Source of the DNA: Candidatus Levyibacteriota bacterium
Lineage (GTDB): Bacteria; Patescibacteriota; Microgenomatia; Levybacterales; GWA1-39-11
Assembly: GCA_030645455.1 (NCBI GenBank)
Contig: JAUSNA010000060.1
Location: forward strand, 1-38,492
Direction: 5' to 3'
DNA: 38,492 bases
Positions 1 to 38,492 of the stretch are shown here, in pieces; position 1 is the first letter of the stretch; the number at the start of each line of letters is the position of its first letter. The position numbers and the translations under genes are program-made. The notes below the pieces were generated by a model that was not told where the DNA came from, did no database searches, and saw nothing but the letters and a program-made list of their open reading frames with translations.

Positions 1-237
1 AAAGCCAACATATGCATTAGCACCCAGCACTTTCAAAACAAGCCTAAAGACAAGTAGAACCTCAATCACACCCAACACATACCAAATGATTTGATTGAAT
101 CTGAAAATTGTCTTCTTTTTTTCATACACTTTTTGAGGCGCTTCCCCTTTTACCTGAGGATCTATCTGTCTTACAGTTTTCTCTACCACTTGATTGGTTG
201 GCTGTGTTTCAATTGTTGTAACTTCTTCTTGTGACAT
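1..237 (-). CDS. yggT: YggT-family membrane protein, 5' part only (runs off the window)
   Basis: An open frame of 79 codons starts at the ATG at 237-235 and continues beyond base 1, so only the N-terminus is visible. About 43 polar residues, rich in Gln, Glu, Thr and Lys (MSQEEVTTIETQPTNQ...), come first, then a hydrophobic stretch from about residue 48 (IIWYVLGVIEVLLVFRLVL) followed by KVLGANAYVGF. The hydrophobic segment with an F-R-L-x-L-K-x-x-G-A-N pattern fits the first membrane helix of YggT proteins. The long cytoplasmic N-terminal tail is unlike enterobacterial YggT but I believe it is common in CPR versions. A -10 hexamer (TATACT, 252-247) lies 9 nt before the start and there is no Shine-Dalgarno site. 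The family's function is poorly defined; roles in septum or envelope organisation have been suggested. Confidence 0.7.
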   Translation of the reverse strand, partial: MSQEEVTTIETQPTNQVVEKTVRQIDPQVKGEAPQKVYEKKKTIFRFNQIIWYVLGVIEVLLVFRLVLKVLGANAYVGF

Positions 238-246
238 ATCAAGATA

Positions 247-252
247 AGTATA
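247..252 (-). promoter_or_regulatory. -10 element of the YggT-like gene
   Basis: TATACT on the minus strand ends 9 nt before the ATG at 237. The -35 region falls in the T-tract of the preceding terminator and is poor. The transcript would have a leader of about 2-3 nt. Confidence 0.45.
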
Positions 253-263
253 GGCGAATGGGT

Positions 264-289
264 AAAAAAAAACAGTGAGCTGGATCACT
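264..289 (-). terminator. Intrinsic terminator of the Crp/Fnr regulator gene
   Basis: Read on the minus strand, AGTGA-TCCAGC-TCACT is followed by G and nine T residues (272-264), a compact terminator 38 nt after the regulator's stop. The 5' arm AGTGAT (289-284) can instead pair perfectly with ATCACT at 300-295 (5-nt loop), so the two hairpins exclude each other. Confidence 0.65.
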
Positions 290-326
290 AAAAAAGTGAT
301 AGTCTACTCATTTTTAAGCGCAAATA

Positions 327-1034
327 TTAATTTGAGGTGGACAATTCGCGTTCGAGATTCTTTATGCTTTCGAAAATCATAGCGTGATCAGCATATTTAA
401 CCAAACCTTTTTTCTTTAGTTTTAACATCTCGTGCCCAGCAGTTTCTCTTGCTACTCCAACGAGCGTTGCAATATCTTGTTGCGTGAAACGATGCTTTAC
501 CAATACACCATGATCTTTCTCAACACCAAAATGTTTGGCTATATATAATAATATTGAGATGACTCTCCGATATGCATCACTGAATGCTAAATGCTCAACT
601 CGCGTTAATGTCTCAGCGTAATCCTCTAATAATTCACTCATTAACTCAAAGATAATAGTAGGTTTGTCTTTAATAAAATCAACAACTTGCTGCCTTGGAG
701 CGCGTCCTACCTCAACCGAGGTCAAGGCCTCGAAATAATAAACATTTGGTGTACCATTTATTGCCCAAACCATTGGAAAATATGAAATAGGTTTGAGAAT
801 GTGTAGGGATAATTCAGAACCATTTTTGGAGATGGTGTATTGCCTGACATACCCTTTTGTTAGACAAAAAATACCCTGTGGATCATCATCTGAGCGGATA
901 AGCATCTCGCCCTTTTTATATTTTCGTGTTGTAAATTGTGTATAAAAAGCCTCAAACTCCTGAGTTTTATTTATTATCATTCCATTATTCTTATGGATAC
1001 TCTTGTAGTATATATCAACTGCTTCAAATTGCAA
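327..1034 (-). CDS. Crp/Fnr-family transcriptional regulator
   Basis: 235 residues, the usual size for the family. Residues about 30-140 form the cyclic-nucleotide-binding-type beta roll (KYKKGEMLIRSDDDPQGIFC, then GYVRQY). The C-terminal third holds a Crp-type winged helix-turn-helix with the recognition segment FTQQDIATLVGVARETAGHE. The N-terminal and beta-roll regions have no Cys cluster like FNR, and I see no clear cAMP-binding signature, so the ligand is unknown. The start is TTG at 1034: TGAGG lies 7 nt upstream, whereas the in-frame ATG at 980 has no ribosome site. It sits downstream of a 44-residue small ORF and a 12-bp hairpin on the same strand, so the two may share a transcript. 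A terminator follows at 289-264. Confidence 0.9.
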   Translation of the reverse strand: MQFEAVDIYYKSIHKNNGMIINKTQEFEAFYTQFTTRKYKKGEMLIRSDDDPQGIFCLTKGYVRQYTISKNGSELSLHILKPISYFPMVWAINGTPNVYYFEALTSVEVGRAPRQQVVDFIKDKPTIIFELMSELLEDYAETLTRVEHLAFSDAYRRVISILLYIAKHFGVEKDHGVLVKHRFTQQDIATLVGVARETAGHEMLKLKKKGLVKYADHAMIFESIKNLERELSTSN

Positions 1035-1062
1035 ATCTTAGCCTCAGAAGTTGTATGTATGC

Positions 1063-1097
1063 TTTTGTGAGAGACCACCCTAAAATCTCTCACAAAA
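1063..1097 (-). promoter_or_regulatory. Perfect 12-bp inverted repeat before the Crp/Fnr gene
   Basis: TTTTGTGAGAGA at 1063-1074 and its exact complement at 1086-1097 are separated by 11 nt. It lies between the stop of the 44-residue ORF (1109) and the regulator start (1034). No U-tract follows the stem, so a plain intrinsic terminator is not obvious. It could be an RNA hairpin controlling the regulator, or a long operator. The half-sites contain TGTGA/TCACA but with a spacing unlike CRP boxes. Confidence 0.5.
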
Positions 1098-1108
1098 CAT
1101 GCAAAACC

Positions 1109-1243
1109 CTACGCTGCATCTTTATGCTCTGCTTTAGCAGTATCTGAAGCAATTTTTGCTGCATCATTTGTGCTTCCAACATCTTTTTGCAGCGATGTCG
1201 CTTCTTGTTTTTCTTCGGTTTTTTTATACTGCGTATCTATCAT
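1109..1243 (-). CDS. 44-residue hydrophilic small protein
   Basis: MIDTQYKKTEEKQEATSLQK and on to a C-terminus ending KAEHKDAA: a charged peptide rich in Lys, Glu, Ala and Asp, with no membrane segment and probably disordered or helical. The family is not recognised. It looks real because three signals line up on the minus strand: a promoter with TTGGTC (1302-1297), a 17-bp spacer and TATACT (1279-1274); a strong ribosome site GAGGGGGTGA; and an ATG at 1243. It precedes the Crp/Fnr gene and may be its leader cistron or an independent small protein. Function unknown. Confidence 0.6.
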   Translation of the reverse strand: MIDTQYKKTEEKQEATSLQKDVGSTNDAAKIASDTAKAEHKDAA

Positions 1244-1273
1244 GATATTTCACCCCCTCTCAATATTTATCTC

Positions 1274-1302
1274 AGTATAGTTTCGAGGTTAACACTGACC
1301 AA
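1274..1302 (-). promoter_or_regulatory. Sigma70-type promoter of the 44-residue ORF
   Basis: TTGGTC (1302-1297), 17 bp, TATACT (1279-1274) on the minus strand, predicting transcription from about 1267, just upstream of the Shine-Dalgarno site. Confidence 0.6.
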
Positions 1303-1651
1303 AAATCACGTAAAAGACTCTTCCCGTACAATCTCTTCAACCAATGCATTCTTATTCGTTTTTCTATAATCAAATTGTCCCAAAGATAATATGTTTGTAT
1401 AGCCGATCCCAAAAGTAGCTGACCCGACTGAAAATGGTGCTTTTCTTTGACTTGGTTAGTTTTCATATCTATTCCAAGTTGGGACAGGAAAAAAATGCTA
1501 TTTCTCTTAGATCTTTAACCTGCCTCGGCTTAGATTAATATAATCATAACCTTATATATGATCAACTTCTGCAAGACAGATTGTCCTTATTTAGTTACTT
1601 GTATCACATAAATTTTGCGATAAATCTGTAAGGTGATTATTGAAAAAAGTG
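1303..1651. other. Intergenic stretch, possibly holding a decayed small ORF
   Basis: This AT-rich region lies between the divergent small-ORF promoter and the promoter of the 1667 gene. On the minus strand an ATG at 1466 opens a frame beginning MKTNQVKEK. After the A-rich AAAGAAAAG, a shift of one frame gives a more protein-like continuation (APFSVGSATFGIGYTNILSL...NALVEEIVREES) ending at a TGA at 1308-1306. This could be a frameshifted remnant, but support is weak. Nothing else is recognisable in 1470-1650. Confidence 0.25.
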
Positions 1652-1657
1652 TATACT
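1652..1657 (+). promoter_or_regulatory. -10 element 9 nt before the 1667 gene
   Basis: TATACT ends 9 nt before the ATG at 1667. There is no Shine-Dalgarno sequence, so the mRNA is probably leaderless or nearly so. Confidence 0.5.
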
Positions 1658-1666
1658 TAGGTTGTT

Positions 1667-2335
1667 ATGAAAATGACAGTAGATAAAGTCTTCTCCATCC
1701 TGCCTCGCAGTCAAATTCAACTCTCTGAAAACAAAAAAATGAGCTATTGGCTAGAAAAGTTGTTTAACCAAAAAAAGAATAAGGAAAAAAGAGATCTGGA
1801 AAGAAAAACCTCAGATACCGACACACCATTAGCTGAACCTCCCGGTCCCATCGAAAAACAAAACCTAGAAGAAAAAGGTCTTGCTGAAGCAATTAAAAAC
1901 CGTGCTAGTAAAGCAGAAAAAAGTAGGCAAGCTATCGAGGATCTGGTTAATAAATCAAATAGAATATTGCTAAAAGTATCAACAGTATTTCCGCTAGATT
2001 GGTTCCCAAGTAGCATCATTGTGGAAGAAACCAGGCTTACCGTAATCCATCGTCAATTGTTTACTTCTCAAACGCACAGCGTTGACATAAAAAACATATC
2101 AAATATATTTGTAGACTCCGGCATTTTCTTTGCTCAACTGACAATCGTATCGGATACTTTTACAGAGAATCAAATTATTATTAACAGATTGTGGAAAAAA
2201 GATGCTATTTTCGTACGAAGAATTATAGAAGGATTACGAACGTTTGTGGGTAAGGATATTGATACCACAGATTTTACTGTTAAAGAATTGGTGAGTAAAT
2301 TAAAAGAACTAAGTACCACCAAAGTTGCAAAGTAA
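1667..2335 (+). CDS. Conserved CPR-type protein of unknown function with a PH-like C-terminal domain
   Basis: 222 residues with no signal peptide or membrane helix. Residues about 25-100 are a very charged Lys/Glu-rich linker likely to be helical. Residues about 100-195 form a compact beta-rich domain (FPLDWFPSSIIVEETRLTVI, later SVDIKNISNIFVDS and a block around FAQLTIV, then FTENQIIINRL) that I recognise as resembling a bacterial PH-type fold in CPR hypothetical proteins; this rests on pattern, not a search. A short helical C-terminus follows. It stands alone, is convergent with secA, and its promoter lies right before the start. A second ATG two codons in is an alternative start. Function unknown; a cytosolic lipid- or protein-binding scaffold is conceivable but not shown. 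Confidence 0.75.
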   Translation: MKMTVDKVFSILPRSQIQLSENKKMSYWLEKLFNQKKNKEKRDLERKTSDTDTPLAEPPGPIEKQNLEEKGLAEAIKNRASKAEKSRQAIEDLVNKSNRILLKVSTVFPLDWFPSSIIVEETRLTVIHRQLFTSQTHSVDIKNISNIFVDSGIFFAQLTIVSDTFTENQIIINRLWKKDAIFVRRIIEGLRTFVGKDIDTTDFTVKELVSKLKELSTTKVAK

Positions 2336-2388
2336 TTTATCTTAAATTATTTGAAGTTGTTAATCTGTAGTTGGACCCAATTAATTTG

Positions 2389-5088
2389 TTAATTCGGGTA
2401 GTGACACTTCTTATATTTCTTTCCGCTCCCGCACCAGCATGGGTCGTTGCGACCTAATTTCTTCTTTTCCCCTGCATCGTTTTGTGTAACTTTTTTACTC
2501 GTGGTTTTTTTCTCCTGAACAGCTTCTGTACCCACCTCCTCTGCAGGCTGATTTGTCGAGATGGAGGAAGTATTAATAGTTGGCTGCTCGGTCACAATTT
2601 GCACTTTGAAAATTCGGGTCACTATCCCGTCATCAATACCACCTATCAATTTCTCAAAAAGCTTGAATGCTTGATTTTTATATTCAACAAGTGGATCTTT
2701 TTGAGAAAATGCCTGCAATCTAATACCAATCCGAAGATCTTCCATGGATGTCAGATGATTCATCCAAAGATTGTCTATCACTTGAAGAGAAACAGCTTTG
2801 ATTAATTGATTTGCAATATCTTTACCTAATTCATTTTCCCTTCTTTTAAATATGTCTGAGGATAAGGTTTTGAGAAACTCCTTCTTTTCTTCTTTATCTT
2901 GACGTGACTCAAGCTGTTCAAGAATATGTTTTTGCGAATGGGGATCAAGAGGTATGATATTTACAAAATCGGTTAGAATTGCTTTGTCTATATCCTCACC
3001 CTGCATCACATACTGCATCTCAACCGACGCATCTATCGCATTTCCAAGTCTTTCAATAATGAATTCTTCATGATCATTACCTTCCAATAAATCGTGACGC
3101 ATTTCGTATACGATTTCCCGTTGCTTATTAAGAACATCGTCATATTCAACAGTGTATTTACGGCTCTCAAAATTAAATCCTTCGACCTTTACCTGCGCTT
3201 GTGTGATAACCCGCGTAACCAAGGCGTGTGTTAACGGCTGATCTTCGGGGAAATTAAATCGGGTCATAAGTCCTGCTATCTGATCTCCTCCAAAAATTCT
3301 CATCAAGTCATCTTCAAGAGAAATTATAAAAACAGACTTTCCCGGATCACCTTGCCTACCTGACCTTCCCCTCAATTGATTATCAATACGTCTGGATTCG
3401 TGCTTTTCGGTTCCAATAACATACAATCCCCCCACACTTAATACGTCTTCGTGCTCTTTCTTCCAAGAAGCATATTCTTTTTCAAATTGCTTTTTTCCTG
3501 TTTTTGACTGATATTGTGTTTCAAACTCAGATGGGGGTTGGCCTCCCAAAATGATATCGACTCCGCGCCCCGCCATATTTGTCGCAACGGTTACTGCTCC
3601 CTTTTTACCTGCATCTTTGATAATTAAAGCTTCCCGTAAGTGGTTTTTTGCATTGAGAACTTCATGCGGAATTTTTCTTCTTTTAAGAGTCTCACTAACT
3701 ATTTCATTATGTCCAATTGATGCGGTACCAACCAATACCGGCTGGCCTCTTCTGTGAGCTTCCTCAATTTCATTTACAACGGCAGTAATTTTGGCTCGCT
3801 GAGTTTTGTAGATTTGATCACTGATATCTTCACGCTGTATGAGTCTATTTGAAGGAATTACAATCACATCTAATTTATAAATTTTGTGAAATTCCTCAGC
3901 TTCAGTGGCTGCAGTACCAGTCATTCCTGCCAACAAATCGTATTTTCTGAAATAATTCTGTAGTGATACTGTCGCAAGTGTTTTTGATTCTTGTTGAATT
4001 GTTACCTCTTCCTTAGCTTCAATTGCTTGATGGAGTCCCTCAGAAAGCCTTCTCCCCTCCAGTAGTCTTCCGGTAAATTCATCAACAAGAATAACCTGGT
4101 TGTCCCGTACAATATAGTCCTTATTTTTTTGATATAGAAGTTTGGCCTTAAGAGCTGCTTCAATGTGATAAACAGTATCAAAATCTTTTTCGTAAATATC
4201 CTTAACCCCAAACATTGACTCTATTTTTCCGATCCCATGGTCGGTCAAATGCGCCGTACGTCTTTTCTCATCCAATTTATAATCAATTGGCTGCAATTTA
4301 TCTATTAACTTTGAGTATTCATAATATTTATTCGAAGGAGTAGCATCGGGCATGGAAATGATGTGCGGAGTTCGCGCTTCATCGATAAGAACGGAGTCAA
4401 CCTCGTCAATAATTGCGTAATAATGCTCCCGCTGGACCAACTGGTCAATTGAAGTTGCCATGTTGTCGCGTAAATAATCAAATCCGAATTCCGAGTTGAT
4501 ACCATAAACCACATCGGCTTGATAGGCTTCCTTCCTACTTACTGGTTTTAGATGGGTAAGACGGTAATCATTTACAGTATTGTCCTCATATACTTTGTCA
4601 AAAATATACGAAGCATCATTGATAATTGCACCAACCCGAAGTCCTAAAAATGTAAAAATGTCACCCATCCACCCTGCATCACGTCGCGCAAGATAATCAT
4701 TAACTGTTACCAAATGTACAGGTTTTCCGGTAAGTGCGTGAAGATATAATGCCGGAGTTGCGGATAGGGTTTTTCCTTCTCCAGTTTTTTGCTCGGCAAC
4801 TTTTCCTTGAGCCAAAACGGTTGCTGCAATCATCTGCACGTCGTAATGCCTAAGTCCGACTGTCCGCTGAGCCGCTTCCCTAACCAGTGCAAATGCTTCC
4901 GGAAGTACTAAGTACAAATTTTCTCCGCCAGCGATACGCTTTTTTAATTCTTCTGTCTTCTTTGGAAAATCGGTATCCTTTAATTTCTGAATTTTCTTCT
5001 CAAAGGAGTTGATCTCGGCAACTATAGGAAGGAGTTTGTTCACCTCTTTGTCGTTAGAGTCAAAAAGCTTGGTAATGAAGTTAAGCAT
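2389..5088 (-). CDS. secA: Preprotein translocase ATPase SecA
   Basis: The motor of the Sec pathway, which pushes unfolded preproteins through SecYEG at the inner membrane using ATP. It has 899 residues, full length for the family. Visible are the Walker A sequence KTGEGKT (residues 101-107), the DEAD-type Walker B DEVDSVLIDEART starting at 229, the second motor domain with GTASIGHNE and NMAGRGVDIILGG, and helical scaffold and wing regions. The C-terminus carries the zinc-binding SEC-C tail C-x-C-x8-C-H (Cys884, Cys886, Cys895, His896) after an acidic/Lys linker; this tail usually binds SecB or ribosomes. The ATG at 5088 directly follows six Ts of a terminator-like hairpin (5126-5089) and has no Shine-Dalgarno site. 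It is downstream of the 38-residue basic peptide gene, which probably has its own promoter. Confidence 0.98.
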   Translation of the reverse strand: MLNFITKLFDSNDKEVNKLLPIVAEINSFEKKIQKLKDTDFPKKTEELKKRIAGGENLYLVLPEAFALVREAAQRTVGLRHYDVQMIAATVLAQGKVAEQKTGEGKTLSATPALYLHALTGKPVHLVTVNDYLARRDAGWMGDIFTFLGLRVGAIINDASYIFDKVYEDNTVNDYRLTHLKPVSRKEAYQADVVYGINSEFGFDYLRDNMATSIDQLVQREHYYAIIDEVDSVLIDEARTPHIISMPDATPSNKYYEYSKLIDKLQPIDYKLDEKRRTAHLTDHGIGKIESMFGVKDIYEKDFDTVYHIEAALKAKLLYQKNKDYIVRDNQVILVDEFTGRLLEGRRLSEGLHQAIEAKEEVTIQQESKTLATVSLQNYFRKYDLLAGMTGTAATEAEEFHKIYKLDVIVIPSNRLIQREDISDQIYKTQRAKITAVVNEIEEAHRRGQPVLVGTASIGHNEIVSETLKRRKIPHEVLNAKNHLREALIIKDAGKKGAVTVATNMAGRGVDIILGGQPPSEFETQYQSKTGKKQFEKEYASWKKEHEDVLSVGGLYVIGTEKHESRRIDNQLRGRSGRQGDPGKSVFIISLEDDLMRIFGGDQIAGLMTRFNFPEDQPLTHALVTRVITQAQVKVEGFNFESRKYTVEYDDVLNKQREIVYEMRHDLLEGNDHEEFIIERLGNAIDASVEMQYVMQGEDIDKAILTDFVNIIPLDPHSQKHILEQLESRQDKEEKKEFLKTLSSDIFKRRENELGKDIANQLIKAVSLQVIDNLWMNHLTSMEDLRIGIRLQAFSQKDPLVEYKNQAFKLFEKLIGGIDDGIVTRIFKVQIVTEQPTINTSSISTNQPAEEVGTEAVQEKKTTSKKVTQNDAGEKKKLGRNDPCWCGSGKKYKKCHYPN

Positions 5089-5126
5089 AAAAAAGACGTA
5101 GCCTGTGGAATTCTTGAGGCTAAGTC
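5089..5126 (-). terminator. Terminator-like hairpin with U-tract directly before the secA start codon
   Basis: Minus strand: GAC-T-TAGCCT, a 12-nt loop, AGGCTA-C-GTC, then TTTTTT immediately followed by the secA ATG. The stem has nine pairs with one mismatch. It could end the upstream 38-residue peptide transcript, or act as an attenuator in the secA leader if transcription starts near TAGAAT (5141-5136). Confidence 0.6.
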
Positions 5127-5190
5127 AATGTTTTATTCTACCACAAAAGGACTGTCGGGTCTACTCTATTCGATTTGATTTAACAATACG

Positions 5191-5307
5191 TTATTTCTTC
5201 TTTGCAGTTTTTTTGGTTGTTTTTTTTGTTGTTTTTTTGGCAACTACTTTCTTAACAACCTTCTTTTTTGCAGCGGGTTTTGCTGCAGCTTTCTTCTTTA
5301 CAGGCAT
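5191..5307 (-). CDS. 38-residue Lys/Ala-rich basic peptide (histone-H1-tail-like)
   Basis: MPVKKKAAAKPAAKKK followed by Val/Thr-Lys-Lys repeats to the end. About half the residues are Lys, with no acidic or aromatic residues. The composition matches the C-terminal tails of histone H1-like and some HU proteins, suggesting nucleic-acid or ribosome binding. The start at 5307 is chosen because AAAGGAGGT (5324-5316) lies 8 nt upstream, the best ribosome site in the window; the longer frame from 5376 has none. The promoter TTGACA (5376-5371), 16 bp, TAATTA (5354-5349) precedes it. The signals suggest strong expression. A terminator-like hairpin follows before secA. No known family is assigned. Confidence 0.75.
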   Translation of the reverse strand: MPVKKKAAAKPAAKKKVVKKVVAKKTTKKTTKKTAKKK

Positions 5308-5348
5308 ACGTAAACACCTCCTTTCAACACTATCAATTAACTTCTTAA

Positions 5349-5376
5349 TAATTAAATGAAACTGAAAAAATGTCAA
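5349..5376 (-). promoter_or_regulatory. Promoter of the 38-residue basic peptide
   Basis: TTGACA (5376-5371), 16 bp, TAATTA (5354-5349) on the minus strand, giving a leader of about 35 nt that carries the AAAGGAGGT site. Confidence 0.6.
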
Positions 5377-5433
5377 ACAAAATTAATAGCTCAAAAAGGA
5401 TGATTTAGATTGATATATAAAGCTAAAAATAAC

Positions 5434-6669
5434 TTACAATTTGGGGGAAATTCTGTCAAATCCGGTATACTTTCGAAGGACCTCGGGTATCACAACGGAC
5501 CCATCTTCCTGCTGATAATTCTCAAGTATTGTAACCAACGTCCTACCGATTGCAAAAGCAGTACCATTAAGAATATTAACCAACTTCTTTTCATCTTCCT
5601 CCTTATATTTGATATTCAGTCTTCGAGCCTGAAAATCCCCCGTTGTTGAGGTTGATGTAACCTCCCGATATTTTTCCTGCGTTGGAATAAATGCTTCAAT
5701 ATCATACTTTCTGATTGCAGGAAAGCCTAAATCGCCTGTGCACATTTTAATAACTTGGTAGGAAATTCCCAATTCTGTAAAAAATTCTTCCTCAATACTT
5801 CTCAAAAACTCATGCTCATCATCATCTTTTCCATTCGCAACAAAACTTACCATCTCTACTTTATGGAATTCATGAACTCGTAAAATTCCTCTTGTGTCCT
5901 TACCATAGCTTCCGGCCTCTTTTCTAAAAGAAGAAGAATACCCCACATAGCGCAAGGGTAGTTTTTTAAAATCCAATGTTTCATCTTTATGCATCGGAAC
6001 AATGCTCTGCTCAGCCGTTCCTACCATAACCTTATCTTCGTCAACCAATTGGAACATATCCTCTTCGCCACCATTTTCCATATAGCCCAAAGCCCTCATC
6101 GAATCCTTTGAAATAATCGTAGGCGGAATTATCGGAATAAATCCCTTTTGAACCAATTTGTCCATTGCAAAGCGCACCAAAGCAATCTCCAGTAGTGCCC
6201 CTTCATTTTTTAGATACGCAAAGCGTGCGCCTGATACTTTTGTAGCCCTTTCAACATCAATAATATCCAGTAATTCACCCAACTCCAGGTGATCTTTGGG
6301 TTTGAAGCTAAATTGAGGAATTTCGCCAACTGTTTTTATGACATCATTCTCACTATCATTCTTACCAACCTTGACATCGTCTTTTGGAATTGCCGGTATT
6401 TGCAAAATGAGCTCATTTAATTCGATTTCCAAACTGGAAAGCTCGGTTTCTAGCCCATCAAGCTTTGCTTTTATCTCACGTCCTCGCTCGATATTTCTAT
6501 CTTTTGCAGCCTGATTTCTCTCTGCTCGAAGATTTTGCACTTCGATATTAAGATCACGAAACTTCTCATCAAGTTCCAATATTTTTGAAACATCAATTTC
6601 TACATTTTTGGAAACTGCACCAAGTCGTATTTTTTCCGGATTTTCGCGTATAAATTTTATATCAACCAT
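5434..6669 (-). CDS. serS: Seryl-tRNA synthetase
   Basis: A class II synthetase that charges tRNA-Ser (and tRNA-Sec where present) with serine. The protein opens with MVDIKFIRENPEKI, the usual bacterial N-terminus, then a long coiled-coil arm (residues about 25-100, Lys/Glu/Arg rich) that grips the tRNA. The catalytic core shows motif 2 (SSSFRKEAGSYGKDTRGILR, then HEFHKVEM) and motif 3 (NGTAFAIGRTLVTILEN). Length 411 is typical. The ATG at 6669 is chosen because the upstream in-frame ATG at 6681 lies inside a palindromic repeat. A -10 hexamer TATAAT (6719-6714) lies between rdgB and serS, so serS probably has its own promoter with the repeat hairpin in its leader. Confidence 0.97.
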   Translation of the reverse strand: MVDIKFIRENPEKIRLGAVSKNVEIDVSKILELDEKFRDLNIEVQNLRAERNQAAKDRNIERGREIKAKLDGLETELSSLEIELNELILQIPAIPKDDVKVGKNDSENDVIKTVGEIPQFSFKPKDHLELGELLDIIDVERATKVSGARFAYLKNEGALLEIALVRFAMDKLVQKGFIPIIPPTIISKDSMRALGYMENGGEEDMFQLVDEDKVMVGTAEQSIVPMHKDETLDFKKLPLRYVGYSSSFRKEAGSYGKDTRGILRVHEFHKVEMVSFVANGKDDDEHEFLRSIEEEFFTELGISYQVIKMCTGDLGFPAIRKYDIEAFIPTQEKYREVTSTSTTGDFQARRLNIKYKEEDEKKLVNILNGTAFAIGRTLVTILENYQQEDGSVVIPEVLRKYTGFDRISPKL

Positions 6670-6676
6670 ATCTTTT

Positions 6677-6702
6677 GTCATCCCGGACTTGATCCGGGAT
6701 CC
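6677..6702. repeat. REP-like palindrome at the serS start
   Basis: TCCCGGA-CTTGA-TCCGGGA is a perfect 7-bp stem with a 5-nt loop inside the longer core GTCATCCCGGACTTGATCCG. This core resembles dispersed palindromes I recall from many bacterial genomes. It lies in the serS leader, between the -10 hexamer and the start codon. Confidence 0.6.
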
Positions 6703-6713
6703 AATACCCTTGA

Positions 6714-6719
6714 ATTATA
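6714..6719 (-). promoter_or_regulatory. -10 element upstream of serS
   Basis: TATAAT on the minus strand just after the rdgB stop; the -35 region (about 6742-6737) is weak. Transcription from about 6707 would give a 38-nt leader containing the REP-like hairpin. Confidence 0.45.
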
Positions 6720-6726
6720 TAGCTTT

Positions 6727-7281
6727 TTAAGTCTTCTGACTATCCAAAAATTCTTTTAATTTTTTCAATGCACGTTTTCTGTGAGAATCTGAGTTCTTTT
6801 CTTTCTCGCTCATCTCCGCATAGGTAGCTGTTTGCCCTTCCGGAATTAAAATCGGATCCAACCCCCAACCGTTTGTTCCCCGTTCTTCTACAGCAATTGT
6901 TAGCCTAATTTCCCCTATAAAAAGGTGTATATTTTCCCCATCATGATAACCAATTGTCGCAACGAGAGTCCCATTCCGATTCGATTCGTTTTTCAACATT
7001 TTAAGTATAAGTTTATTGTTTCCATTGGACGCAACGTGAAGATATTTGACGAAGGGTCCAGGAAAACCATTCCACACATCTAATTTCAATGCAACATCAT
7101 CAACAATTACCGGAGATTTAACTTTATCAAAAGCTTGCTTCAATTTATGTTCGACAATTTCTTTCAAGTCCAAACTTTGAATCTCATCAAGTTCAATTTC
7201 AGTTATTTCGATTGGAATTCCTAAAATTTGCTGTGCTTCACGTGCTTTTCCTTTATTTCCTGTCGCAAAATATAGTGGCAT
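6727..7281 (-). CDS. rdgB: Non-canonical purine NTP pyrophosphatase (RdgB/HAM1 family)
   Basis: Hydrolyses dITP, XTP and similar damaged purine nucleotides to monophosphates, keeping them out of DNA and RNA. 184 residues, normal length. Family signatures are the N-terminal FATGNKGKAREA nucleotide loop, VDDVALKLDVWNGFPGP carrying the metal-binding acidic residues, and the C-terminal GWGLDPILIPEGQTATYAEM block with SHRKRAL. VDDVAL replaces the more usual EDSGL, a modest divergence. It starts 1 bp after the lysS stop, so it is translated from the lysS transcript and is probably coupled. Confidence 0.93.
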   Translation of the reverse strand: MPLYFATGNKGKAREAQQILGIPIEITEIELDEIQSLDLKEIVEHKLKQAFDKVKSPVIVDDVALKLDVWNGFPGPFVKYLHVASNGNNKLILKMLKNESNRNGTLVATIGYHDGENIHLFIGEIRLTIAVEERGTNGWGLDPILIPEGQTATYAEMSEKEKNSDSHRKRALKKLKEFLDSQKT

Positions 7282-7282
7282 A

Positions 7283-8776
7283 TTATTTAGAGGCTTCTTG
7301 GAGTCTTTGCTTTACGAAGTTTTTATCCAAACTCTGAAGTAGCCATGCCGCTTTTGGACCGTGATCTTTTCCTAAAAATGATGTGTAAATTGCTTTGAAA
7401 GCGTCGATTGATTTTAGATTTTGTTCTTTGGACTTTTCATAAATTGCAGTCTGAAGATCTTCTGCAGAAATTTCGTTTTCAAACAGCTGAGCTAAAGACC
7501 TCAGATACTCTTTTTGTTCAAAACTCAAACCTGAAACATCTGGCAACTCCTTTTGAATAAGAAATTTATCATTTTCAGGAGCGTATTTTTCAACCCAAAC
7601 TTTTGCATATTTTGCCCATCCACTTAGTCCTTCTTTACGAATTTCATCCTCCATATTTGGCATCTGCACCCATTGCGCTAAAGTTAAAAATCGAAACTGT
7701 GGAGGAATAACCACTTCTCCAATTTGAGATAATTCAAATGCCCTTGCAAGATCTGACCCTGTAGAATTTTCGAACTCAAATGCTGCTTTTTGATAGTCCT
7801 CGTAAAGCTTTGGAATAATTTGCGTACCGAATGGATTGAATTCAACAGCAGTATTGGGCTCGTTTTTTATCATAAGAAAACGAACCATCTCTGGGGGCAT
7901 TACTTCAAGAAGCTCTTGTCCAGTCAATCCTAACCCTTTTGATGAGGACATCTTTTTTCCATCATATAAGAAAAATTCATAGGGAAGTTTAAGGGGTGGC
8001 TCAACTCCAAATACATCTTTTATAATTTTTCTAGCAACATCATATGTTCCACCTGCAGATGCATGGTCTTTACCTGCACCTTCAATAGTAACCCCAAATA
8101 CCCACCATTTAGCTGCCCATTCTACTTTGAATGGCATCGTTGCATTCCCACCAAATGGTGAAATTTTGCCTTGCATTCCGCAGCCCTGTGCCCACTTAAC
8201 TTTTGTTGGAGAACACTCAAAAGCTACCTCATTGCCATCCCAACCTGTAACTGTTGTTGTTCCTACCTTTCCGCACGTTGGACACACTACCTGTAAAGGA
8301 AACCAGTCTGACGCTATTTCCCTTGCATACATTTCACCATAAACATTACGAACCTTCTGAGCATTATCCAGAACAAACCGAATTGCTTCATCATACAGAC
8401 CTTTTTTGTAATAATCAGATGCCAAATATATCTCTGCACCAATTCCTAGTTTTGCAAAAAGCTCACGCATGAATGATGCGTAATATTCTCCAAATGTCCC
8501 CTCACCCTCTGGTGCTGGAGCATTACAAATCGGGATTCCCATATATTGCCCTAACTTTTCCTGAAGATGAGAGGGCAATCCGTCTATTGCATCCATATCA
8601 TCAAACCCATATGTATATTTGACATCTTTCCCCTGACCTTGAAGAACCTTGAAGAGCACATCATGAATAACAGGACCTTTAAGCCCCCCCATATGAATTA
8701 TTCCGGACGGAGTCCATGCGTCATTTATCCATTCTTTACCTGTTCTATTTTCTAACAATTTATCAGCCCAAAACAT
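7283..8776 (-). CDS. lysS: Class I lysyl-tRNA synthetase
   Basis: Attaches lysine to tRNA-Lys. This is the class I (archaeal, spirochaete, alphaproteobacterial) enzyme, not the class II form of most bacteria. The HIGH-type motif is HMGG (residues 28-31, in SGIIHMGGLKG) and the KMSKS-type motif is KMSSSKG (276-282). A Cys-rich insert (Cys166, Cys169, Cys189, Cys200) probably binds zinc. 497 residues fits the family. It has its own promoter (TTGTAT, 16 bp, TATAAT) ending 9 nt before the ATG, and no Shine-Dalgarno site, so the mRNA is nearly leaderless. It leads a lysS-rdgB operon. No class II lysS is visible here. Confidence 0.95.
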   Translation of the reverse strand: MFWADKLLENRTGKEWINDAWTPSGIIHMGGLKGPVIHDVLFKVLQGQGKDVKYTYGFDDMDAIDGLPSHLQEKLGQYMGIPICNAPAPEGEGTFGEYYASFMRELFAKLGIGAEIYLASDYYKKGLYDEAIRFVLDNAQKVRNVYGEMYAREIASDWFPLQVVCPTCGKVGTTTVTGWDGNEVAFECSPTKVKWAQGCGMQGKISPFGGNATMPFKVEWAAKWWVFGVTIEGAGKDHASAGGTYDVARKIIKDVFGVEPPLKLPYEFFLYDGKKMSSSKGLGLTGQELLEVMPPEMVRFLMIKNEPNTAVEFNPFGTQIIPKLYEDYQKAAFEFENSTGSDLARAFELSQIGEVVIPPQFRFLTLAQWVQMPNMEDEIRKEGLSGWAKYAKVWVEKYAPENDKFLIQKELPDVSGLSFEQKEYLRSLAQLFENEISAEDLQTAIYEKSKEQNLKSIDAFKAIYTSFLGKDHGPKAAWLLQSLDKNFVKQRLQEASK

Positions 8777-8785
8777 AATGTAATT

Positions 8786-8813
8786 ATTATATGTTAAAAC
8801 GATCTAAATACAA
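8786..8813 (-). promoter_or_regulatory. lysS promoter
   Basis: TTGTAT (8813-8808), 16 bp, TATAAT (8791-8786), then 9 nt to the ATG at 8776. It follows directly on the greA terminator. Confidence 0.65.
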
Positions 8814-8835
8814 AAAAACCCCATTTCTGGGGTTT
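8811..8835 (-). terminator. greA intrinsic terminator
   Basis: Minus strand AAACCCC-AGAAAT-GGGGTTT with a seven-T run (8818-8812). A separate 11-bp hairpin (8837-8847 with 8868-8878) lies just upstream and spans the greA stop codon. Confidence 0.85.
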
Positions 8836-8836
8836 G

Positions 8837-8878
8837 CATTGTTGAAAAGCTAAAAAGAATTAACTTATTTCAACAATG
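8837..8878 (-). promoter_or_regulatory. 11-bp hairpin across the greA stop codon
   Basis: CATTGTTGAAA and its exact complement TTTCAACAATG enclose a 20-nt loop that includes the greA stop (8862-8860). It lies immediately before the terminator and may protect the 3' end or help termination. Confidence 0.5.
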
Positions 8879-9336
8879 TGATAAAGTATCTTTCCTGCCG
8901 GTGCTTCAACTTCAATTTTATCATTTAAAGCTTTTCCGATAAGCGCTTTTCCAAGAGGGGATTCGTGTGAGATCTTCTTTTCCATTGGATCCGCTTCCCA
9001 TTCTCCAACTAGTTCAAAAACCTCTTTTTTACCATTGATGGTAACTGTTACTCGTGATCCTAATTGAACAGCCGAGTGTGCTTTTGATGCTTTGCCCTCA
9101 TCAATAATTTCAACTTTCTTCATCATGTCAGAAAGTTCTTCAATGCGAGTGTCTATCAGGGAAAGCTCTTCACGAGCAGCCGTGTATTCAGAATTTTCAG
9201 AAAGATCTCCCATTGCCCGAGCTTGAGAAACCCTTTCCAAGACCTGTGGCCTTTTCACTTTCTCATGATCTTGAAGTTCTTTTTTCATCTCCTCAAGACC
9301 TTGTTTTGTAACAAATATTTTTTTCTTTGTATCCAT
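8860..9336 (-). CDS. greA: Transcription elongation factor GreA
   Basis: Rescues backtracked RNA polymerase by stimulating transcript cleavage through the secondary channel. 158 residues, standard. The N-terminal coiled coil (residues about 1-78) contains RAMGDLSENSEYTAAREE, whose acidic tip residues carry the activity. The C-terminal FKBP-like domain includes VQLGSRVTV and ESPLGKALIGK. The start is supported by AAGGAG, though only 2 nt from the ATG. The leader is remarkable: a consensus promoter (TTGACA, 17 bp, TATAGT) gives about 58 nt holding a complete terminator hairpin and nine Us right before the ribosome site, suggesting attenuation. Confidence 0.97.
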   Translation of the reverse strand: MDTKKKIFVTKQGLEEMKKELQDHEKVKRPQVLERVSQARAMGDLSENSEYTAAREELSLIDTRIEELSDMMKKVEIIDEGKASKAHSAVQLGSRVTVTINGKKEVFELVGEWEADPMEKKISHESPLGKALIGKALNDKIEVEAPAGKILYHIVEIS

Positions 9337-9344
9337 GTCTCCTT

Positions 9345-9376
9345 AAAAAAAAATCCCCTCAAGACTTAGAGTGGGA
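9345..9376 (-). terminator. Attenuator-like terminator in the greA leader
   Basis: Minus strand TCCC-A-CTC, loop TAAGTCTT, GAG-GGGA, then nine Ts (9353-9345). The stem is seven pairs with one bulged A. The Shine-Dalgarno AAGGAG begins at the next base, so this hairpin lies wholly between promoter and gene. Confidence 0.75.
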
Positions 9377-9400
9377 GTAACAATAGTTGCTTATGCAGGT

Positions 9401-9429
9401 ACTATACACAAAAGACAAAAGTATGTCAA
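9401..9429 (-). promoter_or_regulatory. greA promoter, near consensus
   Basis: TTGACA (9429-9424), 17 bp, TATAGT (9406-9401). Predicted start about 9394. Confidence 0.8.
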
Positions 9430-9441
9430 TATCCTGGAGTC

Positions 9442-10377
9442 TTAGTTCAAAATTCGAATTTTTTTCTCCTCCCAGTAAAAACGTGCCTCATCTTTATCAA
9501 TCCAAATGTTATCTTCATACAATCTCATATACCTTTTATGACGAAGTTCGTACATTTCCATAATCAATTTTTGCCTATCGATTGGGTGAAAGTATGCTCT
9601 CCCATAAGATACGACTTCTCTAGATTTACTTTTTCTCATATATAACGATTGAAAAATAAATGCAAATTTTTCAATCGGAGTGATGGTTTTTTGGAAGATT
9701 CTTTCCCGAATACTTATTCTCTTACTATGGTGCCTTGGGAACTTGACATTAGGAAGTAATTCTTTAACCCATTTATTTTGATTGATAAACTTTACATATG
9801 TATTGTTTCTGTCAAATATCGTCTTTAACTGCACTATCTCATGGGCAGTGTACAATGTTTTTCTCTTTCTTGAAAAAGACAATTTTCCCACTTCCATGAA
9901 CATGTTCGGGCAGATTTTGTCCCTGGCTACCCTGCCATTCCTATCCCTTTTTTGACGCATTACATAAAGAATCAAGGTAATCATAAATCTCGTAATCCAC
10001 AACGAATTTTTCTTTGTGATAAAAAACAGGTCTATATCATCAGAGTAGGTAGCATTGTTCATCGAAAGGCTTCCGCTAATTCCAATATATTCAATGGTCG
10101 GGATTGTTGAAAGAATTTTTGCTATTATTTTTGCCTTGGCATATTTTGCAATACCGATATCGGAACGCTCACTCCTTGTGGAGGTTATTTGCTGACGACC
10201 CAATAGGTGATAGTATCCATTCGACTCCTGAATCGATGAAATAGAATTGATTATTTCGAATAGGTTATCATCAGTACAATCGATCTCGCAGCAAAGATAC
10301 TTTTTTAACTCTTCAAAAGTCAGTGGATAATCAAATATATCAAAATATGAAAGTGTCTTTATTATGCAAGTGTCCAT
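9442..10377 (-). CDS. Nucleotidyltransferase-fold protein with N-terminal winged-helix-like region
   Basis: 311 residues. Residues 1-60 (LSYFDIFDYPLTFEELKKYL) look like a winged-helix module. Residues 98-121 carry the polymerase-beta-type nucleotidyltransferase motif: GSLS at 102-105, then the acidic pair in SDDIDLFFI with Asp113, Asp114 and Asp116, so metal-binding residues are intact. The C-terminal half is basic and helical with no recognised domain. Such proteins are frequent in CPR genomes, often near envelope genes; the substrate is unknown. It starts 3 bp after the stop of the binding-protein gene, so the two form an operon. I infer nucleotide transfer to a sugar, RNA or protein target, without evidence for which. 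Confidence 0.75.
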   Translation of the reverse strand: MDTCIIKTLSYFDIFDYPLTFEELKKYLCCEIDCTDDNLFEIINSISSIQESNGYYHLLGRQQITSTRSERSDIGIAKYAKAKIIAKILSTIPTIEYIGISGSLSMNNATYSDDIDLFFITKKNSLWITRFMITLILYVMRQKRDRNGRVARDKICPNMFMEVGKLSFSRKRKTLYTAHEIVQLKTIFDRNNTYVKFINQNKWVKELLPNVKFPRHHSKRISIRERIFQKTITPIEKFAFIFQSLYMRKSKSREVVSYGRAYFHPIDRQKLIMEMYELRHKRYMRLYEDNIWIDKDEARFYWEEKKIRILN

Positions 10378-10380
10378 AAG

Positions 10381-11781
10381 TTAGTAACGGGACAGAACCT
10401 GTGCGACTCCCTGTGAAAGGGTGTCTACTGCAGTTTGGACAGAAGTATTGTTGTTGATCGACCGGATTGCATTACCCAGATAAATATTCATCTGTGATAC
10501 CATCCCGCTTTCTCCATCGTATGTGTCCGACGAAAAGAAGGTTGATTGTGCATCATCCGCCTGTGATACGAAAGGATACACCAAATTGTTGGAAGATAAA
10601 AGAGGCGACATGGATCTTCTCGGGTATAAAGTTCCAAACAACCGTACTTTTGACTGTGTTTGATATAGTTTTTGGAGAGTTTCGGGCTTCGAAAGAAAGG
10701 TCAAGAATTCAAAGGCTTCCTCCGAATTTTTTGTCTTGCTACTTACTCCCTCAGACCAATAACTGGCAACGGTATTTTTCCTTCCGGCAAGTGCAGGCAC
10801 TTTTACTACCTGGAAATTCAGATTTGGATTAAGAGATTTTATAGTAAATATATCCCATGAGTATCCAAAATAAAGAGCCAGATTCCCCTTCGCAAAAGCT
10901 AGAGTCGAATTATCAAGCGTCTGATCCCATACTGCCTTATCACCATCTGCAAAGCTTGTATAAAAACTGAAAGCATCATACGCACTATCTTTTGAATCAC
11001 CGGATAGATCCTTGATATTGGCCTTATTCTGCAATAATAAAAACGCAATAATATCTGATGCATGCGAAATATTATCAAATGTACCAAGACCAATACTTGG
11101 AGTAACTATTTTGCCGCTTTGATCTTTTACAACAAGCTCTGATGCATATTTTATATAGATATCATTCCAATCTGTAGGAATTGGAAGGCCTTTGTCTGCC
11201 AATAACTGCGTATTCACGTACATCGCCAGAGTATCGATTCCCAGGGGGATTCCATAGTATGCCCCATCTACCTTCATGTCTCTCTCAACTGTCTTGTAAT
11301 AGTCGGTGTCAAGTTTTGTGCTTTCAACAACACTCTGAGGGAAAGGAAGAAGGTAATTTTTGAGTTGGGGAACCCAACTGCTGTGAAACCTTACAATATC
11401 AGGTCCCGTACCGTTATTTATTCTAGTCGTGAGTCTCTCAACGTACTGACCTAGACCCTTTATATCCTGTTTTTCGTATTGAATTTTTATATTTGGGTGT
11501 CCTCGTTCAAAATCAGCAATAATAGGCTGCATTATTGTGTTGTCGTCCCAAATTCCCCAATATTTTAAGGTTACTTCCTTGGGCTCCCCTGAACTTTTTA
11601 GCCTCCCCACCAAAAAAATACCTCCCGCAACTAAAGAAATAAGAACAATAAGACCTATTATCAATAACAGTATTTTTTTGAAAGGAGATCCTCCTGTTTT
11701 TGTGTTCCCGTAATATGGGTCAACGGGCTGGGGTACTCCATTTTGGACTGCAGGTTTTGATGTGGGCAAATTAGGATCCAT
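10381..11781 (-). CDS. Membrane-anchored extracellular solute-binding protein (sugar ABC type, family 1)
   Basis: 466 residues. A Pro-rich cytoplasmic N-terminus (residues 1-34) precedes a single membrane helix (about 36-60, KKILLLIIGLIVLISLVAGG). The extracellular part is a MalE-like binding fold: VTLKYWGIWDDNTIMQPIIA, FERGHPNIKIQYEK, YGIPLGIDTLAMYVN, and late in the chain AFEFLTFLSKPETL. There is no lipobox Cys; the protein is held by its helix. No permease or ATPase gene is adjacent, so it is an orphan here; the partner is the nucleotidyltransferase-fold gene downstream. The likely ligand is an oligosaccharide or sugar phosphate, by family only. A -10 hexamer TATACT (11802-11797) lies 15 nt upstream, divergent from the VanW promoter. 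Confidence 0.88.
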   Translation of the reverse strand: MDPNLPTSKPAVQNGVPQPVDPYYGNTKTGGSPFKKILLLIIGLIVLISLVAGGIFLVGRLKSSGEPKEVTLKYWGIWDDNTIMQPIIADFERGHPNIKIQYEKQDIKGLGQYVERLTTRINNGTGPDIVRFHSSWVPQLKNYLLPFPQSVVESTKLDTDYYKTVERDMKVDGAYYGIPLGIDTLAMYVNTQLLADKGLPIPTDWNDIYIKYASELVVKDQSGKIVTPSIGLGTFDNISHASDIIAFLLLQNKANIKDLSGDSKDSAYDAFSFYTSFADGDKAVWDQTLDNSTLAFAKGNLALYFGYSWDIFTIKSLNPNLNFQVVKVPALAGRKNTVASYWSEGVSSKTKNSEEAFEFLTFLSKPETLQKLYQTQSKVRLFGTLYPRRSMSPLLSSNNLVYPFVSQADDAQSTFFSSDTYDGESGMVSQMNIYLGNAIRSINNNTSVQTAVDTLSQGVAQVLSRY

Positions 11782-11796
11782 GCTTGGTTTTTATTG

Positions 11797-11846
11797 AGTA
11801 TAGTTAAGCATTAGTGTTAAAATAGATACTCTTTTAGTAGTATACT
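11797..11846. promoter_or_regulatory. Divergent promoter region between binding protein and VanW gene
   Basis: Minus-strand TATACT at 11802-11797 serves the 11781 gene. Plus-strand TATACT at 11841-11846, with a poor TTAAAA-like -35 (11817-11822), serves the VanW gene with a leader of about 21 nt. Neither gene has a Shine-Dalgarno site. Confidence 0.45.
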
Positions 11847-11873
11847 AACATCTTTCATCGCTTTAAAGATACC

Positions 11874-13322
11874 ATGCTCAAACAAAAACACCTAATGATT
11901 GCTGGACACCGTGCTAAGCACATAGCCAAAAAAGCCCATTACTATTCGAAGGGCCCTTTTTGGTTTCTTGTTGGATTTTCAATTACCGGGCTTACTATAA
12001 TTTCACTTTGCATAATCGTTTTTCAAAACATGTACAAAGATACCGCAATACCGGGTGTTTATGTTGACGAACTCTTGGTCAGTGGGATGAGCAAGCAACA
12101 AATAGAAAACATCTATAATGATAGAAATACACAAATTGAAAATACAACATTCACTTTCTCTTTTGGAGAATTGATTGCCACAGCTTCAGCAAAGGATCTT
12201 GGAATAGGCTATGATTCAAAGTTAATTGCAGAGCAATCCCTATCCTTAGGAAAATCTTCAAATTTACTAACTAACATTTTTATTGTTGTAAGTTCGTATA
12301 TTAGCGGGACTACGCTACAAGCATCCCACACCTTTAATTCAGATAAATTTACAGTCCTCATACAACCCCTCAAGGACAAGGCTTTTAAAACCCCTGTTGA
12401 TGCTCAATTTATTGTTGAGAATAATAAAGTTACTACATTTAAAAAATCTGAAGACGGTATTCAACTTGACGTCACCAGAGCTCAAAAATTCATGGAAGAG
12501 AGTTTGCGAAAATCCCTAGACAAAAATACTGCACAACAATTTGTCTATGAGATTCCTGCGATAGTACTAAAACCTGAAATTACTACAGAGGAAGCAAATT
12601 CCTTTGGCATTGTCGAGGAAATCGGATCAGGAACGTCGCTCTTTCAGCACTCAATCCCAAACAGAATACACAATGTGAAAGTCGCATCATCAAAAGTAAA
12701 CGGGATTTTGGTCAAACCCGGCGAAGAGTTTTCATTTGTGAAATATCTCGGTGACGTTTCTAAAGCTACAGGATATGCGAGCGCATATGTTATTCAAGAC
12801 GGCCGCACAGTTCTTGGTGATGGAGGGGGTGTATGCCAGGTTTCAACAACTCTGTACAGAGCAATTCTCAATTCCGGACTTCCCGTAACCGAAAGACATC
12901 CCCACTCTTACAGAGTTAGTTATTATGAAGAGGACTCTCCGCCCGGACTTGATGCTACGGTTTTTTATCCTTCTGTTGATTTAAAATTTGTAAACGACAC
13001 GGGCAATTACATACTTATACAATCAGTTGTTGATCCGATAGAGTTAAGGCTTACATACACGCTCTATGGTAAAAAGGACGGACGGCAAGTATCAATTACA
13101 AAACCGGTTGTTACAGGGATTAGCTCAGCACCTGCGCCTCTATACCAGGATGATCCATCCATCCCAAAGGGTACAACAAAACAGGTTGACTGGTCTGCAC
13201 CCGGTGCAATTTCTACTTTTTACCGCATTGTCAAAGACAGCAACGGAAAAGTCATGATTGATGAAAAAGTTGTTTCCCGATATTCTCCATGGAAAGCTGT
13301 GTTTCTTGTCGGAACCGGATAA
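11874..13322 (+). CDS. VanW-family protein with putative peptidoglycan-binding region
   Basis: 482 residues. A basic N-terminus and one membrane helix (residues 29-51) place the rest outside the cell. The middle (about 60-240) resembles the duplicated YoaR/PG-binding region found with VanW. The second half carries the VanW domain: KVNGILVKPGEEFSFVKYLG, GGGVCQVSTTLYRAILNSGL with its conserved Cys, and HPHSYRVSYY. VanW is named from vancomycin-resistance clusters but its activity is not established; a role in cell-wall maturation is likely. It is followed after 13 bp by ddl, which supports a peptidoglycan context. Nothing suggests actual glycopeptide resistance. Confidence 0.92.
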   Translation: MLKQKHLMIAGHRAKHIAKKAHYYSKGPFWFLVGFSITGLTIISLCIIVFQNMYKDTAIPGVYVDELLVSGMSKQQIENIYNDRNTQIENTTFTFSFGELIATASAKDLGIGYDSKLIAEQSLSLGKSSNLLTNIFIVVSSYISGTTLQASHTFNSDKFTVLIQPLKDKAFKTPVDAQFIVENNKVTTFKKSEDGIQLDVTRAQKFMEESLRKSLDKNTAQQFVYEIPAIVLKPEITTEEANSFGIVEEIGSGTSLFQHSIPNRIHNVKVASSKVNGILVKPGEEFSFVKYLGDVSKATGYASAYVIQDGRTVLGDGGGVCQVSTTLYRAILNSGLPVTERHPHSYRVSYYEEDSPPGLDATVFYPSVDLKFVNDTGNYILIQSVVDPIELRLTYTLYGKKDGRQVSITKPVVTGISSAPAPLYQDDPSIPKGTTKQVDWSAPGAISTFYRIVKDSNGKVMIDEKVVSRYSPWKAVFLVGTG

Positions 13323-13335
13323 ATTTACGCTTGTT

Positions 13336-14328
13336 ATGCGAAAAAAAATTGCAATTTTTTGCGGAGGACCATCTTCCGAATATGATGTTTCCATCGATAG
13401 TGCAACTACTATAAATAAATTTATAGATAAGAAAAAATACGAAGTATATTTCTTTTATATTGCAAAAGACAGAACCTGCAAACTCCACTTGGCAGATGGC
13501 GATATTGACCTTAGAAGTCTCAAGACAACAACAGATCTTATCAGAGGACTTTTAGATCTTAAGAAAAAAAAGATATTCGCGTTTCTTGCTGGTATCCATG
13601 GTGAATTTGTTGAAGATGGAAAATTACAATCACTGTTAGAATTTGAAAAAATTCCTTATTCAGGATCCAATGACGAAGCAAGTGCTTTGTGTACTGACAA
13701 GATGAAGGCAATGATCATCACTCATTCATTGGGATATAAATATCCGAAAACAATCGACCTTACTAAAACTTCAAAGTTAAATATTCCCAACCATCTAACA
13801 TACCCACAGATTGTAAAACCAAATAGCCTAGGATCTAGCGTAGGACTTGCAATTGTTCATGACAAAAAAGAATTAACAACTCATGTTAATTATCTTTTTA
13901 ATGAATTAGCGGTTGACCACATCTTGATACAGGAATACATAAAAGGAATAGAGGTAAGTTGTGGAGTGCTTGAGAAAAAAAATGGGCTAATAACTCAGCT
14001 TCCTCCAATTGAGATACATCCTGAAAAATCCGAACTATTTGACTATGCTTCAAAATATTCAATTGGTGGCTCGAGAGAAATTACTCCACCAGTAAGCTTT
14101 GGGAAAGAGATATCAGATACCATTTCGCTTGCCACAGAAAAAATTCATAAAGCTCTTGGATGCAAAACATATTCTCGTTCTGACTTTATAGTCGATGGAA
14201 AAAATATATATTATTTAGAGACAAATACTCTTCCCGGCATGACATCCACCTCTTTACTTCCCCAGGAAGCAAAAGCAGCAGGAATGCCATTCCCAACTCT
14301 TCTTGATTTTTTAATTGAAAATTCATGA
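13336..14328 (+). CDS. ddl: D-alanine--D-alanine ligase
   Basis: An ATP-grasp ligase joining two D-Ala for the peptidoglycan stem peptide. The ATG at 13336 gives 330 residues opening MRKKIAIFCGGPSSEYDVS, the usual start; the frame open from 13258 only overlaps VanW. Signatures: GGPSSEYDVSIDSA (EHEVS in most homologues), HGEFVEDGKLQSLLE, IPYSGS, the ATP loop KPNSLGSSVGLA, and the C-terminal metal site ETNTLPGMTSTSLLP. It lies 13 bp after the VanW stop and overlaps the next gene by 4 nt (ATGA), so these genes are translationally linked. Confidence 0.95.
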   Translation: MRKKIAIFCGGPSSEYDVSIDSATTINKFIDKKKYEVYFFYIAKDRTCKLHLADGDIDLRSLKTTTDLIRGLLDLKKKKIFAFLAGIHGEFVEDGKLQSLLEFEKIPYSGSNDEASALCTDKMKAMIITHSLGYKYPKTIDLTKTSKLNIPNHLTYPQIVKPNSLGSSVGLAIVHDKKELTTHVNYLFNELAVDHILIQEYIKGIEVSCGVLEKKNGLITQLPPIEIHPEKSELFDYASKYSIGGSREITPPVSFGKEISDTISLATEKIHKALGCKTYSRSDFIVDGKNIYYLETNTLPGMTSTSLLPQEAKAAGMPFPTLLDFLIENS

Positions 14329-14786
14329 ATAAAATTATAAAAGACACTCAATTTAATATCATTGGCAGTGGTAAGAGGGTACTTGCAGGGGGATGTTTTG
14401 ATATTCTGCATCCTGCTCATCTTGAATTCTTGCAAAAGGCAAAAGAAGCAGGAGAAAAACTTATAATATTACTGGAAAGCGATGAAAATATAAGAAAATT
14501 AAAAGGTAAAAATCGTCCAGTGAACAATCAAAATACTCGAGCAGAAAATTTATCCAATACAGGACTGGTTGATTTTATTATGCTACTACAACCTCCAGTA
14601 AATTCAGAATATTACTATAACCTTGTAAAATTGCTCCGGCCTGATATAATTGCAGTGACAAAAGATGACCCGCTTCTTACTGTTAAGAAAGAGCAAGCAA
14701 AGATGGTTGGAGGTATGGTAAAAGAAGTTATGATAAGGGATTTGCGATATTCAACAAGCAAGCTTGCAGAAAATAACAATTTATAA
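14325..14786 (+). CDS. Cytidylyltransferase-like nucleotidyltransferase (RfaE/TagD type)
   Basis: 153 residues, a single small Rossmann nucleotidyltransferase domain. The signature is GGCFDILHPAHLEFLQKAK, with the HxGH-type motif as His29-Pro-Ala-His32, and a downstream KGKNRP segment. It is related to glycerol-3-phosphate cytidylyltransferases and heptose-1-phosphate adenylyltransferases, transferring a nucleotide to a phosphorylated alcohol or sugar. The exact substrate is not visible; RPVNNQNTRAENL only approximates the nucleotide-binding motif of TagD. Its 4-nt overlap with ddl suggests an envelope-precursor role. Confidence 0.8.
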   Translation: MNKIIKDTQFNIIGSGKRVLAGGCFDILHPAHLEFLQKAKEAGEKLIILLESDENIRKLKGKNRPVNNQNTRAENLSNTGLVDFIMLLQPPVNSEYYYNLVKLLRPDIIAVTKDDPLLTVKKEQAKMVGGMVKEVMIRDLRYSTSKLAENNNL

Positions 14787-14789
14787 AAT

Positions 14790-15260
14790 ATGAAAAAAAT
14801 ACTACTCGCTTACGGTGCACTTGTCTTGATTGTAATAATTCTTGCGGTTGCCAAATTCAATGGATTTAATTTTCTACCGAATTTCAAGAAAGCAACAGCT
14901 CAAATAAACAACCAAACTTACAATTTAATGATTGCAAGTGATGATAAAAGTAGACAGGTCGGTCTTTCCAATAGAAAATCGCTTGGAGAAAAAGATGCGA
15001 TGCTTTTTATTTTTGAAAAGAAAGGCAAATACAGTTTTTGGATGAAAGATACCCAAATTCCTCTTGATATTATATACATTAACGACACCAAAATTGTTCA
15101 TATTGTAAAAAATGCTCCTCCGCAAAAGGGAAAATCGGGGCAATTACCTATATATACACCGTCAACAGAAGCTAACTATGTATTGGAAATTAACGGAGGA
15201 CAGTCGGATAAATATAAATTCAAAAATGGTGACACCGTCACAGTAAAGGGCGTTAACTAA
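14790..15260 (+). CDS. DUF192 family membrane-anchored protein
   Basis: 156 residues. An N-terminal hydrophobic segment (residues 4-22, ILLAYGALVLIVIILAVA) without a lipobox anchors an extracellular DUF192 domain: residues 40-150 with RQVGLSNRKSL, AMLFIFEKKGKYSFWMKDT, PLDIIYI and the C-terminal VLEINGG. DUF192 proteins are small beta-barrels of unknown function, widespread in bacteria and archaea. It follows the cytidylyltransferase by 3 bp and precedes tsaD by 14 bp on the same strand. Confidence 0.9.
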   Translation: MKKILLAYGALVLIVIILAVAKFNGFNFLPNFKKATAQINNQTYNLMIASDDKSRQVGLSNRKSLGEKDAMLFIFEKKGKYSFWMKDTQIPLDIIYINDTKIVHIVKNAPPQKGKSGQLPIYTPSTEANYVLEINGGQSDKYKFKNGDTVTVKGVN

Positions 15261-15274
15261 AACTTTCTCTTCTC

Positions 15275-16327
15275 ATGCATATTCTTGCCATAGAATCTTC
15301 CTGCGATGAAACCAGTGCTGCAATCGTAAAAAAAACATCTCATGGCATAGACGTACTATCTACTGTTACTGCTACGTCTTTAAGCCTTCACGCTGCAACA
15401 GGGGGTATAATCCCTGAGAGCGCGGCAAGAATGCAGGTTAAGTATATAATGCCCGTTATTATTGAAGCGCTAAATGAGGGTATAGGAAACAGAAAGCAGG
15501 GCAAAGAAATAACAAGCTGGAAAACAGCAAGAGAAGTTTTAAAAAACGATATTGATGCAATAGCCGTAACATATGGACCTGGTCTTATTGGAAGCTTACT
15601 TGTAGGAGTCGAAACAGCAAAAACTCTTTCATATATATTTAAAAAACCACTAATCCCAGTAAATCACTTGCTGGCGCACATATATGCCAATTATATAAAT
15701 AGGAAGGAATCTGAAATCAAGTTTCCCTATATTGGTCTCATTGTGTCGGGTGGACATACCGATTTATTATTATTTAAAAATCATGGGGACTATAAATGGC
15801 TTGGCGGAACAAGAGATGATGCTGCAGGTGAAGCGTTTGACAAGATTGGTAGATTGCTAAACCTTACCTATCCCGCAGGTCCGGAGATTGAACAAAGAGC
15901 GTCATTGGTTAACAATCCGGATCTAAAGTTTAAAAGCCCCTTGATGGGAAGTCACGATTTTGATTTCTCATTTTCCGGACTAAAAACAGAGGTCTCCCGA
16001 TTCGTACAAAAGCAAGAAGTAGTAGACACTAACCTAAAAAATAAAATTTGTCATGCGACACAAAAAGCAATTATCGATGTGTTGGTCGGAAAAACACTTG
16101 AGGCATCAACCAAATACAATGCAACAATGATCTTAGTTGGTGGAGGTGTTAGTGCCAATGGAAAACTTAGAGACCAACTTTCATCTGCATCTTCAATTCC
16201 TGTTCTTTTTCCCGATGCAAAATATACAACTGATAATGCTGCAATGATCGGAGCATATGGACTGTTAAATCAACAAACAACATCCTGGGAATTGTTATCA
16301 GCCAATCCAGAGTTGTATTTTGCCTGA
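15275..16327 (+). CDS. tsaD: tRNA N6-adenosine threonylcarbamoyltransferase TsaD
   Basis: With TsaB and TsaE it transfers the threonylcarbamoyl group from TC-AMP to A37 of tRNAs reading ANN codons. 350 residues. Visible are AIESSCDETSAA, the iron/zinc pair His131 and His135 in NHLLAHIYAN, SGGHTDLL, DDAAGEAFDKIGR, GPEIE and the C-terminal TTDNAAMIGAYG. A small insertion (about residues 70-90, GNRKQGKEITSWKTA) is longer than in E. coli. No tsaB or tsaE is in the window. It is the last gene of the VanW-ddl group; topA follows from its own promoter. Confidence 0.97.
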   Translation: MHILAIESSCDETSAAIVKKTSHGIDVLSTVTATSLSLHAATGGIIPESAARMQVKYIMPVIIEALNEGIGNRKQGKEITSWKTAREVLKNDIDAIAVTYGPGLIGSLLVGVETAKTLSYIFKKPLIPVNHLLAHIYANYINRKESEIKFPYIGLIVSGGHTDLLLFKNHGDYKWLGGTRDDAAGEAFDKIGRLLNLTYPAGPEIEQRASLVNNPDLKFKSPLMGSHDFDFSFSGLKTEVSRFVQKQEVVDTNLKNKICHATQKAIIDVLVGKTLEASTKYNATMILVGGGVSANGKLRDQLSSASSIPVLFPDAKYTTDNAAMIGAYGLLNQQTTSWELLSANPELYFA

Positions 16328-16376
16328 TACTACAATATAATCCTCATTTCGCAGCCAACGTAGCAATATTTTGTTA

Positions 16377-16385
16377 TGCTATACT
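16377..16385 (+). promoter_or_regulatory. Extended -10 promoter of topA
   Basis: TGcTATACT is an extended -10; the -35 region is poor. Predicted start about 16392, a 15-nt leader without a Shine-Dalgarno site. Confidence 0.55.
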
Positions 16386-16406
16386 GGTTTTTGTGTAATT
16401 TAAGTT

Positions 16407-18437
16407 ATGAAAGATGTAATTTTAGTCGAATCACCTACAAAAGCAAAGACGCTAACGCGTTTTCTTGCAGGAAAATACGAAGTAATTGCTTCGATGGGGC
16501 ACATCCGTGATCTACCTAAATCCAAACTTGGCGTCGACCTGGAAAATAATTTCGAACCTCAATATATAATTCCAAAAGACAAACAAAAAACTGTAAAGCA
16601 GCTTAAAGCTGTAGTTAAGGGAGCAAAATTAATTATTCTCGCAACAGACCCTGACCGCGAAGGAGAAGCTATTTCATTCCACCTTCATGAAATATTAAAG
16701 GATGTCAATAAAAATTCAGACTTTGAAAGAATCGTTTTTCATGAAATTACAAAAGGCGCAATTGATGCTGCCATGACTCATAAGAGGAAAATCGATCAAG
16801 ATCTGGTTAATGCCCAAACAGCTCGCCGAGTGCTTGACCGAATAGTGGGATACAAATTGTCTCCGATTCTTTGGAGAAAAGTAAAAAGACATTTGTCGGC
16901 CGGTCGCGTTCAATCAGTAGCATTAAGATTAATTGTAGAGCGTGAAAAAGAAATTGGTATATTTGCAAGCAATGCGTTTTATCGAATTGTTTTAACGGTA
17001 AATAAAAAAGGTGAAAAAAACACGATAGATTTTGAATTAACAAAAATTGAAGGGAAAAAAATTGAAGAATCTAAAGAAATAAAACTGTATGATGGGGCAT
17101 ATAAATATTCATACACCAATCTTTCGAAAGATATTGCGGATATAATTATCGGCCAAGTTAAAAACGAGGGGCTTACAATTGTCGATGTCCAGCAGAAAGA
17201 AACAAAAAGATCCTCATATCCTCCTTTTATCACATCTACTCTCCAACAAGCAGCCTTTAGAAGATTTGGCTATACGGGAAAGCGAACAATGTCTCTTGCT
17301 CAGAGATTATATGAGGAAGGACATATTACTTACCACAGAACCGATTCATTTAATTTGTCAGACGTTTTTATAAAAGCGTCCCGCTCTTATATAGAAAAGG
17401 AGTTTGGAAAAGAGTATTTATCCCCTGATGTAAAAGTTTTTAAGACAAAATCTAAATCTGCGCAAGAAGCGCATGAAGCAATTAGACCCGTTAATATTGA
17501 AGAAGAAAAGGAAAAAATAAGTAAAGAATTGGGGAATGATTACGCAAATATTTATGACTTAATTTATAGAAGAGCTGTGGCAACGCAAATGTCTGACGCT
17601 ATTTTTGCATCCACAAAAATCACTGGGGAAATTACGAAAAAAGAGACTTACACTTTTGAAGCAAGCGGAAGTGTACTAAGATTTCAGGGATTTCTTAAGC
17701 TTTACTCAATAAAAGAAGACGAAACACAAGTTCTTCCCGAAATCAAAGTTGGAGAAATCCTGGATTACAAAAATGCCTCACTTTCCGAGCACGCAACAAA
17801 TCCTCCGCCTCGATATAATGAAGCATCTTTAGTGTCATCTCTTGAAAAGCATGGCATTGGAAGACCTTCAACTTACGCGCCTATTATTTCCACACTTTTT
17901 GACAGACTATATATTGAGAAAAACGAAGGAAGACTAAGTCCTACGGAAATTGGTATCTCAGTTACTGAATTTTTAGTTAAGAATTTTTCAAATATTGACG
18001 ACATACCTTTTACTGCTCGCCTAGAGGAAGAATTAGACGAAATCGCAGAAGGTAAATTAAAATGGCAAAATGTTTTGAAAGATTTTTACACACCCTTTGA
18101 AAAACAACTTAAGAAAGCCGAGAATGCTGAGGGAGTAAAGATAGAAATTGAATATTCAGACCGGACCTGTCCAAAAGATGAAGGAAGACTTATTGTCAGA
18201 CAATCAAAGTTTGGAAAATTTTTGGCCTGCGAAAATTTTCCGGATTGCAGATTTACAGAGTCAATTACCGAAACGCTTGATATCCCATGTCCAAAGGATG
18301 GAGGAAATGTCGTAATGAAAAGAACCAGAAAGGGAAGAACTTTCTATGGATGCAGCAATTACCCAAATTGTGATTTTGCAGTTTGGAAAAAAGAAGATAT
18401 TATAAAACCCAAAGAACCTACCACAGCAACGAATTAA
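16407..18437 (+). CDS. topA: DNA topoisomerase I
   Basis: A type IA enzyme that relaxes negative supercoils by single-strand passage. 676 residues. The Toprim domain has VESPTKAKT and DPDREGEA (81-88). The catalytic Tyr309 lies in ITYHRTDSF, with His in place of the more common Met. The gate and core regions follow (RYNEASLVSSLEKHGIGRPS). Two C-terminal four-Cys zinc ribbons are present: CPKDEGRLIV...CENFPDC and CPKDGGNVVM...CSNYPNC. Topoisomerases of this size with two ribbons are usual for small genomes. The C39-like peptidase gene starts 1 bp downstream. Confidence 0.97.
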   Translation: MKDVILVESPTKAKTLTRFLAGKYEVIASMGHIRDLPKSKLGVDLENNFEPQYIIPKDKQKTVKQLKAVVKGAKLIILATDPDREGEAISFHLHEILKDVNKNSDFERIVFHEITKGAIDAAMTHKRKIDQDLVNAQTARRVLDRIVGYKLSPILWRKVKRHLSAGRVQSVALRLIVEREKEIGIFASNAFYRIVLTVNKKGEKNTIDFELTKIEGKKIEESKEIKLYDGAYKYSYTNLSKDIADIIIGQVKNEGLTIVDVQQKETKRSSYPPFITSTLQQAAFRRFGYTGKRTMSLAQRLYEEGHITYHRTDSFNLSDVFIKASRSYIEKEFGKEYLSPDVKVFKTKSKSAQEAHEAIRPVNIEEEKEKISKELGNDYANIYDLIYRRAVATQMSDAIFASTKITGEITKKETYTFEASGSVLRFQGFLKLYSIKEDETQVLPEIKVGEILDYKNASLSEHATNPPPRYNEASLVSSLEKHGIGRPSTYAPIISTLFDRLYIEKNEGRLSPTEIGISVTEFLVKNFSNIDDIPFTARLEEELDEIAEGKLKWQNVLKDFYTPFEKQLKKAENAEGVKIEIEYSDRTCPKDEGRLIVRQSKFGKFLACENFPDCRFTESITETLDIPCPKDGGNVVMKRTRKGRTFYGCSNYPNCDFAVWKKEDIIKPKEPTTATN

Positions 18438-18438
18438 G

Positions 18439-19131
18439 ATGGAACTCCAAGAGATTGATTTAGCCAATATTAATCTAGCCGAACAACAATCAAACATTTC
18501 AGATAGCGCGTGCACAGCATATTCTCTTGTAAATCTTGTGCGGATGCTTGGATATGAAGTTTCTGAAAACCAACTGTCTACTCTAAAAGAAGAAGCGGCG
18601 TCTCAGGATCCGTCAGGATTAACTGCCGATCAGCGATCAGATTTTCTTGAAAAATTTGGTCTTATCAACCGCAACCTGGGAAATGTTTTCTCAGAATATT
18701 CTCAAGACAAAACAAAACTGCTTGATGAATTTGTTAAAGAATTAAAACAGCACCCTGTTTCGTTTGTAATATCTTCAGCGTTATCACTTAAAAAGGGCTC
18801 TTCTTCATTAAGTGGTACATCGGAGTCTGGAAAAGCAGAGACCGGTCACCAAGTTGTAGCTGCTTTTATCAATGGGAGGGTGCAAATAATCGACCCATAT
18901 GCGCCTCGATCAAGATACTCTTTCAACCCAACCAACCCTGAATCCATGAATAATTTGTTGACTACGCTCACTAGTCGCGCGACTCAGTATTATCTAGAAC
19001 AAGATTCCAAACCTGTTACCAGAGATTCTGTTTTCGCTGAAGGAAAAAGAAGACTTGAGTCTGTAGATTACGCCAGTTTCATCCGAGCGTCTATGACAAA
19101 TAATGAAATGTATACGGCAGTAAAAAAGTAG
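18439..19131 (+). CDS. Candidate intracellular C39-like cysteine peptidase
   Basis: 230 residues, no signal peptide or membrane helix. I see a papain-like layout of C39-type peptidases: Cys25 in SDSACTAYSLVNLVRMLGYE at the head of a helix, His137 in GHQVVAAFINGRVQIIDPYA, and Asp152 fifteen residues later in the IDPY turn. The usual Gln before the Cys is not obvious (Gln16 and Gln17 are candidates). A Ser/Gly-rich insertion lies at 119-130. Family membership is inferred from this pattern. It is squeezed between topA (1 bp) and a tRNA/rRNA methylase gene (2 bp), so the three are probably co-translated. Substrate unknown. Confidence 0.6.
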   Translation: MELQEIDLANINLAEQQSNISDSACTAYSLVNLVRMLGYEVSENQLSTLKEEAASQDPSGLTADQRSDFLEKFGLINRNLGNVFSEYSQDKTKLLDEFVKELKQHPVSFVISSALSLKKGSSSLSGTSESGKAETGHQVVAAFINGRVQIIDPYAPRSRYSFNPTNPESMNNLLTTLTSRATQYYLEQDSKPVTRDSVFAEGKRRLESVDYASFIRASMTNNEMYTAVKK

Positions 19132-19133
19132 TT

Positions 19134-19682
19134 ATGGATATTACAAAGCTTGGGGCGGAAGAACTCCGTGTTATTACGCCATCTGAAGAGCAACTTAAAA
19201 AAATTAAAGCATCAAGACAAGAAATTTATATTGTTCTTGATAATGTTTTGGATACATATAATATTGGAAGCGTATTTAGACTTGCTGACGCAGTTGGAGC
19301 AAAGAAAATATTTTTATGTGCGGGGAGTGAGACTCCTCCAAATCACAAAATAAAAAAAGCATCAGTCGGAACATGGCAATGGGTTGAATGGGAATACTTC
19401 ACCGAAACAAGAGAGGCAATTAAAAGTTTAAAGTTAAAAGTTAAAAATTTGAAAGTTGTTGCAGTGGAACTTGATGAAAAAGCCATTGATTACACGAAAG
19501 CAGACTACACTCTCCCAATTGCTCTTGTGGTCGGACACGAGTCGGATGGCATATCAAAAGAAGTTCTGGATATGTGTGACAAGATAGTCCAACTTCCACA
19601 ATTGGGAATTAATAAAAGTCTGAATGTAATGGTTTCATTGGGAATAGTTCTCTATGAAGCCCTCGAAAAAAATAGCTCCTAA
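19134..19682 (+). CDS. TrmH/SpoU-family RNA 2'-O-ribose methyltransferase
   Basis: A SAM-dependent methylase with the trefoil-knot (SPOUT) fold. 182 residues. Motif 1 is NVLDTYNIGSVFRLADAVGA (Asn43 and Arg49 the expected catalytic residues), motif 2 is LVVGHESDGIS, motif 3 is GINKSLNVMVSLGIVLYEAL. It lacks the N-terminal L30e-like RNA-binding extension of RlmB, so it is closer to TrmL/TrmH-type enzymes; the target nucleotide cannot be assigned. Residues 98-113 (LKLKVKNLKVV) are encoded by an AT-rich repetitive stretch that looks like an in-frame micro-insertion. Confidence 0.9.
   Translation: MDITKLGAEELRVITPSEEQLKKIKASRQEIYIVLDNVLDTYNIGSVFRLADAVGAKKIFLCAGSETPPNHKIKKASVGTWQWVEWEYFTETREAIKSLKLKVKNLKVVAVELDEKAIDYTKADYTLPIALVVGHESDGISKEVLDMCDKIVQLPQLGINKSLNVMVSLGIVLYEALEKNSS
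19421..19458. repeat. AT-rich iterated micro-repeat inside the TrmH-family gene
   Basis: Repeats of the type AAAGTTTAAAGTTAAAAGTT, in frame, encode a Lys/Leu/Val-rich linker. Similar tracts occur in miaA (25450-25481) and between the transketolase halves (30759-30803). Confidence 0.5.
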
Positions 19683-19737
19683 TTAATAAATATTGTTTTT
19701 GCATTTCAAGGAAGCACGTTAAAATTTTTCGACTGTA

Positions 19738-19806
19738 GTGAAGACGGGGGATTCCTCGCAAACTTGTCGAGGAGGGGGTGAAATCACACGCTTCACAAAG
19801 GAGGAA
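19738..19806 (+). promoter_or_regulatory. Structured leader before RmuC, possible translational switch
   Basis: GTGAAG (19738-19743) pairs with CTTCAC (19791-19796), enclosing TCCTCG (19753-19758) paired with CGAGGA (19768-19773). Directly after the outer stem is the ribosome site AAAGGAGGAA (19797-19806). TTCCTC (19752-19757) is also exactly complementary to GAGGAA (19801-19806), so the inner hairpin and sequestration of the ribosome site exclude each other. No known riboswitch class is recognised. A weak upstream -10 (TAAAAT near 19720) could drive it. Confidence 0.5.
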
Positions 19807-19811
19807 AATTA

Positions 19812-20849
19812 GTGACCCTTGATATGCAAAGAGCTTTTGGTTCTTTTTGCGGGAAAAAGAACAGAAAAAAGTGTGATAGAATATATTCCACTGTGAATTT
19901 AGACCTGCTCATCATTTCCTCAATTCTCATTATTGGATTTGGAATAGTTATTTATCTCATTACAAAAAAACAAAACTCAAAAAGTGATGCCACCCTTGTT
20001 GAGTGGCTCAAGTCCATGGATAAAAGATTGGACACCAACTCTAGTGAAATGAATGCAAAGCTTAACAACGCAGCATCAGCTTTTGCTTCGGTCCAAAAAA
20101 GTCTTGGCGAAATGTCTGAAATTGGGAGAAATATGAAAGACTTGCAAGAATTTCTGAACTCTCCAAAACTTAGAGGCAACATAGGCGAGCAGGTCCTGAA
20201 AGAACTTCTAGGACAATTCTTACCAAAGAACACTTACCGACTTCAGTATAGATTTAAGACAGGAAGCATTGTTGATGCAGTAATAATAACCGGTGGGGGG
20301 ATCATTCCAATAGACAGTAAATTTCCAATGGAAAATTTTAGAAGAATTTCAAAAGCGACAGATGACAAAGAGAAAAAATTAATTGAGAGGGAATTTATAA
20401 GTGATATCAAAAGACATATTGATTCAATATCCAGTAAATATATTTTGACGAATGAAGGAACAATTGATTTTGCTCTCATGTACGTTCCGTCTGAAAGCGT
20501 TTATTATGAAATTGCAAATGAGCCATCGCTTTATGATCACGCGACAAAAAAAAGGGTCTTAGCGGTAAGTCCTATGACTTTTTACGCATTTTTACGCTCA
20601 ATTTTGATAGGATTTGAAGGACAAAAAATTTCTCAACAAGCGCACAAAATCTTGAGTAATCTTCGCAGTATCCAAAAAGAGTATGAAAAAACAAATGAAA
20701 ATCTTGAAACCCTTTCCCGTCACGTCTCAAATTCCTACAACATGATGACCCAAGTCTCAACTAGTTTTGGAAAACTCGGACAACAAATAACAACGACTAA
20801 TGAGTTGGGAGAAGTGGAAGAAAAAGAAATCAAACAACTTGAGAGCTAA
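19812..20849 (+). CDS. rmuC: RmuC-family protein (DNA recombination, PD-(D/E)XK-type nuclease domain)
   Basis: RmuC proteins limit recombination at inverted repeats; they combine an N-terminal membrane helix, a coiled coil and a nuclease-like core. Here the helix is LDLLIISSILIIGFGIVIYL, the coiled coil runs to about residue 115, and the core includes LRGNIGEQVLKELLG, GSIVDAVIITG, PIDSKFPMENF and FALMYVPSESVYYEI. Two starts compete. The GTG at 19812 has AAAGGAGG 7 nt upstream and gives 345 residues with a basic two-Cys N-terminal extension. The GTG at 19893 (318 residues, helix right at the N-terminus as in homologues) has an extended -10 (TGaTAGAAT, 19874-19882) 10 nt upstream. Both may be used. 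The longer is given as the outer limit. Confidence 0.9.
   Translation: MTLDMQRAFGSFCGKKNRKKCDRIYSTVNLDLLIISSILIIGFGIVIYLITKKQNSKSDATLVEWLKSMDKRLDTNSSEMNAKLNNAASAFASVQKSLGEMSEIGRNMKDLQEFLNSPKLRGNIGEQVLKELLGQFLPKNTYRLQYRFKTGSIVDAVIITGGGIIPIDSKFPMENFRRISKATDDKEKKLIEREFISDIKRHIDSISSKYILTNEGTIDFALMYVPSESVYYEIANEPSLYDHATKKRVLAVSPMTFYAFLRSILIGFEGQKISQQAHKILSNLRSIQKEYEKTNENLETLSRHVSNSYNMMTQVSTSFGKLGQQITTTNELGEVEEKEIKQLES
19874..19882 (+). promoter_or_regulatory. Internal extended -10 for the short RmuC form
   Basis: TGaTAGAAT ends 10 nt before the GTG at 19893, predicting a nearly leaderless mRNA for the short form. A perfect 9-bp hairpin (GTTCTTTTT-GCGGG-AAAAAGAAC, about 19839-19861) lies just upstream. 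Confidence 0.45.
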
Positions 20850-20877
20850 ACCCCAAACATTACCTCTTAAAACCTGA

Positions 20878-21618
20878 TCAAACATACCCCTCAAATTCTT
20901 CAAAGATTATTTTTTCTTTTGGTACTCCCATGTCTATTATGGTTTTTTTCAAACTGTTAACCATGGCCGGAGGTCCAGAAAAAAAATATTTACTTTTATC
21001 TATTTCGTACACATACCTTTTTATCATTTCAGAATTTATATAACCTTTCTCGCCATCCCATTCTTCCGGATTCAAACTTCCCCCATCGGTTATTGTCGGA
21101 ACGTATGAGAAGTTTTCTAGATGATTATTTGCATCTCTGAAAAAATCATCAAATATCATTTCCTCTCTTTTTTTCCAACTGGCAAAAAGTATCATCTGGG
21201 TTTTTAAATTTTTATCCGTAACATATTCAACAATCGAATGGTACGGTGTAACTCCAATTCCTCCTGCTATAAATACATGCGGTGAAGTATCCTTCTCGTC
21301 AAAATTCAAATCGTCCCACGGACCGTCAAATTGAACTTTATCTCCAGTAACCAAACTATTAAGTCTCATTTTAAAAGTACTTTGAATAATTTTGGTCGTT
21401 ATCGTAATAAATTCTTTGTCCGTGGGGCTTGATGAAATTGTAAAAACCCGCGAGTCTCCTCGCTCGTCCATATTTTTATGTGGCAACGTCATTTCGTAAT
21501 ACTGTCCCGGTGTAAATTCCCTTTCTTCTCCCGTACGCTTAAAGTAAAAAGTGTAAGTGTCAAAAGTCAGTTGTTCTTTTTTAACAAAAGGTAGAAAAAA
21601 AATCCCATTCTCATTCAT
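20878..21618 (-). CDS. FAD/NAD(P)-binding oxidoreductase of the ferredoxin-NADP reductase family
   Basis: 246 residues, a complete two-domain FNR-like flavoprotein without an iron-sulfur domain. The FAD domain shows PGQYYEM and RVFTISSSP (Arg57 onward). The NAD(P) domain shows GGIGVTPYHSIV (119-130) and YFFSGPPAMV near the end. It would move electrons between NAD(P)H and a separate carrier; no ferredoxin, flavodoxin or hydroxylase gene is near, so the partner is unknown. It starts 10 nt after the uvrD stop and has no visible promoter, so it is probably expressed from the rnpB-uvrD transcript. It converges with rmuC with no terminator between. Confidence 0.88.
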   Translation of the reverse strand: MNENGIFFLPFVKKEQLTFDTYTFYFKRTGEEREFTPGQYYEMTLPHKNMDERGDSRVFTISSSPTDKEFITITTKIIQSTFKMRLNSLVTGDKVQFDGPWDDLNFDEKDTSPHVFIAGGIGVTPYHSIVEYVTDKNLKTQMILFASWKKREEMIFDDFFRDANNHLENFSYVPTITDGGSLNPEEWDGEKGYINSEMIKRYVYEIDKSKYFFSGPPAMVNSLKKTIIDMGVPKEKIIFEEFEGYV

Positions 21619-21628
21619 AAATTATTTA

Positions 21629-24600
21629 TTAGCTCGCAAAATACTCACGGAGTTTACAAAAATCACACTTCCTATCGTTGCATCTCTCATTCCAAAAAGA
21701 GAGATTGATTATTTCTTTACTAACTCTTATTACCTCTTTTAACAGTTCTTCGGATTCCTCTTTTGAAATATCAAAGATTTCCCTTTTATACTCTCCACTG
21801 TCTTTAGGCTCGACGAATTCAATTATTCCGCTTTGCATTTTGAAAAAATTATTCTTGTATCTGTCTAGGAGCAATTTATAAAAGACCAGTTGCCTTTTAT
21901 AATTCCCGTCTCCATTTAAAGTCTTTCCTTCGATTTCATTTCTTGACTTCACACCACCTGTCTTAAAGTCGCTTACAAGAACCTTGAAATTCTTATCGAG
22001 GGGCTCTATCATATCTATTTTTCCATTAAGAATTAAGTCATCCGTTATTCTTATCCCTTTAATATCAAGTTCGGATTCGACATCTTTACTCAATGATTTC
22101 AGACGCTCATCGTAAAATCCACCCAATGCCTTTTTCCCTCTTTCAATAAAACGTTCTAATTCGGAAGACGTTATAGTTTGCAGATAATTGGATTCCACAA
22201 AATTTTTGATTAACAATTCTTGCGACGCCTTACCTTTTTTAAGCGCTATGATGTAACGGTTGATTGCCTCATGAATTGCATTTCCGTATAGTCCTGAATC
22301 TTGTATTTTTTCAGGAATACGAAGAAGGTTGGTGAAAAAATATTTCCATGGACAATCCAAATAATTATTAAGAGCACTGACGGATAATCCCTGTTTTCTA
22401 AAAACCTCCGCAACAAATTCTTTCGAGAAATTTACTTTTTCATTTTTTTCTTTTGACTTAAATATTTCCTCCAAGTGAGAGTTAAAAATTTTCTCAAAAC
22501 CTGAAACATTAAAATCCTCAATATATTGCTCCGGTATTTCAGTCAAGAATTGTGAAGCAATCTGCTCTCTACCATCCTCCGAGGAATTTGAAAAAGTTAT
22601 AAATGCATTTTTCCTAGCTCTCGTAAGTGCCACATAAAATAGCCTTCGCTCATCACTGTTATCATCACCGGTTACATCAATTGATTTCCTGCCTAAATAC
22701 TCCCAGGGTATAACGAATTTCGCTCCTCTATTTCTCTTATTTCCCCAATGTGTATTAAAAACATTTGGTAAAAATACATAATCGAATTCCAATCCCTTTG
22801 ATTTGTGTACTGTCATTAGTCTTACAACCCCTTCCGGAATTATATGAGTATTTTTCTTAAGAGACACATTATGATCTTCTAAAAGATCTAGATACTTTAC
22901 AAAATCTCTCAAGCTATACGAACCACTCCTTCCGACAAGCTCCTTTACTTCATCATAAAGTCTTGCCAATTTTGAAAGCACTTCTTGCGCATGAGGATTT
23001 GTAAGAATACTTTTCAAAAGCCCCGTTTTGTTAAGAACCTCAACAAAAACCTCGTCAAGCCTGTTGTTGTTTGCCAACTTTATAAAACCTTTTTCCTCCA
23101 TATAAAGATTTATAAATTCTTTGATCGCAACAGTATTTACAAGCTCCAACTCGGCTAATTTCTCTTTATTTCTTAAGACATCCCAAATATTTTCTTTATT
23201 CTCATACCTTGCTTTAGAAATTTTGAAAACATCAAGGGGATGGATTTGAAAACAATCCATGAGCATTGCTTTTATTATGTATTCATTATTTGTAGGTTCA
23301 TTAACGGATCGGAGAAGCAATATCATTTTCCCAACTTCTATGTCCTCCAACACATTCAAATCCGACTCAATAACGTGTGGTATTTTCTCGCGCTCAAGGA
23401 CGGGTAATAGTGGGTAAAGGTCTTTGTTGTTGCGGACCAAAATTGCTATGTCATTGGCTTCTGTACTTTTCAAAAGTTCTTTAACCTTGCTAACTATCCA
23501 GTAATATTCGCCGTCATAGGATGAAAATTCCGCTTTTTTGATTTTTTCCTCAGGGTGCATTGCCTTTTTCAAAAGACCAACACTTTCTGACAAAATTTCT
23601 AACGAAACCGCGTTATTTGATATCACCGAATGGGTGGCATCCAAAATTACCTGGGTTGACCGGTAATTCTCAGATAAATTTATAAGTCTTGCATCCGGGT
23701 ATTTTCTCTTAAAGTAGATAAAGTTCTCAAGTGAAGCACCTTGAAATCTATATATCGCCTGCTTTTCATCCCCTACTACAAAAAGGTTGGGACTATCAAA
23801 AAATGAAGCCATCAGCTCGACAATTTTATTTTGTGATGCGTTTGTATCCTGATGTTCGTCAACCAAAAAGTATTGAAACTTTTCCTGCAGATATTGGAGT
23901 AAGTAGGGATGCTTCTCTAGTTGACTTATAACTTCCAAAAGCATATCGTTATAGTCATACTTTTTAAGTTCTTTTAGCTTTTTCCCATACTCTTTATACA
24001 CCTTAACAAGTTCTTTATTTTTTTCAATTTCTGAAAACTTCTTCTTATAGTCACTTTTTATTTCACCTTTGTATTTACCTTTTGTATTTTTCAAATCATC
24101 ACGATTTAATAAATCTTTCTCCATTGCAATCAGACCTTTATCCAAATCCCCGGGTAAAACTTTTTCCATCTTAAGTCTATTAATTGCAGAAAGTGCTGGC
24201 TTCACATAATGAGACAAATCACCCAATGGCTTTATATGCTTAAAATTAAGATTCTTAATAATTGATTCGACGATTTGAAGTTGCTCTATTTCCGTAATAT
24301 TTTCAGAAGCTATAATATTTGAAAATTCCTCTTGATGACTTCTTATGAAATTGTTGCTAAATGAATGAAATGTTGTGATTTCTACTCTGTACGCATCTTG
24401 ACCAATAATTTGAAGAAGTCTTTTGCGCATTTCGTGTGCTGCTGCCTCCGTAAAAGTGAGAGCAAGAATATTTTCAGGGTTGACTTGGGTCTTAAGTAAA
24501 ATATTTGCTATGCGAAGAGTAAGTGTCGTAGTTTTTCCTGTTCCCGGACCTGCAACCACCATTACAGGACCTTCTATAGCATCAACCGCCTCCCTTTGTG

Positions 24601-24646
24601 CAGGGTTAAGATTTTTATATTGCTTGTCAAATTCTTCAGTAATCAT
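21629..24646 (-). CDS. UvrD/Rep-type helicase fused to a PD-(D/E)XK Fe-S nuclease
   Basis: 1005 residues. A superfamily 1A helicase with Walker A AGPGTGKTTT (32-41), LTFTEAAAHEMRKRL, Walker B DEHQDTNASQ (263-272), GDEKQAIYRFQGA, VHKSKGLEFDYVFLP and YVALTRAR. The C-terminal 240 residues form a RecB/AddB-type nuclease: GNAIHEAI with His792, Asp878, and SDFKTGG with Asp893 and Lys895. Four Cys (765, 989, 994, 997) match the AddB-type iron-sulfur staple. It therefore resembles a single-polypeptide AddAB-like end-processing enzyme for double-strand-break repair. The ATG is 12 nt after the 3' end of RNase P RNA, so it is probably transcribed with rnpB. Confidence 0.93.
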   Translation of the reverse strand: MITEEFDKQYKNLNPAQREAVDAIEGPVMVVAGPGTGKTTTLTLRIANILLKTQVNPENILALTFTEAAAHEMRKRLLQIIGQDAYRVEITTFHSFSNNFIRSHQEEFSNIIASENITEIEQLQIVESIIKNLNFKHIKPLGDLSHYVKPALSAINRLKMEKVLPGDLDKGLIAMEKDLLNRDDLKNTKGKYKGEIKSDYKKKFSEIEKNKELVKVYKEYGKKLKELKKYDYNDMLLEVISQLEKHPYLLQYLQEKFQYFLVDEHQDTNASQNKIVELMASFFDSPNLFVVGDEKQAIYRFQGASLENFIYFKRKYPDARLINLSENYRSTQVILDATHSVISNNAVSLEILSESVGLLKKAMHPEEKIKKAEFSSYDGEYYWIVSKVKELLKSTEANDIAILVRNNKDLYPLLPVLEREKIPHVIESDLNVLEDIEVGKMILLLRSVNEPTNNEYIIKAMLMDCFQIHPLDVFKISKARYENKENIWDVLRNKEKLAELELVNTVAIKEFINLYMEEKGFIKLANNNRLDEVFVEVLNKTGLLKSILTNPHAQEVLSKLARLYDEVKELVGRSGSYSLRDFVKYLDLLEDHNVSLKKNTHIIPEGVVRLMTVHKSKGLEFDYVFLPNVFNTHWGNKRNRGAKFVIPWEYLGRKSIDVTGDDNSDERRLFYVALTRARKNAFITFSNSSEDGREQIASQFLTEIPEQYIEDFNVSGFEKIFNSHLEEIFKSKEKNEKVNFSKEFVAEVFRKQGLSVSALNNYLDCPWKYFFTNLLRIPEKIQDSGLYGNAIHEAINRYIIALKKGKASQELLIKNFVESNYLQTITSSELERFIERGKKALGGFYDERLKSLSKDVESELDIKGIRITDDLILNGKIDMIEPLDKNFKVLVSDFKTGGVKSRNEIEGKTLNGDGNYKRQLVFYKLLLDRYKNNFFKMQSGIIEFVEPKDSGEYKREIFDISKEESEELLKEVIRVSKEIINLSFWNERCNDRKCDFCKLREYFAS

Positions 24647-24658
24647 GGGAATTTAAGT

Positions 24659-25040
24659 GCCTTAGGAAGAGAGTAAGCCAAGTTCTGTTCACCCCGATTA
24701 AATCGGGGTTGACCGTAATCTCTCTCGATTTGATATGACTCAATTCGTTCCGCTTACTAGGCGGAATGCCCTCAAACTTTGGTGCTAGAAGGTTTCCCAA
24801 CAAGTAGTATACTTTCGCACCGTTCGGAGGTTGCAGCAGGTAGGATTGCCCGTTTCACTTCCACTCGTCTCTGTTGCTCTCAGGTTATGTTAATTCATAA
24901 CCTGTTCTAGTCTTCACATGTGGATAAAATGACTAGACACCAGCTATTACTAGCCGGAGCTTACGCTCCAATCCTGATACTACGCCTGTCTGGACTTTCC
25001 TGTCCGATAAAATCGGACTAACGGTCCTTCTTCCTAAGGC
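24659..25040 (-). ncRNA. rnpB: RNase P RNA (bacterial type A-like)
   Basis: The catalytic RNA that trims tRNA 5' leaders. On the minus strand the ends form a perfect 12-bp P1 (GCCTTAGGAAGA with TCTTCCTAAGGC). The conserved 5' P4 region reads CAGGAAAGTCCAGAC and the 3' P4 strand reads ACAGAACTTGGCTTAC; a CR-II/III-like segment around GGGCAATCCTACC and a GTTTGAGGGC segment are also present. The length, about 382 nt, is usual. In the P15-P17 region I do not find the GGU loop that pairs with an encoded CCA end. The promoter TTGAAC, 17 bp, TATAAT puts the transcription start at P1. No terminator is seen before uvrD. Confidence 0.95.
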
Positions 25041-25046
25041 ATATTG

Positions 25047-25075
25047 ATTATAGCACCAATATACTATGGGTTCAA
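25047..25075 (-). promoter_or_regulatory. rnpB promoter, near consensus
   Basis: TTGAAC (25075-25070), 17 bp, TATAAT (25052-25047) with an upstream TGc, so also an extended -10. The -35 overlaps the miaA stop codon. Start predicted at about 25040. Confidence 0.8.
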
Positions 25076-26013
25076 GAAAGAAAGATTTTGAGGCCGGACT
25101 CTAAGTCCTTTTTGTATGTTTTACTTGTAATATCATGCCACTGCACATTTCCATATTTTTTAAACCACGTCATTTGATTTTTTGCATGCCGGTACTCAGA
25201 TATCTTCCAACGGTACATGCACTCCTCCCAAGACAACTCTTTTTTTAAATAAGAAAAAAGCTGCTTATATCCATTCGCATCTTTTACTTGTTGAGCTAGG
25301 GTTTCATAGTTTTCGAACAAATTTTTTGCCTCTTCAAGCGCACCATTTCTTATGCGTTCCTCCACCCTAACATTTATTCTCTGTTTTAGAATTTCCCGAT
25401 CACACATCAACCCAATCACCAAACAGTCAAATTGCCTCACCTTACCATTCTTTAATCTTGAATCATTAATCTTTAATCTACCTTCCGTAATCTCAATTGC
25501 ACGAATCAAACGGCGCTTATTACGCACATCCGATGTATTCATTGTGGAAAATTTTTCCTTGTTTTGCTTTTTAAGTTTTAGCTGTAAGTCTTCAACACTT
25601 AAAGTCTCCAGTTTGTTCCTGAGCTTCAAATCAGGCCCTATCGACCCTTCCAAACCATTGAGCAAAACTTCAACATAAAGCCCTGTTCCACCCACAACAA
25701 ACGGTAGTTTATTTTTCGCGTGGATTAATGCGATTGTATCGACCGCGCACTTTTGAAAATCAGAAACGTTGAAAGGGGTAAATGGATCTACAACGTCAAG
25801 TAAATGAATAGAAGAACCACTGTTACTAGAATAATATCCTGCATGTGATTTATAGTCGGGGGGCAGGTCTTTTCCTGAAATAATATCAAGACCCTTATAT
25901 ACTTGAACCGAATCGGCACTTACAAGTTCGCCTTGATATCTGTTAGCCAAATCAAAGGCTAAATTTGTTTTTCCAACTGCAGTCGGACCAACAATATAAA
26001 CTATTTTCTGCAT
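25072..26013 (-). CDS. miaA: tRNA dimethylallyltransferase MiaA
   Basis: Adds a dimethylallyl group to N6 of A37 in tRNAs reading UNN codons. 313 residues. Visible are the P-loop GPTAVGKT (9-16), SADSVQVYKGLDIISGK, VVGGTGLYVEVLLNG, KRRLIRAIEI and RNGALEEAKNL. Residues around RLKINDSRLKNGKV are encoded by an AT-rich repetitive tract, probably a micro-insertion on a surface loop. A TAAAAT hexamer ends 6 nt before the ATG, with no ribosome site, so the mRNA is predicted to be leaderless. The stop codon overlaps the rnpB -35 element. Confidence 0.95.
   Translation of the reverse strand: MQKIVYIVGPTAVGKTNLAFDLANRYQGELVSADSVQVYKGLDIISGKDLPPDYKSHAGYYSSNSGSSIHLLDVVDPFTPFNVSDFQKCAVDTIALIHAKNKLPFVVGGTGLYVEVLLNGLEGSIGPDLKLRNKLETLSVEDLQLKLKKQNKEKFSTMNTSDVRNKRRLIRAIEITEGRLKINDSRLKNGKVRQFDCLVIGLMCDREILKQRINVRVEERIRNGALEEAKNLFENYETLAQQVKDANGYKQLFSYLKKELSWEECMYRWKISEYRHAKNQMTWFKKYGNVQWHDITSKTYKKDLESGLKIFLS
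25450..25481. repeat. AT-rich iterated micro-repeat inside miaA
   Basis: Near-repeats of TCTTTAATC / TCATTAATC in frame within miaA; same style as the tracts in the TrmH-family gene and in the transketolase intergenic region. Confidence 0.45.
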
Positions 26014-26019
26014 GAGCGT

Positions 26020-26025
26020 ATTTTA
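26020..26025 (-). promoter_or_regulatory. -10 element of miaA
   Basis: TAAAAT ends exactly 6 nt before the ATG at 26013, so transcription is predicted to begin at or next to the start codon. The -35 region is weak. Confidence 0.45.
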
Positions 26026-26071
26026 CTCAATTTATCAACTAAACGCTAATAACTATACGCTAAGTTCTAAT

Positions 26072-26350
26072 TTACTTAATTGCCTTTTTCAAACTCTTTC
26101 CAGGAGTAAATCCAGGTGCTTTTCTGGCAGAAATAGTAATTGCCTCACCTGTCTTTGGATTTCTTCCACGTCTTGCTTTTCTAGATCTAACTGAGAAAGT
26201 ACCAAAACCAGTGATCACTACCTTTTCTCCTCTTTTAAGTGAATCACGGATTCCATTCAAAAAAACTTTAACGGATTCTTTGGCAGCTTTATTCGTGAGA
26301 TTTCCTTTTTTAGCAACAAGCTCAATGAGTTCTTTTTTTGTAACGGACAT
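26072..26350 (-). CDS. HU-family DNA-binding protein
   Basis: 92 residues. A small basic dimeric nucleoid protein that bends DNA. It shows VTKKELIELVAKKGNLTNKA, the helical body, GFGTFSVRSRKARRGRNPKTG with the DNA-inserting Arg-Asn-Pro beta-arm tip, and ARKAPGFTPGKSLKKAIK. It has a strong ribosome site (GGAGGTGA) and a near-consensus promoter (TTGACA, 17 bp, TATTGT), fitting an abundant protein. It is one of the few genes here with classical initiation signals. Confidence 0.97.
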   Translation of the reverse strand: MSVTKKELIELVAKKGNLTNKAAKESVKVFLNGIRDSLKRGEKVVITGFGTFSVRSRKARRGRNPKTGEAITISARKAPGFTPGKSLKKAIK

Positions 26351-26390
26351 GTGACTTCACCTCCTCTCTTTTTTATTTTTCCTTGATTTA

Positions 26391-26419
26391 ACAATACAAA
26401 CTATCAATTCGTTTGTCAA
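26391..26419 (-). promoter_or_regulatory. HU gene promoter
   Basis: TTGACA (26419-26414), 17 bp, TATTGT (26396-26391). It abuts the palindromic repeat at 26419-26448. Confidence 0.75.
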
Positions 26420-26448
26420 CCCTTCGACTCGCCTTACTCGCTCAGGGT
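26419..26448. repeat. Imperfect palindromic repeat between divergent HU and 26470 genes
   Basis: ACCCT at 26419-26423 pairs with AGGGT at 26444-26448 around CTCG-containing inner arms. The core CCCTTCGACTCG...CGCTCAGGG resembles a dispersed palindrome type I recall from many bacterial genomes; copy number here cannot be checked. Confidence 0.45.
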
Positions 26449-26454
26449 GTGTTT

Positions 26455-26463
26455 TGGTATAAT
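26455..26463 (+). promoter_or_regulatory. Extended -10 promoter of the 26470 gene
   Basis: TGgTATAAT, a consensus extended -10, ends 6 nt before the ATG at 26470, so the predicted start coincides with the start codon: a leaderless mRNA. Confidence 0.65.
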
Positions 26464-26469
26464 TCAAAC

Positions 26470-26730
26470 ATGTCAACTCTTGAAGAGAGAGTAGAAAAAA
26501 TTGAGCAAAGGAATAAAAAGGTTGAGTCGGATAAAGCATGGGAAGGAAGCTGGACGAGAAAAATTGTACTAATTTTGTTTACATATCTTGCAATTGGACT
26601 ATATTTAAGTGCCATTGAGATTGACCGTCCCTGGATCAATGCCATCGTCCCATCATTAGGTTTTTTGCTTTCAACATTAACATTACCCTTCATCAAAACC
26701 TGGTGGGTAAAAAATATTTATAAGAAGTAA
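26470..26730 (+). CDS. Small membrane protein, coiled-coil plus two helices
   Basis: 86 residues. The N-terminus (STLEERVEKIEQRNKKVESD) is a short charged coiled coil. It is followed by two hydrophobic segments: about residues 30-48 (KIVLILFTYLAIGLYL) and about 56-73 (INAIVPSLGFLLSTLTL), then WWVKNIYKK. The family is unknown to me, though small proteins of this layout are common in CPR genomes. The ATG at 26470 is chosen because an extended -10 consensus ends 6 nt upstream; the longer frame from 26413 would begin in the palindromic repeat. It converges with the stranded copy of the rny 3' end 4 bp downstream. Confidence 0.8.
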   Translation: MSTLEERVEKIEQRNKKVESDKAWEGSWTRKIVLILFTYLAIGLYLSAIEIDRPWINAIVPSLGFLLSTLTLPFIKTWWVKNIYKK

Positions 26731-26733
26731 ACT

Positions 26734-26772
26734 CTACTCTTTAGGCTCGGTAACGCGGAATTCGCGGATAAG
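26734..26772 (-). pseudogene. Stranded copy of the rny 3' end
   Basis: This 39-bp stretch matches the last 13 codons of rny (27294-27332) at 33 of 39 positions and, read on the minus strand, encodes LIREFRVTEPKE plus TAG against VIREFRITEPKE plus TAG in rny. Three of the five changed codons are silent and two are conservative. It is cut off from any rny body by the HTH gene, so it is a remnant or an attachment-site-like duplicate. Confidence 0.75.
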
Positions 26773-26798
26773 ATATATTTCTATACGAAGTTATCAGA

Positions 26799-27257
26799 TT
26801 ATCTTGCTATCGTATTAATCTTTGTTACAACATCAAAGCATAATTTAAACTGATCCTCTCGCTCTACCTCTGTAAGAACGTCTAAATCAACATCAAATAA
26901 TTCAAGTAGAGATGGGCTCTTATGGAATTGAAAAAAATCAGGATGAGAACTTGCTCTAATTGCCCCTAAAAGAGAGGAATTCATATAGCTAGAAACGGTC
27001 TGTCTTGTAACTCCAATACTTTTTGCTAAATTTAAATCACCGTTTTTTGTACCTAAATCTCTAGCAACCATAGCATTAAATATGGTCAAATACTTGATCC
27101 AGAAATCTGGATAAATATTGCTAGGGTTTTGTTCCGATGTTTCTACTAAATTGGAAATAGTGCCTAGAAAGGGAGGGTTTACCAGCAATATATTATTAAA
27201 TCTTGGATCTTGTTTTACTCGTTCTTCAAGTGGTATTTGCTGTGGTATCTCTGTCAT
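26799..27257 (-). CDS. Small helix-turn-helix protein, cassette gene inserted at the rny 3' end
   Basis: 152 residues. A helix-turn-helix is clear at about 76-92 (LNLAKSIGVTRQTVSSYM), the pattern of XRE/Cro-like or phage-type regulators. The flanking parts (PRFNNILLVNPPFLGTISN; FFQFHKSPSLLELFDVDLD) are unknown. No catalytic recombinase residues are seen, so it is not an evident integrase. It has a consensus promoter (TTGACA, 17 bp, TAATAT) with the ATG exactly 6 nt after the -10, so leaderless. The gene lies between two copies of the rny 3' end, which suggests it arrived as a small insertion. Its role could be regulation, plasmid- or phage-type control, or directing the insertion. Confidence 0.8.
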   Translation of the reverse strand: MTEIPQQIPLEERVKQDPRFNNILLVNPPFLGTISNLVETSEQNPSNIYPDFWIKYLTIFNAMVARDLGTKNGDLNLAKSIGVTRQTVSSYMNSSLLGAIRASSHPDFFQFHKSPSLLELFDVDLDVLTEVEREDQFKLCFDVVTKINTIAR

Positions 27258-27263
27258 GAGGTG

Positions 27264-27292
27264 ATATTAATACAGCGAAACAAGGATGTCAA
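27264..27292 (-). promoter_or_regulatory. Promoter of the HTH cassette gene
   Basis: TTGACA (27292-27287), 17 bp, TAATAT (27269-27264), then 6 nt to the ATG. The -35 begins two bases after the rny stop codon. Confidence 0.75.
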
Positions 27293-27293
27293 T

Positions 27294-28451
27294 CTATTCT
27301 TTCGGCTCGGTGATGCGGAATTCACGGATAACTGTTACTCGTACGACTCCCGGAACTATCACTTTTCTATCAATTTCTTCTTTAATTTTTCTTGCCAAAA
27401 TTGTTGTCTCAACATCATCCAATTTTCCTGGGTTTACAACTACTCTTATTTCACGACCAGCCTCAAAAGCATACGCATCGTCCACTCCATCGTAATGCTT
27501 GGCAATTTCTTCCATGTCACGAAGGCGTTTCATGTAATCCTGTAAGTCTTCATGCCTTGCCCCAGGACGGGCACCCGAAATACTATCAGCAGTTGAGACA
27601 ATCATAGACTCAATTGAAGAGAAAGGCTTATCTTCGTGATGCTCTGCTACACAATTAACAATTTCACGGGGTATTTTGTATTTATTAAGTAACTCTACTC
27701 CAAGATCTACATGGCTTCCCTCTTTTTCGGTCACAATTTTTCCAATATCATGGAATAGACAACCTAATTTTACAGTTTCGACATTTGCTCCTATTTCATG
27801 CGCGATTTGCATACCGATTTTTGTTTCTTCAAGGGTATGAACGACTAAATTTTGTCCAAATGAAGTTCTAAATTTAAATCGACCGAGCATTTGTATAAGA
27901 TCAGGATGAATATTGTATGCGTCCACAGCATGCGCCAATTTTTCACCCTCTTCGAAAAGAATTTTATTTACTTCTTTTTTTTGTAGTTCTACGACCTCCT
28001 CAATTCTGACAGGTTGAATTCTGGTGTCTCTTATCAATAGCTCAAGTGAACGGCGAGCAACCTCACGTCTTACCGGATCAAAGCTTGAAAGACGAATAAT
28101 TCCCCGCTCTTCAAGGTCGACATCAACACCGGTTGCATTCTCAAAAGAACGTATATTACGCCCTTCCTTTCCGATAATCCGTCCCTTCATATCCTCATCT
28201 TCGATTTTTATAACTGAGAGTGTGTATTCGGGAAGAAAGTCGAGGGCACCGTGCTTGATGGCATCAGATAATATTTCCTGAGCTTTTTTATGTGCCTCTA
28301 GTTTTACTTCGGCCTCTGCTTCCTTGATCTCCTTTGCCATTTCAGCCTTAAGGTCGTTTTTCAACTCGTCAATAAGAAGCCTTTTTGCATCCTCTGATGT
28401 AATGTGGGCAATTTCTTCTAATTTTTTGATGTAATTTTTTCGATCGTCCAT
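27294..28451 (-). CDS. rny: Ribonuclease Y, short form without membrane anchor
   Basis: An endoribonuclease initiating mRNA decay. 385 residues against about 500-520 usually. The N-terminal membrane helix and most of the coiled coil are absent; a short charged helix (residues 1-60) leads into the KH domain (DEDMKGRIIGKEGRNIRSFE, then TGVDVDLEERG) and the HD domain with GCLFHDIGKI and AEHHEDKPF. In-frame stops upstream exclude a longer frame. The ATG at 28451 has no ribosome site. A good promoter lies about 95 nt upstream (TTGAGA, 16 bp, TATAAT), so the leader is long and contains nested hairpins and a 16-codon ORF. The 3' end is duplicated at 26734-26772. Confidence 0.93.
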   Translation of the reverse strand: MDDRKNYIKKLEEIAHITSEDAKRLLIDELKNDLKAEMAKEIKEAEAEVKLEAHKKAQEILSDAIKHGALDFLPEYTLSVIKIEDEDMKGRIIGKEGRNIRSFENATGVDVDLEERGIIRLSSFDPVRREVARRSLELLIRDTRIQPVRIEEVVELQKKEVNKILFEEGEKLAHAVDAYNIHPDLIQMLGRFKFRTSFGQNLVVHTLEETKIGMQIAHEIGANVETVKLGCLFHDIGKIVTEKEGSHVDLGVELLNKYKIPREIVNCVAEHHEDKPFSSIESMIVSTADSISGARPGARHEDLQDYMKRLRDMEEIAKHYDGVDDAYAFEAGREIRVVVNPGKLDDVETTILARKIKEEIDRKVIVPGVVRVTVIREFRITEPKE

Positions 28452-28471
28452 TTTTGGACAAAGCGGAGAAC

Positions 28472-28522
28472 CTAACTAACGTAGGCTGGGCTGAAAGTTC
28501 TGAATAAGTTTTTGGTATTCAT
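28472..28522 (-). CDS. Possible 16-codon leader ORF in the rny 5' untranslated region
   Basis: MNTKNLFRTFSPAYVS with a weak ribosome site (AAAGGTAAG) ends 20 nt before the rny start, in a different frame. It lies between the rny promoter and gene. It could be a chance ORF or a leader peptide. Confidence 0.25.
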   Translation of the reverse strand: MNTKNLFRTFSPAYVS

Positions 28523-28552
28523 ATGCTTACCTTTACCGCTTTGGTAAGTACC

Positions 28553-28580
28553 ATTATACAATATAATTACTGAATCTCAA
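28553..28580 (-). promoter_or_regulatory. rny promoter
   Basis: TTGAGA (28580-28575), 16 bp, TATAAT (28558-28553). Predicted start about 28546. Downstream, CTTACC can pair with either of two GGTAA copies (CTTACCAAAGCGGTAAAGGT...), giving alternative hairpins in the leader. Confidence 0.65.
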
Positions 28581-28628
28581 CGATACTGGCATATATTCGC
28601 AATATTCGCTACACTTAAATACTGCCCT

Positions 28629-29894
28629 ATGATACAAAATTTTAGTGACCTTGCTACAACAGATCAAAGACGCACAATTCTTGAAATAATAGAAGCCGGC
28701 CTTACCTCTATACAACCTGAGGAAAATTTCAAAAAAACAGTGAATCTTGAAGGTGATATCCTTACAATTCTTGAGTCTACCTATGATCTTACTGATTTTG
28801 ATCATGTTTATTTGATTGGATTTGGGAAAGGGTCAGCACATAATTCAAAGTTCCTCGAAACACTTTTGGGAGACAAACTTTCTGAGGGTTATGTAATTGA
28901 CACCAAAGATGAAGATTTTTCAAAAATAGAATTTACACTGGGTACTCACCCTATCGTTTCTCAACAAAACGTTGATTTTACATTTAAAATTATGGGCAGA
29001 TTTTCCAAAATGACTGAAAAAGACCTTGTTCTTATTGTTGTTTGTGGAGGCGGAAGCGCGATGTTTGAACATCCACATAGTGTTAGCATAGAACAAAAGA
29101 TAGATATTGAAAAAGCGTTGCTGAAATCAGGGGCCAATATCATAGAAATGAACAAAATAAGACAACATTTGTCTGACGTCAAGGGGGGAGGACTTGCGCA
29201 AATTTTGTACCCGGCTACAATTGCTACACTTATTTACTCAGATGTACCGGGAAATGATATTACATACATAGCATCCGGTCCTACAGCAAAAGTTGATAGT
29301 ACGATTGACGATGCAATGGAGCTTGTTAACCGGTTTGGAATTCCCGATATAACTCCAGAGGTATTTATTAATAATCCTCACGATAATAAGTATTTCGAAA
29401 AAGTCGAAAATCATATCGTGCTGAGTAACCTTACAGCTCTTAATGCCATGAAGGCAAAAGCCGAGGAGAAAGGAATCGACGCATCGATATATAGCGATAA
29501 ATTCCAAGGAGAAGCACGGGATGCATCGGTAAAACTTATGAACGAAAACCATGGAAACCATTTGCTACTTGCAGGTGGTGAAACAACCGTAACTGCCAAG
29601 GGCAATGGTAAAGGAGGCCGCAATCAAGAAGCAACGCTCTCAGCACTTCTAAGCATGCCGGGCAATACTCTTGTTTGTTTTATAGCGTCAGATGGCTGGG
29701 ATAATTCTGAATCTGCAGGTGCGATTGCTGATTATGAAACGCAACGAAAGGCACAAGAGAAAAATATTAGCGTACAAGAATATTTAGAGAACAACGACAG
29801 CTTTACATTCTTTCAACAAACAGAAGACGCAATAATAACAAACCGTCTTCCTTCAAATGTTGCCGATTTAATGATAGTATGGAAGTGGGATTAA
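28629..29894 (+). CDS. Glycerate 2-kinase (GckA/MOFRL family)
   Basis: Phosphorylates D-glycerate to 2-phosphoglycerate, feeding lower glycolysis. 421 residues in two parts. The N-terminal DUF4147 domain has GFGKGSA with the likely catalytic Lys67, CGGGSAMFEHP, KIRQHLSDVKGGGLAQ and YSDVPGND. The C-terminal MOFRL domain has LLAGGETTVTAKGNGKGGRN and IASDGWDNSESAGAI. It heads an operon with the two transketolase halves (1-bp gap to the next gene). A TACACT hexamer at 28610-28615 is a plausible -10, with no clear ribosome site. Confidence 0.92.
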   Translation: MIQNFSDLATTDQRRTILEIIEAGLTSIQPEENFKKTVNLEGDILTILESTYDLTDFDHVYLIGFGKGSAHNSKFLETLLGDKLSEGYVIDTKDEDFSKIEFTLGTHPIVSQQNVDFTFKIMGRFSKMTEKDLVLIVVCGGGSAMFEHPHSVSIEQKIDIEKALLKSGANIIEMNKIRQHLSDVKGGGLAQILYPATIATLIYSDVPGNDITYIASGPTAKVDSTIDDAMELVNRFGIPDITPEVFINNPHDNKYFEKVENHIVLSNLTALNAMKAKAEEKGIDASIYSDKFQGEARDASVKLMNENHGNHLLLAGGETTVTAKGNGKGGRNQEATLSALLSMPGNTLVCFIASDGWDNSESAGAIADYETQRKAQEKNISVQEYLENNDSFTFFQQTEDAIITNRLPSNVADLMIVWKWD

Positions 29895-29895
29895 T

Positions 29896-30756
29896 ATGGA
29901 AGAAATCACAGAATCAAAAGTTTTGGATCTTGAAGAAAAAGCGGTTGAAGCACGTCAACTTTTAATTTCAACACTTCTTGAAGCAGGAAGCGGACACAGC
30001 GCCGGACCTTTAGGCATGGCAGATATTTTTACTGCTTTTTATTTTTATATTCTCAACCAAGACCCACAAAATCCCGAATGGGTAGACCGCGACAGACTGA
30101 TACTTTCCAATGGCCATATTTGTCCGATTCGCTATGTCAGTATGGCACAAGCTGGATATTTCCCAATTGAAGAATTAAAAACTCTAAGAAAAATAAATTC
30201 ACGCATTCAAGGACACCCACACAGAACTGCTCTGCCCGGCCTTGAAACAACATCAGGACCTCTCGGCGAAGGACTATCACAATCAATAGGTATTGCTCTG
30301 GCAGGTAAATTGGATAAAAAAAATTATCAAGTATACTGCATCACATCCGATGGTGAACATCAGGAGGGCAATACCTGGGAAGCCATCATGTGCGCCGCAA
30401 AATACAAGCTTGATAATCTTACGGTTGTCATTGATAGAAATAATATTCAAATTGACGGCAATACTGAAGACGTCATGCCCCTTGAATCACTCCGCTTAAA
30501 ATACGAGTCATTTAATTGGAACGTTTTGGAAATTAACGGTAATGATATCCGTGGATTTGTAGATGCTATTCAAACTGCAAAAACTATGCGTGAAAAACCA
30601 ACGTGTATAATTGCGCACACTGTTCCAGGCAAAGGGGTGGACTTTATGGAAAATGATTTTACATGGCATGGCAAACCACCAAACGACAAAGAAGCAAAAG
30701 TTGCGCTCGCTGAACTCAGAACTTTACAGGGAAAAATTAGATCCGAGCACCAATGA
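29896..30756 (+). CDS. Transketolase, N-terminal subunit
   Basis: The thiamine-diphosphate-binding half of a split transketolase, moving two-carbon units between sugar phosphates. 286 residues. Motifs: GSGHSAGPLGMADIFTAFYF, LSNGHICPIRY, HPHRTALPGLETTSGPLGEG and the TPP/metal site SDGEHQEGNTWEA (151 onward) ending at Asn182 in VIDRNN. The usual GDGEL reads SDGEH. It needs the C-terminal subunit encoded next. It starts 1 bp after the glycerate kinase stop. Confidence 0.95.
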   Translation: MEEITESKVLDLEEKAVEARQLLISTLLEAGSGHSAGPLGMADIFTAFYFYILNQDPQNPEWVDRDRLILSNGHICPIRYVSMAQAGYFPIEELKTLRKINSRIQGHPHRTALPGLETTSGPLGEGLSQSIGIALAGKLDKKNYQVYCITSDGEHQEGNTWEAIMCAAKYKLDNLTVVIDRNNIQIDGNTEDVMPLESLRLKYESFNWNVLEINGNDIRGFVDAIQTAKTMREKPTCIIAHTVPGKGVDFMENDFTWHGKPPNDKEAKVALAELRTLQGKIRSEHQ

Positions 30757-30758
30757 TA

Positions 30759-30803
30759 ATTTTTAATTTAAAATTTAAAATTTGAAATGAAAATTTAAAA
30801 TTA
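30759..30803. repeat. AT-rich iterated tract between transketolase halves
   Basis: Repeats of AATTTAAAATTT and variants fill the gap between the two subunits; no ribosome site is visible for the second gene. Confidence 0.5.
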
Positions 30804-30805
30804 CT

Positions 30806-31795
30806 ATGTTAAATACAGAATTTAAGCTGAACCAAAATTTATTCGACGAAAATGTTGAAAAAGCCGCAACCCGTGCAGGATACGGTGAGGGACTTGTTGC
30901 TTTAGGTGAAACAAATCCCAACGTTGTTGTACTTTCTGCAGACCTTACCGAATCTGTGAAGGCAAATGCATTTGCTGAAAAATTTCCTGAGAGGTTTTTT
31001 GAGATGGGAGTTGCAGAACAAAATATGGCAGCTGTTGCTGCAGGGTTTGGCGTTACCGGCAAATCTGCATTTATTTCCTCATATGCCACTTTCTCTCCGG
31101 GGAAAAATTTAGAGACTCTAAGAACAACAGCTGTATATAATGACGCAAATGTGAAAATTGCAGGACACCATGCGGGGCTTATGACTGGACCTGATGGGGC
31201 TACACACCAAGCAACAGAGGATTTGGCGATTACAAGATCCTGGCCGAAAATGAGAGTGGTTGTCCCTTGCGACTCACACCAAGCGGCAAAGGCTACGATG
31301 TTTGCTGGAGATACTTACGGACCTTTTTATCTTCGATTTACTCGAGATAATACTCCAATTATGACAACTGTTGAGACACCTTTTGAATTTGGAAAAGCAC
31401 AGACCTTTTGGATAACAGAAAATCCTACCGCAGCAATATTTGCGACTGGATATATGCTCTTCCATGCTTTATGCGCTGCAAAAGAATTAGAAATGGAGGG
31501 TATAAACGTTTTAGTTACAAATATTCACACGGTAAAACCACTTGATGAAGAAGCAGTTATAAGTATTGCCGGACAAACCGGCGCCATAGTTTCAGTGGAA
31601 GACCATCAGGTCGATGGAGGACTTGGTAGTGCAATCGCAGAAGTGCTTGCAAAAAACCGTCCCACTCCGCAAGAATTTATTGGTCTGCAAAACACATTTG
31701 GAGAATCGGGAACTATTTCCGAATTGCTAACAAAATATGGAATGGATACAAATGCGATAAAGGACGCTGTAAAAAAAGTTATTGGCAGAAAATAG
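30806..31795 (+). CDS. Transketolase, C-terminal subunit
   Basis: The pyrimidine-binding and C-terminal domains of the split transketolase. 329 residues. Visible are NVVVLSADLTES, FEMGVAEQNMAAVAAGF with Glu71 as the TPP-activating Glu, GHHAGLMTGPDGATHQATED, YLRFTRDNTP, and the C-terminal domain with IHTVKPLDEEAVISIA and VEDHQVDGGLGSAIAE. It pairs with the preceding gene. Its stop codon directly abuts the stop of the convergent GH15 gene, with no terminator between. Confidence 0.95.
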   Translation: MLNTEFKLNQNLFDENVEKAATRAGYGEGLVALGETNPNVVVLSADLTESVKANAFAEKFPERFFEMGVAEQNMAAVAAGFGVTGKSAFISSYATFSPGKNLETLRTTAVYNDANVKIAGHHAGLMTGPDGATHQATEDLAITRSWPKMRVVVPCDSHQAAKATMFAGDTYGPFYLRFTRDNTPIMTTVETPFEFGKAQTFWITENPTAAIFATGYMLFHALCAAKELEMEGINVLVTNIHTVKPLDEEAVISIAGQTGAIVSVEDHQVDGGLGSAIAEVLAKNRPTPQEFIGLQNTFGESGTISELLTKYGMDTNAIKDAVKKVIGRK

Positions 31796-33778
31796 TTAAA
31801 ACCCCGCCTTTATTTCATCCTGTACAAATATCTCAAGCTCTTCCAGTTTTTCCAGATAATTGATTACTGTTGTCACAAATTCAGAATGACTCCATGTAAG
31901 AGGTGCTGCAGATAATGGTTTTCCGGTATGAGGATCCACTTGCTCGGGTAAAACTCCAGTTGATAGAGCATGTTTTACAACCCACAAGAGTATCTCTTTT
32001 GCTTTTTCAAAATCTTTCTCTTCACGCGCCGCGACTATATAATACTGCGCAAGCCAAAGAGTTGTTATTATCCATGGATTTCCACTCACATCTTTTGAGG
32101 AACGGTAATAGGGATCATTTTCATGCCTCATCATTCCTCCCGCAGGAATTTTTGAAGCCAAATTCTCCATAGTCTTTATTGACGCAACGACACGCTCATC
32201 ATGAGCATCCAAAACCCGAAACCGAAATACGCCATAAATACTTGAGAAGTCTAATGTATCATCAAGCACCGTATTGCCATTTTCAAAATTTATCATTTTG
32301 TAAAACATTTTTCTCTCATCATTCCACAGATAGTTTAGTATTGAATCCTTCACCTTTTGCGCATGAGTTGTGTATTTAATATCGTGTTGTGTTTTTCCTA
32401 ACAACTTTGAAAAGTTTGCTGCAGCAACAAGTGCTGCATATACACTTGCTGCGGTAAAAGTGGAAGTTCCAAATTTTTCCTCCCATAAATCGTAACTTGG
32501 TTTTGGAAGCCCGGTTGTCTCATCTATGTAAGAAACCATAAAATCCCCTGCTTTTTTTATCAATGAGTTATAAATTGACTCAATAAACTCTAGATCTTTA
32601 GAAAATTCATAGTGTTTCCATAATGAATACAAAACTAGTGCAGTTTCATCTTCCTGAATGGGTAATTGTGGTGTTCCTTTATAAATCCACCCGTGCCATG
32701 AGCTTCCGAGAGATTTATCCGGACGATACTTATGCATAAAATACCCATCCTTAGTAATCACCTCATTACAAAATTCAAAAAATCTTTTTGAAACATTATA
32801 ATCCCCCGCCTTATCCAGAGCCACAGCCGATAGCGCTCCATCCCGAGGCCACATATAGCTATATGCATCGCGACCATATTGAAGAAGCGTAGAGTCGCCC
32901 GAAGCAAGTATTGAGCCGTTATTATCAACGTGTGATCTTAAAATAAGCATAGATTTTTTGAAAAGACTGATTACCTCATCATCCAAGTGATAAAAATTAA
33001 AATTACGCTCGTTGACCCATGCATGCCAGTAATCTTTAGCAGTTTTTATAAGATATGACGGAGTCCTTTCATTTACATAATCATTTAGATCGTGAACTTC
33101 TTGTATGGTTTTGGCAATTGTTATCCAATAATCAATTGTCTTTTGAGAATTGGCATCGATATCAAGATAAACTCCAATGACCGAATCAACTTTACCATGC
33201 TCTATAGGATTCTGAGAAAGTTTTCCATCCTCTGCATCTTTATAGCTTCCCTCTTTTTCCTCGATACCAAAAATTCCGATAGTATAATCATCAAAACTTT
33301 TTCCCTCTGTGCTTGTATTAATAAGGAAAACGCGACGCCCTTTATAGTGGGCTATTATTTTATTATGTGGATCGTAATAAGCGGTATCCCCGCGTCTGGA
33401 TTCGTAGATTTCAAATTCGTGACTGAAGTAGATTTTTATGTGACGGGCATTATTCCATTGATTTTTAACAGTTATTTGCCTGAAGAATATATTCTTTTCG
33501 TTGTATAAAACGTCCTCAAAAAAAAGTTCGACACCCAATTCTTCATTTACGGCCATTGTCTCGCCGGACATTGTTTCAAATCCTGAAGCTGTTGATATCT
33601 TCCAAGCACCATCGGACAACCAAGACAAATGACCATCAATCCAGACGCCAACCCGGTGGCGAAACCTTCCACCTACATGATTTTCAAGTCCAACAAATGG
33701 AAAATATAAATCCCGCAACTCGGCATTGTGGTCAATACCAATGAGAGTTTCTCCATTTCCAAGTACTATATCCGGCAT
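31796..33778 (-). CDS. GH15 glucoamylase/glucodextranase-like glycoside hydrolase
   Basis: Releases glucose from alpha-glucan ends. 660 residues: an N-terminal beta-sandwich (about 1-250) and an (alpha/alpha)6 barrel. The catalytic acid region is QLPIQEDETALVLY (Glu378), the sugar-binding region is YSYMWPRDGALSA (about 307-318), and the base region is GVLPEQVDPHTGKPLSAAPL. No signal peptide is present, so it acts in the cytoplasm on an internal polyglucan. It starts 3 bp after the GH57 stop, forming a GT4-GH57-GH15 operon. Confidence 0.93.
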   Translation of the reverse strand: MPDIVLGNGETLIGIDHNAELRDLYFPFVGLENHVGGRFRHRVGVWIDGHLSWLSDGAWKISTASGFETMSGETMAVNEELGVELFFEDVLYNEKNIFFRQITVKNQWNNARHIKIYFSHEFEIYESRRGDTAYYDPHNKIIAHYKGRRVFLINTSTEGKSFDDYTIGIFGIEEKEGSYKDAEDGKLSQNPIEHGKVDSVIGVYLDIDANSQKTIDYWITIAKTIQEVHDLNDYVNERTPSYLIKTAKDYWHAWVNERNFNFYHLDDEVISLFKKSMLILRSHVDNNGSILASGDSTLLQYGRDAYSYMWPRDGALSAVALDKAGDYNVSKRFFEFCNEVITKDGYFMHKYRPDKSLGSSWHGWIYKGTPQLPIQEDETALVLYSLWKHYEFSKDLEFIESIYNSLIKKAGDFMVSYIDETTGLPKPSYDLWEEKFGTSTFTAASVYAALVAAANFSKLLGKTQHDIKYTTHAQKVKDSILNYLWNDERKMFYKMINFENGNTVLDDTLDFSSIYGVFRFRVLDAHDERVVASIKTMENLASKIPAGGMMRHENDPYYRSSKDVSGNPWIITTLWLAQYYIVAAREEKDFEKAKEILLWVVKHALSTGVLPEQVDPHTGKPLSAAPLTWSHSEFVTTVINYLEKLEELEIFVQDEIKAGF

Positions 33779-33781
33779 ACT

Positions 33782-35023
33782 TTAAGTGGCCATATGAGTG
33801 GCTTGATCTGAGTGTGCCTGCCCATTCTTCTCTTCTTTATTCTTTGCGATTCGCATCCTAATATCGTTGACAACGTTCATAAAAGCGATAAATGCATCAT
33901 ATGGAGTCTCATAAGGATTAAAGTATTTATGTACATCTCCATCTGAAAACCATTTTGTACACATATAGTAAAAATGGTCAGACGTTGTGAGCTTTCTCCA
34001 ATCGTGAATAAGAACAGGATCATCACTTTCCAATACCTCGTGCTCCATCTGAAAAAGCTTCCCCATCGCATCCTTCTGGATATCATTTGACATCCATGCA
34101 GAAAGGTCCCTTTCTGTATCCGCCCAGGAAATATAGTAAGGTATAGAAAGCTCATCTACCGCCGGAAGCGTAGCGACAGCCTCTGTGGGAGTAATAAAAT
34201 GATTGTGAGGATTTTTTAGTATTTCGCCCGGGAAATGCTTCAAAAATTCGAAAATTCCGCTATCTTCCCACTGGTGCTCTCCAAATGTCTCATAATCCAT
34301 AAAAAGATTTACAACGTCACCCTGAGGAACATTCAACCACTGCGCATACTTATCAACAGTTAAGGGATGTTCTTTCCACGATTTTTCGGAAAATCTAAAG
34401 GCCACATCATCGGATAATTTATAATTTTTGAGTAAAAGTTTTAGATCCTGTGTACCATGCGCTTTATATAAATAGTTAGGACTTTTCCAACCTAAAATTT
34501 TATCAGCTCCCTCGGTCAATATGCCTTTATATCCCAAACTTTCCACTATACTCCCTATCCAGTCGTTATAAATAAGCTCAGTATTGCGAAATACTGTCGG
34601 AGTAACACCAAATAGTTCCTCAATCTTTTCTCTATGTAATTTTATTTGACTTTTGTATTCGTCAACGGAATAAAGAAATGCCAGTGAATGATAATAAGTC
34701 TCTGATAAAATCTCGACTCTTCCTGTTTTAACAAGCTCCTGAAATGATTCGATTACCTCAGGCATAAATTCCTGAGCTTGTTCCAAAAATACTCCCGAAA
34801 GAGAATAGGCAATCTTAAATTCCGGGTATTTCTTCAGTAATTCCAGAAAAACTTTATTTGCAGGAAGATAGCATTTAGTCGCCACCTTATGAAATACTTT
34901 TCTATTGTTAAGATCCGTATGGTCATTTGCATCAAAATAATTAAGATTATTCCCAATATCAAAAATCCGATATTTTTTTATTCGGTACGGTTGGTGTACC
35001 TGAAAATACATGCAAATATTCAT
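33782..35023 (-). CDS. GH57 alpha-amylase-like glycoside hydrolase
   Basis: A retaining alpha-glucanase or glucanotransferase. The ATG at 35023 is chosen (413 residues, MNICMYFQVHQPYR); an upstream TTG at 35035 overlaps GT4. Family motifs: HQPYR (10-14), Glu149 in FRNTELIYN as nucleophile, and Asp243 in FMDYETFGEHQW as acid. The C-terminal helical region carries FYYMCTKWFSDGD. It is cytoplasmic, with no signal peptide. It starts 1 nt after the GT4 stop, so translation is coupled. With GT4 and GH15 it makes a compact polyglucan synthesis/breakdown set. Confidence 0.93.
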   Translation of the reverse strand: MNICMYFQVHQPYRIKKYRIFDIGNNLNYFDANDHTDLNNRKVFHKVATKCYLPANKVFLELLKKYPEFKIAYSLSGVFLEQAQEFMPEVIESFQELVKTGRVEILSETYYHSLAFLYSVDEYKSQIKLHREKIEELFGVTPTVFRNTELIYNDWIGSIVESLGYKGILTEGADKILGWKSPNYLYKAHGTQDLKLLLKNYKLSDDVAFRFSEKSWKEHPLTVDKYAQWLNVPQGDVVNLFMDYETFGEHQWEDSGIFEFLKHFPGEILKNPHNHFITPTEAVATLPAVDELSIPYYISWADTERDLSAWMSNDIQKDAMGKLFQMEHEVLESDDPVLIHDWRKLTTSDHFYYMCTKWFSDGDVHKYFNPYETPYDAFIAFMNVVNDIRMRIAKNKEEKNGQAHSDQATHMAT

Positions 35024-35024
35024 A

Positions 35025-36224
35025 TTAATTAACAAGCGTTCTGTAGAGCTTTAAGCATTCGTCGGCCGCCATGTCCCACGAAAAAATTCCCACCTCATTT
35101 CTTCCATTTTCTTGAAGAGTTTGTTTGAGTGAAGGAAAAGACAATACGGAAAGTATCTTATTCACCATTTCGTCGATATCCCAAAAGTCTACTTTGAGAG
35201 CATTTTGAACTATCTCCGATACACCGGATTGCTTAGATATTATGACAGGAGTTCCATGAACCATCGATTCCAATGCAGCAATCCCAAAAGGCTCAGATAC
35301 AGAAGGCATAACAAAAATATCAGCCATTTTATAGACATGAGCCAATTCGTCACCTCTTAAAAAGCCTGTAAAAAGAACTTTATCCGAAATTCCCATAACT
35401 GCCGCGTCATCCATAATCTTATATTCCATATCTCCCGAACCCGCCATTACAAAAAGAACGTTTTGATCGTATTCCAATACTCTTTTTGCAACCTGCAAAA
35501 AATACTCGGGTCCTTTTTGTAAAGTAATCCTTCCGGCAAAAAGTACAATTCTCTTTCCATCTTTCTTGATCTGAAAAATTCTATCATTGGTCTCATCTGA
35601 ATACTCGTCTGCATTAATACGATTGTGAACAGCAAAAACCTTCTCGGAAGGGATACCGTAGTGCTCCTGGATGATGCTTTTGGTGAGATTACTAACCCCA
35701 ACAACCTTATCTGCAATTTCCATTCCCCTCTTTTCGATATCATATACTGCTTTATTAAGATTCTCACCACCACACCTGTCATATTCTGTCGAATGCAATT
35801 GCACGATCAGGGGCTTACCTGATACCTCTTTGGCCGCAATTCCAGCCTCAAAAGAAAGCCAATCGTGAGCATGAATAATATCAAATTGCTCTTTCTGTGC
35901 AATTTTTCTTGCCTCCATAGCGTATCTTTTTACTTCAGAAAAAAGATCATTCCCATACATAGTTATATCTTCTTCCAAACGTGAATATTCATGGGAGGTC
36001 ATATACGGCCTCAATGGAGAATCAATAGTAGTTATTTTTATATTATTGGCAAAAAGCAGCTTCAGAAAATCAGCCGAAACCTCAACCTTCCTTGGCAGCA
36101 CAAACGTAATATCAACATTCTTTGAAAGTGATTTTGATAACCCATAACATGCCACGCCCAACCCTCCACTGTTAAACGGTGGCAGCTCCCATCCAAACAT
36201 TAGTACTTTTAAGCGTTTATTCAT
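35025..36224 (-). CDS. GT4 glycosyltransferase, glycogen-synthase-like
   Basis: 399 residues, GT-B fold. N-terminal glycine loop: FGWELPPFNSGGLGVACYGL. C-terminal donor site: LFAGRITLQKGPEYFLQVAK and PSVSEPFGIAALESMVHGTP with the E-x7-E pair. The opening resembles starch/glycogen synthases, and the GH57 and GH15 neighbours favour an NDP-glucose-dependent polyglucan role; trehalose- or sucrose-type activity is less likely. It is first in its operon; TATACT (36242-36237) lies 12 nt upstream of the ATG. Confidence 0.88.
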   Translation of the reverse strand: MNKRLKVLMFGWELPPFNSGGLGVACYGLSKSLSKNVDITFVLPRKVEVSADFLKLLFANNIKITTIDSPLRPYMTSHEYSRLEEDITMYGNDLFSEVKRYAMEARKIAQKEQFDIIHAHDWLSFEAGIAAKEVSGKPLIVQLHSTEYDRCGGENLNKAVYDIEKRGMEIADKVVGVSNLTKSIIQEHYGIPSEKVFAVHNRINADEYSDETNDRIFQIKKDGKRIVLFAGRITLQKGPEYFLQVAKRVLEYDQNVLFVMAGSGDMEYKIMDDAAVMGISDKVLFTGFLRGDELAHVYKMADIFVMPSVSEPFGIAALESMVHGTPVIISKQSGVSEIVQNALKVDFWDIDEMVNKILSVLSFPSLKQTLQENGRNEVGIFSWDMAADECLKLYRTLVN

Positions 36225-36236
36225 ACACCAAACTAC

Positions 36237-36242
36237 AGTATA
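36237..36242 (-). promoter_or_regulatory. -10 element of the GT4 gene
   Basis: TATACT, 12 nt before the ATG at 36224, for the three-gene polyglucan operon; no Shine-Dalgarno site. Confidence 0.4.
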
Positions 36243-36310
36243 GGGCGCACTACCCTCTGAATATCATTATGGAGAAAATTTTGGAGAAAAACAATGATTC
36301 AGACTATAGC

Positions 36311-36363
36311 ATTTGAAGCTTTTAAGTGAATCATTTCCCATCACCGGTATTATTGCTTCAAAT
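36311..36363 (-). other. 9-bp inverted repeat after the pterin dehydratase gene
   Basis: ATTTGAAGC (36311-36319) and GCTTCAAAT (36355-36363) with a 35-nt loop, overlapping the dehydratase stop codon. Without a U-tract it is more a 3'-end hairpin than a proven terminator. Confidence 0.35.
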
Positions 36364-36698
36364 TATATCAACTCTATTTTTGATGCAATAATAAAGTCGT
36401 TAGTAGAAAGTCCTCCTATGGCATGTGTCGCCAATGTGATCCTGACTTTGTTGTATGAAACAGCAATATCGGGATGGTGACCTTCATCCTCAGCAAGATC
36501 GGCAACTTTATTCACAAACCTCATTGCTAGCTTAAAATCCTTGAATTTGTAAAGTTTTTCAATTTTTTTTCCTTCATCAAGCACGTGCCATGGGGTTTTA
36601 AGCAATGTTATGTACTTTGCAACCTCTGACTCCTCCAAGGGTTTTGTCCCGCCCTCACACGGCACACAATGTCCCTCCGTTAACTTCGAACCTCCCAC
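36363..36698 (-). CDS. phhB: Pterin-4a-carbinolamine dehydratase
   Basis: Dehydrates 4a-hydroxytetrahydrobiopterin. 111 residues, usual size. The signature is EDEGHHPDIAVSYNKVRITLATHA, with the His-His-Pro and later Trp/His positions in place, and CVPCEGGTKPLEESE at the N-terminus as in many bacterial members. No pterin-dependent hydroxylase is nearby, so a moonlighting or unknown role is possible. It starts at GTG 36698: an extended -10 (TGaTACTAT) ends exactly 6 nt before it, so the mRNA is predicted leaderless. Confidence 0.92.
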   Translation of the reverse strand: MGGSKLTEGHCVPCEGGTKPLEESEVAKYITLLKTPWHVLDEGKKIEKLYKFKDFKLAMRFVNKVADLAEDEGHHPDIAVSYNKVRITLATHAIGGLSTNDFIIASKIELI

Positions 36699-36704
36699 TG
36701 CACT

Positions 36705-36713
36705 ATAGTATCA
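36705..36713 (-). promoter_or_regulatory. Extended -10 of the pterin dehydratase gene
   Basis: TGaTACTAT on the minus strand ends 6 nt before the GTG start. Confidence 0.5.
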
Positions 36714-36725
36714 GATTGAGTTGGA

Positions 36726-37583
36726 TTATCCAATGATATGATAATCTTGACTGTCAATAATATGACGTTCTTCAAGAGATGGATAATGAGGAAATTTACC
36801 AACTCTATATTCTTTACCTCTAGGCACCTTTACGACCCCTTTCTTAAGGGCAAATTCGGGATAATATCTTTTTTTACCGATTGCATCTAGAGTTCTATTG
36901 AACATCTCGTACTCCAGATGAGCCTCCTGAATTCGATTTGAATCAATTTCTTCAAGCAATAATAACGACCCGACAACAGCCATTGAAAAGATGGCAGCTG
37001 CTATCTTTGAAATAATATCTACATCTCTTCCTAAAAAGAGTGCAAATATAATTATTGACCCAAGAATTAAAAGCATTCCCCACTCCGGAGGATCCACGTC
37101 GCGCGGTGCAACCTGTGCAATTTGATTACGGGATTGTGGAATATAGTAAAGACCCTCATGCATATATGCAATTGCCGCAGATTCGGCCTCAGTCTTAGGC
37201 TCATACTTTCTTAGTGGTTCAAAAATCTCAAAAAATTCTTTATTTGTTTCCTGAACATATGAGACCAATGGATAATCTATCGCCTTGATTAAATAGTTTT
37301 CAATATTTTCCTCCACTCTTTGATGAGTCTCCCCACCTAATATCTTTGAGAGATTAAAAACCGATAAAATTCCTGCAGTTTCGGTTGCAAGAAGCGTTTT
37401 GAGTGAAGAAAAATTCTGCAACACTACTGCTGCCTCAAACCCGTAGAATATTCCGTACAAAAAAGTTGCCGATGCAAGAATCGCATCAACATTATCAATA
37501 TTTGCAACTGGAAGTAATATGGCAAGCAGCAACAAAACGATAAAGGATAATGCAAGCTCGGCAAATAAATTCATCCTAGTCAT
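36726..37583 (-). CDS. DUF4239-like four-helix membrane protein
   Basis: 285 residues. Hydrophobic segments lie at about 6-27 (LFAELALSFIVLLLLAILLP), about 33-55, about 168-186 (WGMLLILGSIIIFALFL) and about 193-211 (AAAIFSMAVVGSLLLL), split by a soluble helical region. This two-plus-two layout fits the DUF4239/bestrophin-like group, whose function is unknown. The C-terminus is cytoplasmic and basic. The promoter has a perfect TTGACA, 18 bp, TACGCT, and then 6 nt to the ATG, a leaderless arrangement. Confidence 0.65.
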   Translation of the reverse strand: MTRMNLFAELALSFIVLLLLAILLPVANIDNVDAILASATFLYGIFYGFEAAVVLQNFSSLKTLLATETAGILSVFNLSKILGGETHQRVEENIENYLIKAIDYPLVSYVQETNKEFFEIFEPLRKYEPKTEAESAAIAYMHEGLYYIPQSRNQIAQVAPRDVDPPEWGMLLILGSIIIFALFLGRDVDIISKIAAAIFSMAVVGSLLLLEEIDSNRIQEAHLEYEMFNRTLDAIGKKRYYPEFALKKGVVKVPRGKEYRVGKFPHYPSLEERHIIDSQDYHIIG

Positions 37584-37589
37584 GAATCG

Positions 37590-37619
37590 AGCGTATCAAG
37601 ACAACGGAGGAATTGTCAA
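37590..37619 (-). promoter_or_regulatory. Promoter of the DUF4239-like gene
   Basis: TTGACA (37619-37614), 18 bp, TACGCT (37595-37590) with upstream TGa, then 6 nt to the ATG at 37583. Confidence 0.65.
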
Positions 37620-37624
37620 TCAGA

Positions 37625-38311
37625 TCATACAAGCATAGCAACTGTTGCAAACCTACCCTCTTCATCTTTATTTCGAGCAGCTCTATAGTGGGAATAAAAA
37701 TCTGAACTTGAAGCTGTATCTGTAGGATCAATAAAAATATTTTCCTCACTCAACCCCTTTAAAAGTAAATGATGTACGTTTTTTGAAACCAAATCGTATC
37801 CGTCCGGATATTCAGATAAGATATAAGATCCTTTTTTTATTGATGGTCCAAAAAATACTTTTAACTCTGACAAATTCGTATTATATTCTCTTCTCATAAA
37901 TGAAATAACAATTTGAGAAAAGGAATTCTCAGTATTATGCCTGCTGAGATGAATAAGTCCCAAAATTTGATTTGTTCTGTCATAAATTATTGCAGGAATA
38001 CAATCTGCCGTGAGTACCACCAATGCCAAATTTCTCTCCTTTGTAAAAATTGCGTCTGCTTTAATAGCACTTGCGGATGAGCCGAATCCAATTCCTGCTA
38101 ACGATGTAGTCCCCTCAATGATTTTTGTTCCATGCTGAACTTCAATAAATACAGAGCGTTCTGAAGGAATCCTAATTTGATTAAGAAAATTACGTCTATT
38201 CTCAACAACAGATTCTTTACTCCCAAACCTATGACTCATGTTGCCCTCACGGGTCGTTGATATCCCATGGCGAATATTTCTATTGGTTAATAACTTGGAG
38301 ACAAAATACAT
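37625..38311 (-). CDS. pgeF: PgeF/YlmD family (polyphenol-oxidase, laccase-domain) protein
   Basis: 228 residues. Members act as purine nucleoside phosphorylases/deaminases or remove misincorporated L-Ser from peptidoglycan precursors. The expected zinc ligands are present: His60 (VQHG), Cys104 (TADCIPAI) and His121. The usual HAGWRGT around the last ligand reads HLSRHNTE, and the following GPSI lacks its Cys, so the enzyme is divergent. The ATG is 10 nt after tRNA-Pro on the same strand with no own promoter seen, so it is probably on the tRNA transcript. Confidence 0.88.
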   Translation of the reverse strand: MYFVSKLLTNRNIRHGISTTREGNMSHRFGSKESVVENRRNFLNQIRIPSERSVFIEVQHGTKIIEGTTSLAGIGFGSSASAIKADAIFTKERNLALVVLTADCIPAIIYDRTNQILGLIHLSRHNTENSFSQIVISFMRREYNTNLSELKVFFGPSIKKGSYILSEYPDGYDLVSKNVHHLLLKGLSEENIFIDPTDTASSSDFYSHYRAARNKDEEGRFATVAMLV

Positions 38312-38321
38312 AAAGCCTGTG

Positions 38322-38392
38322 TCGGGGAGAGGAGAATTGAACTCCTGCCGTACGACCCCCAGCCGTACATTCTACCGTTAAACTACTCCCCG
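38322..38392 (-). tRNA. tRNA-Pro (GGG anticodon)
   Basis: 71 nt on the minus strand. Acceptor stem CGGGGAG/CTCCCCG with the C1-G72 pair and A73 typical of bacterial tRNA-Pro. Anticodon arm TACGG-CTGGGGG-TCGTA with GGG in the loop and G37. T-arm AGGAG-TTCAATT-CTCCT. The 3' CCA is not encoded (CAC follows A73). Confidence 0.95.
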
Positions 38393-38421
38393 ATGAGCAA
38401 AAATCTTAAAATCGTCACGTA

Positions 38422-38451
38422 ATTGTAACAAAAAAGCACACAAACTGCCAA
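38422..38451 (-). promoter_or_regulatory. tRNA-Pro/pgeF promoter
   Basis: TTGGCA (38451-38446), 18 bp, TACAAT (38427-38422) with a TGt extension. Start about 38415, some 23 nt before the tRNA 5' end. Confidence 0.7.
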
Positions 38452-38492
38452 AAAATTTTGAACAAATATTTTGACCTATTGCATTGAAATAT

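Follow-up and report, generated by a model that had tools for sequence, protein, structure and literature searches.

The described systems that come closest to the locus investigated in this study are the streptococcal CIMEs, which reside at the 3' ends of rpsI, rpmG, fda, rplL and tRNA-Lys genes and which keep their att sites while their recombination and transfer genes have been lost (PMC7563491). Their size varies, with classical CIMEs encompassing 1.2-13 kb and microCIMEs consisting of 130-220 bp that contain no genes (PMC7563491). A small insert, apparently decayed or recombined and unusual in its order, is found at the 3' end of rny, the gene encoding RNase Y, in a stretch of 38,492 nucleotides from a Candidatus Levyibacteriota bacterium, which was analysed as a whole and is termed the window. 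Its relevant features are:

27294..28451, minus strand: rny (RNase Y, 385 amino acids), an open reading frame with HD, KH and RNase_Y_N domains
27294..27332, minus strand: proximal copy of the rny end (attL-like), VIREFRITEPKE followed by the stop, sharing 33 of 39 bases with the distal copy
26773..27293, minus strand: inserted DNA between the rny ends, a stretch that is missing as a whole from the related genome G002 in the alignment
27264..27292, minus strand: promoter-like site TTGACA-17-TAATAT, assigned by its consensus match only
26799..27257, minus strand: open reading frame of 152 amino acids, probably a small helix-turn-helix DNA-binding protein, assigned by the reading frame and weak profile matches
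26734..26772, minus strand: distal, stranded copy of the rny end (attR-like), LIREFRVTEPKE followed by the stop, with the same downstream sequence as the sole rny end of G002
26476..26730, plus strand: small membrane protein gene, convergent with rny, which marks the ancestral flank since its homologue occupies the syntenic position next to rny in G002
26072..26350, minus strand: HU-family DNA-binding protein gene, whose position downstream of rny is conserved within the order

The identity of rny is reflected in the Pfam matches of its product to HD (6.5e-17), RNase_Y_N (5.4e-14) and KH_1 (7e-7), and one full-length orthologue is found in each of 58 out of 60 relatives. Upstream of the ATG at 28451 only about eight codons are open and the protein contains no N-terminal membrane anchor, unlike the membrane-anchored RNase Y of Firmicutes; relatives from the order are similarly short, with open frames of mostly 390-450 amino acids.

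Both copies of the rny end comprise 13 codons on the same strand with a start-to-start distance of 560 bp, and they are identical at 33 of 39 positions, or at 34 of 39 if the compared frame is moved by one base. This repeat, which had been described in an earlier note on the same DNA, is confirmed by our analysis, with a probability of about 8e-10 (a binomial estimate) for such a match to occur by chance anywhere in the window on either strand. It also does not constitute a common motif unrelated to the gene, since its core is specific to rny and was found at no place in the genome besides the two rny ends, even if three mismatches were permitted. For the ends and starts of the other main genes of the window, no second copy exceeding 26 of 39 bases was detected. 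The identity extends from 36 bp before the stop codon up to the stop, where it ends, and such identity running to the stop codon is the usual anatomy of attachment sites at gene ends. Within this region, both ends share the blocks TTATCCG, GAATTCCGC and ACCGAGCC of 7, 9 and 8 identical bp, which are long enough for the crossover of 6-8 bp that is characteristic of tyrosine recombinases.

The origin of both copies is illustrated by G002, a genome of another genus within the same family whose rny protein is 76% identical. Here, rny ends with IREFRTTEPKE and a stop and is directly followed by the convergent small membrane gene, the HU gene and miaA. The sequence behind the stop is TTTCACTTCTTATAAATATTTTTT in G002, compared to AGTTTACTTCTTATAAATATTTTTT behind the distal copy in the window. 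In a global alignment, the stretch of the insert is missing from G002, with synteny preserved on both flanks. Since rny of G002 is joined to the membrane gene at the position of the distal copy, the latter is the original end, and the present end of rny has consequently arrived with the 560-bp insert. The locus thus contains an insertion at the 3' end of rny that has brought a replacement end. As relatives keep rny followed by HU without such an insert, an insertion in this lineage is more parsimonious than repeated loss. The empty site that the earlier note had proposed to look for is therefore found in G002, and together with the alignment it supports the proposed insertion at the end of rny that restored the gene and stranded its old end. 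The synteny of both flanks with G002 also bears on an assembly chimera of two strains within a metagenome bin, which we consider an extremely unlikely origin: although the 82 contigs of the genome and its contamination of 3.8% are consistent with such a bin, a possible joint would extend over few identical bases, far below usual assembly overlaps.

The membrane gene, whose start was chosen by comparison with G002 (the longest open reading frame starting at 26413), is itself an earlier arrival in the spacer between rny and HU. Among the family members inspected, it was found at this position only in the source genome and in G002.

The two ends of rny differ by six base changes, four of them at third positions, which affect five codons, three silently and two with conservative replacements (V/L and I/V). 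When one copy was changed randomly in simulations, amino acid differences that are as few and as conservative were obtained in about 0.3% of cases (P ~0.003) and no more than two amino acid changes in about 5% (P ~0.05). Since simulated neutral change is rarely so conservative, the two sequences resemble two selected rny ends rather than a drifted duplicate, which bears out the claim that the copy has diverged as coding sequence. This renders it very unlikely that the rny end was duplicated locally and diverged later, with a small gene that originated between the copies or was acquired there. Such an origin would account for the codons ACC GAG and the stop codon TAG that are present in both ends and whose combination was not seen in the relatives, but the differences are too conservative for a copy that is free of selection, and the repeat stops at the stop codon and not at an arbitrary place. 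Compared to seven relatives of the family, the best match of either end was at most 30 of 39 bases and, as both ends are closer to each other (33 of 39), the donor is probably nearer to the host than G002. The new rny end would thus probably originate from a close relative, perhaps of the same genus as the host. A candidate donor locus, where the small gene would lie beside an rny that has only one end, was absent from all genomes searched, a sample that includes no congeneric genome.

The inserted DNA has a GC content of 0.336, compared to 0.400 in rny. Its 152-codon reading frame is the sole one between both copies and, because the chance of 152 open codons in a sequence of such composition is about 8e-6, it is very probably a gene. 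The promoter-like site starts with its first hexamer at 27292, two bases past the rny stop, and its second hexamer ends at a distance of six bases from the ATG, which suggests that the transcript of the small gene would likely be leaderless. Promoter-like sites in the region showed no enrichment over shuffled sequences. The encoded protein matches Pfam HTH_3 at residues 77-93 with E = 0.06 and 13.8 bits, compared to a cut-off of 23, two DNA-binding families of PHROG with E values of 0.34 and 0.51, and the LexA-like chain 2kpj with an E value of 0.44. These weak matches are all below their cut-offs and coincide near residues 71-95, and the resemblance of the motif LAKSIGVTRQTVSSYM to a helix-turn-helix is suggestive only. 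A prediction by AlphaFold from the single sequence was poor (pLDDT 41, pTM 0.25). Our best guess, based on these sequence features, is that the protein may act as a small DNA-binding regulator. Hence, from the proposed single helix-turn-helix gene with a consensus promoter, the single gene and the promoter-like site are retained, whereas the helix-turn-helix signal stays below the cut-off and the promoter-like sites are not enriched.

The gene is present in a single copy in its genome, and no credible homologue was found in 60 relatives, 374 genomes of the class and 380 genomes of the phylum, overlapping samples with about 750 genomes in all. Equally, nothing credible was obtained in searches of GTDB contigs, viral contigs, phages, plasmids, Pfam, PHROGs, NCBIfam, PADLOC and the PDB. 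Nine matches in the phylum with E < 0.05 were all partial and not credible: the best of them, in G646 (E 1.9e-5), crosses six stop codons in a methylase-like gene that is read on its reverse strand, while others are located inside unrelated proteins.

The earlier note had favoured a minimal non-autonomous cassette for which the rny end would serve as attachment site and whose movement would depend on a recombinase acting in trans from another locus. This proposal, which we regard as rather improbable, would agree with the presence of one gene between attL- and attR-like ends and with three tyrosine recombinases encoded in the genome. However, the insert is present in a single copy, the search for homologues of its gene described above was negative, the core of the repeat is absent elsewhere in the genome, and the similarity between the insert ends and the neighbourhoods of the recombinases is at chance level. 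A search for doubled rny ends flanking other cassettes, which had been suggested as a test, provided no further example: among the matches listed for 82 genomes of the order, a second copy of the IREFR codons beside rny was found only in this locus, and the inspection of the downstream DNA in about 50 genomes (including one set of 40 loci, nine of which were left out) revealed no additional case. The trans-mobilized cassette is thus unsupported. For the more specific idea of a complete one-gene cassette that would target the 3' end of rny with a host or helper tyrosine recombinase acting in trans and its own gene controlling its state, we see a distinctly low probability, and the single copy, the unique site and the lack of a second doubled end among the matches listed provide no support for present mobility of the unit.

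In the sampled order, no element of any size was found at the rny end. In line with the claim that the unit contains no integrase, there is a single reading frame between the copies and no similarity to integrases was detected across the 38-kb window and those flanks of rny that were sampled; an autonomous gene-end element would encode an integrase of its own. In the stretches that were read, the three tyrosine recombinases of the genome are located among ordinary genes. One of them is encoded on a short 3.6-kb contig (G000:C82:1-3642) that also carries, as judged by eye, a gene for a DpnI-like restriction enzyme and that is possibly part of a mobile element in the source genome. Neither arm-type nor inverted integrase-binding repeats were found at the insert. 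That the block of identity begins with TTAT beside an A+T-rich stretch had raised the idea that dif and Xer might be involved; dif-like patterns in relatives were no commoner than a reversed control, and the dif site of the host was not found. An exact 13-base loxP arm (ATAACTTCGTATA, minus strand) at 26782-26794, ten bases from the distal rny end, is probably a coincidence, since a second arm is absent and the frequency of near matches in these genomes does not exceed that of a control. An integron cassette was rejected by eye, as the 26 bp between the stop of the gene and the repeat are too short for attC; moreover, the insertion of integron cassettes does not duplicate a gene end.

In most relatives, the HU gene is located 75-400 bp after rny. 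In G001 (C12:213400-233300), about 2.4 kb of extra DNA separate both genes without a repeated rny end, which illustrates that genes enter this spacer by other routes too; this DNA includes an open reading frame of 300 amino acids and a putative ATPase. The corresponding spacer of G040 contains about 1.4 kb of unrelated extra DNA, again without repeat. Both cases, where genes were gained in this manner, lend some weight to a scenario where DNA of a congener would have entered by natural transformation, with homologous recombination inside rny on one side and an illegitimate joint just before the host's rny end on the other, which we consider a genuine possibility although falling short of probable. 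Its plausibility relies on the presence of ComEC in the genome (PF03772, E 3.9e-50). Saccharibacteria naturally transform through their com system (PMC10633639), joints of 3-10 bp are known from homology-facilitated illegitimate recombination in transformable bacteria (PMC6382021), and the donor of the rny end appears to be congeneric. However, given the homology to a congener on both sides, a clean replacement without a stranded end would be expected more often, and only chance would have placed the illegitimate joint inside the final 36 bp of rny.

We assign about an even chance to the insert being a CIME-like remnant of an integrative element at a gene end, flanked by attL and attR. In this process, a foreign segment carrying a replacement 3' end of rny and a small regulator-like gene would have entered the gene by recombination within its final 36 bp, thereby restoring the reading frame and leaving the original end of the host stranded at a distance of 560 bp downstream. 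Most likely, this would have occurred through site-specific integration at the gene end by the tyrosine recombinase of a larger element that was adapted to a closely related host, followed by the loss of the remaining element including its integrase; we infer the action of this recombinase as well as the existence of a larger parent element and its reduction. Integration at the gene end is favoured by the empty site of G002 with its identical distal junction, the identity ending at the stop codon, the crossover-sized blocks, the conservative differences between the ends, the close donor and the tyrosine recombinases in the genome, and remnants without recombination genes have precedents in the streptococcal CIMEs and microCIMEs. 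A remnant is disfavoured by the absence of an integrase, of integrase-binding repeats and of elements at the sampled rny ends, by the unique core, by a gene without homologue in known mobile elements and by the spacer DNA of G001 that has entered without a repeat of the rny end. The alternatives which the earlier note had listed besides its cassette, the remnant of a larger element or recombination, are thus more likely than the cassette itself.

Events of this kind are known, and the locus provides a good small example of them at a new site. If it is the remnant of an integrative element, it would add rny to the protein-coding genes that serve as attachment sites and it would imply that remnants without integrase can be maintained down to a single gene in Patescibacteria, a group with very small genomes about whose mobile elements little is known. 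If it is a product of transformation, it would instead preserve, in a form that can still be read, a rare trace of a gene that was acquired illegitimately from a close relative. In either case, it concerns one locus in one genome, which so far leaves the general picture unchanged.

Compared to homology-facilitated illegitimate recombination (PMC6382021), the locus would share the anchoring by homology on one side and the short joint on the other, whereas a stranded copy within the last 36 bp of the gene is not predicted by this process. With ICEs, IMEs and prophages that integrate at gene ends it shares the restored gene, the old end stranded at the far side and the identity up to the stop, yet it does not contain genes for integrase, transfer or replication, and no excisionase was identified. 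The resemblance to CIMEs encompasses the location at the 3' end of a conserved protein-coding gene, the lack of recombination and transfer genes, with a single reading frame and no integrase similarity in the window, and the two flanking copies of the gene end, which as direct repeats with 33 of 39 identical bases and an empty site in G002 correspond to attL and attR. In contrast to CIMEs, the insert is found in another phylum and another target gene, and since no related ICE or IME is known at rny, with no such element at the rny ends of sampled relatives and no homologue of its gene, we classify it as CIME-like and not as a CIME. Tiny versions are also known among CIMEs and, with its 560 bp and one gene, the insert at rny would be placed between microCIMEs and classical CIMEs.
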